From: a virus
IMG/VR virus record: IMGVR_UViG_3300032116_000365
Location: 1 to 46,245 of that record
Direction: 5' to 3' (one strand)
DNA: 46,245 nt
Under the pieces are notes generated by a model. That model ran no database searches. It was not told the origin of the DNA and was given only the letters and a program-made list of their open reading frames with translations. Below, in pieces: positions 1 through 46,245 of this stretch. The position numbers were made by a program, and so were the translations under genes. Each line of letters opens with the position of its first letter. Positions within the stretch are counted from its first letter, which is position 1.

Positions 1-111
1 GGCCCGTTCAGTATTCGGGCGAAGGCTCCGGTACTGCCTGCGTTCACCGCTGCCGACGCTGGCAAGACTCTTGCCATCAACCCTGCCGGTAACGGCTTCG
101 TGTGGAAGTAA
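1..111 (+). CDS. C-terminal end of a tail-fibre-type protein (5' end outside window)
   Basis: An open frame enters from the left edge and ends at TAA 109-111, giving 36 residues that finish AINPAGNGFVWK. This ending resembles the motif VLTVNATGAALEW inside the collagen-like fibre gene at the other end of the window, so it is probably the tail of another fibre or receptor-binding protein. The gene that starts at 46235 is a natural candidate for its beginning, but simply joining the two window ends does not keep the frame. The product name is inferred from this similarity and from the neighbouring tail genes. Confidence 0.6.
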   Translation, partial: GPFSIRAKAPVLPAFTAADAGKTLAINPAGNGFVWK

Positions 112-121
112 GGAGTAGCAG

Positions 122-1459
122 ATGACAAGGCAGCACACTGGGGCTAGTTCAGGGATTGTCCTAGACATCCCTGAACTGACTGACAGGCGGGACATCGAAG
201 TCGCTTTCATGGACTTCGCTGACAGCATTCCAGCGTACCCGTCGGTGCGGCTGAACGTTGTCACTGTCACTGGGGATACCGCTGGTGCGGTTCAGGCGGC
301 GTACTTCTACAACGGTGCGAACCCCATCAACGTCAGCCTCCCCGCCAACCCTGCGGATGGCGACCGTGTCGTCGTGTATCAGGCTGGTAGTGGCAAGGTC
401 ACGTACACAAACACTGGCAATGTGGGTGGTGGGCTCCCGGATACGGGTGCCCAGTTCGGCATCTGTACTGCGGTGTTTGTGAACGGAAGTTGGTGGTTCA
501 CCCCTTTTGGGTATAGCGGTACGCTACCCACCACCCCTGTGGGTGGTGACCACACCGTTGATGGTGCTCCGGGTGGAGCACCGGGTGGGAAGACGTACCG
601 CTACCACATCTACACTTCCGTTGGCCCTGCGTCGTTCACCTCGGTGGTGCCTGCAACGATGGTGGTTGAGGCCTTCGCTCTGGCTGGTGGCTCTCCGGGC
701 ACTGCGGGTGACACCATCCAGCCCGGTACGCCGGGCCGTGCGGGTGACACGTTCGACTGGACTCTTCAGGACTGCGACCAGTACATCCCTGTGCCCATCT
801 TCGTGGGTGGCAGCGGTCAGGATTCGCAGTGTGACGCTCTGGTTGCTTTCTCGGATCAGGGTCCTGACGTTCCGATTCAGGTTGACGCTGACTTCGCTGT
901 TGCACTGGGGAAGATCGGGCTATCCTCGTACATCGGTGGGCTGGGCGTGACCAATGCTGGTCCCGCCGAGGGTTCACTGAAGGGGCAGGGCGGTGGTGCT
1001 GGATACCAGCGTCGGGCGTCTTACGCCCAGTCGTCGTATGTTCATTCGTGGACGACGGGTGGGTCATACAACTACGATTGCTCGTATGGGGCGAGGGCTG
1101 AGACGTACCAGTCTGGGACGAACAGTGTCACCCATGTGGGTGACCCGTGCGTGGGTGGTCAGTGTCCTCCCGGTTGGAGTTGCGTGGACAAGGGGCTTAC
1201 CGCCGGGCACCACTGCGTCACCACCACGCATGACCCCATCTACTCAACCCGCTACCACTGCGACAATGGTGGCTCCTTGTCGGGGACGACGTGCGTCAAG
1301 ACGTGTACTGGCAGCAACACGCAGCATCATTCTGAGACTCGCTGGCATGATTGCCAAGCGGAATATGTTGCAGATGACAACCGACAATGTGTCGATGTCC
1401 GTTCAATTTCAGGAGGTCCCGGTGCACCCGGACTTGTCGCTATCCGTTACCCGTTCTAG
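122..1459 (+). CDS. Glycine-rich minor tail protein with a Cys-rich module
   Basis: This 445-residue protein starts at ATG 122, six bases after AAGGAG (110-115). The N-terminal two thirds are rich in Gly, Val and Thr, as in fibrous phage tail proteins. Residues ~310-425 contain about ten cysteines in patterns such as PCVGGQCPPGWSC and LSGTTCVKTC. The chain ends GGPGAPGLVAIRYPF, a glycine-rich end of a type often seen on phage tip or fibre proteins. Its position after the fibre genes supports a tail-tip or receptor-binding role. No enzymatic domain is recognised. A disulphide-rich segment in a virion protein assembled in the cytoplasm is unusual. Confidence 0.65.
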   Translation: MTRQHTGASSGIVLDIPELTDRRDIEVAFMDFADSIPAYPSVRLNVVTVTGDTAGAVQAAYFYNGANPINVSLPANPADGDRVVVYQAGSGKVTYTNTGNVGGGLPDTGAQFGICTAVFVNGSWWFTPFGYSGTLPTTPVGGDHTVDGAPGGAPGGKTYRYHIYTSVGPASFTSVVPATMVVEAFALAGGSPGTAGDTIQPGTPGRAGDTFDWTLQDCDQYIPVPIFVGGSGQDSQCDALVAFSDQGPDVPIQVDADFAVALGKIGLSSYIGGLGVTNAGPAEGSLKGQGGGAGYQRRASYAQSSYVHSWTTGGSYNYDCSYGARAETYQSGTNSVTHVGDPCVGGQCPPGWSCVDKGLTAGHHCVTTTHDPIYSTRYHCDNGGSLSGTTCVKTCTGSNTQHHSETRWHDCQAEYVADDNRQCVDVRSISGGPGAPGLVAIRYPF

Positions 1460-1589
1460 TGAACGGCTAGAGATCTGCCGTGAATGCCCACGGTTCTTCA
1501 AGCCCACCGCCTCCTGTAAGGAGTGCGGCTGCTTCATGAGAGTGAAGACGTTGCTCGCCGACGCGACATGCCCACTGGAGAAATGGTGA
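1422..1589 (+). CDS. Small Cys-rich (zinc-binding-like) protein
   Basis: This 55-residue protein starts at GTG 1422, placed by AGGAGG at 1411-1416, inside the end of the preceding tail gene. It has six cysteines: C19-x2-C22, C32-x2-C35-x-C37 and C50, in the context ECPRFF, CKECGCFM and CPLEKW. This pattern recurs in small uncharacterised phage proteins encoded among tail genes and suggests zinc binding. The following gene starts at the overlapping ATGGTGA, so the two are translationally coupled. The function is unknown. Confidence 0.75.
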   Translation: MHPDLSLSVTRSSERLEICRECPRFFKPTASCKECGCFMRVKTLLADATCPLEKW

Positions 1590-1894
1590 TCAAGCACTCA
1601 CGCATCGGTGTTCCCTTCCTGTGTGACGGGGAAGACGAGATCATTCCCCTGTCGTACGCGCATGAGGGTGACCTCGTGTTCACCCTTGTCAGCAACCCCG
1701 GCCTTGCTGAGGAACTGATGTTCGACATCAAGAAGGCGGTCGAGGTCCTGTCAGGACTCGACGCCACCATCCCTGACGGTGAGTGGATGAACGAGTTCAA
1801 CGCCCTGCTCCTGATCAACGAGTTCACGACACCGCTGCATGTCATAGCCAAGGCACGGGAAGCCGCTGCCCGCATCCAAGGAGAGAACCAGTGA
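1583..1894 (+). CDS. Hypothetical protein in tail module
   Basis: This 103-residue protein has a start chosen at ATG 1583, which overlaps the upstream stop in ATGGTGA and follows GGAGA. A longer reading from 1568 or 1523 is possible but would overlap the Cys-rich gene more. The sequence is mixed alpha/beta and acidic, with no recognised motif. Its place between tail genes suggests a tail assembly or structural role, which is inference only. Confidence 0.7.
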   Translation: MVIKHSRIGVPFLCDGEDEIIPLSYAHEGDLVFTLVSNPGLAEELMFDIKKAVEVLSGLDATIPDGEWMNEFNALLLINEFTTPLHVIAKAREAAARIQGENQ

Positions 1895-2154
1895 GTAACT
1901 GCACCTCTGGCTGCAAGACGAAGGACCACGCCACCTACGGCGAGTGCCTCGCATCGAAGAGCCCGGTGTCGAAGAACAGCACCCAGTCTCAGGACAGGCT
2001 GTACAGCATGGAGCAGCGCAACGCGCAGGAGATCAACGAGTACAAGGCAGCGCGGGCGCAGGGCATCCAGCCTGCGACCACGCAGTTGAAGGACATCCGT
2101 AAGGCCGTCAGCGCCAGCCAGAAGGCTGACGCCCCCCTCACCCTGAGGTCGTAG
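1891..2154 (+). CDS. Small hypothetical protein, Cys-rich N-terminus
   Basis: This 87-residue protein starts at GTG 1891 (GTGA overlap with the previous stop), after AAGGAGAG. Its N-terminus CTSGCKTKDHATYGEC resembles small proteins encoded next to tail genes in other actinobacteriophages. The rest is polar and probably helical. Three Cys and one His near the start could bind metal. The function is unknown. Confidence 0.7.
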   Translation: MSNCTSGCKTKDHATYGECLASKSPVSKNSTQSQDRLYSMEQRNAQEINEYKAARAQGIQPATTQLKDIRKAVSASQKADAPLTLRS

Positions 2155-2158
2155 CATC

Positions 2159-3064
2159 ATGATTACAACCACTTTCGGGGAGATGGTCGATGAGACTCTC
2201 GGCTACCTCCGGTCGTTCGTTCGAGATCAGGAACTGTCTACCCATCTGACGTCAGTTGTTCCGCACAATGCGTTCCGCATCGAGGTGGCTGACGGGACAG
2301 TCGTCAGCCGTGGTCGTGTTGAGATCGGTGAGGAACTGATCTGGATTGACAAGGTCGACAAGTCAACTGGCATCGCCGAGATCCCACCGTATGGGCGTGG
2401 CATGGATGGGACGAACCCTGCTCAGCATGAGCCGGGTACACGGGTCGTGAACTCTCCCCTGTACCCGCGCAAGATGGTGAAGGACACACTGAATCAGGCG
2501 ATCCGTCAGATTGGTGCCACCTTGTACGGGGTGGAGACCGTCGAAGTGACCGCTAAGTCAAACGACTTCAAGTACGAGATGCCGCAGGAGACTCGGGAGA
2601 TCCTCTCGGTCACCATGTCAGACACCACTGGCTATGCCAGTGATGTCGTGCACTTGCGGGACTACACGTTCGACAAGCAGGCACCGCTGCTGGATGGTAT
2701 CTCCACTGGCAAGGCCCTGTACCTGTACGACGGGTGGATCGGCTACCCGGCTCGGTTGAAGATCACGTTCAGCAGGGATCCTCTCCCGCTGTACCAGCCT
2801 TTCCAGTTCTTCTCGGAGACTCGACTGCCAGATTCAGCGTCGGACCTTCCGGTCCTCGCTGCGGCTGCACGCCTGCTGGCTGCGTCTGACACGTACGACA
2901 TCCAGACCCGCTCAGTGGAGGCGAACACTCTCGACTCCAAGGTGAGTTCGACGGCTGCACAGCAGCAGTCGAAGTACCTTCAGGCGCTGTACATGCAGCG
3001 GCTGGAGGAGGAGAAGTTGCGCCTGTTGAACACGTACTCGAACCGTACCCACTACCAGAGGTGA
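2159..3064 (+). CDS. Head-to-tail adaptor / tail tubular A-like protein
   Basis: This 301-residue protein starts at ATG 2159. It carries an early beta-rich segment with the motif PYGRGMDGTNPAQHEPGT, followed by a helical region around NQAIRQIGATLYG. A helical body with a beta insertion, placed just before two tail proteins, fits the adaptor or tail tubular A (T7 gp11-type) class in short-tailed phages. The match rests on architecture and context, not a searched alignment. The motif RGMDGT..A.HE.GT resembles RGYDGYTALPHGTG in the next gene, so the two may share a small beta domain. Confidence 0.5.
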   Translation: MITTTFGEMVDETLGYLRSFVRDQELSTHLTSVVPHNAFRIEVADGTVVSRGRVEIGEELIWIDKVDKSTGIAEIPPYGRGMDGTNPAQHEPGTRVVNSPLYPRKMVKDTLNQAIRQIGATLYGVETVEVTAKSNDFKYEMPQETREILSVTMSDTTGYASDVVHLRDYTFDKQAPLLDGISTGKALYLYDGWIGYPARLKITFSRDPLPLYQPFQFFSETRLPDSASDLPVLAAAARLLAASDTYDIQTRSVEANTLDSKVSSTAAQQQSKYLQALYMQRLEEEKLRLLNTYSNRTHYQR

Positions 3065-3068
3065 AGTG

Positions 3069-3437
3069 ATGGCTGCTCCGCACAACTACTCCAACACTGC
3101 TGTCGAGACCGAACTGACAGTGGATCTCGATGGCACCGCCACGGAGATCACTGTCGCCAAGTCAACGGGCTTCCCTTCGGTTCCGTTCACCCTGATCCTT
3201 AGCCCTGATGCCTCGAACGAGGAGGGCGTGCTGGTCACTGGCGCTATCAGTGCGACACGGTTCACTGTGCTGCGTGGGTACGACGGGTACACGGCTCTGC
3301 CGCATGGCACTGGGTCGAAGGTGAAGCACGGCGTGCTGGCTGAGGACTTCCGCCTCGCCAGCAGGGCTGCTCATCGGTTCGATGGTGTCACCGTGGTGAC
3401 GAAGGAAGCCGACACGTGGGGTGACCTTCTGTCATGA
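3069..3437 (+). CDS. Small beta-rich tail protein
   Basis: This 122-residue protein has its start placed at ATG 3069, five bases after GAGGTG. A GTG three bases earlier is possible. The core GVLVTGAISATRFTVLRGYD followed by TALPHGTGSKVKHG is a pattern repeatedly seen in small phage tail and base-plate beta domains (strand, RGxDGxxA, then H and a V-x-H strand). Its stop overlaps the next start (ATGA 3434-3437). It is likely a structural tail component; the exact role is unknown. Confidence 0.6.
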   Translation: MAAPHNYSNTAVETELTVDLDGTATEITVAKSTGFPSVPFTLILSPDASNEEGVLVTGAISATRFTVLRGYDGYTALPHGTGSKVKHGVLAEDFRLASRAAHRFDGVTVVTKEADTWGDLLS

Positions 3438-5353
3438 GCCTGATGAAGTGGCGTAACGATGAGATTCACGGCGTCCCACATCCTCTCGGCTCCCCTCTTG
3501 GTGATGACCTCGCCTATGAAGACAACCCTGACACGGACTGGGCGTACTCGATTGGCGGGATCCACTTCCTGTCGGCTGCTTCCGACAACTACCCGTATCA
3601 GAGGCAGTTGACGAAACTGGTCAAGGACCAGTTCGACACGAGCGACAACCCCGGCGACAACAGCCTTGAAGGCTGGTGGGTCCGGTCGCAGTCTGACTGG
3701 TCGCTCGGTTCGGATCAGTTGTTCATGGAGTCAATGAGCGATGACACTGTCTCCCGCCGTTTCTGGAAGTCTGCGGGGATGGACGTGTTCACACGTCCCG
3801 GTGAGATGTCCCTGCTGCCAAGGATGGAGATGTTCGACCTGTCTGCGGCTGGCCTGCCAGCGTCAGCGGTGAAGGGCTCGATGGCTGTGTCGAAGGACGC
3901 AGTGTTCATCTCCTACGGCACGAAGGTGGTGAAGGTTCAGGGCACCAGTGTCACGGCGATCACTGCCAGTGGCGTGGTACAGGGACTGACTATCGCTGGT
4001 GACCATCTGCTGATTGAACTGCCGACGGTGGTGCAGACCACTCCGCTTGCCGCGTTCACTACACCGACTGATGCGTTCACCAACGTGGTGAACCCGAAGA
4101 CGTGGTGGGTGAAGTCCCGCTGCATGGTGTCGAGTGGGCAGACGATGTACGAGATCCCCGGTGCACTGGGTGGGGCAGCGGTTGACGTGACCAAGTCAAC
4201 GGTGAAGTTCGACATGGGTGACCCGTCGTGGGTGTGGACTGGTGTGGCCTCCGGCCCTCAGGAGATCCTGTTCTCTGGGTACGGTGACGCTGGTTCGTCG
4301 ATCCTTGCAACTGTCCTCGACAACGAGGGCAAGTTGCCTACGCTGAGTGCACTGCTGACGGTCGCAGAGTTCCCTGCCACTGAGCGGGTTGAGGACATCG
4401 CCACGTATCTGGGTACGTACATCGCTATTTCCACGTCGGCTGGCATTCGTGTCGGTCAGTTGGTGGATCGCGGCGGTGTGCAGTACGGCCCTCTACTGGG
4501 TTCTCCGGTGTCGGCGACGCATGACGGTGGCTTCTCCATGTTCGACAGGTTCGTGGCGTACCCGACGGCTGATGCCGGGGACGGCAGGCCCGGCATCGTG
4601 CTGGTCGACTTGTCGGAGATCGGTGAGGATGGTCGTGCACCGTGGGCTAACTGGCTTCGCCTCCCTGCTGGGTCGGCGTCGGTGGACGCTGCGGTGGTGA
4701 CTGGCCCTAGGGCTGCGTTCATGATGGATCATGCTGGCAACCTGTGGCACGCCAGTGCCACGGTGCTGGACAAGGGGTGGCTGGACACCAGTCAGATCCG
4801 GTTCGGCACGTGGGAGGGCAAGACGTTCGAGAGCGTGAAGGTGATCCTCTCCTCCAATCCGGGCGGTAGTGTCGAGGTGTCGTCGCTGTCACCTGAGTGG
4901 AAGCCGGTCAGCCTTGGCACGGTGGTGACGGGGATGGGCACGGAGGCGAAGTTCGACGTGGGCGCCCGGCATTCTACTTCCAGCATGGCGGTCAGGTTTG
5001 ACGTGCAGCCCGATGGGGCTGGCACTCTGGCTCCGGTGATCACTGCGTGGTCGATGAAGGCTTGGCCTACGTCCGATAATCGGGGCGAGACTGTGCTTCT
5101 CCCGCTGCTGAACTTCGACTTCGAGAGGGACACCTTCGGTGTCCCGTCCGGGTACGAGGGCAGGGCGGCGAAGCGGTGGCAGGATCTGGTGAAGCGGCTG
5201 ACTTCCGGTCGAACGATCCTTGTTGAGGAACGGGCGTCGGGGATGGTGTACACGGGGATCACTGAGGATGCGTCGTTCACTCAGGTGGCACCGCCTACCC
5301 GTGCAAGCGGGTTCGGCGGGATCGTTCAGATCTCGTTCAGGACGACGCGGTGA
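3434..5353 (+). CDS. Large minor tail protein (nozzle-like or beta-propeller-like)
   Basis: This 639-residue protein starts at ATG 3434, overlapping the previous stop. It contains many beta strands and repeated blocks of the form hydrophobic strand, GD/DG turn, aromatic, consistent with a propeller or beta-sandwich assembly. There are no long helices, no signal peptide and no catalytic motif that I recognise. Following an adaptor-like protein and a small beta protein, it occupies the place of the T7 gp12-type tail nozzle. That assignment is inferred from gene order and size. The stop is coupled to the next gene by GTGA. Confidence 0.5.
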   Translation: MSLMKWRNDEIHGVPHPLGSPLGDDLAYEDNPDTDWAYSIGGIHFLSAASDNYPYQRQLTKLVKDQFDTSDNPGDNSLEGWWVRSQSDWSLGSDQLFMESMSDDTVSRRFWKSAGMDVFTRPGEMSLLPRMEMFDLSAAGLPASAVKGSMAVSKDAVFISYGTKVVKVQGTSVTAITASGVVQGLTIAGDHLLIELPTVVQTTPLAAFTTPTDAFTNVVNPKTWWVKSRCMVSSGQTMYEIPGALGGAAVDVTKSTVKFDMGDPSWVWTGVASGPQEILFSGYGDAGSSILATVLDNEGKLPTLSALLTVAEFPATERVEDIATYLGTYIAISTSAGIRVGQLVDRGGVQYGPLLGSPVSATHDGGFSMFDRFVAYPTADAGDGRPGIVLVDLSEIGEDGRAPWANWLRLPAGSASVDAAVVTGPRAAFMMDHAGNLWHASATVLDKGWLDTSQIRFGTWEGKTFESVKVILSSNPGGSVEVSSLSPEWKPVSLGTVVTGMGTEAKFDVGARHSTSSMAVRFDVQPDGAGTLAPVITAWSMKAWPTSDNRGETVLLPLLNFDFERDTFGVPSGYEGRAAKRWQDLVKRLTSGRTILVEERASGMVYTGITEDASFTQVAPPTRASGFGGIVQISFRTTR

Positions 5354-5544
5354 CGTACCCACTGGGGCCGGGTGATACGGGATCCCGTATCGCTATGGCG
5401 AAGGTGAAGTTGGGGATCCCCCCGTACACGGAGGAGTGGACGGAGGACCTCACGTACAGGATCCGGGGCTTCCAAGCCCTGCGCGGGATGGAAGTGACGG
5501 GTTTGCTGGAGCCGGAGGTGCTCGAAGCGCTCGAAAGCATGTAA
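5350..5544 (+). CDS. Peptidoglycan-binding domain protein
   Basis: This 64-residue protein starts at GTG 5350 (GTGA overlap). The whole chain is one PG_binding_1-like unit: LGPGDTGSRIAMAKVKLGI at the start, IRGFQALRGMEVTGLLEP in the middle and a final LEALESM helix. This family usually anchors a muralytic enzyme or tail tip to the cell wall, but no catalytic domain is attached here. As the last gene before the late terminator, it may help the tail grip the wall or assist a separate lysin. Confidence 0.7.
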   Translation: MTYPLGPGDTGSRIAMAKVKLGIPPYTEEWTEDLTYRIRGFQALRGMEVTGLLEPEVLEALESM

Positions 5545-5574
5545 ACGCTTAGCGCCCTAGGACGGGCGTAGTTA

Positions 5575-5609
5575 GGGGAGGGGTACTTATGGTACCCCTC
5601 CCCGCTTTT
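5575..5609 (+). terminator. Intrinsic terminator of the late operon
   Basis: A 12-bp perfect stem (5575-5586 with 5592-5603) has a 5-nt loop TTATG and is followed by GC and TTTT. It lies 30 bases after the last tail gene and reads correctly only for rightward transcription. A smaller CGCCC/GGGCG hairpin (5553-5568) precedes it. Confidence 0.9.
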
Positions 5610-5645
5610 CGTGCGTTGTAGGCCCCTTCTAGGGCTTCCTAGGGG

Positions 5646-6623
5646 CTATCCAGCCACTTGGTGCAGTGCGACAACACCGGAATCAGCCAGCGAGGGGAAC
5701 ATGGACAGGCCCCGTGTCTCCTTGTCCCGCACCTCACGGTCTACTGTCAGCCCAAGGTAGCGTTCCGTCATGGTGGAGGAGGAGTGGTGCAGCCACGTCT
5801 GCACCTGCCTGAGTGCACCGTCGTAGCCCTTCGCCGACAGTTCGTCGAACAGGGCACGGGCACTGCTCCGGCGGAGCAGATGCATACCCGTCCAGTCCTG
5901 AGGGACCCAGCCAGCACGGCGCAGGGTGCGCTTCACCAGATCCTCAGGCTTGGAGACCACCGACGTGGGGCACAGTTCCCACTGCTGGAACCCAACAGAC
6001 CTGTACGACGGGACGAGGACGTGGTCAGGCCGGAGGGGTCCGACCTCCCTTGTGTACGCTGTCAGCCAGCGGCGGGATTCACGGTCCAACTCCACACTGA
6101 TCGGGATGCGGTCGGTCTCCTTCGTCTTGAACACGGTCACCGACAGGTACCCGGACTGGAGGTCGAGGTCGCGGACCCGCAGGGCCTTGACCTCGGACTG
6201 ACGGCCCATCGTGTACAGGCCCAGTGCCATCAGGTAGCGGTCACGAGGGTTCTCAGCCGCATCCAACACAGCCGGGAACAGGGACAGCGGGATCATGTCC
6301 CGCTGCTTCGGGGGATCCTTGCGGTAGCGACGACCAGCAACCGGGTTCTGCTCAGGACGCATGTACTCACGGGCACGACACCACTTCGAGAACGCCGACA
6401 GGGTGGAGACGTACTCGTTGAGGGAGCCGGGCGCTAGCCCGCGCTCCGTCTCGCACGCCATCACCACGTCAACATGGCTGGCGGTCATCGAGGCGACCTC
6501 GATGTCCCCGGTGATCGACAGGACTCGGGTCAGCAGGTGGTGATTGTTCTTCACGGTGTTGGCCGCGTACCCGTCAGCCTGACGGGAGACGCGGAACATC
6601 TGGATGGCTTCACTCAGCATCAT
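5646..6623 (-). CDS. int: Tyrosine recombinase / phage integrase
   Basis: This 325-residue protein has its start placed at the ATGATG ending at 6623, six bases after GAAGGAG; the frame is open upstream but lacks a signal. An N-terminal SAM-like DNA-binding segment (residues ~1-85) precedes the catalytic domain. Visible active-site residues are Arg141 (MGRQSEVKAL), a beta-hairpin Lys near 166-168 (VFKTKETD), His248/Arg251 (HLLRRSSAR), His279 or 280 (WLHHSSST) and nucleophile Tyr289 (ERYLGL). It would integrate and excise the phage at attP/attB. It is read away from the early operon. No excisionase or repressor is recognised nearby. Confidence 0.93.
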   Translation of the reverse strand: MMLSEAIQMFRVSRQADGYAANTVKNNHHLLTRVLSITGDIEVASMTASHVDVVMACETERGLAPGSLNEYVSTLSAFSKWCRAREYMRPEQNPVAGRRYRKDPPKQRDMIPLSLFPAVLDAAENPRDRYLMALGLYTMGRQSEVKALRVRDLDLQSGYLSVTVFKTKETDRIPISVELDRESRRWLTAYTREVGPLRPDHVLVPSYRSVGFQQWELCPTSVVSKPEDLVKRTLRRAGWVPQDWTGMHLLRRSSARALFDELSAKGYDGALRQVQTWLHHSSSTMTERYLGLTVDREVRDKETRGLSMFPSLADSGVVALHQVAG

Positions 6624-6861
6624 GGCTGGCTCCTTCACGGGTGTAAGGTGCTCCACGATACCAGTGGCCCTAGACCATGAAGGGTGAACGGGGCTCTCAC
6701 GGCCCCGTCCACCCATCCACCCATCCACCCATCATTCCCGGATCCCTGAGGAGAAAGGCCCCCCCTACCCCCCCAACAGGTAGGAGAGACCTTCACCCCT
6801 CAGGGATCCCGGAACGTTCCCGTCACCCGTCTGGAGGTTCGACCCCCGCGGCAAGCCGCTC

Positions 6862-6870
6862 TGCTATCGT
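6862..6870 (+). promoter_or_regulatory. Candidate early promoter, extended -10 (TGC-TATCGT)
   Basis: TCTGCTATCGT matches the TCTGCTATnnT element seen upstream of several leftward genes in this window. The inverted repeat GCGGCAAGCCGC at 6848-6859 sits in the position of the -35 region, so it could be an operator. No good -35 hexamer is seen at normal spacing. Confidence 0.5.
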
Positions 6871-6935
6871 GATGGGTGAATCGCGTCGTGGCAACGCGAC
6901 ACGCCGTGAAAGACCCAGACTTTGTCAGGCCGTGG

Positions 6936-6944
6936 TGCTACGGT
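6936..6944 (+). promoter_or_regulatory. Second candidate early promoter (TGC-TACGGT)
   Basis: TGCTACGGT has the TGn extension and a TAnnnT core. It lies 54 bases before the first early gene, in tandem with the element at 6862-6870. No convincing -35 is seen, so it would rely on the extended -10 or an activator. Confidence 0.35.
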
Positions 6945-6997
6945 GAGATCAACCGGGACACCACCGCCCTCCGCCCCAGAACCAAGGAGCCCCAAGC

Positions 6998-7846
6998 GTG
7001 AGCCACCTCAGTCATAGCCAGTACACACAGATGCTTCGGTGTGGCAAGGCGTACGAACTCAACCGCATCCAGCAGGCCCCGCGCACACCGTCGGTGTGGC
7101 TGGTCGGCGGCGTTGCACTCCACGACACGTTCGACTCCATCAACAAGGCGTTCTACTTCGGGACACTGGACGCCCTAGATCTGCGTGCGGAGTGGGACCG
7201 CTGCTGGAACACCGCCCTCGACAACGCCAAGGAGTCCAGCAGCGTTCACCCCAGCCAGTGGCGCAGGGCCGGGCGTGTGTCCAAGGAGAAGCCTGAGCGC
7301 GAGGATCTCGACTGGTGGTACCGCGACGGCTACCGTCAGTGTGCTGACTACATGCGCTGGCTCCCTGCCAGCGGCATGAAGATCTTCGCCATCAACGACA
7401 CCCCGTTCTCCGAGGCTGAGGTCTCTGCCAACTTCGGCGAGGTGCTGGTCAAGGGGTTCCTTGACTGCGTGTACATCACGCCGGACGGCGAGGTGCTGCT
7501 CGTGGACTTCAAGTCGGGTACACGCAAGCCGTCGTCCGTACTGCAACTCGCCCAGTACGCCCTCGCGCTGGAGAAGACCATCGGTGTCAGGCCGTCGGTC
7601 GGTGCGTTCTTCATGACGAGGGCAACGGAGTTGACGGACCCCGCCGACTTGACTCGCTATACTGATGCGTACTTCACGAAGCAGTTCGAGTTGACTGCCA
7701 AGATGATCAGCGAGGGGATCTTCCTCGCCAACGTCGGTGACGGATGTCGTACCTGTGACGTATCCTCCAGTTGCTTCGCCAACGGTGGAGTGGATGCGTG
7801 GAAGTTTGATCCCGATTCCCCTCATTACCAAGTGAATGCAACATGA
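6998..7846 (+). CDS. Cas4/RecB-like PD-(D/E)XK exonuclease with probable Fe-S cluster
   Basis: This 282-residue protein starts at GTG 6998, eight bases after AAGGAG. The nuclease core shows GFLD (Asp ~155), VDFK (Asp ~169, Lys ~171) and QLAQYALAL, the classic D...(D/E)xK...QxxxY order of the RecB/Cas4 family. One N-terminal Cys (C15, LRCGKAYE) and three C-terminal Cys (CRTC and a third Cys six residues later) match the four-Cys iron-sulphur arrangement of Cas4/AddB. It probably resects DNA ends during recombination or replication. It is the first gene of the early operon, and its stop overlaps the next start (ATGA). Confidence 0.8.
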   Translation: MSHLSHSQYTQMLRCGKAYELNRIQQAPRTPSVWLVGGVALHDTFDSINKAFYFGTLDALDLRAEWDRCWNTALDNAKESSSVHPSQWRRAGRVSKEKPEREDLDWWYRDGYRQCADYMRWLPASGMKIFAINDTPFSEAEVSANFGEVLVKGFLDCVYITPDGEVLLVDFKSGTRKPSSVLQLAQYALALEKTIGVRPSVGAFFMTRATELTDPADLTRYTDAYFTKQFELTAKMISEGIFLANVGDGCRTCDVSSSCFANGGVDAWKFDPDSPHYQVNAT

Positions 7847-8208
7847 AGACGTGCTCACGATGCAAGCGTTCGCTTGCAACGTCAGATTTCCACCGCTCTT
7901 CGGAGCGGCGAGACGGATTGCACCCCGTGTGCAAGACGTGCAAGCGAGCAGAGGACCGCAAGCGCCTCTATGGCCTCACCCCGGAAGAGGAGGTTGCTAT
8001 GCTTGATGCCCAACACGGGGTATGCGCCATCTGCGAGACACCGAATCCCGGTGGCCGAGGCATGTGGCACGTTGACCACTGCCACGACACGGATCGCGTC
8101 CGTGGCCTGCTGTGTTTCTACTGCAACACCAGAGTGATGGCCGTCGTCGATGACGAGGCCCTGCTCGCCAAGGCTCTCACCTACAAGTACACCAACACAA
8201 CTGCCTAG
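7843..8208 (+). CDS. Endonuclease VII-like HNH protein (copy 1)
   Basis: This 121-residue protein starts at ATG 7843 by ATGA overlap. It has an N-terminal zinc ribbon (C4, C7, C30, C33), then C61-x2-C64, the catalytic HVDHCHD segment (residues 76-82), RGLLC and CN, as in phage recombination endonuclease VII. Such proteins resolve branched DNA or act as free-standing homing nucleases. A second member, with the same N-terminal ribbon pattern, lies at 43966. Tight coupling to the exonuclease gene favours a resident recombination role for this copy. Confidence 0.85.
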   Translation: MKTCSRCKRSLATSDFHRSSERRDGLHPVCKTCKRAEDRKRLYGLTPEEEVAMLDAQHGVCAICETPNPGGRGMWHVDHCHDTDRVRGLLCFYCNTRVMAVVDDEALLAKALTYKYTNTTA

Positions 8209-8220
8209 GAGGCACGCAAC

Positions 8221-8679
8221 ATGAGTAACATGAGTGAGGCACCACTGTCGTTTACGACGAAGATCGCTGGCGACCTGTTCACCATCCGTGGTGAGAACGT
8301 GGACGAGTTCGTGTCCCGCCTCATCGAGGTGGCATCGGACGAGCGCATCGCAGATGCCATCGGTGACATCCAGTCCCTCGGCGGTCATGCTCCTGCCGTT
8401 GCAGCCGTCAAGGCTGAGATCGGTGCGACCGTGATCGAGACGACCGTGGCTTCCGCCCCGGTCAGCACCGCTGGCCCGTCCGTCGAGTCGGACAAGTACG
8501 GCGCAGCGTGGACGTACTCGCACCCCGAGGCTCCGGCTCTGCCCGACGGTCGTGGACAGTACGTGCTGAAGGAGTGGACCGACCGGAACGGCAAGGCCCG
8601 CAAGGCCTTCGTCGACCCGTCCAAGGGTCCTCGTCCGTTCGCCAAGGGCGCGGTCGAGGCCGACATCATCTGGCTCTAG
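8221..8679 (+). CDS. Conserved-type hypothetical protein beside the exonuclease
   Basis: This 152-residue protein starts at ATG 8221 after AGGAGG (8207-8212); ATG 8230 is an alternative. The N-terminal part (ENVDEFVSRLIEVASDERI) looks like a compact alpha/beta unit. An Ala/Val-rich linker (~60-85) follows, then a C-terminal part with WTDRNGKARKAFVDPSKG. The basic C-terminal block and its position between recombination genes would suit a DNA-binding partner, but no family is recognised. Confidence 0.75.
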   Translation: MSNMSEAPLSFTTKIAGDLFTIRGENVDEFVSRLIEVASDERIADAIGDIQSLGGHAPAVAAVKAEIGATVIETTVASAPVSTAGPSVESDKYGAAWTYSHPEAPALPDGRGQYVLKEWTDRNGKARKAFVDPSKGPRPFAKGAVEADIIWL

Positions 8680-8709
8680 CCAGCACACCTACCCCAACTA
8701 GGAGGCACT

Positions 8710-8916
8710 ATGTCCACGCTCAACATCGCTCTCACCAACGGTGACCGCATCGCGGTCGACTCCATGTGGGAGAACAAGTCGCTGACGCTGTCCACGTTCC
8801 TCGATCCTGAGCAGCCGTGGCGCATCGGCAAGCACTTCATCGAGGTGTTCGATCAGGACTCGCAGTCCGGCATCGTGATCAACACGTCGCAGATCGTGTC
8901 TGTGACGGGGCTGTAG
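8710..8916 (+). CDS. Small hypothetical protein
   Basis: This 68-residue protein starts at ATG 8710, preceded by AGGAGG at 8699-8704. It is probably all beta, with alternating hydrophobic residues (FIEVFDQ, GIVINTSQIVSVTGL). It has no cysteines, membrane segments or known motif. The next gene starts directly after its stop. Confidence 0.7.
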   Translation: MSTLNIALTNGDRIAVDSMWENKSLTLSTFLDPEQPWRIGKHFIEVFDQDSQSGIVINTSQIVSVTGL

Positions 8917-9759
8917 ATGCAGAGCCTTGTCCAAGTAGGACAGGAAGCAAGGGGAGGGGCGGCACCATCGCCCCTCCCTGAACTCCTGCCCTCACTCACA
9001 GCCAAGGGGATCCTGTTCGAGCAGGGTCAGATCGTGATGGTCGTGGCCCCGCCGAACGGCGGCAAGTCCATGCTCGCTCTCTGGTACCCGATTGCACGGG
9101 ACGTGCCTGCATTCATCTTCAGTGCAGACACGGACAAGCGCACGACGGAGTACCGGGCAGCAGCCATCAAGACCGGGTACACGTTCGAGGAAGTCAAGGC
9201 CATGGTGGGAACCAGCGCCGCCGACATCATCGACGACGCAATGAAGGACATCACGGATGCTGGCATCCAGTTCTGCTTCGACCCGGCACCCAGCATCGAG
9301 GACATTGACCTTGAACTGCTGGCATACGAGGAGGTCTACGGCCAGCCACCACGCATGGTCGTGGTGGACAACCTCCTCAACTGTGTGACAGGGGATGCGG
9401 GTGACTTCGCAGGACTGATCGACGTCCTGTCCAGCCTGCACTCACTGGCCCGCAACAAGGACACGTGCGTTGTCGTGCTTCACCACGTCAACGAGTCGAG
9501 CAGCAAGAATGCGAGTGAGTACCCGTACTCACGAGGCCAGATCCGAGGCAAGGTGGCCCAGTATCCCGAGGTCATCCTGTCGCTGGCTATGCTGCCGAAC
9601 GACGGTCAGATGCGGATTGCCTGCGTCAAGCACAGAACCGCAGTGCCCTCGCCATCCGGCGAGGACTACGTCACCGCATGGCTGGACCCCCGTCGCATGA
9701 CGTTCTATGACACGGCAGGGGAACTGCGTGCAGCAGAATCGAGGAGAGCATGGGAGTAG
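8917..9759 (+). CDS. RecA/DnaB-fold ATPase (RepA-like helicase)
   Basis: This 280-residue protein shows Walker A APPNGGKS at residues 44-51 and Walker B MVVVDN near 147-152. HHVNESSS (~190) is in the place of the sensor region. The size and order fit the AAA_25/RepA-like group of hexameric helicase or recombination ATPases. With the primase pair at 12251-13142 it would form the phage's replication initiation set. The start ATG 8917 follows the previous stop directly and has only a weak ribosome binding site, so it depends on coupling. Confidence 0.75.
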   Translation: MQSLVQVGQEARGGAAPSPLPELLPSLTAKGILFEQGQIVMVVAPPNGGKSMLALWYPIARDVPAFIFSADTDKRTTEYRAAAIKTGYTFEEVKAMVGTSAADIIDDAMKDITDAGIQFCFDPAPSIEDIDLELLAYEEVYGQPPRMVVVDNLLNCVTGDAGDFAGLIDVLSSLHSLARNKDTCVVVLHHVNESSSKNASEYPYSRGQIRGKVAQYPEVILSLAMLPNDGQMRIACVKHRTAVPSPSGEDYVTAWLDPRRMTFYDTAGELRAAESRRAWE

Positions 9760-10028
9760 AACTCAGCGACTACACGTGGGACGCACTGCCCATGAAGATC
9801 GTCGAGCGTGCGTTCGACGAGTACATGAGCAACCTGTATCAGGGCATCCTCGACGGTGACCCTGAAGGTGGTGTCGAAGTTCTCGACACCCTCAGCGGTG
9901 AGCCGTTCTGTGGCTGCGAGACATGCGAACAGCGTGAGGTGTTCGCCTTCCTGATGCCCCGCTTCATCGACATGTATGAGCAAGGTTCGATCCGACGTAA
10001 ATACAAGAACAACCTGCGACCCGTGTAA
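9750..10028 (+). CDS. Small hypothetical protein with CGCETC motif
   Basis: This 92-residue protein has its ATG 9750 overlapping the ATPase stop (ATGGGAGTAG). The chain is acidic and helical, with one Cys cluster, FCGCETCEQRE (residues ~53-63), that could bind metal. No family is recognised. Its end overlaps the next gene by 53 bases in another frame. Confidence 0.7.
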   Translation: MGVELSDYTWDALPMKIVERAFDEYMSNLYQGILDGDPEGGVEVLDTLSGEPFCGCETCEQREVFAFLMPRFIDMYEQGSIRRKYKNNLRPV

Positions 10029-10188
10029 GCGTGGCGGCTCAGCCAAGGCTGAGAGCCTAGACGATCTGGAGAACGGCGATGAGTTTCTGGCAAAGGCTTG
10101 GCTCCCCGTGGCGAAGGCTCGGCACGACAAGTACGAAGGCTGCTCGTGCCAGCACTCGGTCGGCCTTCGCCTTATCCAAAAGCCTTGA
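9976..10188 (+). CDS. Small putative zinc-binding protein
   Basis: This 70-residue protein starts at ATG 9976 inside the previous gene. Cys-x2-Cys (CDPC) near residue 14 and GCSCQHS near the C-terminus form a possible four-ligand site. The amino-acid composition looks natural across the whole length, unlike the competing frame at 10079-10188. The function is unknown. Confidence 0.55.
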   Translation: MSKVRSDVNTRTTCDPCKRGGSAKAESLDDLENGDEFLAKAWLPVAKARHDKYEGCSCQHSVGLRLIQKP

Positions 10189-10393
10189 ACTCAAACCCAT
10201 CTGGTGCCTGTTCGAGGGTCAGGTCAACGATGACCTGCTCTGGGCAGGCCCCACACATACATGCCTCTGTGGGAACAACGTGTTCCTGCTGTTGGCATGG
10301 TTCGAAGAGCACAAGGTAGCGGGCTACTTCACCGAAGCCGTGTGCTCGTCTTGCTGGTCAGTTGTCCGCGCCCCAACCGAGGCCGACGAATAG
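10079..10393 (+). CDS. Small zinc-ribbon protein, start uncertain
   Basis: From ATG 10079, after GGAGA, it encodes 104 residues. The part after ~residue 36 looks real: an HTCLCGNN knuckle, CSSC and a final APTEADE, a layout common among small actinophage proteins. The first ~35 residues are Arg/Ser/Thr-rich and overlap the previous gene by 110 bases out of frame. No other ATG, GTG or TTG occurs in frame before the conserved part, so either the overlap is genuine or translation begins at a rare codon such as CTG 10208. Confidence 0.55.
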   Translation: MSFWQRLGSPWRRLGTTSTKAARASTRSAFALSKSLELKPIWCLFEGQVNDDLLWAGPTHTCLCGNNVFLLLAWFEEHKVAGYFTEAVCSSCWSVVRAPTEADE

Positions 10394-10404
10394 CGAGGTA
10401 ACCA

Positions 10405-10833
10405 ATGTTCGACATACTAGTGAGCGCAGCCGTAGAGGCTGCAACAAACGACAGCGATAGACAGTGGGAGGCATCTCGCCCCGACCGTGGCGGCGCTGGC
10501 CGCTACCTCGACAGCAACGTGCGTGCAGTGTGGGATGATGTGCCCACGTGGATCCGCTCGCTTGCTCTGTGCGTAGCACGCCACGAGTCCTTGCACTCGG
10601 GGCACTACGTTGCCGAGAACCCGACGTCCACTGCGGCAGGCCGTTACCAGTTTTTGTCGTCGACATGGCAGGGCAATGCTAAGTGGGCGAAGGTCGACGG
10701 CAAGTTCGTGGCACGGCAGTACGCCACCGCGTCTGCCGCCCCAGCGTGGGTGCAGGACGCAGTGTTCGTGCACTCGATCCAGAACGGTGGCATCAAGGCA
10801 TGGAGGGGGACGGGCTGTGCGGGGACGGAGTGA
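10405..10833 (+). CDS. Rpf-like transglycosylase (muralytic enzyme)
   Basis: This 142-residue protein starts at ATG 10405 after GAGG. Its centre follows the resuscitation-promoting factor/lysozyme-like fold: CVARHES with probable catalytic Glu61, then STAAGRYQFLSSTWQ, an Ala-rich helix and a closing GGIKAWRGTGC. Cys56 and Cys138 could form the disulphide known in Rpf domains. It would cleave peptidoglycan glycan strands. It has no signal peptide. It lies among DNA-metabolism genes rather than with the late CHAP-like lysins. A tiny membrane-protein gene follows at 10966. Confidence 0.75.
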   Translation: MFDILVSAAVEAATNDSDRQWEASRPDRGGAGRYLDSNVRAVWDDVPTWIRSLALCVARHESLHSGHYVAENPTSTAAGRYQFLSSTWQGNAKWAKVDGKFVARQYATASAAPAWVQDAVFVHSIQNGGIKAWRGTGCAGTE

Positions 10834-10969
10834 GCATCACGAGTTCTGCCTGCACACGGAGAGGACGCAGGCCCTAGTTCCAGCCCACGCCTGCGTCTAC
10901 TGCGTCCTCATCAAGCGTGTGATCGCAGACACCATACACACCAACGAGTTCCGCCCGGAGGAGTCGTGA
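10817..10969 (+). CDS. Small Cys/His protein
   Basis: This 50-residue protein starts at GTG 10817, ten bases after GGAGG, inside the end of the lysin gene. HHEFCLH and HACVYC supply possible metal ligands. The stop overlaps the next start (GTGA 10966-10969). The composition looks like a real protein; the function is unknown. Confidence 0.5.
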   Translation: MRGRSEHHEFCLHTERTQALVPAHACVYCVLIKRVIADTIHTNEFRPEES

Positions 10970-11067
10970 ACGTCCAGTCGCCACTCATGCAGTGGCTCGT
11001 TATCGTCCTCGACGAGGTGGTCTTTCGCCCCCTCGTCTGGCTCCTGAGCAGGGGAGGAAACAAGTGA
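10966..11067 (+). CDS. 33-residue single-helix membrane peptide (holin-like?)
   Basis: It starts at GTG 10966 after GGAGGAG and is overlapped on both sides by GTGA junctions. The stretch MQWLVIVLDEVVF followed by RPLVWLL gives one interrupted hydrophobic segment and a basic end (SRGGNK). Its place two genes after the Rpf-like lysin suggests a helper of lysis, but it is much smaller than usual holins, so this is a guess. Confidence 0.5.
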   Translation: MNVQSPLMQWLVIVLDEVVFRPLVWLLSRGGNK

Positions 11068-11246
11068 GCGCCATCGAGAGGCTCGGCCACCTGTTCGCAC
11101 GGTACGACAGGGAGCGCGATGCGTTCCTAGAGTACATCCGTCGTGAGCACACCATCTGGGACGTGCCGAAGGGGAACTCGAATGCATTGCGAGAGTCATC
11201 GTCGGATGAGTTAGGGGAGCCGCATGTCGGCAGCGAACAGTCGTGA
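11064..11246 (+). CDS. Small hypothetical helical protein
   Basis: This 60-residue protein starts at GTG 11064 (GTGA overlap) after GGGGAGG. The N-terminal helix is strongly charged (RLGHLFARYDRERDAFLEYI) and the tail is polar. It has no cysteines or membrane segment. The function is unknown. Confidence 0.6.
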   Translation: MSAIERLGHLFARYDRERDAFLEYIRREHTIWDVPKGNSNALRESSSDELGEPHVGSEQS

Positions 11247-11625
11247 CGCTCACCCCACTCACACGATGGGGCTGGAGGGCGAGGGTCGATTCATCACCTA
11301 CGCCGCCACCATGGGGTGGCACGTGTTCAAGGGGATGTCTGGACACGAGCCGTTCGACTACGTGATCCAGATGGATGGCGACCTGCATCGCGTGGAGGTC
11401 AAGCGCATCTCGTCTGTGCAGAAGACGCAGCGCAACTACTACTACGTCACTGCCACGAAGATGGACAGCAAGAACTTCGACTGGCTGTTCGTAGCCACCG
11501 ACGACGGTGACTACTTCATCCCAGCCAGTGAGTGCCCGACTCAGACGCTGTCGATCAAGCAGGTTGGCGGCGAGTACGAGCGGAACATCACCGCTCCCGG
11601 AAAGTACGAGGTGTTCCGTGTCTGA
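11224..11625 (+). CDS. PD-(D/E)XK nuclease, resolvase-like (1)
   Basis: This 133-residue protein starts at ATG 11224, six bases after GGGGAG. It shows GLEGEGRF (Glu18/Glu20), PFDYVI (Asp45) and VEVKR (Glu58, Lys60), the E...D...ExK order of Holliday-junction-resolvase-like and very-short-patch-type nucleases. It probably acts on branched or foreign DNA. The next gene encodes a second, different nuclease of the same superfamily and starts within its last codons. Confidence 0.65.
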   Translation: MSAANSRDAHPTHTMGLEGEGRFITYAATMGWHVFKGMSGHEPFDYVIQMDGDLHRVEVKRISSVQKTQRNYYYVTATKMDSKNFDWLFVATDDGDYFIPASECPTQTLSIKQVGGEYERNITAPGKYEVFRV

Positions 11626-12001
11626 TTACAGCCGCAACAAGAGCAACAAGGCCCGTGGCACGAGGTTCGAGTCGGAGGTTGCTGACTACCTGCAATCACT
11701 GGGTGTGGACGCGAAGCGGCTTCCCCGTACTGGGGTGAAGGACATCGGTGACATCTCTTTCCCGATGAAGGACGGCGTCCACATCGTGGTCGAGGCGAAG
11801 AACCGGGCGAAGATGGACCTGCCCACGTTCCTCGAAGAGGCGAACGCCGAGGCCAACAACTACAGCGAGAAGTACCCAGCGGTCAGTGCAACATACCCAC
11901 TCGTCGTCGTGAAGCGACGAGGCAAGGGTGTCCATCGTTCGTATGCGGTCTTCGACCTCGACGAACTCATCAACATGTTCAAGGATCTGGGGCTGCTATG
12001 A
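11618..12001 (+). CDS. PD-(D/E)XK nuclease, Hjc-like resolvase (2)
   Basis: This 127-residue protein starts at GTG 11618, four bases after GAGGTG and inside the previous stop region. RFESEVADYL (Glu18/20), KDIGDISF (Asp42/45) and VVEAKN (Glu59, Lys61) form the classic catalytic set of Hjc-type Holliday junction resolvases. Basic residues at the N-terminus and in VVVKRRGKGVHR could contact DNA. It most likely resolves replication or recombination intermediates before packaging. The stop is coupled to the WhiB gene by ATGA. Confidence 0.75.
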   Translation: MSDYSRNKSNKARGTRFESEVADYLQSLGVDAKRLPRTGVKDIGDISFPMKDGVHIVVEAKNRAKMDLPTFLEEANAEANNYSEKYPAVSATYPLVVVKRRGKGVHRSYAVFDLDELINMFKDLGLL

Positions 12002-12267
12002 CCCATAACTGGCGTGAAGATGCGAACTGCCTTGGCATCAACACCGAACTGTGGTTCGCTGAAGGTGACGGACAGGTCTCGGCCAAGGGACTGCGGGAGG
12101 TGTGCAGTCGTTGCTCCGTCATAGACCAGTGCCTCGACTGGGCAGTGAGGCACGAAGCCCACGGCTACTGGGCTGGTACCCATCCGACGGAGCGTGCACA
12201 AATGCGTCGTGCACGGGGGATCTTTCTCGAAGCACCGGAGGCGAGGGTGTATGGACACGCTCGATGA
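11998..12267 (+). CDS. whiB-like: WhiB-family iron-sulphur transcription factor
   Basis: This 89-residue protein has the four WhiB cysteines C11, C36, C39 and C45 (NC, CSRCSVIDQC), which in this family hold a [4Fe-4S] cluster, and the turn motif GYWAGT (56-61) followed by the basic ERAQMRRARG. WhiB proteins are restricted to actinobacteria and their phages and bind the host principal sigma factor, so this one may redirect host or phage transcription. The start is fixed by ATGA overlap. Confidence 0.93.
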   Translation: MTHNWREDANCLGINTELWFAEGDGQVSAKGLREVCSRCSVIDQCLDWAVRHEAHGYWAGTHPTERAQMRRARGIFLEAPEARVYGHAR

Positions 12268-12634
12268 GGATGACAAGGCCCTGTTGCTGTCGCTCGTCTT
12301 TGAGCATTACGACCTGAACTACCCGAACGGGTCAGGCAACCGCAGTACCCACTGTCCTGTGCACGACGACCGACACGCTTCGGCGTCGGTGAACACGGTG
12401 ACAGGACTGTGGACCTGCTACTCTTGCCAAGCAGGAGGCGACGCTTACACACTCATCATGGACAAGGAAGGCGTGACATTCACCGATGCAGCGCGAATCG
12501 CACAGGAGATTCTTGACCGAGACGGCAGAGCAGTACGCCGCGAGCCTGCCCGGAAGTCCGGCAGAGGAGTATCTAGCCGCAAGGGGGATCGACCCAGCAG
12601 CCGCAAGTACCGCCCATCTTGGCTGGACGGGTAA
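12251..12634 (+). CDS. DNA primase, CHC2 zinc-finger part
   Basis: This 127-residue protein starts at ATG 12251 after GGAGG. CPVH (35-38) and CYSC (56-59) are the CHC2-type zinc ligands that recognise template in DnaG-like primases; GDAYTLIM and ARIAQEIL follow as usual. Beyond residue ~92 the chain becomes Arg/Ser-rich and overlaps the next gene in another frame, as expected for an out-of-frame tail. The polymerising Toprim part is encoded separately at 12513-13142. Confidence 0.8.
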   Translation: MDTLDEDDKALLLSLVFEHYDLNYPNGSGNRSTHCPVHDDRHASASVNTVTGLWTCYSCQAGGDAYTLIMDKEGVTFTDAARIAQEILDRDGRAVRREPARKSGRGVSSRKGDRPSSRKYRPSWLDG

Positions 12635-13142
12635 GCCCGTCCCGGGCCACGAGTCCTACTCGGGGATGCTCGCCATCCCGTACTGGACCAGAGGCGGCGT
12701 GGTTGGGATGAAGTTCAGGGTGGTCGACGACCGCCCCGGTCCCCGCTACCTCGCACTGACGGGGCAGACCATCACCATGTACAACGTGGAGGCTGTCATC
12801 AGCCACCAGCCCTACGTCGTCATCTGCGAGGGGGAACTGGACACCGTGGTGACCCACCACGTGTGTGGGTTGAACGCCGTGGGGATCCCCGGCGTGAACA
12901 GTTGGAAGCCGCATCACCAGCGTGTACTGAAGGGCTTCAACGACGTGTTCATCCTTGCTGACAACGACGACAAGGACAACGGAGACAACCCCGGTCAGGA
13001 TCTCGCAGCCAAGATCCTGCGCCACATTCCATGGGCACGGAACATCATGCTCCCGAGGGGTATGGATGTAAGTGAGTATGTGTTGACCAATGGTAAGGAC
13101 GCCCTTGCCCCGCTACTGGGGATCGGGGCGAGCAGTGACTGA
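12513..13142 (+). CDS. DNA primase, Toprim catalytic part
   Basis: This 209-residue reading starts at TTG 12513, four bases after AGGAG (12504-12508); ATG 12486 in the same frame is an alternative but gives an unnatural-looking start. The Toprim signature is clear: ICEGELD (catalytic Glu) and FILADNDD, then a helix around GQDLAAKIL. The N-terminal AEEYLAARGIDP is the region that normally joins the zinc finger to the catalytic core. It would act together with the 12251 product as a two-subunit primase, or as a fusion if frameshifting occurs in the 122-base overlap. Confidence 0.75.
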   Translation: MTETAEQYAASLPGSPAEEYLAARGIDPAAASTAHLGWTGKPVPGHESYSGMLAIPYWTRGGVVGMKFRVVDDRPGPRYLALTGQTITMYNVEAVISHQPYVVICEGELDTVVTHHVCGLNAVGIPGVNSWKPHHQRVLKGFNDVFILADNDDKDNGDNPGQDLAAKILRHIPWARNIMLPRGMDVSEYVLTNGKDALAPLLGIGASSD

Positions 13143-13269
13143 GTCGCCGGTAGATCGAGAGGCATTTCAATGGGTGATCGACAGGCTAGTAGCAATGGGT
13201 CTGCGGGTAATGTCCGCCGACTGGAAGACGGGGAGTATCACCGTGAAGGTGATACCTCCCCGCCAGTGA
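13135..13269 (+). CDS. 44-residue hypothetical protein
   Basis: It starts at GTG 13135, overlapping the primase stop, and ends at TGA 13267-13269, overlapping the next GTG. The sequence has a helix (REAFQWVIDRLVAMG) followed by strands (VMSADWKTGSITVKV). Coupled junctions on both sides support translation. The function is unknown. Confidence 0.55.
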   Translation: MTESPVDREAFQWVIDRLVAMGLRVMSADWKTGSITVKVIPPRQ

Positions 13270-13541
13270 GGCGGGAGCAGATCCTCTTCACTGCATTGGA
13301 CCTCGTCAACGGGGACCGTGACGTGCAGTACGGGGATCCGAATGAGACGCATCGTTGCATCGCAGAGATGTGGCGGGCGCTCCTGTACAGGGACGACGCC
13401 GACATCCCCATCAACGCATCGACCGTGGCAGCCATGATGGTGTGCGTGAAACTGGTGCGCGCAGTGCGCAACCCCACGTACATGGACTCATGGGTGGACA
13501 TCGCAGCCTACGCTGCACTCGGGGCGGAGATGGCAGAGTGA
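13266..13541 (+). CDS. DUF6378-like phage protein
   Basis: This 91-residue protein starts at GTG 13266 (GTGA). The sequence ALDLVNGDRDVQYGDPNETH, then KLVRAVRNP and DSWVDIAAYAALG, follows a small helical phage domain (DUF6378-type: GDRxxxYGDPxxxF...K..R....P...D...D.AGY). Its biochemical role is not known to me. ATG 13170 would add ~32 polar residues that overlap the upstream small gene. It is coupled to the phosphoesterase by GTGA. Confidence 0.65.
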   Translation: MRREQILFTALDLVNGDRDVQYGDPNETHRCIAEMWRALLYRDDADIPINASTVAAMMVCVKLVRAVRNPTYMDSWVDIAAYAALGAEMAE

Positions 13542-14284
13542 AGACAATCGTGGCTATTTCCGATCTTCAGTCCCCATACGAGGACCGCAAAGCGGTCGAG
13601 GCAGTGGCCCAGTTCATCGAGGACACTCAGCCCGAGGTGGTCGTCTCAGTCGGGGACGAGGCGGACTTCCCGCAGATCAGTCGCTGGACTCAGGGCACAG
13701 CCGGTGAGTACACGAACGACTTCGGCAAGCACCGAGACCGCACCGTCGATGTGCTCAGGATGCTGGGTGTGCAGCACGTGATCCGCTCCAACCACACCGA
13801 CCGTGTGATCTCGGCAATCCGGAACCGTGTTCCGGGCTTCCTCGGTCTGCCTGAGTTGACGTTGGAGTCCATCCTGAAGTTCGAGGAACTCGGGATCACG
13901 TACCACAAGGAACCGTGGGAACTCGCACCCGGCTGGCTGCTCATGCACGGTGATGAGGGTGGCCTGTCAAAGAACCCCGGCACTACGGCAAAGCAACTCA
14001 CTGACCGAACCGGGATGTCAGTTATCTGTGGGCACACGCACCGCATGGGGCTGGTGCCCACCACAATGATGGTCAACGGAACGCCCAGAAATATTCGGTG
14101 GGGTTTCGAGGTCGGTCACTTGATCAACACCAAGTCTCCCGGCATGGCGTACACCAAGGGTTCAGCGAACTGGCAGCAGGGCTTCGGCCTGCTGCATGTG
14201 GACGGCAAGACGGTGATCCCTCAGCCGGTGCCCATCGTGAACAAGTCCTTCGTGGTGAACGGAAAGGTGTACTCATGGCGATGA
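13538..14284 (+). CDS. Metallophosphoesterase
   Basis: This 248-residue protein starts at GTG 13538 (GTGA). It carries the calcineurin-like motif series SDLQ (Asp9), VGDEAD (Asp40), SNHTDR, MHGDEG and CGHTHR. The first motif has Gln where the second His of DxH normally stands, a modest departure. It may hydrolyse phosphodiesters, nucleotides or nucleic-acid ends during phage replication; the true substrate cannot be told from sequence. It is followed without a gap by the sigma-like gene. Confidence 0.8.
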   Translation: MKTIVAISDLQSPYEDRKAVEAVAQFIEDTQPEVVVSVGDEADFPQISRWTQGTAGEYTNDFGKHRDRTVDVLRMLGVQHVIRSNHTDRVISAIRNRVPGFLGLPELTLESILKFEELGITYHKEPWELAPGWLLMHGDEGGLSKNPGTTAKQLTDRTGMSVICGHTHRMGLVPTTMMVNGTPRNIRWGFEVGHLINTKSPGMAYTKGSANWQQGFGLLHVDGKTVIPQPVPIVNKSFVVNGKVYSWR

Positions 14285-14910
14285 AGCATTTGACGGTGGA
14301 TCAGATGGGCGTGCTGACACCCATCGTTGCATCAGTCAGCCACAGGCTCGCACGTAAATACCGGGCGTACCTCGAAGCGTGTGACATCCAGCAGGAACTG
14401 TGGATCTGGATGATGGCAAGGGACAAGAGATGGCGTCCACTCGTGGAGTGCGACCCCGAGGACCGGGATGCATTGAGGCGGGAGACGGCGTTCCTCGACC
14501 GCAACCTGTACCGACGGGGCGATGTCATCTGCCGTGCCGAGAAGGCACGTGTGAGTGGCTACCGCCACTCCGATGAGTTCTTCTACTCGTCCGGCCTGAT
14601 CATTGCTCTGCTTCAGGCAGAGGCAAACGGCGGGAAGATGGTGGCGGAGCAGACTACCGACAAGGTGCGTCGCACTCGTTCCCTCGCGGAGGGAAACGAG
14701 ATGGAGGCAATGCTGTCGGATCTCCGTGCCGCCCTTGCCACCTTGTCACCTGAGCAGCGGTCACTGCTGGACCAGCGGTTTGTCGAGGAGCGGACCCAGC
14801 AGGCTGTTGCCGATGACCTCGGGGTCAGTCGGCAGGCAGCAGAGCAGCGCATCAACAGGATCATGGACAAGTTGATCGACTCGCTCGGAGGCCCAAGCCC
14901 GTATCGGTGA
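14275..14910 (+). CDS. Sigma-factor-like protein (region 4 HTH)
   Basis: This 211-residue protein starts at ATG 14275 (or 14281, which makes ATGA with the previous stop). The C-terminus reads LSPEQRSLLDQRFVEE, then AVADDLGVSRQAAEQRINRI, a standard sigma-70 region 4 helix-turn-helix. The N-terminal part has CDIQQELWIWMM, resembling the region 2 style of phage sigma-like proteins. It could direct RNA polymerase to phage promoters such as the TCTGCTATnnT elements. It is the last early gene, before the bidirectional terminator. Confidence 0.7.
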   Translation: MAMKHLTVDQMGVLTPIVASVSHRLARKYRAYLEACDIQQELWIWMMARDKRWRPLVECDPEDRDALRRETAFLDRNLYRRGDVICRAEKARVSGYRHSDEFFYSSGLIIALLQAEANGGKMVAEQTTDKVRRTRSLAEGNEMEAMLSDLRAALATLSPEQRSLLDQRFVEERTQQAVADDLGVSRQAAEQRINRIMDKLIDSLGGPSPYR

Positions 14911-14930
14911 TCGCGCGTGCGCGTACGCAG

Positions 14931-14962
14931 AAACCCCCCGGCCTTCCCAAACCGGGGGGTTT
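14931..14962. terminator. Bidirectional intrinsic terminator
   Basis: An 11-bp perfect stem (14931-14941 with 14952-14962) has a 10-nt loop. The stem begins AAA and ends TTT, so both strands give a G+C-rich hairpin ending in U residues. It lies exactly where the rightward early operon and the leftward block converge. Confidence 0.9.
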
Positions 14963-14991
14963 CCCTTGCGTTCCGACTGCCGCTCTTATTA

Positions 14992-15135
14992 TCAGTCGGA
15001 GTCTTGTGTGGGACCCTTCTGGTCAGTCAGGCCACGCTGGTAGGCAGAGCGGAGCACGTCGCATATGCACGAGCAGGAGCAGGGCTCCGGCATCCACGGG
15101 CAGCAGGGACTGCCGCACTCTGGTTCGTGGCTCAT
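14992..15135 (-). CDS. 47-residue Cys-rich protein
   Basis: The start ATG at 15135 overlaps the upstream stop (ATGA). Eight cysteines lie within residues 7-25 (CGSPCCPW, PCSCSCICD). The beginning MSHEP and the DxxxxxYxxG ending resemble the next upstream gene product (MTHEP), suggesting a duplicated pair. Metal binding is likely; the role is unknown. This is the last gene of the leftward block. Confidence 0.65.
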   Translation of the reverse strand: MSHEPECGSPCCPWMPEPCSCSCICDVLRSAYQRGLTDQKGPTQDSD

Positions 15136-15317
15136 CGCTCACCGCCTAGATCTTCAATCGCGGCGACGGCATCCCGCAGGGCGCGGTCGTAGCCATCCAG
15201 ATAGGTGTCCATCTTGTCTCCGCAAACGCAGGACACGCACTTGCCAGTGTTGGCGCTGATGAGGAAGCAGCCGCGCTCGTCGGCGTTGTTGCACGGGCAC
15301 ATCGGTTCGTGGGTCAT
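15132..15317 (-). CDS. 61-residue Cys-rich protein
   Basis: Preceded by AAGGAG five bases before ATG 15317. It has six Cys (CPCNN, GC, KCVSCVC), then a helical tail with DRALRDAVAAIEDL. It is related in layout to the shorter product downstream. It is probably a metal-binding microprotein. Confidence 0.7.
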   Translation of the reverse strand: MTHEPMCPCNNADERGCFLISANTGKCVSCVCGDKMDTYLDGYDRALRDAVAAIEDLGGER

Positions 15318-15493
15318 GGCTTCTCCTTCCTGAACCTGATCATATCAAACACGTACTCACCAACCAGCCATGTCGGGGCGAAGAACAGGAACATGAACAG
15401 CAGGGTGGTGGGGTTGGTGACGGTGAGCCCAGCCTGCGAGAGCACGAGCATCATCACGAACCACGTGATCACGGCGTACGGTGAGGCCGTCAC
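15314..15493 (-). CDS. Two-helix membrane protein
   Basis: This 59-residue protein starts at GTG 15493 (GTGA overlap); GTG 15496 is an alternative. Two hydrophobic segments, YAVITWFVMMLVLS and TTLLFMFLFFAPTWLVG, are separated by a short polar turn and followed by a basic end (RFRKEKP), predicting a hairpin with both ends in the cytoplasm. Small two-helix proteins can be holins or superinfection-exclusion factors, but nothing here decides. Confidence 0.65.
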   Translation of the reverse strand: MTASPYAVITWFVMMLVLSQAGLTVTNPTTLLFMFLFFAPTWLVGEYVFDMIRFRKEKP

Positions 15494-15729
15494 CACTCCT
15501 CATCCCTCTCGATGGCGGCAGCGCAAGCCTTGGCTTGGTCGACTGTGTCGAAGCGGAAGTCGAGAACCTCGTTGCCGAAGTTCACATTGTCTGCCGTGTA
15601 CACGACAAGGTCAGCGTAGTTCTCTGCGTGCCACACCTCGTACTGGAGGTTCCTCCCGCCAGCACTCTCAACATGGAGAGCCGGGTCGCGTTCGTCGTTC
15701 AGATGCTGCCAGTCAAGCGGTGCGTTCAT
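15490..15729 (-). CDS. Hypothetical protein
   Basis: This 79-residue protein has its start at ATG 15729 (GAGGTG nearby and ATGA overlap with the upstream stop). It is acidic, with mixed strand and helix. VLDFRFDTVDQAKACAAAI resembles a short strand followed by a helix with DxxxAxxxA, also seen in the upstream product (YGPYATEAQAERARKSL). The function is unknown. Confidence 0.65.
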   Translation of the reverse strand: MNAPLDWQHLNDERDPALHVESAGGRNLQYEVWHAENYADLVVYTADNVNFGNEVLDFRFDTVDQAKACAAAIERDEEW

Positions 15730-16025
15730 GATCCCACCTCGTAGAGTTTCTGGGTTGCCACTATCCAACCTGCATTCGGGGCAACCAGTGACTTGCGTGC
15801 ACGTTCAGCCTGTGCCTCTGTTGCATACGGACCGTAAGTGAAGACCTGTGTCCCCTCGCCCTGCGTGAGCAGGACGAAGGGACGGTTGGCCTTGGCACTC
15901 AGGTACTCGGCACGTACCTCGTCTAGCGCACGGATGGCAGCCTCTGCTGCCTCCGCTGCTGTCTCGAAGTCCTCCATGAGCACGGCCTCGACGGCCTCAC
16001 GCTCCGCCTTCTTGATCCTCGCCAC
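15726..16025 (-). CDS. Hypothetical protein with helical N-terminus
   Basis: This 99-residue protein starts at GTG 16025, seven bases after GGAGGTGA. Residues 1-45 form an Ala/Glu-rich, probably coiled helix. The second half has strand-helix-strand with VFTYGPYATEAQAERARKSL, loosely like a SPOR-type repeat. The function is unknown. Confidence 0.65.
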   Translation of the reverse strand: MARIKKAEREAVEAVLMEDFETAAEAAEAAIRALDEVRAEYLSAKANRPFVLLTQGEGTQVFTYGPYATEAQAERARKSLVAPNAGWIVATQKLYEVGS

Positions 16026-16263
16026 CGTCAGTCACCTCCTCTGCGAGGAAACGGGCGGCAGTGTCGATGTAGCCCAGTGCGTGCCACGTGTTCGGGTCGA
16101 TGAACGAGAGTTCGTCGAGCCGCTTGTTCGTGAACACGGAGTACGCACGGATCTGCTGGGCTAGGTGCTGGGCTCCTCGCAGTTGCCAGTGACGGAAAGC
16201 CTCGGCTCGCCCGTCACGGAAATGCTCCAGCAGTGGCTCACTGATCTTCCACGTTGTCGTCAT
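15997..16263 (-). CDS. Hypothetical helical protein
   Basis: This 88-residue protein starts at ATG 16263 after GGAGGTGG. The sequence is helical with aromatic residues (LLEHFRDGRAEAFRHWQLRG) and an acidic C-terminus. It overlaps the next gene by 29 bases and the previous by 26. No motif is recognised. Confidence 0.6.
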   Translation of the reverse strand: MTTTWKISEPLLEHFRDGRAEAFRHWQLRGAQHLAQQIRAYSVFTNKRLDELSFIDPNTWHALGYIDTAARFLAEEVTDGGEDQEGGA

Positions 16264-16588
16264 CTTCCACCTCCCAGTACGCCTTGATCCCGCTGTCCCA
16301 GCCATTCGTGTACGCCTTGCTGTGTGCCACGCACTTGACCCACACAGCGTAGCCTTCGTGCGTCGGTCGCACGTCGGCCTCGAACCGACCGACCGAGGCA
16401 AAGCCTTGGATGCGGCCCTTGCGGATCCGGCTGGCCCGTGCATGGGCAGACCAGTACCCCTCGTACACACCGATCTTGGCCCACTCACCCTTACGGGCTG
16501 CCAGTTTCAGTGCCATCTTGTTCACTCGCACCCCCCGTCCCCGTTTCCGGGGCGGCGGGGCTCCCCACTCTGGCTCGATCATCGGCAT
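16238..16588 (-). CDS. Hypothetical basic protein
   Basis: This 116-residue protein has its start placed at ATG 16588, nine bases after GGAGG; ATG 16597 lies too close to that site. The N-terminal third is basic (PPPRKRGRGVRVNKMALKL) and the rest is beta-rich with KAYTNGWDSGIKAYWEVEDD. It could bind nucleic acid, but no family is recognised. Confidence 0.6.
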   Translation of the reverse strand: MPMIEPEWGAPPPRKRGRGVRVNKMALKLAARKGEWAKIGVYEGYWSAHARASRIRKGRIQGFASVGRFEADVRPTHEGYAVWVKCVAHSKAYTNGWDSGIKAYWEVEDDDNVEDQ

Positions 16589-16589
16589 G

Positions 16590-16775
16590 TTAGTCATCCT
16601 CCATCTCAATGAACGTGAACACGTACGACAGGTCGTTAGCCAACTGCCGGTACAGGTCCATGCTCAGGGTGTCCTTGGGGTCGGTGTGGTCCTCCAGTTC
16701 GGCGGAGAACTCGAACGACATGCTCTCGCCTGTGCTCTCGTTGATGACCTCGACCTCATACAGCGCCTTCTGCAT
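16590..16775 (-). CDS. Small acidic hypothetical protein
   Basis: This 61-residue protein starts at ATG 16775 after AAGGAGGAAG. It is acidic, with beta strands at the start and a helix near DLYRQLANDLSYVF. No cysteines or known domain are present. Confidence 0.65.
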   Translation of the reverse strand: MQKALYEVEVINESTGESMSFEFSAELEDHTDPKDTLSMDLYRQLANDLSYVFTFIEMEDD

Positions 16776-16932
16776 CTGCTTCCTCCTTCGTGTCTTCCGG
16801 GAATCCGTACTTGTCTAGGCAGGGCTGGCACCATGCCGCCTTCTTCCGGTACTTGCGTGGCCCTACATAGAACGCAGTGACACAGGTAAACTCGGCGTGG
16901 TTGGCAGCACAGCCGTAGTGATTGGCTGGCAT
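16756..16932 (-). CDS. Small zinc-ribbon-like protein
   Basis: This 58-residue protein starts at ATG 16932 after AAGGAAC. NHYGCAANHAEFTC and WCQPCLDK give four Cys and two His for a zinc site. It is the first gene after the structured 16933-17056 spacer, so it may start a transcript. Confidence 0.65.
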   Translation of the reverse strand: MPANHYGCAANHAEFTCVTAFYVGPRKYRKKAAWCQPCLDKYGFPEDTKEEADAEGAV

Positions 16933-17056
16933 GGCTAGTTCCTTACGTGTGAGTGGTGAAGGGGGAGGGCAGGTATACCTAGTGCGGATTGGGTCGCACA
17001 TCGTGAGCATCCTTGGCGGCAGAACGGAGAATACCGCACGACCCTCCCCCCTCTGG
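16933..17056 (-). promoter_or_regulatory. Structured spacer: long-range stem and palindrome
   Basis: GGGGGAGGG (16961-16969) pairs with CCCTCCCCC (17042-17050). Between them lie the palindrome AGGTATACCT (16971-16980), a GTGCG/CGCAC hairpin (16982-16999) and an alternative GTGCGG/CCGCAC pairing. It may combine a terminator for the 17057 gene with a promoter for the 16932 gene; no clear promoter hexamers are seen. Confidence 0.4.
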
Positions 17057-17479
17057 TCAGATGGAGAGCAGGGACTGCTTCTGCTCGTCCGACATGGCGG
17101 CGAACAGGGCGTAGGCCTCCGCGACCTCCTCGGCAGACACGATGGCCTTGACCTCAGCCTTCGGCTCCCAGATGTACAGGTGCACCTCGTTGCCGACGGT
17201 GCGGGTCGAGGACTTCAGCCCGGCCATCTGCTTCGAGTACCCGGCAGACACGCGGTTGCTGGACTGCCGGATGTTGTTCACGGCCTTGGTGTCCCCCTTC
17301 GGGGCCACGTCAGCCAGCACGTACTGACCGGGATTGCGACGAGCAATCCGGGCAGCCTTGACGTACTTGGCGGGACGGCCCGGAGCCTTCGGCTTACGTG
17401 CCTTCGACCTCGTGCGCTGGATCTCCGGCAGGGCGGAGACGATGGACAACTTGCGGGTCTTGCTTTTCGTGGTGTTCAT
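17057..17479 (-). CDS. AT-hook-like basic protein
   Basis: This 140-residue protein starts at ATG 17479 (ATGA overlap) after GGAAGG. RSKARKPKAPGRPAKYVKAA (~27-46) is a basic stretch around a GRP core, as in AT-hooks and related nucleoid-binding tails. The C-terminal part (EVHLYIWEPK, then helices) is compact. It may bind DNA; Lsr2-type function is possible but the Lsr2 fold is not evident. A similar ARKPKAPKT stretch occurs in the 22831-23433 product. Confidence 0.6.
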   Translation of the reverse strand: MNTTKSKTRKLSIVSALPEIQRTRSKARKPKAPGRPAKYVKAARIARRNPGQYVLADVAPKGDTKAVNNIRQSSNRVSAGYSKQMAGLKSSTRTVGNEVHLYIWEPKAEVKAIVSAEEVAEAYALFAAMSDEQKQSLLSI

Positions 17480-17607
17480 TGGCTTGCCTTCCGTGTGAGA
17501 ACGAGTGACTTGCAGAACGGGCAGACTGTTTCGTGTGCAGGGAACCAGTCGCCCAGCACAGGGCAGTACCACTCCCCGTGCTGGGCAACCTCGTGTTCTA
17601 TGTGCAT
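17476..17607 (-). CDS. 43-residue zinc-ribbon-like protein
   Basis: From ATG 17607 to TGA 17476-17478, with ATGA overlap to the next gene. EWYCPVLGDWF and CPFCKS provide three Cys plus nearby His residues. It lies directly after the DUF932-like gene. The function is unknown. Confidence 0.6.
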   Translation of the reverse strand: MHIEHEVAQHGEWYCPVLGDWFPAHETVCPFCKSLVLTRKASQ

Positions 17608-17612
17608 GTTGC

Positions 17613-18638
17613 CTAGACCAGCAGCAGATCGAGCGCACGGTCCTTGACGTCGTCGAACTCACCGAGCAGGATCTTCTCGGCCCGACGCATCCCGTCGTCG
17701 TCGTTACGCAGCGGGGAGAACCAGTCTGCGTACTCGGTGACGGCGTTGTAGAGACCCCAGCCGGTGTCCGGCGTGGCCTTGGCGGGGCTATTCTTGTACA
17801 GGCCGAACACGGACTGACGCTGTCCCTGTGCCTTGGTCACGGCGTTCTGGGACTTGATGTCGAGGGAATCCCACGACATCCCCGGCTTGACGTGCTCAGG
17901 GAACGGGAACAGGGCAGCGAGGACGTTGGCTGCGTCCTCGTCCCGAAGGGCGGTGCCGAGCAGCCGGTTACCCAGCATGGTCAGGTCCTCGGCGTAGCCG
18001 AGCGACAACTCCAGCACCATGCGTGCCTTCTCGACGTTGCTCACGTCAAGGTCGGCGGTGTGGCGGAACTTGACGACGGCCTGAGAGGCACGCTTTGCCA
18101 TCTTCCACGTGTTCCCACACACCACTCGCACTGCCGTGGCATCGAACGACGTGGCAGTGGTGCCATCGAACGAGGTACCAGCGAACAGGTACAGGTTGGA
18201 CGCATCCTTGCCACCGATGGTGGCAGTGTGCGGCAACTTGATCGTGACGAACTCACGTTCACCACGACCCAGCGAACCGAGCGTCTCGATGGTGGCACCG
18301 CCACCCTGCAACTCGTCGACGAACGAGAACACTTCTTCGATGGGATGCGGGGTGTAGCGAGTACCGACCGGGCCGAAGGCCCGACGCTCGTTCAGTCGCT
18401 TGTTGGTGCGAACCACGGCGAACTTGTCGGGGATGTCGAGAGTGGTGACCCCGTCCATGTCCATGACGGTGGTCTGCACAGGATGTGTGCTCCAGTCGTG
18501 ATCCATGTTGGCGAGGCGGACAGCCTCGGCAATTGGCATTGCCTCCTGTGAGACGTAGCCCAGACGGTGCCAGCCCGGCTCACGCAGGGCGTAGAACGAT
18601 GCGCTGCCGTCGTTGTGAATGTCGATCATGTCAGCCAT
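17613..18638 (-). CDS. DUF932 / phage-plasmid-like (TIGR03299-type) protein
   Basis: This 341-residue protein starts at ATG 18638 after GGAAGGCG. The opening REPGWHRLG, the middle GRGEREFVTIKLP and VRVVCGNTW followed by a helix with KFRHTADLD match the DUF932/TIGR03299 family found on phages and plasmids. The family is uncharacterised biochemically. It has its own near-consensus promoter (18686-18698), the best -10 in the leftward block, so strong expression is expected. Confidence 0.8.
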   Translation of the reverse strand: MADMIDIHNDGSASFYALREPGWHRLGYVSQEAMPIAEAVRLANMDHDWSTHPVQTTVMDMDGVTTLDIPDKFAVVRTNKRLNERRAFGPVGTRYTPHPIEEVFSFVDELQGGGATIETLGSLGRGEREFVTIKLPHTATIGGKDASNLYLFAGTSFDGTTATSFDATAVRVVCGNTWKMAKRASQAVVKFRHTADLDVSNVEKARMVLELSLGYAEDLTMLGNRLLGTALRDEDAANVLAALFPFPEHVKPGMSWDSLDIKSQNAVTKAQGQRQSVFGLYKNSPAKATPDTGWGLYNAVTEYADWFSPLRNDDDGMRRAEKILLGEFDDVKDRALDLLLV

Positions 18639-18685
18639 GATGTCGCCTTCCGTTGATGGTGAGTTGGTTCGTGTGTTGCATACCC

Positions 18686-18698
18686 ATTATAGCAGATT
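18686..18698 (-). promoter_or_regulatory. Promoter with consensus extended -10 (TGC-TATAAT)
   Basis: On the minus strand AATCTGCTATAAT ends 47 bases before the DUF932-like start. It combines a perfect TATAAT with a TGn extension; no clear -35 is present. A small CTACC/GGTAG hairpin lies just upstream, after the preceding gene. Confidence 0.75.
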
Positions 18699-18747
18699 GG
18701 GCTAATTCGGTATTCCTACCTTCGGTAGTTGATCGGCTAAGGGTTCC

Positions 18748-18963
18748 CTACTTGTAGTCCAAGCGAAGGTCGATGGCTGCCTCCTCGTCGTCCGGGCGGA
18801 GGTAGGCATGAGCGATTCGAGCGTAGTCGTATGCCCACTCAGGTGCATACGGTGCTGACCTCGGGGTATCACCCTTGATCTCGGCGAAGTGGACGTAGAA
18901 GGAGCGAGCCAGCATGTGCACGACTTGCTGGCTCTCGGACAGGGGGAAGTCGCCAATGCTCAC
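18748..18963 (-). CDS. Small hypothetical protein
   Basis: This 71-residue protein starts at GTG 18963 after GGAGGAG, with GTGA overlap to the upstream stop. Mostly helical, with ESQQVVHMLARSFYVHFAEI and an acidic C-terminus. The function is unknown. Confidence 0.65.
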   Translation of the reverse strand: MSIGDFPLSESQQVVHMLARSFYVHFAEIKGDTPRSAPYAPEWAYDYARIAHAYLRPDDEEAAIDLRLDYK

Positions 18964-19109
18964 GGTTGCTCCTCCAGACCGGCGAGATCGAACACTACTT
19001 CGACGTTGTCGATGTGTGCGTTGATCAGTTCCTGCACCCTGATGGCGGCTGCCGCCAAGTCGATGCCCTCATCGGCGATGAAAGCAACTTGTGTGAACGT
19101 GTATCGCAT
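18960..19109 (-). CDS. 49-residue hypothetical protein
   Basis: It starts at ATG 19109 after AAAGGAATC. A single strand-helix-strand unit: YTFTQVAFIADEG, AAAAIRVQELINAHI, VEVVFDLAGLEE. No motif is recognised; coupled to the next gene by GTGA. Confidence 0.6.
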   Translation of the reverse strand: MRYTFTQVAFIADEGIDLAAAAIRVQELINAHIDNVEVVFDLAGLEEQP

Positions 19110-19141
19110 GATGATTCCTTTGCTCGTAGATTGGCCGGGTA

Positions 19142-19165
19142 GGAGGGGGGCCGAAGCCCCCCTCC
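19142..19165 (-). terminator. UUCG-capped hairpin between leftward genes
   Basis: A 10-bp perfect stem (19142-19151 with 19156-19165) has the loop TTCG when read on the minus strand. It lies just after the 19172-19780 gene. There is no U-tract, so it may terminate weakly or protect RNA 3' ends. Confidence 0.6.
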
Positions 19166-19171
19166 GTGTGT

Positions 19172-19780
19172 TCACTCGGAAGCAGTGACCATGATGTTGA
19201 CGCTGTCAAGGACCCATGAGGTGTCGTCCTCGTCGCAGTTGTCCGACTCGTACACACCGTCGGAGGAGTAGCGGAGGGTGACGTTGGCGTCCACTTCGAG
19301 CCTCTCGTACACGTGATCACGCACGTCGTCCTCGTCCTCCAGACCGAGGGCATCGCCATCCAGCGTGAACTCCAGAGAGATGTCGTTGTACTCGACGAGG
19401 ACGAACCATTTCTGCGTGTACTGGGCCATGTCGAGGAGACTGAGCAGGCTGTTCATGCCCTCACGATCGTCGTCCTTCATGCGCTCGATGATCTGCTCAC
19501 GAATGGCGACACGCTCCATTACTCGGCCTTCGGCAATGTACGACTTCCGGGCCTGCTCCGCCTGCTCAAGTGTGGCGATAGCCACGCCATCCTTGTGAGC
19601 GGCCATCATCATGGCGGTGGGGAAAGCAGCAATGACGGTGCCCTCTTCGGACGTGGACTCGTCAGCCTTGCGTACGAACAACTTGTACTGACCGCCGTCC
19701 GACGGGTCCGGCATGTACGTGTACACGTTGTCCTCTGTGCCGTCCCATTTCGTGGACGTGGTGGTGATGAGTGTCCCCAT
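19172..19780 (-). CDS. Hypothetical acidic protein
   Basis: This 202-residue protein starts at ATG 19780 after AGGAGG. The N-terminus is beta-rich, the centre is a charged helix (QAEQARKSYIAEGRVMERVA) and the C-terminus is acidic with NITV-like strands. It resembles its upstream neighbour (19868-20560) in general layout. The upstream spacer is one of two copies of an intergenic module. The function is unknown. Confidence 0.65.
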   Translation of the reverse strand: MGTLITTTSTKWDGTEDNVYTYMPDPSDGGQYKLFVRKADESTSEEGTVIAAFPTAMMMAAHKDGVAIATLEQAEQARKSYIAEGRVMERVAIREQIIERMKDDDREGMNSLLSLLDMAQYTQKWFVLVEYNDISLEFTLDGDALGLEDEDDVRDHVYERLEVDANVTLRYSSDGVYESDNCDEDDTSWVLDSVNIMVTASE

Positions 19781-19798
19781 CGTGTGTCCTCCTATTGA

Positions 19799-19867
19799 TT
19801 GGTTGGTTGGTTCGGACTGAGCAGTCCCGTGTACACACCCCCCGAAGGGGGTGTGCACACAGCGTGC
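19799..19867 (-). promoter_or_regulatory. Intergenic module copy 1: hairpin plus conserved leader
   Basis: Read leftward it holds the stop-proximal GGCCTGAGCACGC, a hairpin with a 9-bp core stem (19834-19842 with 19847-19855) and TTCG loop, the conserved CTGCTCAGTCCGAACC and a CCAACCAACC leader before the ribosome binding site. Twenty bases (19805-19824) are identical to 22757-22776. Confidence 0.6.
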
Positions 19868-20560
19868 TCAGGCCAGTTCGACCTCGTAGTCGGTGTCGCA
19901 CGAGTCCATCGTCTCCCACGAGCCCATGCTCACGGCCTCTTTGATGTCCTCGCTGTGGATGGACTCGTAGTACGAGCCGTTTCTCGCCTGTTCACGAGCG
20001 TCGTCCTCATCGAAAGCCGTCAACGTCATGCTCCGGGGAACCGAGACAATGACGTCCTCAACCCACGACACGACGTACTCTCTCTCACGAACCTCCAGCA
20101 GGTACGGACCCGGCAGAGCCTCATTGGTCTCACCGATGAGACGGTCGAACTCCTCGCACCACTCACGTTCATTCGACTCTTTGATGAGGACGGAGCCGAT
20201 GATCTCGATGGAACGTGCGAACGAGTTGTCACGGTCGGTGAAGCGACGGTTGGCGTCATCGAGAGCCTTCTTCAGGGCCTCGATCTCGTCATCCTTCGGA
20301 TCACGAGCGACGGCTGTGTTCTCGACGGCTGCGTCCTCGACGACTGGCTCCCACTCACGGAAGAACAGCCGCGCCTCCATGACTTCGAGGCCGAAGGACT
20401 TGTACGTGAACGTGCCGTACGCACGGTCCTCGCCGACGCTGGTGACGGTGGTTTCCATGCTGTCGAAGACGTAGTCCGGGGCCTCCATGAAGGGAATGGC
20501 AAGTGCACGGACACGGTCGCCGACTGCGGGGGGCGTGAAGGTGGCGGTGTCAACGGTCAT
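19868..20560 (-). CDS. Hypothetical protein with central coiled coil
   Basis: This 230-residue protein starts at ATG 20560 after AAAGG. An N-terminal beta domain (GDRVRALAIPF, TYKSFGLEVMEARLFF) is followed by a heptad-like helix (DDEIEALKKALDDANRRF) and a C-terminal part with YVVSWVEDVIVSV and an ADP-independent DEDDAREQA helix seen in many small phage proteins. A promoter with TGCTATTGT precedes it. The function is unknown. Confidence 0.65.
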   Translation of the reverse strand: MTVDTATFTPPAVGDRVRALAIPFMEAPDYVFDSMETTVTSVGEDRAYGTFTYKSFGLEVMEARLFFREWEPVVEDAAVENTAVARDPKDDEIEALKKALDDANRRFTDRDNSFARSIEIIGSVLIKESNEREWCEEFDRLIGETNEALPGPYLLEVREREYVVSWVEDVIVSVPRSMTLTAFDEDDAREQARNGSYYESIHSEDIKEAVSMGSWETMDSCDTDYEVELA

Positions 20561-20609
20561 GGTGATGCCTTTCGTTCGGTTGGTTGGTTGGGGTCGTACG
20601 TTGCGTTAC

Positions 20610-20621
20610 ACAATAGCAGAT
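20610..20621 (-). promoter_or_regulatory. Promoter, extended -10 (TGC-TATTGT)
   Basis: Minus-strand ATCTGCTATTGT lies about 50 bases before the 20560 start and is followed by the leader CCAACCAACCAACCGAACGAAAGG (20568-20591). It shares TCTGCTAT with the elements at 18686, 21487 and 6862. Confidence 0.6.
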
Positions 20622-20630
20622 CGGGGTTTC

Positions 20631-20795
20631 TCAGCCGGAGGCTCCGCGCCTCACGGCTGCCTGACGTGCACGTCGCTGCCTGCACTCGACGTCGTGAAGG
20701 GCCTTCTCGTAGCCGACCCTCTTGCCGTCATGCCAGACGACAACACACGTGATCACGAAGATGATTCCGATGGTGAGGACGGTGAAACCGTTCAT
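20631..20795 (-). CDS. 54-residue single-pass membrane protein
   Basis: It starts at ATG 20795 after AAAGGCGTGAGC. Residues 4-21 (FTVLTIGIIFVITCVVVW) form one membrane helix, followed by a strongly basic cytoplasmic tail rich in Arg. Similar one-helix microproteins occur elsewhere in the block. The function is unknown. Confidence 0.65.
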   Translation of the reverse strand: MNGFTVLTIGIIFVITCVVVWHDGKRVGYEKALHDVECRQRRARQAAVRRGASG

Positions 20796-20807
20796 GCTCA
20801 CGCCTTT

Positions 20808-21020
20808 CTAGAGGTTGCTGTGGCAGTCGCCACAGACTTCGTTCTCGTACTCGTCGCTTGCGAAGATGGGATGAACCATGTTTCCCTCACTGTCGGTGGC
20901 GAAAGACTCCGACAGTGCGTACACGCTGAAACGCTTTTGTGTACATGCATTGCAGTGGACGTCAGCGTCGTACGTCCATCCGACTATCTCCCATGCCTTG
21001 CGTGCGTATTGGTTGTACAT
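20808..21020 (-). CDS. Small zinc-ribbon protein
   Basis: This 70-residue protein has its start chosen at ATG 21020 in GAGGAGGCGTGAGCATG; the GTG six bases earlier is too close to the ribosome binding site. CNAC and CGDC are spaced ~40 residues apart, a treble-clef or ribbon layout. The function is unknown. Confidence 0.65.
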   Translation of the reverse strand: MYNQYARKAWEIVGWTYDADVHCNACTQKRFSVYALSESFATDSEGNMVHPIFASDEYENEVCGDCHSNL

Positions 21021-21032
21021 GCTCACGCCTCC

Positions 21033-21443
21033 TCAGAGTTCAGAGAGAATCGTCGAGCAGCACGAGCAGAGAATGTAACCATCGCGCTCCTCTCCCATGC
21101 CGTGACTTCCGGCCTTGCAGTCGGGGCAGTCGCCCCACCCGTCGTACTCAGACTCGTTCATGTCAACGAACTTCACCTCATCGTCGTCAGTCAGAGGCTC
21201 CTCCAACGTGACCGTGTACATCTTGGGACGATCCAAGGCGGGAACAGCAAGGCCGAGGATGAACGTGGCAGCATCGGCTGAGCACGACGGGCACAGGTGA
21301 ACTTCGCTCGCCGAGTACGGGTAGTACGAGTCGGACGGCAGCATGGAAGCCGTGGTGACCAAGGACCAGTCGTAGGGAACGCGAGTACCTGCGTACTCGA
21401 AGTGGCAACGGTCACACGTTGCGGCGTAAGTGGCGTTGAACAT
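21033..21443 (-). CDS. Double zinc-ribbon protein
   Basis: This 136-residue protein starts at ATG 21443 after AAAGGATCC. Four CxxC knuckles (CDRC, CPSC, CPDC, CSCC) make two zinc ribbons separated by a beta segment. It is preceded by a promoter (21487-21498) and the conserved leader. It might bind nucleic acid or protein; no family is recognised. Confidence 0.7.
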   Translation of the reverse strand: MFNATYAATCDRCHFEYAGTRVPYDWSLVTTASMLPSDSYYPYSASEVHLCPSCSADAATFILGLAVPALDRPKMYTVTLEEPLTDDDEVKFVDMNESEYDGWGDCPDCKAGSHGMGEERDGYILCSCCSTILSEL

Positions 21444-21486
21444 GGCGGTGGATCCTTTCGTTCGGTTGGTTGGTGAAGCGGGGAGC

Positions 21487-21498
21487 AGCATAGCAGAA
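21487..21498 (-). promoter_or_regulatory. Promoter, extended -10 (TGC-TATGCT) with operator-like repeat
   Basis: Minus-strand CTTCTGCTATGCT is followed by the leader at 21454-21474. The repeat GCGCAGAACTGTGCG (minus strand, 21503-21517) occupies the -35 region. The same core occurs twice near the promoter at 23490. Confidence 0.55.
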
Positions 21499-21545
21499 GC
21501 CTCGCACAGTTCTGCGCTGCGTCATGTGGGTGTGATGCGACGTGC

Positions 21546-21863
21546 TCACACGAGGTACTTGCGGTACTTGGTCCGACGCCCTGACTTGGCTCGGCAAGCA
21601 CGGCACTCACGGTCACCGTTGGGCCGTGTGTACGTGTTGGACTTTGTCCACTTGTGACCACGCTGGCAGTAGCCGTCACGCTTGGCTGGCAGCACCTCAG
21701 GCTTGGCGAACTCATCCCTCAGTCGCATGTTCACGCGGTCAATGCGATTCCGCCTCGCGACGATTCGACCGACAGCAGCCAACGTGTACGCCGAAGCACC
21801 GCCGCCCTTTGGGCTGCGTGCGGGGCTGCTGGCCTTTCCAGCAGCGAATCCTAGGTAACTCAT
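21546..21863 (-). CDS. Zinc-finger protein related to HNH-endonuclease accessory domains
   Basis: This 105-residue protein starts at ATG 21863 after AGGAAGG. A basic, Gly/Ser-rich N-terminal half precedes CQRGHKWTKSN and RPNGDRECRACRAK, a C-x2-GH...N...G...CxxC pattern that accompanies some phage HNH nucleases. No HNH catalytic motif is seen, so it may be a stand-alone DNA-binding remnant. The C-terminus is highly basic. Confidence 0.6.
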   Translation of the reverse strand: MSYLGFAAGKASSPARSPKGGGASAYTLAAVGRIVARRNRIDRVNMRLRDEFAKPEVLPAKRDGYCQRGHKWTKSNTYTRPNGDRECRACRAKSGRRTKYRKYLV

Positions 21864-21877
21864 GTGTGCATACCTTC

Positions 21878-21958
21878 CTAGTCGAGCCACTCTTCACGAA
21901 TGACGAAGCCGATCCACACAGCGACCGTGATCACGACGAGCCAGTCGAACCAGTCCAT
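21878..21958 (-). CDS. 26-residue membrane peptide
   Basis: It starts at ATG 21958 after GGAGGTGAGTGAGC. The chain is one hydrophobic helix (DWLVVITVAVWIGFVI) flanked by acidic ends. Its start region overlaps the preceding stop. It is shorter than most annotated genes, but the ribosome binding site is excellent. Confidence 0.5.
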   Translation of the reverse strand: MDWFDWLVVITVAVWIGFVIREEWLD

Positions 21959-21960
21959 GC

Positions 21961-22191
21961 TCACTCACCTCCGTACGTGGCACGCGAGGCAGAGCCTCGG
22001 GAGCCACTAGGAGCCACCGTCTCGGCGGTGGGTCCGTAGGAGAACTCGATCTTGCGAACGATGAGGTTGCGGAGAAGGCCCCGCATCCACGAGTGCACGA
22101 CCATGACATCCTCGTCGGCCTTCATGAACACGTGCTCCTCGTCAGGGTTGTTCGGCGCAGACGCCCAGATCCACACAGCGGTGTACGACAT
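21961..22191 (-). CDS. Hypothetical protein
   Basis: This 76-residue protein has its start chosen at ATG 22191 in GGAGCGTGAGCATG; GTG 22197 is an alternative. An aromatic beta N-terminus (SYTAVWIWASAP) leads to a basic helix (WMRGLLRNLIVRKIEF) and a polar tail. The function is unknown. Confidence 0.6.
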   Translation of the reverse strand: MSYTAVWIWASAPNNPDEEHVFMKADEDVMVVHSWMRGLLRNLIVRKIEFSYGPTAETVAPSGSRGSASRATYGGE

Positions 22192-22193
22192 GC

Positions 22194-22268
22194 TCACGCT
22201 CCGTAGGAGGGCTGGTAGTCGCTGAACTGGACGGTGTGGATGCCGTCCTCGTAGTTACTTGTGTACAA
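22194..22268 (-). CDS. Possible 24-residue peptide with TTG start
   Basis: TTG 22268 follows CGGAGATTCAC, the same ribosome-binding context as the gene starting at 22472. It encodes YTSNYEDGIHTVQFSDYQPS and ends at a stop that overlaps the next start. A stop codon lies just upstream in frame, so no longer version exists. Evidence is limited to this context. Confidence 0.3.
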   Translation of the reverse strand: MYTSNYEDGIHTVQFSDYQPSYGA

Positions 22269-22306
22269 GTGAATCTCCGTTCAGGTAAAGGGAACTGTCT
22301 GTCCCA

Positions 22307-22336
22307 CTGCACACACGGGCCGAAGCCCGTGTGCAC
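22307..22336 (-). terminator. UUCG-capped hairpin
   Basis: A 9-bp stem (22312-22320 with 22325-22333) is capped by TTCG on the minus strand, with an A/C mismatch on the plus strand (22311/22334) that becomes a G-U pair in leftward RNA. It lies between two small leftward genes. Confidence 0.55.
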
Positions 22337-22343
22337 AAGTGAC

Positions 22344-22472
22344 CTACAGGTCGTCGATGCCGAGCACGTCTGCGACGTGGTGAGTCAGGTCGTTGAGAGT
22401 GTCGTCATCAAGCGTCACGCCCGCCTCATTGGCGAGTGACGTAAGGACGTCGTTGATTCGGTACATGTTCAT
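22344..22472 (-). CDS. 42-residue acidic helical protein
   Basis: It starts at ATG 22472, seven bases after GGAG. The sequence (INDVLTSLANEAGVTLDDD, then LNDLTHHVADVLGIDDL) has two amphipathic helices and no cysteines. The function is unknown. Confidence 0.6.
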   Translation of the reverse strand: MNMYRINDVLTSLANEAGVTLDDDTLNDLTHHVADVLGIDDL

Positions 22473-22509
22473 GTGAATCTCCGATCTGTGTGTGTATGTG
22501 ATGGGGGAA

Positions 22510-22737
22510 CTAGAGCAGGTCGATCAGGGCGAGGAGGTCGTCGAGGTCAGGCGAATGGATCTCAGTGAGGCCGAAGCACTCCCTGCACACACGGCCCATG
22601 AAGTAGCCATCCGAGCACACGGGACAGTCCATGGCGAACGTGCCAGCAATGTCACCCTCACGCACACCCAGATCTGAGAGCGACTTGTGAGAGTCGGTCG
22701 CAGTAGTCGTAGACCGTGTGGACATGTCTGCAAGCAT
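22510..22737 (-). CDS. Small zinc-ribbon protein
   Basis: This 75-residue protein starts at ATG 22737 after AAGGGA; ATG 22725 is possible. CPVC and CREC, 12 residues apart, with GRVCRECFG, form a compact zinc knuckle. The C-terminus is an acidic Leu-rich helix. Its upstream spacer is copy 2 of the duplicated intergenic module. Confidence 0.65.
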   Translation of the reverse strand: MLADMSTRSTTTATDSHKSLSDLGVREGDIAGTFAMDCPVCSDGYFMGRVCRECFGLTEIHSPDLDDLLALIDLL

Positions 22738-22746
22738 GATGCAATT

Positions 22747-22830
22747 CCCTTCGTTCGGTTGGTTCGGACTGAGCAGCCCCCACCACGCACCGTCCGGAGG
22801 ACGATGCGCAGTGAGCGTGCTCAGGCCTTG
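22747..22830 (-). promoter_or_regulatory. Intergenic module copy 2: hairpin plus conserved leader
   Basis: It has the same order as 19799-19874: GGCCTGAGCACGC (22815-22827), a hairpin (22787-22795 with 22799-22807), CTGCTCAGTCCGAACC and CCGAACGAAGGG before the start. The hairpin arms differ from copy 1, and its C/A mismatch on the plus strand is a G-U pair in leftward RNA, so pairing is kept without sequence identity. Confidence 0.6.
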
Positions 22831-23433
22831 CTAGGCGAGGACGACCGCCTTGAGAGCCGAGATCGTGGCAGCCTGCTGCGTGAGCAGGGCCATGACGTCC
22901 GCCAGCGACGGCTCCGCCGGGGTCGCCACAATCTGGTCACCCTTGGCATTTCCCGGCACACGACGCCCGGCGGCTTCGCCGGACGGGAGCACGGGGCTCA
23001 CGACGACAGACTCCGTAGCCGTCGGCACCGTCTTCGGGGCCTTCGGCTTACGTGCACTCACCGGCTCCGCCTCGACCACGGGAGCCGCGGCCTCCTGACG
23101 GACCTTGCGAGTCGCCGCGGCAACCTTGCCACGCTTCGACTTGTTGGCCTTCGGCAGCCTGCTCACGGGCTGGCTGTACACGTCGGCAGCGATCAAGCCA
23201 CCTTCCTGCATGAGTTCGACGTACACGCCGCCATCCTCAGTGAGGCAAGCCATCGCCTCAGGATGGTCGAAAGTCGTGAACTCCCCGGAGGGGAGGTACG
23301 AGAACACGAAGCCGTCGGCAGCGAGGCTCGTGACGTGCCGCTTCGCCGAGCGAGCAAGGGTGGCGTAGCGGATGCCATCGGCGCCAGAAGCGGCAATGTT
23401 GGCGAGGACATCGAGGTACGTAGTGGTGCTCAT
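22831..23433 (-). CDS. Hypothetical protein, winged-helix-like N-terminus and basic linker
   Basis: This 200-residue protein starts at ATG 23433 after TGGAG. The N-terminus (TYLDVLANIAASGADGIRYA, LARSAKRHVTSLAADGFVF) looks like a winged-helix DNA-binding unit. A Lys/Ala/Pro-rich linker with ARKPKAPKT follows, then a short C-terminal helix (ADVMALLTQQAATISALKAV) that could oligomerise. It is first in the leftward block behind a good promoter, as expected for a regulator, but this is inference. Confidence 0.6.
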   Translation of the reverse strand: MSTTTYLDVLANIAASGADGIRYATLARSAKRHVTSLAADGFVFSYLPSGEFTTFDHPEAMACLTEDGGVYVELMQEGGLIAADVYSQPVSRLPKANKSKRGKVAAATRKVRQEAAAPVVEAEPVSARKPKAPKTVPTATESVVVSPVLPSGEAAGRRVPGNAKGDQIVATPAEPSLADVMALLTQQAATISALKAVVLA

Positions 23434-23489
23434 GTCGTGCTCCATTCGTTCGTTGGGCCGAACCGCCGGGATGACGATTCGATGGCCGA

Positions 23490-23520
23490 AGCGTAGCACA
23501 CCCCCCATTTTCGGGGTCAA
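23490..23520 (-). promoter_or_regulatory. Promoter of the leftward block (TTGACC - 19 - TACGCT)
   Basis: On the minus strand TTGACC (23520-23515) and TACGCT (23495-23490, with TGn extension) are 19 bases apart. CCCCGAAAATGGGG lies in the spacer as a small inverted repeat. The repeats GCGCAGAACTGCG at 23531-23544 and 23639-23652 lie upstream. Confidence 0.65.
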
Positions 23521-24066
23521 CTCCCACCCTGCGCAGAACTGCGAGCCGTGGTGCGAGCACGCCCAAGTGCACGGCTGCACATCACCAGCACATGACTCGC
23601 ATGATGCGGGGATGATGCGCGTGCTCACGCATCACCCCGCGCAGAACTGCGCGCAGTGAGAGGCACAAAGAGGGCAAAAGCAGACAGGTTGGGGCGAATC
23701 GGACACGGTTCGAGGGGTGCTGCCTGTCGGCACGGGGGCGCATGAGCAGGCTCATCGTGGGCATTATGCGCAGGAATGAGACACGTACTGCCATGCAAGT
23801 TCGCATCGGGACGAATGGGACGAGTCGGACAGACCCGGGGGTTGTTGAATGGGGGTGGGGGGGGCGAGTACCCACCAGTCCCTCCAGAAATATTCACCAT
23901 TGGTGGTGGCCCGGTGGTGGCCCGGTGTGGATAACTGTTGTGTTTTTTGGGGATAACTACCCTGTTTGGTTACAACTTGGTAACAATGTGTGTCAGTTCG
24001 TTACAAAGGTCCTTTCGGCTAGGATCATGTTCTTATAGGGGTTCCAAGAGGTGTGTCCACCTAAGA
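23521..24066. other. Gene-free region with DnaA box; origin candidate
   Basis: No convincing gene is present. From left to right: two GCGCAGAACTGCG repeats, a G-run segment (23837-23864), tandem GGTGGTGGCCC (23902-23912 and 23913-23923), a perfect DnaA box TGTGGATAA (23926-23934), a near box GGGGATAA (23949-23956) and a less G+C-rich stretch with GTTAC repeats (23940-24040). This is the most A+T-rich part of the window by eye. Together this suggests a replication origin and/or promoter hub. Confidence 0.45.
23997..24025 (+). promoter_or_regulatory. Candidate late promoter (TTCGTT - 17 - TAGGAT)
   Basis: TAGGAT at 24020-24025 is a usual actinobacterial -10; the -35 (TTCGTT) is only partial. 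It lies ~340 bases before the terminase and immediately before the hairpin array, so it could start the late transcript. Confidence 0.4.
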
Positions 24067-24306
24067 GGGACGAGCGAAGCGAGTCCCGACGACGGTCCTC
24101 ACTACGCTCGTCTGATGGGGGTGAGAGGGGCCATGAGCCCCTTGAACCCCCTCCTCGGGGCAACGGAGTTGCCCCTCAGGTTCCCCCAGTCGATCCCCTC
24201 CTCCCACCTTGGCGGTGGTCGGGGGAATGTTGTCCGATCATCGGACGAGCAGGGTACAGCCGGTCGGGCTTACTCCCTCCCGGCTGCTAGGCGAGTTTCA
24301 CTCGCC
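24067..24306 (+). promoter_or_regulatory. Hairpin array in the late leader
   Basis: Perfect stems: GGGAC/GTCCC (24067-24071, 24083-24087); AGGGGC/GCCCCT (24126-24131, 24137-24142); an 8-bp GGGGCAAC stem (24157-24164, 24168-24175); GTCCGA/TCGGAC (24232-24246); AGCCGG/CCGGCT (24258-24263, 24280-24285); GGCGAG/CTCGCC (24290-24306). An alternative 8-bp stem GACGAGCG/CGCTCGTC (24069-24076, 24105-24112) excludes the first. No gene is seen. It may be an attenuator, a packaging site or a structured 5' leader. Confidence 0.5.
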
Positions 24307-24366
24307 GACTTACATCTCGCCGCTCTGCAAGGTTCATGTACTGGGTAGAGCCTTGAGGAGGTGTCC

Positions 24367-26256
24367 GTGGCGAACCCACACCGCCGGGACAACCGCCCGG
24401 CTGAGAAGGTCAAGTCCGATCTGGTGAACCTGCTGAGGCAGGGGTCCAACATCGCTGACGGGCTGAAGATCGTAGGCCGCTCCCGCTCGTGGTACGAGGA
24501 GCAGCGGCGCAAGGACAAGGACTTCGCTGCACTGGTCGACAAGGTGCGGGGCATGGTGAACAGTCCCGACATGCGTGAGCAGGATGCGGGGGAGTTCGAG
24601 GAGTTCGCCGAGAAGTACCTCGGCATCAGGGTCTGGCCTCACCAGCGGAACATGATTGACCTGCTGGAGGGCCGGGAGCCGTCATGGCTGCATCCGTCGA
24701 TGCAGTATTCGCGAGGGTCGGCAGGGCACACACGAATCTTGGTGAACGTGCCACCCAACCACGCGAAGACCATGACGGTCTCGATCTCGTATGCGACGTA
24801 CAGGATGATCAAGGACCCGACGCTGTCCATCATGATCATCTCCAAGACGCAGGACATGGCGAAGAAGATCCTGTATGGCATCAAGCAGCGCCTGACTCAT
24901 CCCCGCTACGCGGATCTTCAGTTGGCGTTCGCCCCGGTGGATGGCTGGAAGGCCGATGCGGACCAGTGGTCCGCCACCCGCATCTACCTCGGTGGGGATT
25001 CCCGTGACACGGGCGACAAGGACCCCAATGCGGAAGCACTGGGCATGGGTGGTCAGGTATACGGCGCGCGTGCAGGGTTGATCATTGTCGATGACGCGGT
25101 CACGCTGGCTAACGCCAGCGAGTGGCCGAAGCAGATGGAGTGGATCCGGCAGGAAGTCGGCACCCGGCTGGGGCCGGGGGGCCAGTTGCTGGTGGTGGGC
25201 ACCCGCGTGGCGTCCACGGACCTGTACTCGGAACTGCTGAACGAGGAGCACTACACGGACGGTCTGGTCCCGTGGACCAGCCTCGTCATGCCAGCGGTGC
25301 TGGAGTATGCGGAGTCCGAGGAGGACTGGCGCACCCTGTGGCCGTGGTCGGAGATGCCGTTCACTGACGCGGATGAGCCGAACGAGGATGGGGACTACCC
25401 CCGCTGGACCGGATCCCGCTTGGCGCGGGTCCGCAACGAGGTCGGCCCCCGCAAGTGGAGCCTCGTGTACCAGAACGTGGGCGTGGAGGAGGACTCCACG
25501 TTCGACCCGGTCTGCGTGCAGGGCTCCGTGGATGGGATGCGCAAGGCTGGACCGCTGAACCCGGAGTTGAAGGGCCACCCGGAACGGGTGGAGGGCTTCT
25601 ACCGGATCTGCTCGATGGACCCGGCTATCGCCGGGAACACGGCGGCGGTCGCCTATGCGGTCGACAAGGCCACTGGGAACAGGTACGTGCTGGACGTGAA
25701 GGTCATGACCGGCCCGACACCGGCCATGATCCGTGACCTGATCTACGACATGACGGAGATGTACAAGCCGCATGAGTGGATTATCGAGACGAACGCTTTC
25801 CAAGGCTTCCTCGTGTATGACGAGGAACTGAATCGCTTTCTGGCGAACAAGGGCATCACCCTGAAGCCCCATTACACGGGCAGCAACAAGCAGGATCCGG
25901 ACTTCGGCGTGGCCTCGATGGCCCCGCTGTTCGGTTCGGTGGCGACTGTGCAGACGATCCGCAGGCATCAGGGCGACAACCTGATCTCCCTGCCGTCTAC
26001 CCAGTCGTACGGAGTGAAGATGCTGGTTGAGGAACTGATCGCTTGGTCGCCGCTGGTGAAGACCAAGAACCGCCGTCAGGACACTGTCATGGCGCTGTGG
26101 TTCGCGGAGACCCGGGCTCGGGAGGTGATCCAGACAGTCTCGAAGAGGAACTTCTTCGCGAAGGCCTCGGGGTTCACCAGCCAGAGGGATCTGGACCGTA
26201 GGTACGTCGTCAATCTCGACGACGTGCAGCAGCAGAATCAAGCAGCATGGATCTAG
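24367..26256 (+). CDS. terL: Terminase large subunit with N-terminal HTH-like segment
   Basis: This 629-residue protein has its start set at GTG 24367, five bases after GAGGAGG. Residues ~15-60 (LVNLLRQGSNIADGLKIVGR) look like a helix-turn-helix of the small-subunit type. The ATPase has NVPPNHAKT (Walker A, ~126-134) and LIIVDDAV (Walker B, ~238); the nuclease domain shows SMDPAIAG (~416) and DTVMALWFAE (~571). It cuts and pumps DNA into the prohead through the portal encoded next. No separate small terminase gene is recognised. Confidence 0.92.
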   Translation: MANPHRRDNRPAEKVKSDLVNLLRQGSNIADGLKIVGRSRSWYEEQRRKDKDFAALVDKVRGMVNSPDMREQDAGEFEEFAEKYLGIRVWPHQRNMIDLLEGREPSWLHPSMQYSRGSAGHTRILVNVPPNHAKTMTVSISYATYRMIKDPTLSIMIISKTQDMAKKILYGIKQRLTHPRYADLQLAFAPVDGWKADADQWSATRIYLGGDSRDTGDKDPNAEALGMGGQVYGARAGLIIVDDAVTLANASEWPKQMEWIRQEVGTRLGPGGQLLVVGTRVASTDLYSELLNEEHYTDGLVPWTSLVMPAVLEYAESEEDWRTLWPWSEMPFTDADEPNEDGDYPRWTGSRLARVRNEVGPRKWSLVYQNVGVEEDSTFDPVCVQGSVDGMRKAGPLNPELKGHPERVEGFYRICSMDPAIAGNTAAVAYAVDKATGNRYVLDVKVMTGPTPAMIRDLIYDMTEMYKPHEWIIETNAFQGFLVYDEELNRFLANKGITLKPHYTGSNKQDPDFGVASMAPLFGSVATVQTIRRHQGDNLISLPSTQSYGVKMLVEELIAWSPLVKTKNRRQDTVMALWFAETRAREVIQTVSKRNFFAKASGFTSQRDLDRRYVVNLDDVQQQNQAAWI

Positions 26257-26268
26257 AGGAGGTGGCGA

Positions 26269-28077
26269 GTGGCTGAGTTCGCCAAGAATCTCGCTGACCG
26301 CGTCGAGGTCACCCGTCGCAAGAACGTAGACCGCGACCAGCGCATGAAGGCCGTTGCTCTCATTCGCACCGGCCATGCGGAGCAGGTCTTCAAGGGGATC
26401 TTCCCCTCAGACTGGCCGAAGCCTGTCATCGCCAACTTCATCGACGTCGTTGCCAAGGACACTGCCGAGATGGTGGGCGTCCTGCCCACGCTCTCGGCTG
26501 CTGGCGACTCTGTGCTTGACGAGTCCAAGCGTTCCAAGCAGGACAAGTTGTCCCGCATCATCAACTACCTCGCCTACTCATCCCGGCTGGGCACCAATCT
26601 GGTGACCGCAGCCGACCGGATGGTGACGTACGGCTTCGTCCCGCTGCGCGTCGAGGCCAACTTCGACTCCCAGCGTCCCCACATTCACGTAGATGAGTGC
26701 ATGGGAACGTACTTCGAGGAAGACCGTTGGGGCGAACTGGTCTCCTACAGCCGCGTCATGCGGCACCGGATCTCCACACTGATCGCCATGTACCCGGAGC
26801 ATGAGGCTCTGCTCTCAAAAGACTCCTCCATCGCGGGTACATACTACGGAGTCGGCAAGAACGACCCCACGGTAGATGTGATCAAGTGGATGGACAGGGA
26901 CAAGACAGTCCTGTTCGTGCCCCAGCGCGACGCGCTGGTGCTGAGTGTCACCCCGAACGAGATCGGGCGCATCCCGGTTTCCATCGCGAAACTGCCCAGT
27001 CTGGACGGTGAGGCGCGCGGCCAGTTCGACGACACCCTGTGGGTGTACGCCGCCAAGGCCCGACTCGCTCTGCTGTCGCTTGAAGCGACGCAGAAGGCGG
27101 TCGAAGCGCCCATCGCCGTTCCGCAGGACGTGCAGGACTTCGCGTTCGGGCCGGATGCCATCCTCAGGAGCCAGTCTCCTGAGCGCATTCGACGTGTATC
27201 GCTGGAACTCCCGCAGTCAGCGATGATCGAGAACCGGACACTGGACGACGAACTGAAGTTCGGTGCCCGGTTCCCGGAGGCACGGGCGGGTCAGGTGGAC
27301 GGATCCGTGGTCACGGGTCGCGGTGTGCAGGCCCTGATGGGTGGTTTCGACCAGCGCATCAAGGTGGCACAGGCCATGCTGGGCGAGTCGATTTCCGAGG
27401 CGCTCAGCATCGCCCTTGAAGTGGACGAGAAATACTGGCCCACCCTGAAGAAGGACGTTCACGCTTCCGTGAACGGCTCGCCGTACGAGTTGACGTACAC
27501 CCCGGCGAAGGACATCAACGGGAAGTACACCGTCACGCAGGAGTACGGGGTCATGGCTGGCCTCGACCCGAACCGTGCACTCGTGTGGATGCTTCAAGCA
27601 CTCGGCCCCGGCCTCGTCTCCAAGTCGTTCGTCCGCCGCAACCTCCCCGTCAACATGAATGTGACGGAGGAGGAGAAGGTGATCGACGTGGAGAAACTCC
27701 GCGACGCCGCAATGATGGGTGCACAGCAGTACGCGCAGGCGATTCCCGCCATGGCTGAGCAGGGCGGTGACCCTGTCACCGTCATCAAGGCGCTCGCCTC
27801 CATGATTGAGTCCCGCAAGAAGGGCGTCCCCATCGAGAAGGCGATTGAGACCGCCTTCCAGCCCCCCGAGCCCACCCCCGCCGAGGTAGCACAAGGCCCA
27901 ATAGCACCCGAGGCTCAACCCCAAGGTATGGGCGAAGCCCCCGGCGGGGGTGCACCAATGCCCGGCGGTGGCGGTCAGCCACCCGGGGGCCAGAACATGA
28001 TGCAACTGCTTGCTCAGTTGGGCAGCAGTGGCAAGGGAAGCATGAGTGCTCGCACCATGCGACAGTCACCGATCTAG
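26269..28077 (+). CDS. Portal protein
   Basis: This 602-residue protein starts at GTG 26269, six bases after AGGAGG. Size, helical wings, the position directly after terL and the Gly/Pro/Met-rich tail (PGGGAPMPGGGGQPPGGQNM) fit a dodecameric portal. An N-terminal helical part (LADRVEVTRRKNVDRDQRMK) precedes the stem region. It forms the DNA channel at the capsid vertex. The family assignment is by context and length. Confidence 0.8.
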   Translation: MAEFAKNLADRVEVTRRKNVDRDQRMKAVALIRTGHAEQVFKGIFPSDWPKPVIANFIDVVAKDTAEMVGVLPTLSAAGDSVLDESKRSKQDKLSRIINYLAYSSRLGTNLVTAADRMVTYGFVPLRVEANFDSQRPHIHVDECMGTYFEEDRWGELVSYSRVMRHRISTLIAMYPEHEALLSKDSSIAGTYYGVGKNDPTVDVIKWMDRDKTVLFVPQRDALVLSVTPNEIGRIPVSIAKLPSLDGEARGQFDDTLWVYAAKARLALLSLEATQKAVEAPIAVPQDVQDFAFGPDAILRSQSPERIRRVSLELPQSAMIENRTLDDELKFGARFPEARAGQVDGSVVTGRGVQALMGGFDQRIKVAQAMLGESISEALSIALEVDEKYWPTLKKDVHASVNGSPYELTYTPAKDINGKYTVTQEYGVMAGLDPNRALVWMLQALGPGLVSKSFVRRNLPVNMNVTEEEKVIDVEKLRDAAMMGAQQYAQAIPAMAEQGGDPVTVIKALASMIESRKKGVPIEKAIETAFQPPEPTPAEVAQGPIAPEAQPQGMGEAPGGGAPMPGGGGQPPGGQNMMQLLAQLGSSGKGSMSARTMRQSPI

Positions 28078-28097
28078 AGGCCGGGAGGAGGAAGCAC

Positions 28098-28277
28098 ATG
28101 AGTGAAGCAGACTTCGGTCTTACCAACAAGGGCGGTCATGTCATGGAAGGTCCCGTACCGACCGTGATCGACGCTGGTATGCCAACTGCCGGTAGCCCCG
28201 GCAACGGCGAGGTGGTCGGCCTGTTCGCAGGCGAGCACAGCCTCGGCGGTCCCGTCTCCAGCGGACCCATCAAGTAA
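28098..28277 (+). CDS. 59-residue Gly/Pro-rich virion-associated protein
   Basis: It starts at ATG 28098 after GGGAGGAGG. The chain is flexible and Gly/Pro/Val-rich (VPTVIDAGMPTAGSPGNGEV), with no cysteines. It lies between portal and other small structural genes. The function is unknown. Confidence 0.65.
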   Translation: MSEADFGLTNKGGHVMEGPVPTVIDAGMPTAGSPGNGEVVGLFAGEHSLGGPVSSGPIK

Positions 28278-28295
28278 CGAGAAGGGGCTGTAGCC

Positions 28296-28595
28296 ATGGC
28301 TAAGGAAAACAACATTGTCATCCGTGCAGGCGTCGGCGACGCATTCGCCATGATCGCCGCCGAAGGCAACGGCTACAGCCCCGATCTCGTGCACGACATG
28401 ATGGCGCGTACCCACGAACTGCTGGGTCAGGTGCTGAAGGAAGCCATCGAGACGGGCTATATCCGTACCGATATCGACGATGACATCGATGATGACATCG
28501 ACGAGGACGTTGACGAAGACGTCGATGAGGACGCTGACGAGGACGTCGAAGTCCCCGAAGAGGAGGTGGACAATGGCAGGCGCTGGTGGATCTAG
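28296..28595 (+). CDS. Protein with Asp-rich repeat tail
   Basis: This 99-residue protein starts at ATG 28296 after GAAGGGG. Residues 1-56 are a normal helical unit (MMARTHELLGQVLKEAIETG). Residues ~58-92 are almost purely Asp/Glu with Ile/Val at intervals (DIDDDIDDDIDEDVDEDVDE). The underlying DNA is a short GACGAT-type repeat that could expand or contract. It may mimic DNA charge or bind cations in the particle; this is speculative. Confidence 0.7.
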   Translation: MAKENNIVIRAGVGDAFAMIAAEGNGYSPDLVHDMMARTHELLGQVLKEAIETGYIRTDIDDDIDDDIDEDVDEDVDEDADEDVEVPEEEVDNGRRWWI

Positions 28596-28995
28596 TGGAT
28601 TCAACGGCAGTGGTATGCCCATGTCCCCACCGGGAGCCATGTCGATGCGTACCGACATGCAAGCACAGGGAGCGATGGATCTCCCCGATGCCGCATACGG
28701 AGAGCAAGCCCAGTTCCAAGCCGATCAGGCCGGAGCCCCGATGGCCGGAGCACCCGCAGCCATGCCTCCAACCCCTATGCGCGCACCCACACAGCAGCCC
28801 GACGTCCCGCTGACCGACGGTGCCGACTACGGCCCCGGCGCGGGAAGCGCCGCCCTTGGCGGCAAGAGCACTGTGGTGGACGCTGACACGAAGATGATCG
28901 CCAAGTACCTGCCCCAGATGGAGCAGATGGCACTGGCCGAGGACACTCCTGAGTCGTTCCGCCTCTTCGTCCGCTACCTGCGAGGCGCTCGTTGA
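28573..28995 (+). CDS. Gly/Pro/Met-rich structural protein
   Basis: This 140-residue protein starts at ATG 28573 after AGGAGGTGG, overlapping the previous gene. The first ~95 residues are low-complexity Gly/Pro/Met/Gln; the last ~45 form helices (KMIAKYLPQMEQMALAED, ESFRLFVRYLRGAR). It may be a head-completion or internal protein. The stop is coupled to a TTG start (TTGA). Confidence 0.65.
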   Translation: MAGAGGSSGFNGSGMPMSPPGAMSMRTDMQAQGAMDLPDAAYGEQAQFQADQAGAPMAGAPAAMPPTPMRAPTQQPDVPLTDGADYGPGAGSAALGGKSTVVDADTKMIAKYLPQMEQMALAEDTPESFRLFVRYLRGAR

Positions 28996-29150
28996 GCGAC
29001 ACCTCGTTCGTGAAGAACATCGCCGCTGGAGTCGACAGGATCGGACTCCAGAACACGCCCCTCATCTGGGCTCTGGCGAAGATGCCGTACCCCTCCGCTG
29101 AGGAGCGGGACGCCCTATTCGATGAGATCGGCGGTAACCAGAATGGTTAG
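28992..29150 (+). CDS. 52-residue hypothetical protein with TTG start
   Basis: TTG 28992 overlaps the previous stop; TAG 29148-29150 overlaps the next ATG (29143). The sequence FVKNIAAGVDRIGLQNTPLI and ERDALFDEIGGNQNG looks like a real helical protein and fills the space between two coupled genes. The function is unknown. Confidence 0.6.
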   Translation: MSDTSFVKNIAAGVDRIGLQNTPLIWALAKMPYPSAEERDALFDEIGGNQNG

Positions 29151-32100
29151 GCCCGCCGACGATTGGCGTGCAACCCTCCGCCCACCCGAGCCGGTGGTGG
29201 AAGAGGAGAAGGCGTGGTGGGAGACCGCCGTCGATACGGTCACCGACGCCGCTTCCACCGGCCTCGGCTTCATCATGGGGCGTTCGCAGGACATTGGCAC
29301 CGTCCAAGGTGCCGGGTTGCAGCACGCGGTCAACTCGATGACCCCGGTCGCTGCCTCCAATGGCAGGTTGACAACTGGTTCCACCTACGCCAAGCCGCTG
29401 GAAGATCCCCGCGTGCTCGGCGCTGGTGCCCGCCTCGGTGCCGACCTGCGCAATCCGGCCCTCTCCATCGCTGGCCCGGTCCTTGCTCCACTTGCCCTCA
29501 CCATCGCCGCCCTTGACACGGGCACCCGTGCTCTGAACACGGGCATTGGCGGCACCACGCTGCTGTATCAGGGCGCTATTGCGAACAACACCGGCCAGTT
29601 GGACAAGGCTGCGAACCCGCTTCTGCGTGACGGCTTCCAGCCCGAGGACGTCGTGCAGACGTTCAAGATGATGTGGGGTGGGGACGAAGCCGTCAAGGAC
29701 GGCTTCGGGAACGAGATCATCGACCCAGCAACGGGTCAGCCGGTGATGGTGCAGAATTCCGTGACCGCTGGTCAGGCGATCTCCCTCACGGTCGGTCGCT
29801 CCGCCCAGAACATGATCGACTTCGTGGTGCCGGGTGACCAGTGGGCCGAGTGGGACAAGGCCATCATCGCTGACACCAACGCTGCGCTGAAGGACCCGGC
29901 GAACAGCCGTGGCCTGTTCTCGTGGGCCTCCGGCCTGTATTCCGAGTTCGACATCTTCAACTACCACGAGCGCGAGTCAGCGTTCAACCAAGGCGCTGGC
30001 CGGTGGATCTCTGGTGCCTCTGACGCCGCGATTCAGTGGTACATCGGTGTCGATGTCATCGCCGCGAAGGTGGCTGGTCACGCTGGCCGCTCTCTGTTCA
30101 CACAGACCTTCGAGTCGCTGGGCGACCTCGACACCCTCGCCACGCAGACGGCACAGCACGCTGCGTGGAAGGCAGGGCAGGACGCCGCAGAGGTCACCCT
30201 CATCGACGGCACCGTGAAGACGGTGGAAGCGCAGCGCACAGCGGCTGGTCAACTCATGGAATCGCTCATGAAGTTGGACGCCAAGAAGGTCGCACGCCAC
30301 GAAGTGGCACGTGCGTCCAACAACGGGCTGCTGGTCTCCCGCGTGCTCGGCAACATCAAGGACTACGACACCATGGTGAAGGCGTTCCGCGCCTTCGCTG
30401 GTGACGTACAGGCCATGGACGAACTCTTCGCAGCGGACGCCATCGCGATGGACGCCCTGAAGATGCAGAAGAGCGAGATCGACCACTACCGGGCGATCTT
30501 CGACATGAAGCCTGAGCAGATGATGGGCTTCTCCGTTGGTGACGTGGCTGGGATGCAGGCGCGGGCTCGCGCCGCTGGCATCGACGAGGCAGCCATCGCC
30601 CAGATGGACGAGGTCTACCAGCAGGCAGTGAAGGAGAACGCACCGCTGCGCGGTGCCATCGAGGCTTTCGGTGGTCGCAACGCTGGCGTTTCCGACATCC
30701 AGTTCTCCGGGCTGCGCCTCTCGCGACTCCAGTACGGCCCCAACTCCGTGGCCCGGCTGGAAGCCAACGCAGAGAAGGCAGCGAACCGCGCCATCTCCGG
30801 TGGCAACTGGGCTGTCGGTTCGTACAAGGCTGGCGGGGCGTTCGGTCGTCCCATCATGGTGTTCAAGTCCTCCCTCGGCTACATGAAGACGATGCGCCAG
30901 AACGGCGTCGTCAACCTGTCCGACAACGGCGACGATGCACTCGACATCTTCGCCGAGGCGGACGCTATGTTCGGCGCGACCAAGATGTTCCGCGTCCTGT
31001 CCCGGCAGGGGACGGACGTCACCATGAAGGCTCGCAGCGCCGCTGATCAGGCCGAGGGCATCAAGGTCGAGACTGTCATCGAGTTCCGCGACGACTTCTA
31101 CCGTCGCATGGTGCAGGCCAAGAGTGCCAACGAGCGTCGCGCAGTGATGACGTGGTTCGAGAACCGGGCCATGGAGATCATGGCCGCGTACTACGGCATC
31201 GAGCGTCGTCAACTAGACGACATCGCAGCGAAGTACCGGGACACCAAGACCACCGTCGTGCACACGCTTCAGCGTCACGGCTGGTTCGACGACAACGGCA
31301 CCATCGTCGCCATGCCGGAGGCGAAGGTCGCACTGGATGATTTGGAACTCCAGTCCCAGATGGCAGAGAACTTCTACCTGATGGACTTCGACTGGCTGGA
31401 GAAGGTCGTCCGCATCGACAAGGGCTCGTTCTCCGCCAAGACCGGCAAGCGTGGTGACACCTTCGCTGGTGCGCTGGACGCCGTGTGGCGTCCGCTGGTC
31501 CTGATGCGTCTGGGCTACACCCAGCGCAACGTGGCTGAGGGTTGGCTGCGTGAACTCGCGTCCTACGGATCCATCGGAATGCTGGTGGATCGCAAGATGG
31601 GAACACGCGGCATCGACGAGTCCGACAAGGCTCTGCTCCGCTGGGGTCAGCAGGGTGGCCGTGCAATCGACCGCACCTTCGGCAACGCCAAGCGTCTCCT
31701 CACTCATGGCAGCCTGCGTCGCGCCGTGCGCGAACTTCAGGCTGGACAGGAGTCAGCCTCCAAGATCCACGCGACAGCAGTGGACAGCGAGCAGCGCCTC
31801 TCGGCGCTGGACGAGAAGATCGCTGCCCGTCGCGCGAAGGTGGAGAAGCAGGCCCGGATCGAGGAGACCGAGAACCGCCGCGACATCCACCACACCACGG
31901 CTGGTGCCGTGTGGGAGGACATCGACACGGAGTGGCGTGGCCGGGTGGACGATGCAATGCGTGGCGGCATGTCCGTCATCATCCCGCCCCGTTTCGTGGA
32001 GCCACTCACCAAGAAGCCACGGCGTGACCGTGTCAAGGTCACCGCGTTCACGGACGAGGAAGAGTCCTTCGCCGCTCAGGCCACCGCTGACGAGAACATC

Positions 32101-35100
32101 ACCTCGATGTTCGATGAGGTCGCTGGTGGTCCGGGCCAGTACAACGAACTGGCTGAGGCTGGCGACTACGACGAACTGGATGCTGGCTACTCAGCGTGGC
32201 TGAGTGCGTCGGAGAACCAGCAACTGCTGAACCTCCGCGCCCAGATAGATGCTGGGGCTGACGTCGGCCAGCAGGTCATCGACCTGTACAGCAGGGCGCA
32301 GTTCCGTGCAGCCGAGCGCGCAATGCGCGACGGCGACTACGTGGTGATCGTGAACGGCGACGGTTCCGTCTACCGTGTCCACGACCTGACCGATGTGGCT
32401 GTCGAGGACGTTGACGCTCTCGCCGTCATCAAGCAGGCGAACGCCAAGTACGCCACCCATGTACGGGCCACGGTGTACGGCGACATGCTGGACCTTCGCC
32501 CTCGTCAGATCACCCTCGAACAGGAGTCGCTGGACGCAGTCCGAGCGGCGACTGCTGAGGACGCGGTCTCCTTCCCCTACGGCGGGGCTGATCGGCAGGC
32601 TCTCGACAAGCACCTTGACTTGCTGTTCCAAGACTTGGGCATCGTCAGCACCCGCAGTTCCACTCTGGGGAAACTGGAGGAGATGCACCTCATCCTCGAC
32701 ATGGCCGAGAAGGATCCGTTCTTCAACGAACTCCTCGCATTCAACGCGATGATCAAGCGGCTTAGCATGACCAACCCGCAGATGGTGAAGTGGTTCGAGG
32801 ACAAGGGCCTGCTCATCGACTCGCACGTGGTGAAGTCCGTGGAGAAGATGCTGGCCCGTACACCCAAGAAGCAGAAGGAAGCGGAGGACGAGTACACCGC
32901 TGCCTACGACGAAATGTGGCAGAAGTTGCAGGATCCCGACTTCTGGCGGGACCTGCCTGAGGCCAACGACATCATGGAGTGGGGCTTCTCCTTCCACGGG
33001 GGTACCCGCATCCCGGGTGACCGGATCGCAATCATCCCGCCGAAGACGCAGGAAAACGTCGAGAACCTGCACGGCATGGGCTTCTACACGACGCAGGATC
33101 CCGGAGTGGCGGGCGAGTACATCCTGAACCGTGGCATCAGAGGCGACGGTGAACCTGTCATGTACATGGTTGCTCACGACCCGGAAGACGAGACCCGATT
33201 CCTCAATATGGATGAGGACTACTTCCCCGTCACGTTTGGGCTGGAGACTGACGCTGACTCGTGGGCTCTGGCCGACGAGATGCGCGGCATCTACGACGAC
33301 ATGGCTGAGTCCCTTGGGCTGGATGTCCGCGCCGATGACAACGTCTGGGGCGAGGTCGAAGAAATGATGCCGATGGCCGCTGCCGGTGAACTAAACGGGC
33401 AGGCGTACGACAATGGCATTGAGACCCTGCGGGTCGCCATGACCTACCACATATCCATCCACTACGCCGAGGCCAAGGGCCTGATCGGGGATGCAGCAGA
33501 CATCGCCAAAATAGGTCGCGGCGACGAACTTGCTGAGGACGGCCTGACTGTTGCCTACGACGTGCAGAAGGCGTGGATGGATGCGTTTGTGAAGCGCGGC
33601 CTTCTCGGCGTTCGGCATGAGGGTGGGTCGCGCACCGGGAACGAAGCCCACAACGTCTTCATCTGGTACGCCGAGCCTGACGATCTCGTCCCGATTGAGT
33701 CCCTGACTCAGGAGGCGATGGAGGTGCAGCGTCTTCGGAACCGCCTCCACGCCCTGAACGACAAGATCCGGACTGACAAGGGCAACCTGAAGATTCTGAA
33801 GAACGCCACCCCGTTCGATGCAGCACGCATGGACGCCTCCCGCATGGGCGACTTCCATATGCGTGCCATGACCCAGTACATGAACGAGTCGGGTCGCGGT
33901 GGAGTGTTTCTGCCTGACTCGGCTTCGCCTTCCGGCTACCGCCTCATTGTCAACCCTGACCGCATGTCGGTTGCCTCTGAGTCTGCCGACACGGTGCTGC
34001 CGTCCTCTCTGGTTGGTCGCGACTACGGCGACGACGTCGCTGACCAGATGTGGGGGGAGACCCTGAAGCAGAACACGCGAGTGTTCAGCGCGGAAGGGAT
34101 GCACCCGGGTGACCTGTACAACATGACCCGCAACGACGAGGTCTCGAAGTACCTCGCTGGCGAGACCAAGTCGCTGAGCAAGAAAGGTAAGGTTGCCCTC
34201 GCTCGGTGGATGGAGGTCAACAACCACACCCACGTGGCTACCGCCAAGGGTGAGACGAAGACAATCTCCGAACTCATCGGTGGGAAGCAGACCGGCTCCA
34301 TGTACGGGGCGATGCTCGACGCTGACGAGATCGCCCAGCGTCAGGTTTTCCTCGCCTCGCAGGACGACACGCTCCAGACCCTGCTGGCCGAGCGGTCTCA
34401 GGTGATGCAGGAAGCGCAGGCTGCACGTGGACGGCTGTCCAAGGCCGAGGAGGAGAACAAGGCTCTGGTCGCCAAGTTGGAGGCCCGCCTCGGCAAGCGT
34501 CGCGCCAAGGGTGGTCAGGTCAAGGCCAAGGTTGGCACAGGTGAGGAGCGGTTCCGCTCCCAGCACCTCGACGATGAACTAACTGTCAGCGGTCCCCTGT
34601 CTGACGCAGAGCAGGGCCAGATGTGGGCCACGCTGTCGGGCTCCGACCGCCGCGTGATGATGGATCTGATGGGCTACTCCGACCGGAACATGCGTCGTCT
34701 CCAGAAGACGACCGAGACGAAGAACTTCGTCCCCGGTGAGGACGGCTACTTCGAGGTCCTGTCCGAGCAGATCAACCGCTTCTGGCGTAACGACCCGGTC
34801 ATGCAGATGCTGCTGTCCGGGAAGACAGAAGACGAGGTCTTCGACGAACTGATGAAGACGGCCCGTGGTCGTGCATGGGTGCGGGATCAGGCTGGCGTGG
34901 ACATGGACAAGGACCTTATCGACGAGGACACGCTGTCCGAGGTCGCGGCAGAGTGGACTCGTGGAGCAATCGAGGAGTCCTCTTCTGTCATCAACGACTT
35001 TGTCCCAGACGGGGAGATGCGCGAGTTCCTCGCCAACAACGACGTCAGCCCGATGTGGCTGCGTCAGCAGTTGGGGTGGCGTGGGGATCTGCCCTCGATC

Positions 35101-37113
35101 CGTGGCTTCCGCTCCGTGCACAAGTCGCAGACGGAGTTCCGTGGCGTCACCTCTGCGGTGATGCACGCGCTGGGTACCGTGCCGGAGAACCACCTCGTGC
35201 GTCATCCGTTCTTCCGCGCCCGCTGGCGCGAGGAGATGCAGCGTCAGGTGGACCTGTTCGGCGAGCAGTTGGGGAAGAAGGGTGACTGGGACGGTCGCTT
35301 CACCGAGGAGCAGATCAGCCGGATGATGCACTCATCTAAGGCCTACGCCCTGAAGCAGACCAACGAGACCCTGTACTCGATCACACGCATGAGCACGCCT
35401 GCTCATGCCATGCGGTTCATCATGCCGTTCTACCCGGCGTGGTTCTCGTCGATGAAGTACTGGCTGGGCCGTGTCCCTGTGGAGAACCCGCAGAACATCG
35501 TCCGGTACGGCATGGTGTGGAACGCCCCGAACTCGATGGGCATGTACCAAGACGAGAACGGCCAGCCGGTCAAGAGCGCCAGCCAAGAGGGCAACGGCAT
35601 CCCAGCCTTCATCGAGAACCTGACCAGTAAGTGGACTGGTGCGGACGACGGCAACATGGTCATCCAGTTGACTCCCGCCATTGCCGAGAAGATGGCGTTC
35701 CTTACGGGTGGCAACTCCACCCTGTCCATCTCCAAGGGCAGCCTTGACGTGCTGCTTCAGGGTGAGACGTTCTTCATCCCCGGCCTTGGCCCGCTGGTTG
35801 CCATGCCGTCCAACTGGATTGCCTCGCTGAAGCCCGACTGGGCAACGACTCTGGAGACTGGCGAACTAACTGGCCCGCTCTACGACGCCATCCTCCCCTT
35901 CGGCCCCACCAAGGAGAAGGACTTCATCGACGCAGCCACGGAGGCTTGGACTCCGGCTGCGGTGCAGAGGGCCATTCAGGGCATGAGGGGCATGGACTCG
36001 GCGGCGTTCTCGAACGCCACCAACTCCATCTACCGGGACATGATTGTCGACTGGGAGATCAGTGGACGCACTGGCCCCACTCCGTCCTTCCTCGACGCTA
36101 CTGATCAAGCGTCAGACTTCTTCAAGTTCCGCATCGCCGTGTCCCTCACCTCGCCGACTGCTGTCGGCTTCCAGTCGAAGTACAAGTTCTACTCTGACGA
36201 GTGGCGCAGGATCGAGCGGAAGTTCTACGACCTTCAGGACTCCAACCCGAACGACCCGTCCATCAAGGACGGGGCGAACAAGGCTGCGCAGAACGAGTTC
36301 CTCACCATGTACGGTCCCCAGTTCTACGCCATGACTCAGAGCCTGTCCGGCTCTTCGTCTGGCATGGGTGCCAACGTCGGTGAGTTCAAGGAGTTCGACG
36401 CAAACCCTGAACTGATGGCTGGTCTGGCAAGCATCGGTGATGATGCGTCCTACATCACCATGGCTACTCGACCGTTCGCCAACGCCGGGAACGAAGAGGG
36501 CTTCGACCCGGCTGTGTACGCATGGCAGTTCAACCGCCACATCGAGGGTGCTCCGAACAAGACCATCAGGGCTGGTGCGACGAACCGTCGAGACATGATC
36601 CTCGATGTCCATGAGCAGGTTGGCTGGTACGAGTGGAACAAGATCAACGACCAGTTGGAACCGCTGTACGAGGCGAAGCAGATCTCCCATGACGTCTACA
36701 CCGAGGTGAAGCGTCAGGCCGCTCAGGCCATCGGCAAGCAGTACCCGGCGTGGTTCGTGGCCTACAACGATAGTAACGGCTCGCGTTCCATGGGGTCCGA
36801 CAAGGCACTGGACACGCTAGTCAACAACAAGCAGTGGATGGACTCTCACGGCGACACCACCTACGCCAAGTCGGTGGTGGAGTTCAAGTACAACCGGGAT
36901 GCCATCATCGCTGAACTCCAGCGTCGGGCCACGCTGCCCGACGGTTCGTCCAACATCGAGGCGAAGTCAAACGCGGACCTTGCTTTGGTCTACGAGGAGT
37001 TGGTCAAGTATTGCTCCTCGCTGGATCCCGGCGGTGACTTCATCAACATGCACTCACGGTTCTTCGGCTCTGACAAGTTGAAGGCCATTCCCGACAAGAA
37101 GTACGGAGGCTGA
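29143..37113 (+). CDS. Giant internal virion protein with ADP-ribosyltransferase-like module
   Basis: This 2656-residue protein has its start chosen at ATG 29143 (overlap with TAG); ATG 29122 would add seven residues. It is mostly helical with no signal peptide. Residues ~1275-1510 contain FSFHGG, GMGFYTTQDPGVAGEYI, GVRHEGG and HNVFIWYAEPDDLVPI, the order seen in ART-like domains of large polyvalent phage proteins. Residues ~2086-2110 hold the aromatic block MRFIMPFYPAWFSSMKYW. Its length and place among capsid genes suggest an ejected internal protein that helps DNA entry and may modify a host target. Confidence 0.7.
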   Translation: MVRPADDWRATLRPPEPVVEEEKAWWETAVDTVTDAASTGLGFIMGRSQDIGTVQGAGLQHAVNSMTPVAASNGRLTTGSTYAKPLEDPRVLGAGARLGADLRNPALSIAGPVLAPLALTIAALDTGTRALNTGIGGTTLLYQGAIANNTGQLDKAANPLLRDGFQPEDVVQTFKMMWGGDEAVKDGFGNEIIDPATGQPVMVQNSVTAGQAISLTVGRSAQNMIDFVVPGDQWAEWDKAIIADTNAALKDPANSRGLFSWASGLYSEFDIFNYHERESAFNQGAGRWISGASDAAIQWYIGVDVIAAKVAGHAGRSLFTQTFESLGDLDTLATQTAQHAAWKAGQDAAEVTLIDGTVKTVEAQRTAAGQLMESLMKLDAKKVARHEVARASNNGLLVSRVLGNIKDYDTMVKAFRAFAGDVQAMDELFAADAIAMDALKMQKSEIDHYRAIFDMKPEQMMGFSVGDVAGMQARARAAGIDEAAIAQMDEVYQQAVKENAPLRGAIEAFGGRNAGVSDIQFSGLRLSRLQYGPNSVARLEANAEKAANRAISGGNWAVGSYKAGGAFGRPIMVFKSSLGYMKTMRQNGVVNLSDNGDDALDIFAEADAMFGATKMFRVLSRQGTDVTMKARSAADQAEGIKVETVIEFRDDFYRRMVQAKSANERRAVMTWFENRAMEIMAAYYGIERRQLDDIAAKYRDTKTTVVHTLQRHGWFDDNGTIVAMPEAKVALDDLELQSQMAENFYLMDFDWLEKVVRIDKGSFSAKTGKRGDTFAGALDAVWRPLVLMRLGYTQRNVAEGWLRELASYGSIGMLVDRKMGTRGIDESDKALLRWGQQGGRAIDRTFGNAKRLLTHGSLRRAVRELQAGQESASKIHATAVDSEQRLSALDEKIAARRAKVEKQARIEETENRRDIHHTTAGAVWEDIDTEWRGRVDDAMRGGMSVIIPPRFVEPLTKKPRRDRVKVTAFTDEEESFAAQATADENITSMFDEVAGGPGQYNELAEAGDYDELDAGYSAWLSASENQQLLNLRAQIDAGADVGQQVIDLYSRAQFRAAERAMRDGDYVVIVNGDGSVYRVHDLTDVAVEDVDALAVIKQANAKYATHVRATVYGDMLDLRPRQITLEQESLDAVRAATAEDAVSFPYGGADRQALDKHLDLLFQDLGIVSTRSSTLGKLEEMHLILDMAEKDPFFNELLAFNAMIKRLSMTNPQMVKWFEDKGLLIDSHVVKSVEKMLARTPKKQKEAEDEYTAAYDEMWQKLQDPDFWRDLPEANDIMEWGFSFHGGTRIPGDRIAIIPPKTQENVENLHGMGFYTTQDPGVAGEYILNRGIRGDGEPVMYMVAHDPEDETRFLNMDEDYFPVTFGLETDADSWALADEMRGIYDDMAESLGLDVRADDNVWGEVEEMMPMAAAGELNGQAYDNGIETLRVAMTYHISIHYAEAKGLIGDAADIAKIGRGDELAEDGLTVAYDVQKAWMDAFVKRGLLGVRHEGGSRTGNEAHNVFIWYAEPDDLVPIESLTQEAMEVQRLRNRLHALNDKIRTDKGNLKILKNATPFDAARMDASRMGDFHMRAMTQYMNESGRGGVFLPDSASPSGYRLIVNPDRMSVASESADTVLPSSLVGRDYGDDVADQMWGETLKQNTRVFSAEGMHPGDLYNMTRNDEVSKYLAGETKSLSKKGKVALARWMEVNNHTHVATAKGETKTISELIGGKQTGSMYGAMLDADEIAQRQVFLASQDDTLQTLLAERSQVMQEAQAARGRLSKAEEENKALVAKLEARLGKRRAKGGQVKAKVGTGEERFRSQHLDDELTVSGPLSDAEQGQMWATLSGSDRRVMMDLMGYSDRNMRRLQKTTETKNFVPGEDGYFEVLSEQINRFWRNDPVMQMLLSGKTEDEVFDELMKTARGRAWVRDQAGVDMDKDLIDEDTLSEVAAEWTRGAIEESSSVINDFVPDGEMREFLANNDVSPMWLRQQLGWRGDLPSIRGFRSVHKSQTEFRGVTSAVMHALGTVPENHLVRHPFFRARWREEMQRQVDLFGEQLGKKGDWDGRFTEEQISRMMHSSKAYALKQTNETLYSITRMSTPAHAMRFIMPFYPAWFSSMKYWLGRVPVENPQNIVRYGMVWNAPNSMGMYQDENGQPVKSASQEGNGIPAFIENLTSKWTGADDGNMVIQLTPAIAEKMAFLTGGNSTLSISKGSLDVLLQGETFFIPGLGPLVAMPSNWIASLKPDWATTLETGELTGPLYDAILPFGPTKEKDFIDAATEAWTPAAVQRAIQGMRGMDSAAFSNATNSIYRDMIVDWEISGRTGPTPSFLDATDQASDFFKFRIAVSLTSPTAVGFQSKYKFYSDEWRRIERKFYDLQDSNPNDPSIKDGANKAAQNEFLTMYGPQFYAMTQSLSGSSSGMGANVGEFKEFDANPELMAGLASIGDDASYITMATRPFANAGNEEGFDPAVYAWQFNRHIEGAPNKTIRAGATNRRDMILDVHEQVGWYEWNKINDQLEPLYEAKQISHDVYTEVKRQAAQAIGKQYPAWFVAYNDSNGSRSMGSDKALDTLVNNKQWMDSHGDTTYAKSVVEFKYNRDAIIAELQRRATLPDGSSNIEAKSNADLALVYEELVKYCSSLDPGGDFINMHSRFFGSDKLKAIPDKKYGG

Positions 37114-37114
37114 C

Positions 37115-38038
37115 ATGGCAGTGACAGCCGATGATAAGAGCCTTGGTGGTCAGGTCACCGACCCCAACGCACCCACTGGAGGCTTCCTCAATGGTGCCGC
37201 AAACGCGATGGGATTCGATCTCGCTGGTGCTATCGCCAAGGCGCAGGCTGCCGCTGGTGCGGGCACATTGAATGCGTACGACCCGTACGTCACTCTCGCC
37301 CAGCAGCAGACCCGCGTGGGATACCCGACTTTGGTCGGCGTATCCAACGGCAGCCCCGCCTATGTGGGCAGCACCCTAGATCAGAACGCTGGTGCCAGCA
37401 CCGCTCAGTACGAAGAACTGCTCGCCCCGGGCTCGTACATCAAGTTCGCAGACGACCCTGTCCGTGAACTGCTGATCAAACTGCTAGGCAAGAACGAGGA
37501 GAAGTACGACGGCTTGTTCCGCTCTGCTGCGGAGCAGGCGGCGTACCTGACATGGAAGACGGGGAAGCCTGTCTCTATCGAGGACGTCCTGTCGGGCAAC
37601 GCCCCGGGCGTCAGCCCCGGCGATCTGGTGAACAAGGCTGGCTCGGACAATGGCTACGGGACAAAGACGAACTCGTACACCAACAAGACCGTCAGCCTGT
37701 CGAACCGTGGAGAGGCGAACCGCATCGTGGATGCGGCGCTGACCACTGCTCTGGGTCGCCGCGCGACACAGGCTGAGCAGGCGCAGTTCCTCGGGCTGTT
37801 GAACCAGAACCAGCGAGCCAACCCGGAGATCCAGACACAGAACTCCACTGTCACAACGTCGGAGGGTGGGACGTCCTCGTCCTACTCCACCACCCAGAAG
37901 GGTGGCTTCGACGCGCAGAACTTTGGCGACCAGTACGCCCGTGCACAGGATGGCTACGCGGAGTACCAAGCCGCCACGACGTACATGGATGCCTTCGCCC
38001 AGACGCTGGCGAAGAAGACTCAGGAGAGGTTGGTGTAA
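37115..38038 (+). CDS. Hypothetical structural protein
   Basis: This 307-residue protein starts at ATG 37115, one base after the giant gene. It is Ala/Gly/Gln/Thr-rich, with a central helical domain (LAPGSYIKFADDPVRELLIK, EDVLSGNAPGVSPGDLV) and a polar C-terminal stretch. It is probably an internal or connector protein coassembled with its neighbours. The next ATG overlaps the stop (TAATG). Confidence 0.6.
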   Translation: MAVTADDKSLGGQVTDPNAPTGGFLNGAANAMGFDLAGAIAKAQAAAGAGTLNAYDPYVTLAQQQTRVGYPTLVGVSNGSPAYVGSTLDQNAGASTAQYEELLAPGSYIKFADDPVRELLIKLLGKNEEKYDGLFRSAAEQAAYLTWKTGKPVSIEDVLSGNAPGVSPGDLVNKAGSDNGYGTKTNSYTNKTVSLSNRGEANRIVDAALTTALGRRATQAEQAQFLGLLNQNQRANPEIQTQNSTVTTSEGGTSSSYSTTQKGGFDAQNFGDQYARAQDGYAEYQAATTYMDAFAQTLAKKTQERLV

Positions 38039-39453
38039 TGGCGAACCTCAGCAGGAACTGGGAGCAGGCTGCCCAGTGGGCTCAGCAGGCTTCCAGTTCT
38101 GGCAGGACGTGGTCGGGTCTGTGTGACCGCTACGTTGCCAACGTCTACGGTCAGGCTCACTCGGGCTACGAGTCTGCACTGGTGCACTGGGGCAAGACCC
38201 CAGCCAACCTGCGCCGTGACGGTGACCGCAACCCGCCCATCGGGGCACTGGTGTACTGGCGTACCGGCAAGCCCGCAGGCCACGTTGCCGTGGTCGTGGG
38301 CAAGAACGCCAACGGTGAGCCGCTCATCTCGACGACGCACACCAACGATGGCGTCCCCACCACGATGACCCTCGACGAAGCAGGGATGCAGTACCTCGGC
38401 TGGGCCGTGCCGTACTTCCAAGGCAAGACCGCGAAGTTGGATCCCAACGCGCAGATCGCTCCGTACGATCCGACGGCTCCGCTGGAGAATAACGGGCTGC
38501 CGGATGCAGCCCCCACCTCCACCATCGAGGGTGACTACAACAACGACGGCGTCGTCAACCAGAAGGACAAGACCCTCCGGCAGGATGACATCTCGTGGGA
38601 TGTCTTGGAGATGGACTACGAGACCGCATGGCGGGTCGTGGATGGTGTTCCTGAACTTCGCGAGTTGCTGAAGCAGGCGGTGAAGGAAGGCTGGGACGAC
38701 AAGAAGTTCAGCATCGAACTCGAAGGCACCAAGTGGTACGGATCTCAGGAATCCTCCTACGCCGCTGAGGCGTGGTTTGCCAAGGAGAAGGGCGGCAAGA
38801 ACTGGGAGGATCAGGTCGATCAGGCAGCCGAGACGGTGCAGCGGATCGCTGCCTCGATGGGTGCTGAGATCCCTGACACTGAACTTGCAGCATGGGGTGA
38901 GCGGTACATCTTCGGCGGTTGGATGAACGACAACCGCAAGGGCATGATGATGGACGAACTGGCCCGGTACATCGACCCCTCGAAGGGGTCGGCTGCGACG
39001 GTCACTGCGAGCCTGAAGAAGCAGGCACTAGACAACGGCATCACCCTTGACGAGGGCTGGTTCAAGGATGTGGCGAAGTCGATTGCCCGTGGCGAGTCGG
39101 CTTCGACCGACTGGGACATGTGGATCCGAAAGCAGGCTGCTGACAGGAACCCACTGTACGCGGAGCAGTTGATGGCTGGCGTGACGATGAAGTCGATCAC
39201 GTCTCCGTACCGCAGTCGGTACGCAGACCTGATGGGTGAGGACGCGGAGAACATCAGCCTCGACAACCCGGACGTTCAGTCCGCCATCGGTCAGGTGGAC
39301 GAGAAGGGCAAGCCCAAGCCGATGAGTTACGCGGACTTCGACACGATGATCCGCAAGAAGCCTGAGTGGTTGAAGACGGAGAAGGGCAGCAAGGCCTTCA
39401 TCGCCACTGCCACCCGCATGGCACAGGACTGGGGGTTCATCTCTAATGGCTAA
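38038..39453 (+). CDS. Virion CHAP-like peptidoglycan hydrolase with EF-hand/dockerin-like motif
   Basis: This 471-residue protein starts at ATG 38038. The N-terminal ~120 residues fit a CHAP/NlpC-type hydrolase: Cys29 (GLCDRYVANVYG), His82 (AGHVAVVVGKN) and GALVYW before it. Near residues 164-180, GDYNNDGVVNQKD is a calcium-binding DxNxDGxVxxxD loop as in dockerins. The C-terminal ~280 residues are helical and unassigned. Its position within structural genes suggests a particle-borne enzyme that opens the cell wall during infection. Confidence 0.7.
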   Translation: MANLSRNWEQAAQWAQQASSSGRTWSGLCDRYVANVYGQAHSGYESALVHWGKTPANLRRDGDRNPPIGALVYWRTGKPAGHVAVVVGKNANGEPLISTTHTNDGVPTTMTLDEAGMQYLGWAVPYFQGKTAKLDPNAQIAPYDPTAPLENNGLPDAAPTSTIEGDYNNDGVVNQKDKTLRQDDISWDVLEMDYETAWRVVDGVPELRELLKQAVKEGWDDKKFSIELEGTKWYGSQESSYAAEAWFAKEKGGKNWEDQVDQAAETVQRIAASMGAEIPDTELAAWGERYIFGGWMNDNRKGMMMDELARYIDPSKGSAATVTASLKKQALDNGITLDEGWFKDVAKSIARGESASTDWDMWIRKQAADRNPLYAEQLMAGVTMKSITSPYRSRYADLMGEDAENISLDNPDVQSAIGQVDEKGKPKPMSYADFDTMIRKKPEWLKTEKGSKAFIATATRMAQDWGFISNG

Positions 39454-40546
39454 CCAGTACCAGATGGGGATTCGAGTTCCCACCACTACTCAGGTCTCGG
39501 TTCCCGGTGGACCAGTCGGATACATCCCGACATGGGATCAGGCCAGCACATCCACTGCGACCGCAACTCCCACCTCCGCCGCTGCCCCTCCCGCTACTCC
39601 AGCCAAGACGGCGGAGCAACTGTACTGGGAGAACCGCACTTCACTCGAAGCGGCTGAGGCTACCGCTCAGCGGCTGCGTGATCAGGAAGCCGTCAAGTCG
39701 TTCTTCGACACGTATGGCATGTCTGCCCTGTGGGGCGGTGCGTGGGACTACATCACGCAGGGCTACACCGATCCGAACCAGATCGCCATGATGCTGTCGA
39801 ACAACCCGACCTACCAGCAGGCGTACTACGCCCGCTTCCCTGCGGTGCAGGCTATCCGCGAGGAGAACAAGAAGCGTCTCGCTGCGGGGCAGCCCCCGAA
39901 GCCGGAGCCGAATCCGGCTGCGTACGTCGCACTGGAGGACGGCTACCGCAAGGCCCTCACGGGCCTGCCGGAGGGAATCTGGGGGGACAGCGGTGACATC
40001 ACCGAATGGATCCTCGGAGACGTGTCGCCCACTGAGGTGGCCGACCGTGCACAGAAGGCGAAGGACTACATCAACTACTCCGCCAACGACTCCATCAAGC
40101 GAGAACTCCGCGAGGTGTGGGGCATGTCGGACACGGAGATGGCTGCCTACATGCTGGACCCGGACAAGTCCATCGACTACCTGACGAAGGAGTACGAGAA
40201 GCGTCAGTCGCACGCGACGGTGGAAGCAGCGGGTGAGGACTCTGGCCTCACCCTGTCGGACTCCTTGTACTCACAGGTGGCTGGCAATGACATGTACGGC
40301 AGGTCGTACGGCAACGCTCTCGCTGGCTTCCAGTCAGTGGCTGAGATCGAGGATGCATACAACCGCCTCGGTCGGCTGTCGGGGATCACAACGAACACAG
40401 ACGAACTGGTGACTGACCAGTTCGGTCTGGCTGGTGCTGCTGATGCGGCAGCGAAGAAGAAGGGTCTCGCGTCGCAGGAGCGTGCGCGGTTCTCAGGCCA
40501 GTCCGGCCTGAGCAAGAACTCCCTCTCCGCGAAGAGGGCTCAGTAG
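39446..40546 (+). CDS. Hypothetical structural protein
   Basis: This 366-residue protein starts at ATG 39446 inside the previous gene's end. A Thr/Ala/Pro-rich linker (~30-55) separates a short N-terminus from a helical body with aromatic motifs (SALWGGAWDYITQGYTDP, YYARFPAVQAIREENKKR). The helical content and position resemble internal virion proteins of short-tailed phages. The C-terminus is basic. Confidence 0.6.
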   Translation: MANQYQMGIRVPTTTQVSVPGGPVGYIPTWDQASTSTATATPTSAAAPPATPAKTAEQLYWENRTSLEAAEATAQRLRDQEAVKSFFDTYGMSALWGGAWDYITQGYTDPNQIAMMLSNNPTYQQAYYARFPAVQAIREENKKRLAAGQPPKPEPNPAAYVALEDGYRKALTGLPEGIWGDSGDITEWILGDVSPTEVADRAQKAKDYINYSANDSIKRELREVWGMSDTEMAAYMLDPDKSIDYLTKEYEKRQSHATVEAAGEDSGLTLSDSLYSQVAGNDMYGRSYGNALAGFQSVAEIEDAYNRLGRLSGITTNTDELVTDQFGLAGAADAAAKKKGLASQERARFSGQSGLSKNSLSAKRAQ

Positions 40547-40556
40547 GAGGTATGGC

Positions 40557-40760
40557 ATGACGACTGCGGCAGCACGCGATGAGTGGGAGCGGGTTCAGGA
40601 CCGGGCTAACGGCCAGAACAACCCGCTCACAGGCAAGCCGAATCTGACCGTCGCCAACGACGGCGACAAGGATGGTGTGCCGAAGGCGAAGGATCCGGCG
40701 AACATCAAGTCCGGAGAAGACCTCGACGACACCAAGCCCGAGATCGGTGCAAAGCCATGA
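40557..40760 (+). CDS. Small hydrophilic protein
   Basis: This 67-residue protein starts at ATG 40557 after AGGAGG. Very polar and probably disordered (GDKDGVPKAKDPANIKSGED). Coupled to the next gene by ATGA. The function is unknown. Confidence 0.6.
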   Translation: MTTAAARDEWERVQDRANGQNNPLTGKPNLTVANDGDKDGVPKAKDPANIKSGEDLDDTKPEIGAKP

Positions 40761-40861
40761 GCACTCCCGACCCCGAATACACAGTAGAGGTTGACCACGA
40801 CTTCGAGCCCTTCGTTGAGGGCGAGGAGAACGACACTGACGAGGAGGCCACTGATGCGTAA
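40757..40861 (+). CDS. 34-residue acidic peptide
   Basis: ATG 40757 overlaps the previous stop (ATGA) and the stop overlaps the next ATG. The chain is highly acidic (FVEGEENDTDEEATDA). Tight overlaps on both sides support translation. The function is unknown. Confidence 0.5.
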   Translation: MSTPDPEYTVEVDHDFEPFVEGEENDTDEEATDA

Positions 40862-41261
40862 GAACGTCAGTGAGGTGATTGCGTGGCTTGACCATCAGGT
40901 CAAGCACCCCACCCAGAACTGGCAGCACATGTGCATGTCCTCCGCCCGTCAGGCGTGGGGGCAGGCACCGTGGGCTCCGTCTGCTCGACTCGCCTACGCG
41001 AGGGTTCCGAAGAACCGGCTGCATCGCAGCCTCCCGAAGGATGTTCCCGCTGGGGCCGTGTGCTTCGGTCTCCTGAACACCACCTACGGACACGCTTGGA
41101 TCTCAGCCGGTAACGGCATGGGCTACTCGGTGGACTACAAGCGTCGAGGCCAGATCGACAAGGTTCCAGTGAACCTTCCGGGCTGGACGAAGGACCCGAA
41201 GGTTACGTGGACTGACTGGTCCCCGTTCGGGGATCTGCCCATTCACAAGCCACATCACTGA
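40854..41261 (+). CDS. CHAP-like endolysin candidate
   Basis: This 135-residue protein starts at ATG 40854, six bases after GAGGAGG. Cys27 (HMCMSSARQAWG), AGAVCFG and His80 (YGHAWISAG) follow the CHAP-type Cys...His order, as in the 38038 gene. No wall-binding domain is attached; the separate PG-binding protein at 5350 could supply it. A membrane protein follows, giving a lysin-plus-membrane-protein pair. The alternative is a second virion hydrolase. Confidence 0.6.
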   Translation: MRKNVSEVIAWLDHQVKHPTQNWQHMCMSSARQAWGQAPWAPSARLAYARVPKNRLHRSLPKDVPAGAVCFGLLNTTYGHAWISAGNGMGYSVDYKRRGQIDKVPVNLPGWTKDPKVTWTDWSPFGDLPIHKPHH

Positions 41262-41289
41262 GCATCGGTAAGAAAGGGCAGTAACGGTC

Positions 41290-41811
41290 ATGAGCGACGG
41301 CAGGCGCATCATCATCTTCCTTGTGGCCCTGATTGGCTTGCTGTCCCTGACGCTGGTGGCGGCTGTCGTGGCTAATGCTGGGGTGTGGCTTCAGCAGTAC
41401 GGCAAGGCTGAGGGTGTGGCTTGTGACGAGGGCTGGTCTGAGTCGTGGGCGATGTGGGTAAACGACGGCACGGGTGGTTTCGTCTGCACCCGTGAAGTGG
41501 ACGACCCGTCGCAGCCCGTCCCGGCTGCTGCCGAGCCTGCCGCTCCCGCGCCCACGACGTACGTTTGGGTTTACGGTGGCGACTTCACCCTCCCAGCAAA
41601 CTACGGCCCCGGCTCGAACCGCTTAGCCTTCAACATTTGCAGCGCCCACACATCAGGCCTCTACACTGGCAACCCGAGGGCGATGAGGGTCAACCAGCCC
41701 ACCTCCGTGGTGGCGTTCTCCTACAATGCCACGACCCGCGTGTACACTCTCCAAAATCTCACGGCGTCCGTTGTTGTTGCAGGCGCTGAACTTGAGTGTG
41801 AAGTCTTGTGA
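41290..41811 (+). CDS. Membrane-anchored protein after the lysin
   Basis: This 173-residue protein starts at ATG 41290 after AAAGGG. Residues 7-33 (IIIFLVALIGLLSLTLVAAV...) form one membrane helix preceded by Arg residues, so the rest should be outside. The exported part has a Pro/Ala linker (VPAAAEPAAPAP) and a beta-rich end with four Cys overall. Its position suggests a holin/spanin-like or surface role; only one helix makes a classical holin less likely. Confidence 0.6.
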   Translation: MSDGRRIIIFLVALIGLLSLTLVAAVVANAGVWLQQYGKAEGVACDEGWSESWAMWVNDGTGGFVCTREVDDPSQPVPAAAEPAAPAPTTYVWVYGGDFTLPANYGPGSNRLAFNICSAHTSGLYTGNPRAMRVNQPTSVVAFSYNATTRVYTLQNLTASVVVAGAELECEVL

Positions 41812-41930
41812 AACTTCCACGAGTTCACGAACCCATCTGGTGCGCCGACGTCGTACGAGATGGAAGTCGAGTGCCCCTGACCTCTAGTTCCCCGTTAGGC
41901 GGGGGTGGATTGGATTCGACAGACTTCTAG
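41808..41930 (+). CDS. Possible 40-codon frame running into the tmRNA-like gene
   Basis: GTG 41808 overlaps the previous stop (GTGA) and the frame (LPRVHEPIWCADVVRDGSRV...) ends at TAG 41928-41930, inside the tmRNA-like sequence. The only support is the coupled start. If translated, ribosomes would pass through the 5' half of the RNA structure. Confidence 0.25.
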   Translation: MKLPRVHEPIWCADVVRDGSRVPLTSSSPLGGGGLDSTDF

Positions 41931-41980
41931 AACCCCACGAGGGAAGAGTCTGGACCCCGGTTCGATTCCGGGCACCTCCA
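41901..41980 (+). ncRNA. tmRNA-like RNA reduced to its tRNA-like domain
   Basis: Acceptor stem GGGGGTG (41901-41907) pairs with CACCTCC (41973-41979) and includes a G3-U70 pair, the alanyl-tRNA synthetase identity element; A41980 is the discriminator. GGATTCGAC (41912-41920) is the conserved D-loop-type segment of tmRNA, GGAC (41952-41955) the conserved linker, and CCCGG-TTCGATT-CCGGG (41956-41972) a perfect T arm. Where normal tmRNA holds ~250 nt of tag message and pseudoknots, this has a 6-bp stem CAGACT/AGTCTG (41920-41925, 41947-41952) with an inner CCC-ACGA-GGG hairpin. CCA would be added after transcription. It could be charged with Ala and bind SmpB but carries no tag. Confidence 0.75.
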
Positions 41981-41983
41981 CAC

Positions 41984-42010
41984 AGCACAGGATCCACCGG
42001 CCCCTGTGCT
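41984..42010 (+). other. Stem-loop after the tmRNA-like RNA
   Basis: AGCACAGG (41984-41991) pairs with CCTGTGCT (42003-42010), 8 bp with an 11-nt loop. It starts four bases after the discriminator. There is no U-tract, so it may guide 3' processing more than termination. The rest of 42011-42103 holds no gene that I can support, only the ribosome binding region of the scaffold gene. Confidence 0.5.
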
Positions 42011-42103
42011 CGTATAAGTCCGGTAGTCACTTCTTCAACCCATTCCCCTGTGGGCTGGACGTGTGGCGAATCAACAGTTAGTTGACACCAATAGGGAGTA
42101 AGT

Positions 42104-42538
42104 ATGACTGGCACCGAGTACAACCTGTTCGACGAGTCTGACAACTCTTCGGATCTTCCGAAGAAGTTGCGGGCCAAGATCAAGGAACTTCAGGACTCGC
42201 TCGATGAGGCCAATGGCCGCATCAGTGAGTACACGCAGCGTGACCGCACCGAGTCCATCGGACAGGTGCTTCAGCGTTACAACCTGAACCCGAAGATCGC
42301 CGACCTCGTACCCAAGGACATTGAGGGCGAAGCCCTCGATCAGTGGGTCGCGGACTACGCCGACGTGTTCGGTGTCACCCCGCCTGCACAGCAGGCTTCA
42401 CAGCCTGCTTACGCGGGCGACGTCAATCGGATGGCCGCTCTTGAGCAGAGCGGGCAGCCCTCAGTAGCGATGAACGATCTTGCACAGATCGAGCAGATGT
42501 CGCCTGAGGAACTGCTTGCGATGCTCGGCGGTCGCTAA
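42104..42538 (+). CDS. Scaffolding protein
   Basis: This 144-residue protein starts at ATG 42104. It is acidic and helical, with a coiled-coil segment (KLRAKIKELQDSLDEANGRI), a central helix pair and a C-terminal ALEQSGQ...ELLAMLGGR. These features, and its position directly before the major capsid gene, fit a capsid scaffold. It would guide prohead assembly and then leave. Confidence 0.8.
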   Translation: MTGTEYNLFDESDNSSDLPKKLRAKIKELQDSLDEANGRISEYTQRDRTESIGQVLQRYNLNPKIADLVPKDIEGEALDQWVADYADVFGVTPPAQQASQPAYAGDVNRMAALEQSGQPSVAMNDLAQIEQMSPEELLAMLGGR

Positions 42539-42565
42539 CCACTCTCTCTCTGGAGGTAACATACT

Positions 42566-43906
42566 ATGGCACTTTCTGGTGCAACCCCCCCCACGCCTGA
42601 CGGCGAGGGCTACAAGGGCGGCGGCACTGCCGCTCCCCCCGGTCGTTCGCTCAACGCCGACCAGCACGCTGGCGGTGGCCCGGCCCTGACGGGTTCTGGC
42701 GTCGGCGCTGGTGGCAACCTGTACACCAACGGCAAGTCGACGGAACTGGCCTTTCCGACCGCTGCTAGCGGTCTCGTCGGTGCTGGCGGCGTCGCTGACG
42801 GTTCGCTCGTCATCGAGAAGACCTTCGACAAGGTCATTCGCTGGCGCAACCGGCTGGAGCCGATGTACCGCAACTTCGCCGGGGTCAGCCTCGTTCGCGA
42901 TGCTGCGTTCCCCGGCTCGAAGGTCACCCTGTTCCGCACTGGTGCGGCAGGGCTGGCTCTCGCCACCACCCCTCTCTCCGAGTACGCGGATCCCGATGCG
43001 GTTCCGCTGCCCGGCCTTGAGGACAAGATGGATGTGTCGGTCGACGAGTACGGCAACAGCACGGTTGTCACCAACCGGCTGAAGCGGTTCTCGTGGCAGG
43101 ACATCAGCCCCATGCAGATCGAGTACGTGCGGCGCAACATGGCCGACACCACGGACGCGATCTTCGCCAACGCTCTGTTCTCCCTCACTGGTGGGTGGAA
43201 CGGCGGCGGCGTGCGGCAGGCTGTCGCAGGCGCGAGTGGGAAGATCGGCCTCACTGGCAAGGGCCAGATGAACGACGACAAGTTGTACCCGGCAGCGGGA
43301 CGTCACGGCCTCATCGGCACCGACCTTGCTGGTGCTGCTGCGACTACCGCTCTCGGTGGTGCGGCGGTTGCCGCTGCTCCGGGTAGCGTCCTGACTCCGG
43401 CGCACATCCGGAAGATCGTCGCGCACTTCCGTTCGCTCGGCGTCCTTCCGTTCGGTGATGGCACCTACAAGGCGACCATCACGCCGGATGTCTCCATCTC
43501 GCTCCGTGAGTCCACGGATCTTGCTGGATGGCGCTACCCCCATCTGGAGGAGAACGCGAACGGCAACATCTGGCGGGGAACCGTCGGGGTGTTCGAGGGC
43601 GTGACCTTCATCGAAGGCGGGCAGTTCCGTGGCATGAACAAGGGTCAGACTGTTGGCAACGTCAACAGCATGATCAACATTGCCCCTGAGATGCCCGTCG
43701 GCACTGCCCAGACCGCGTGGGACAACATCCTCTTCTTCGGCCCCGAGGGCATTGGAGAGGTCGTCGTGGAGGAGTCGCACGCTGTTGTGACTCCGACCAA
43801 TGACAAGTTCGGACGCCTGTTCGGCCTCGGCTGGATTGGCTGCTTCGGTGCGACTGTCTACGACAACAACGCGATCCTCGCTGTTGCTGCTCTGAGCAGC
43901 AAGTAG
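42566..43906 (+). CDS. Major capsid protein (HK97-fold type)
   Basis: This 446-residue protein starts at ATG 42566, nine bases after GGAGG. A Gly-rich N-terminal arm (~1-55) leads to VIRWRNRLEPMYRNFAGV, a beta-rich P-domain-like region (GSKVTLFRTGAAGL) and a final domain containing NILFFGPEGIGEVVVEESHA. Length, position after the scaffold and secondary-structure order support the HK97 fold. No protease gene is seen nearby. Confidence 0.85.
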   Translation: MALSGATPPTPDGEGYKGGGTAAPPGRSLNADQHAGGGPALTGSGVGAGGNLYTNGKSTELAFPTAASGLVGAGGVADGSLVIEKTFDKVIRWRNRLEPMYRNFAGVSLVRDAAFPGSKVTLFRTGAAGLALATTPLSEYADPDAVPLPGLEDKMDVSVDEYGNSTVVTNRLKRFSWQDISPMQIEYVRRNMADTTDAIFANALFSLTGGWNGGGVRQAVAGASGKIGLTGKGQMNDDKLYPAAGRHGLIGTDLAGAAATTALGGAAVAAAPGSVLTPAHIRKIVAHFRSLGVLPFGDGTYKATITPDVSISLRESTDLAGWRYPHLEENANGNIWRGTVGVFEGVTFIEGGQFRGMNKGQTVGNVNSMINIAPEMPVGTAQTAWDNILFFGPEGIGEVVVEESHAVVTPTNDKFGRLFGLGWIGCFGATVYDNNAILAVAALSSK

Positions 43907-43914
43907 CAACCTGC

Positions 43915-43954
43915 TGTCGGACCCTCGATGCTATGATGCGTTGAGGGTCCGACA
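43915..43954 (+). other. 12-bp stem-loop between capsid and endonuclease genes
   Basis: TGTCGGACCCTC (43915-43926) pairs perfectly with GAGGGTCCGACA (43943-43954); loop of 16. The loop contains TGCTATGAT, the same -10-like element as phage promoters elsewhere in the window. It could attenuate capsid transcripts and give the endonuclease its own weak promoter. No U-tract follows. Confidence 0.55.
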
Positions 43955-43965
43955 CAGGAGGAAGC

Positions 43966-44445
43966 ATGAAGGCGTGTACGAAGTGCGGCGAGACCAAGCC
44001 GCTCAGCAAGTTCCCCACCGAGAAGCGAGCGAAGGACGGTCGACGCTCGCAGTGCACCAAGTGTCGCTACGAAGCGCGTAAGGCTGTCAAGACTGAGGCC
44101 GATCTAGCGAAGCAGCGTGACTACCAGCGCATGTGGTGGGAGAAGAACAAGCACCTGAAGAAGGCGCAGATGAGGGACAACCACCTCCTCACTCGCTACA
44201 AGATGAACCAAGCCCAGTTCGATGAGATGCTCGCGGCACAAGGAGGCGTGTGCCTCCTCTGCGGAAGCGACGATCCTCAGGGCAAGAACTGGCAGGTAGA
44301 CCACGACCACTCCTGCTGCGAAGGCAGCAGAACGTGCGGGAAGTGCATCAGGGGACTGCTGTGTGCACCGTGCAACACAGGTCTCGGGTCGTTCAAGGAC
44401 GACCCGGATCTGCTTAGGAAAGCGATTCACTATCTGGAGGGCTAA
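43966..44445 (+). CDS. Endonuclease VII-like HNH protein (copy 2), homing-type
   Basis: This 159-residue protein starts at ATG 43966 after AGGAGGAAG. N-terminal ribbon (C4, C7, C30, C33), C96-x2-C99, catalytic VDHDH (111-115), extra Cys (CC, CGKC), RGLLC (129-133) and CN (136-137). Its location between the major capsid and fibre genes, behind its own stem-loop, fits a free-standing homing endonuclease that has entered the late operon. It shares the N-terminal layout with the 7843 protein. Confidence 0.85.
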   Translation: MKACTKCGETKPLSKFPTEKRAKDGRRSQCTKCRYEARKAVKTEADLAKQRDYQRMWWEKNKHLKKAQMRDNHLLTRYKMNQAQFDEMLAAQGGVCLLCGSDDPQGKNWQVDHDHSCCEGSRTCGKCIRGLLCAPCNTGLGSFKDDPDLLRKAIHYLEG

Positions 44446-44861
44446 TGCCACTGCTCCGCCCCATGACTCACTCAGGGATCACCTACCCCCTGACACCGGA
44501 CGACAAGGGCAACTGCCCCGCTTGCCCAGAGAAGTGGTTCCACGTCAACTTCGACAGTGAGTACAACGGCGGGCATCAGGGCTTCTACATCCAACTGGAC
44601 GACGGGCAGTTCCGGTACGTCACCACTGGCACAGTGAACGACGCACTTGACGCTGGCTTCCCGCAGGACCGCCTCTACGAGGTCGGTCGCGACGGCTACT
44701 ACCTGACCATGGACGAGGCTCGCAGGGCGATCCCCGCGCCCGTCCATGGAGTCCACTACGTGGACGACTTCAACACCGAGTTCCAAGACTTCTTCGTCGT
44801 CTGCGATGACGACGACCACACCCCATACGCCGAAGCACACGTAGCGGAGTTGATTCGATGA
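44445..44861 (+). CDS. Hypothetical protein before the fibre
   Basis: This 138-residue protein starts at ATG 44445 (TAATG overlap). A CPACPEKWFHV motif near residue 24 and an acidic C-terminus (VVCDDDDHTPYAEAHV) are visible. It is beta-rich (GFYIQLDDGQFRYVTTGTVN). The ATGA overlap with the fibre gene suggests a fibre-associated protein or chaperone; this is inference. Confidence 0.6.
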   Translation: MPLLRPMTHSGITYPLTPDDKGNCPACPEKWFHVNFDSEYNGGHQGFYIQLDDGQFRYVTTGTVNDALDAGFPQDRLYEVGRDGYYLTMDEARRAIPAPVHGVHYVDDFNTEFQDFFVVCDDDDHTPYAEAHVAELIR

Positions 44862-46231
44862 GCCACTTCAAGGCTGGAGATCAGGGCCACCTTCAGGAGC
44901 ACAACTACTGGGCTGACTTCATCGACGACGTGAAGGATCCCGCTTCCCGTGGCAAGTACCCCGGCATCGCTGGTGCTGATGGCCCTCCCGGTGATCCGGG
45001 TCCGGGTGCGATGTACGAGCAGAATCCGCCGACTGTGCGAACGGTCGGCAAGATCGGTGGGCCACTGGTCACGGGTGACCTGTGGATCGACAAGGACGCT
45101 GTCCTCACCGCGTACGAACTGATCGGTTCCCCGACTGCCCCGGCGAACCCGGTTGACGGTCAGATCTGGTACAACACGGGCACCGCGCTGATGTCGCACT
45201 GGAATGACACCACCAAGGCGTGGGTCCCGATGGGCGTCACGAACGGCCCCGCTGGTGCAACTGGACCGCAGGGTCCGCAGGGTATCCCCGGCAACAAGCC
45301 GGTCATCGGCTGGACTTCGGTCACCCTCCCCGCTGGGTCTACCCCGACTATCTCGTACTCCGGTGACGGCTCTGCCGCCACCCCGTACATGGTGGAGGTT
45401 GGCCTGCCCATCGGCCCGCAAGGGGCGAAGGGTGACAAGGGTGACAAGGGTGATACGGGTGCAGCGGGTACGAGCATCCACATCACGGGTGCGGTAGCAA
45501 ACGCTGCTGCGCTTCCCGCTACGGGTGCTCTGGATGACGGTCACATCACGCTGGACACCGGACACCTGTGGGTGTGGGACGGCACGGTGTGGCAGGACGC
45601 TGGCAACGTGACGGGCCCTACGGGCCCTCAGGGCGTTCAGGGCGTTGCCGGTCCCACGGGTACGGCTGCCACGGTTTCGGTCGGTACGGTGGCTACAGGA
45701 GCCGCCTCGGCGGTAGTGAACAGCGGCACGACTAGTGCAGCGGTTCTCGACTTCACTCTGGAGAAGGGTGACAAGGGAGACAAGGGCGATAAGGGCGACA
45801 TTGGCCCGAACCCCGTCTTCACGGTGGGCACAGTCACGGAGGGCACCATCCCCTCCGTGACGATCAACCCTGTCGCAGGGAAGCCGACGGAGTTCACCGT
45901 CGACTTCGTGATGCGGAAGTCGCTGATCCCCCCGTACACGGTCACCGACAAGGACAAGGTTCTCACCGTCAACGCGACGGGTGCCGCGCTGGAGTGGGCG
46001 AAGGGCAGCAGCCTTGAACTGGCTGACGCCACGATCCCCGCTGACGACCCCCACAGGCCGGGGAACACCGCCGGGGTCGGCGTCGGTATCCGCGCTGCCC
46101 GCAGCGATCACGTCCACCCCCGAGAGGTCCCGGCTACCGTTGCTGCGGACATTGGCAAGTTCTTCGTCGTCGGCGCTGCCGCGACAGGTGAATGGGCACG
46201 TCCCACATTCGGTCAAATGGCAGGAAGGTAG
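44858..46231 (+). CDS. Collagen-like tail fibre protein
   Basis: This 457-residue protein starts at ATG 44858. Gly-X-Y blocks occur at GADGPPGDPGPG (~42), GPAGATGPQGPQGIPGN (~130), GPQGAKGDKGDKGDTGAAG (~187), GPTGPQGVQGVAGPTG (~253) and KGDKGDKGDKGDIGPN (~305), separated by beta domains. Collagen-like blocks form trimeric stalks in phage fibres. The C-terminus (FFVVGAAATGEWARPTFGQ) is probably the tip. It likely binds the host surface. A further gene begins three bases after its stop. Confidence 0.85.
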   Translation: MSHFKAGDQGHLQEHNYWADFIDDVKDPASRGKYPGIAGADGPPGDPGPGAMYEQNPPTVRTVGKIGGPLVTGDLWIDKDAVLTAYELIGSPTAPANPVDGQIWYNTGTALMSHWNDTTKAWVPMGVTNGPAGATGPQGPQGIPGNKPVIGWTSVTLPAGSTPTISYSGDGSAATPYMVEVGLPIGPQGAKGDKGDKGDTGAAGTSIHITGAVANAAALPATGALDDGHITLDTGHLWVWDGTVWQDAGNVTGPTGPQGVQGVAGPTGTAATVSVGTVATGAASAVVNSGTTSAAVLDFTLEKGDKGDKGDKGDIGPNPVFTVGTVTEGTIPSVTINPVAGKPTEFTVDFVMRKSLIPPYTVTDKDKVLTVNATGAALEWAKGSSLELADATIPADDPHRPGNTAGVGVGIRAARSDHVHPREVPATVAADIGKFFVVGAAATGEWARPTFGQMAGR

Positions 46232-46234
46232 ATC

Positions 46235-46245
46235 ATGGCATCGCA
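46235..46245 (+). CDS. Start of a further tail gene, cut by the window edge
   Basis: ATG 46235 follows the fibre stop by three bases, after GGAAGG (46225-46230). Only MAS and part of a fourth codon are visible. It is probably another fibre-module gene; the partial gene ending at 111 may be its far end with sequence missing between. Confidence 0.5.

Follow-up and report, generated by a model that had tools for sequence, protein, structure and literature searches.

Comparative sequence analysis points to a widespread family of phage tmRNAs reduced to the tRNA-like domain

A virus contig from IMG/VR, analyzed here as a single stretch of 46,245 bases (the window), carries an 80-nt gene for a tmRNA that retains the tRNA-like domain (TLD) and has no tag message. 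Judging from sequence comparison, this mini-tmRNA is a member of a family that is widespread in phages, large, diverse, and maintained by selection. On balance, we think it probable that mini-tmRNAs are processed, alanylated, SmpB-binding RNAs that compete with host tmRNA and block or divert trans-translation, a reading that draws on their sequence features and on analogy with a similar molecule. The window element consists of the following parts.

41901 to 41980, plus strand: TLD-only tmRNA (mini-tmRNA) gene, 80 nt, recognized by RF00023 and by covariance model R1
41901 to 41907, plus strand: 5' strand of the acceptor stem, GGGGGTG, forming 7 of 7 pairs with 41973 to 41979, including G3-U70
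41912 to 41920, plus strand: GGATTCGAC, tmRNA D-loop-like segment, assigned by sequence, with the TTCGAC of the search motif
41921 to 41951, plus strand: P2 stem-loop, AGACTT/GAGTCT (6 bp), enclosing CTAGAA and the hairpin CCC-CACGA-GGG
41921 to 41926 and 41946 to 41951, plus strand: the two strands of the 6-bp P2 stem
41933 to 41943, plus strand: inner hairpin, 3 bp
41952 to 41955, plus strand: GGAC linker, 5' of the T arm, assigned by sequence, within the search motif
41956 to 41972, plus strand: T arm, CCCGG-TTCGATT-CCGGG, 5 bp
41973 to 41980, plus strand: 3' strand of the acceptor stem, CACCTCC, and discriminator A73 (41980)

From 5' to 3', the element reads GGGGGTG GATT GGATTCGAC AGACTT CTAGAA CCC CACGA GGG AA GAGTCT, followed by GGAC CCCGG TTCGATT CCGGG CACCTCC A. 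All features that the initial annotation had placed in this segment, along with their coordinates, were recovered in a check of the sequence, including a G-C fifth acceptor pair (GGGGGTG/CACCTCC) in place of the C-G typical of tmRNA acceptors, with pairing preserved. The central claim of that annotation, that this is a tmRNA stripped to its tRNA-like domain, is well supported: Rfam and a covariance model both recognize the element, and dozens of distinct relatives show covariation. In the Rfam search, positions 41901 to 41980 of the plus strand matched tmRNA (RF00023) at 67.5 bits (gathering threshold, 47; E value, 2.9e-24), the match spanning model positions 1 to 374 with 290 positions deleted. 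This was the sole Rfam match in the window and the only tmRNA-like site in the whole virus record. Model R1, built from 25 other members of the family, gave the window element 73.4 bits (E value, 5.5e-15). The 290 missing positions include the tag reading frame and the pseudoknots, and none of the frames inspected inside the 80-nt element made a convincing tag. The tRNA-like domain is complete, with the G3-U70 acceptor, the TTCGAC segment, the T arm, and A73; CCA is not encoded, and the next three bases on the 3' side are CAC.

ARAGORN called neither a tRNA nor a tmRNA at the window element, and its folding as a single sequence was not significant (z = -1.2); in the minimum-energy fold, GGATTCGAC pairs with the T loop and the T arm is lost. 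Because single-sequence folding is not decisive, the case for the window element rests on comparison. Two other identities were considered and rejected. An ordinary tRNA-Ala does not fit an element that has no D stem and no anticodon and in which ARAGORN finds no tRNA; with model R1, no phage tRNA-Ala gene exceeds 30 bits. A permuted two-piece tmRNA does not fit the standard order of the parts, nor P2 strands that a short loop holds together within a single molecule. Just upstream, a hairpin CCCCG-TTAGG-CGGGG (41890 to 41904) would compete for the acceptor strand; it is not conserved in the relatives compared.

Model R1 comprises 25 members with linkers of equal length, chosen because aligning the whole family with MAFFT put the acceptor strand out of register. 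A covariance search with this model separated the remaining members, which scored at least 41 bits, from phage tRNAs, which reached at most 35 bits, and 23 of 25 held-out loci scored above 48 bits. In an alignment of 82 distinct sequences, which was fitted to the model and is biased in its favor, 96.8% of the paired cells were complementary compared with 65% in shuffles, and this value fell to 42 to 51% when the partners were slid by 1 to 3 columns. The covariation score was 0.702 compared with 0.136 in shuffles, and double changes were seen at 17 of the 22 pairs. By helix, pairing was 99.7% in the acceptor, 92.8% in helix 2 (P2; double changes at 7 of 7 pairs), 93% in helix 3 (the inner hairpin), and 100% in helix 4 (the T arm; double changes at 3 pairs). 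As seen in alignment A1, P2 encloses a purine-rich bulge, often containing AAA, together with a short, small-looped hairpin, and the GG ahead of the TTCGAC segment is nearly invariant.

The 3-70 pair is G-U in 81 of the 82 distinct sequences, while the next three acceptor pairs (4 to 6) change freely and in a compensatory manner. G3-U70 is the identity signal for alanyl-tRNA synthetase (AlaRS), and since the wobble is so tightly kept next to freely varying pairs, its near-invariance is best explained by selection for that signal. Selection for alanylation is thus supported at the sequence level.

IMG/VR was scanned with the motif TTCGAC-N15..45-GGAC-NNN-GGTTCRANTCC, which requires neither the acceptor stem nor G3-U70. 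It matched at least 119 stretches; among the matches listed, 113 of 119 had a perfect 7-bp acceptor at the correct distance, and all 113 of these had G3-U70. A control in which a single base of the motif was altered (TTCGTC) matched 23 stretches, none of which had a perfect acceptor (0/23). A complete scan for the TTCAA subset returned 48 matches, 23 of which were among the first 119, so that the total can be estimated at about 250 (119 x 48/23). With identical sequences removed, about 100 distinct sequences remain among the matches listed; A73 is present in 103 of 104 distinct sequences, and roughly one member in four encodes CCA (both among the matches listed). Most phage records with a mini-tmRNA have exactly one copy. 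Most of the family lacks annotation, since nearly all of its members escape ARAGORN. A scan of bacterial genomes gave 67 matches, of which nine appear to be true mini-tmRNAs; most of the 67 are full tmRNAs matched at the 3' end, in which TTCGAC occurs again.

Several loci depart from the common pattern. Two mini-tmRNA copies are found in each of two phage loci (L066, 5 to 81 and 1317 to 1392; L249, 1565 to 1638 and 5111 to 5183). The 595-kb uncultured phage LR756511 carries a 134-nt form (L218, 511 to 644) with an intact TLD and P2, a 71-nt insert, and no clear tag; its length falls between those of mini- and full tmRNAs. In the genome of Cellulosimicrobium cellulans, a mini-tmRNA (L168, 568 to 646) adjoins tRNA genes and lies about 28.5 kb from the host's full tmRNA, near smpB, on the same contig; it may perhaps belong to a prophage integrated at ssrA.

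Nine cultured phages carry a mini-tmRNA, and in none of the nine is it annotated as an RNA. Seven infect Streptomyces (LuckySocke, GiJojo, pSt2308, Alone3, BRock, Riptide, and Shaeky); the others are the Pontimonas phage phiPsal1, with the mini-tmRNA directly 5' of the major capsid protein (MCP) gene, and Stenotrophomonas virus Jojan60. GiJojo gene 44 (L203, 1499 to 1741), annotated as a hypothetical protein, overlaps the mini-tmRNA and is probably a misannotation. In Riptide (PV654398; L195, 5977 to 6053, and L206, 1863 to 2129), about 11.5 kb separates a mini-tmRNA from a full-length tmRNA that encodes the tag ANSKFAFALAA. In Alone3 (L209, 287 to 363), the TTCGAC segment is altered to GCACGAC and the T arm has two mismatches, whereas the copies in close relatives are intact; this mini-tmRNA is perhaps decaying or escaping. 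Milly, Oscar, GMA2, S-CAM1, cr50_1, and IME-SM1 were rejected as carriers, their matches being attP fragments or full or other tmRNAs. The tmRNA 3'-end fragments of Milly and Oscar (L212 and L213, both 2501 to 2531) adjoin tyrosine integrases and resemble attP sites for ssrA. Full-length phage tmRNAs, such as that of Gilson, are annotated and clearly different from the mini-tmRNAs.

The genomic setting of the family is varied. In 62 nonredundant loci listed, the downstream neighbor is a major head protein in 8 cases, a DnaB-type helicase family member in 6, and a portal protein in 4; the upstream neighbors include the head maturation protease (7/68) and terminase (5/68) among the matches listed. 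The element occupies same-strand gaps between protease and MCP genes and between TerL and portal genes, and in the protease/MCP group it stays in place even though the MCPs diverge to 44% identity. Among the matches listed, 25 elements have a tRNA gene within 500 nt, on the same strand in 23 of them, and 8 have one within 20 nt, including spacings of 0 and 1 nt. Such tight same-strand packing implies that the mini-tmRNAs are excised by tRNA-processing enzymes. No SmpB gene was found in the 44 phage records searched, so that the SmpB used would be that of the host.

In the window, the element sits in a 292-nt gap, and the genes around it are as follows.

41290 to 41811, plus strand: upstream open reading frame (ORF), 173 aa, with no PHROG match
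42104 to 42538, plus strand: downstream gene, phrog_7813, scaffold-like by position, syntenic in contigs L122 and L123
42566 to 43906, plus strand: major head protein, phrog_1357, with relatives in Streptomyces phages

The head protein shares 28 to 29% identity with its counterparts in Immanuel3/Abafar-type podoviruses of Streptomyces; in Immanuel3 and Abafar, the slot that the mini-tmRNA fills in the window, immediately 5' of the scaffold-like gene and the MCP gene, is occupied by 14 to 22 tRNA genes. A nucleotide search with the window neighborhood against isolated phages gave no match. The nearest virus contigs found, L122 and L123 (MCP 50% identical), have neither the mini-tmRNA nor the 173-aa ORF. 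Two outcomes in relatives had been named in advance as telling against the element: unpaired decay is contradicted across the family, but absence is what these two contigs show. Given this absence and the tRNA genes that fill the same slot in Immanuel3 and Abafar, the window mini-tmRNA is, as its distribution indicates, an accessory tRNA-like gene, gained and lost over time, rather than a permanent control site in the late operon. Elsewhere in the window, an ORF of 2,663 aa (29122 to 37113, plus strand) precedes the late genes, and a lone predicted tRNA-Val (cac) at 3023 to 3096 on the minus strand, which lies across the boundary of two plus-strand ORFs, is possibly a false call.

Observation covers the sequence and structure of the mini-tmRNAs, their covariation, the elements of alanine identity, and their distribution and genomic context. 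Transcription, processing, charging, SmpB binding, an inhibitory outcome, and any benefit to the phage are inferred. In the window phage, the mini-tmRNA would be transcribed with the late operon and matured by RNase P, RNase Z, and CCA addition by the host; host AlaRS would charge it with alanine, and host SmpB and EF-Tu would bind it. Made in quantity, it would most likely occupy SmpB and stalled ribosomes, so that host trans-translation would be blocked or diverted. With no tag frame, the mini-tmRNA cannot complete trans-translation itself. Inhibition by competition for SmpB and stalled ribosomes would be the simplest outcome and, by analogy, the only one with experimental precedent; the decoy proposed in the initial annotation may likewise appeal to the precedent of a DS6A-like molecule, and overall that interpretation is partly supported.

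Some observations count against simple blockade. Charging would be dispensable for a pure SmpB decoy, inhibition being reported for chargeable and unchargeable forms alike, and the near-invariance of G3-U70 hints that the RNA takes an active part on the ribosome. So strict an alanine identity suggests that the mini-tmRNA reaches peptide transfer, which would either leave the ribosome jammed or free it with no tag added. Riptide has a full tmRNA as well as the mini-tmRNA, which fits poorly with the simplest form of blockade. The main reading also has to accommodate the nearest relatives of the window phage, which have no element, and the single-sequence fold, which is partly different. A rival reading, which we regard as unlikely, is that alanylated mini-tmRNA enters the stalled ribosome with SmpB and EF-Tu, takes over the nascent chain onto its alanine, and frees the mRNA without adding a degradation tag; release would follow via another factor, the ribosomes would be recovered, and phage proteins would be spared tagging. 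We know of no release step for such a complex on the ribosome. The near-invariant alanine identity (G3-U70 in 81 of 82 sequences, and A73) and the placement of the elements in late structural operons and tRNA arrays agree with tag-free rescue, as do the message-less mitochondrial tmRNAs that are retained with SmpB (PMC11915505), but the sole reported experiment on such a molecule, as relayed in PMC4131195, resulted in tmRNA inhibition.

A processing signal for the late mRNA, raised in the initial annotation as well, is another rival: acting in cis, the tRNA-like fold would be cut by RNase P or RNase Z so that parts of the late mRNA are separated or stabilized, leaving the excised RNA idle. TTCGAC, GGAC, P2, and G3-U70 are tmRNA features for which we know of no need in RNase P/Z processing. 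The same-strand operon gaps (e.g., protease/MCP and TerL/portal) and the 292-nt gap ahead of the window's scaffold-like and MCP genes are what such a signal would predict, but other elements lie within tRNA arrays or precede genes for DnaB-type helicases, and ordinary tRNAs would suffice. With its varied settings and retained tmRNA-specific features, the element is disfavored as a processing signal in its main function, and we consider this explanation quite improbable. Phages integrate at tmRNA genes, and the attP-like tmRNA 3' ends beside the integrases of Milly and Oscar might suggest a decaying gene fragment, such as a remnant of ssrA integration; this is extremely improbable, as both ends are present, compensatory pairing is kept in 82 distinct sequences, the attP fragments give no match with model R1, and the covariation contradicts decay. 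There is a slim chance that the mini-tmRNA serves as bait or a spare substrate for a host antiphage nuclease that attacks tmRNA or tRNA. Its accessory distribution, the RNA ligase and Ro-like RNA-binding genes that adjoin the mini-tmRNA gene in isolates, and the CoCoNuT restriction systems predicted to contact tmRNA via SmpB-like folds (PMC11090510) would fit, but near-invariant alanine identity is not obviously required of a bait.

Competition with host tmRNA remains our preferred function for the mini-tmRNA. The size and diversity of the family suggest that blocking or rerouting trans-translation is a common phage strategy. In a bolder version, which we put forward as speculation and deem rather unlikely, message-less, alanine-charged tmRNAs would be a general viral tool in hundreds of unrelated phages that, beyond soaking up SmpB, would rescue ribosomes without a tag and so protect either the proteins of the phage or the translation of its late mRNA. 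The reason for the interest of phages in trans-translation is now testable with cultured phages and such laboratory hosts as Streptomyces lividans.

TLD-only phage tmRNA is already known as a kind, and the window element is newly added to it. The tmRNA of mycobacteriophage DS6A has been listed as "TLD only" (Hudson et al. 2014, PMC4131195), a statement repeated by Nawrocki et al. 2025 (PMC11915505); a similar molecule, chargeable or not, strongly inhibited tmRNA in E. coli, perhaps by SmpB titration, according to Mao et al. 2009 as summarized in PMC4131195. Like the mini-tmRNAs, the DS6A gene, known here by description only, is a phage gene of little more than the TLD, but it represents a single phage, whereas the mini-tmRNA family is found in many unrelated phages. 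The 2025 tmRNA database of 97,179 sequences includes 79 from phages and, in the set as a whole, only 9 one-piece forms classed as "standard, no CDS" (PMC11915505). The mini-tmRNAs share with RF00023 the G3-U70 acceptor, GGNTTCGAC, GGAC, and the T arm in tmRNA order; they differ in having no tag frame or pseudoknots, in a P2 closed by a small hairpin, and in size (about 80 compared with about 350 nt). The message-less tmRNAs of some mitochondria and of Mallomonadaceae plastids (about 65 bp) likewise consist of the tRNA-like domain without a tag frame, and the message-less mitochondrial ones are kept alongside SmpB and suspected of aiding with incomplete mRNAs (PMC11915505). However, these organellar forms stem from reductive evolution of the organelle's own tmRNA, whereas the mini-tmRNA is a viral gene beside a complete host tmRNA. 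The full tmRNAs of Bxz1, Wildcat, Gilson, and Riptide are also phage genes, often located among tRNA genes, but they encode a tag and could in principle complete trans-translation, in contrast to the tagless mini-tmRNAs. In the open-license literature searched, we found no prior report of the breadth of the family or of selection on its alanine identity. The apparent novelty lies in how large the family is, in its occurrence across independent lineages and genomic slots, and in the selection acting on its alanine identity.
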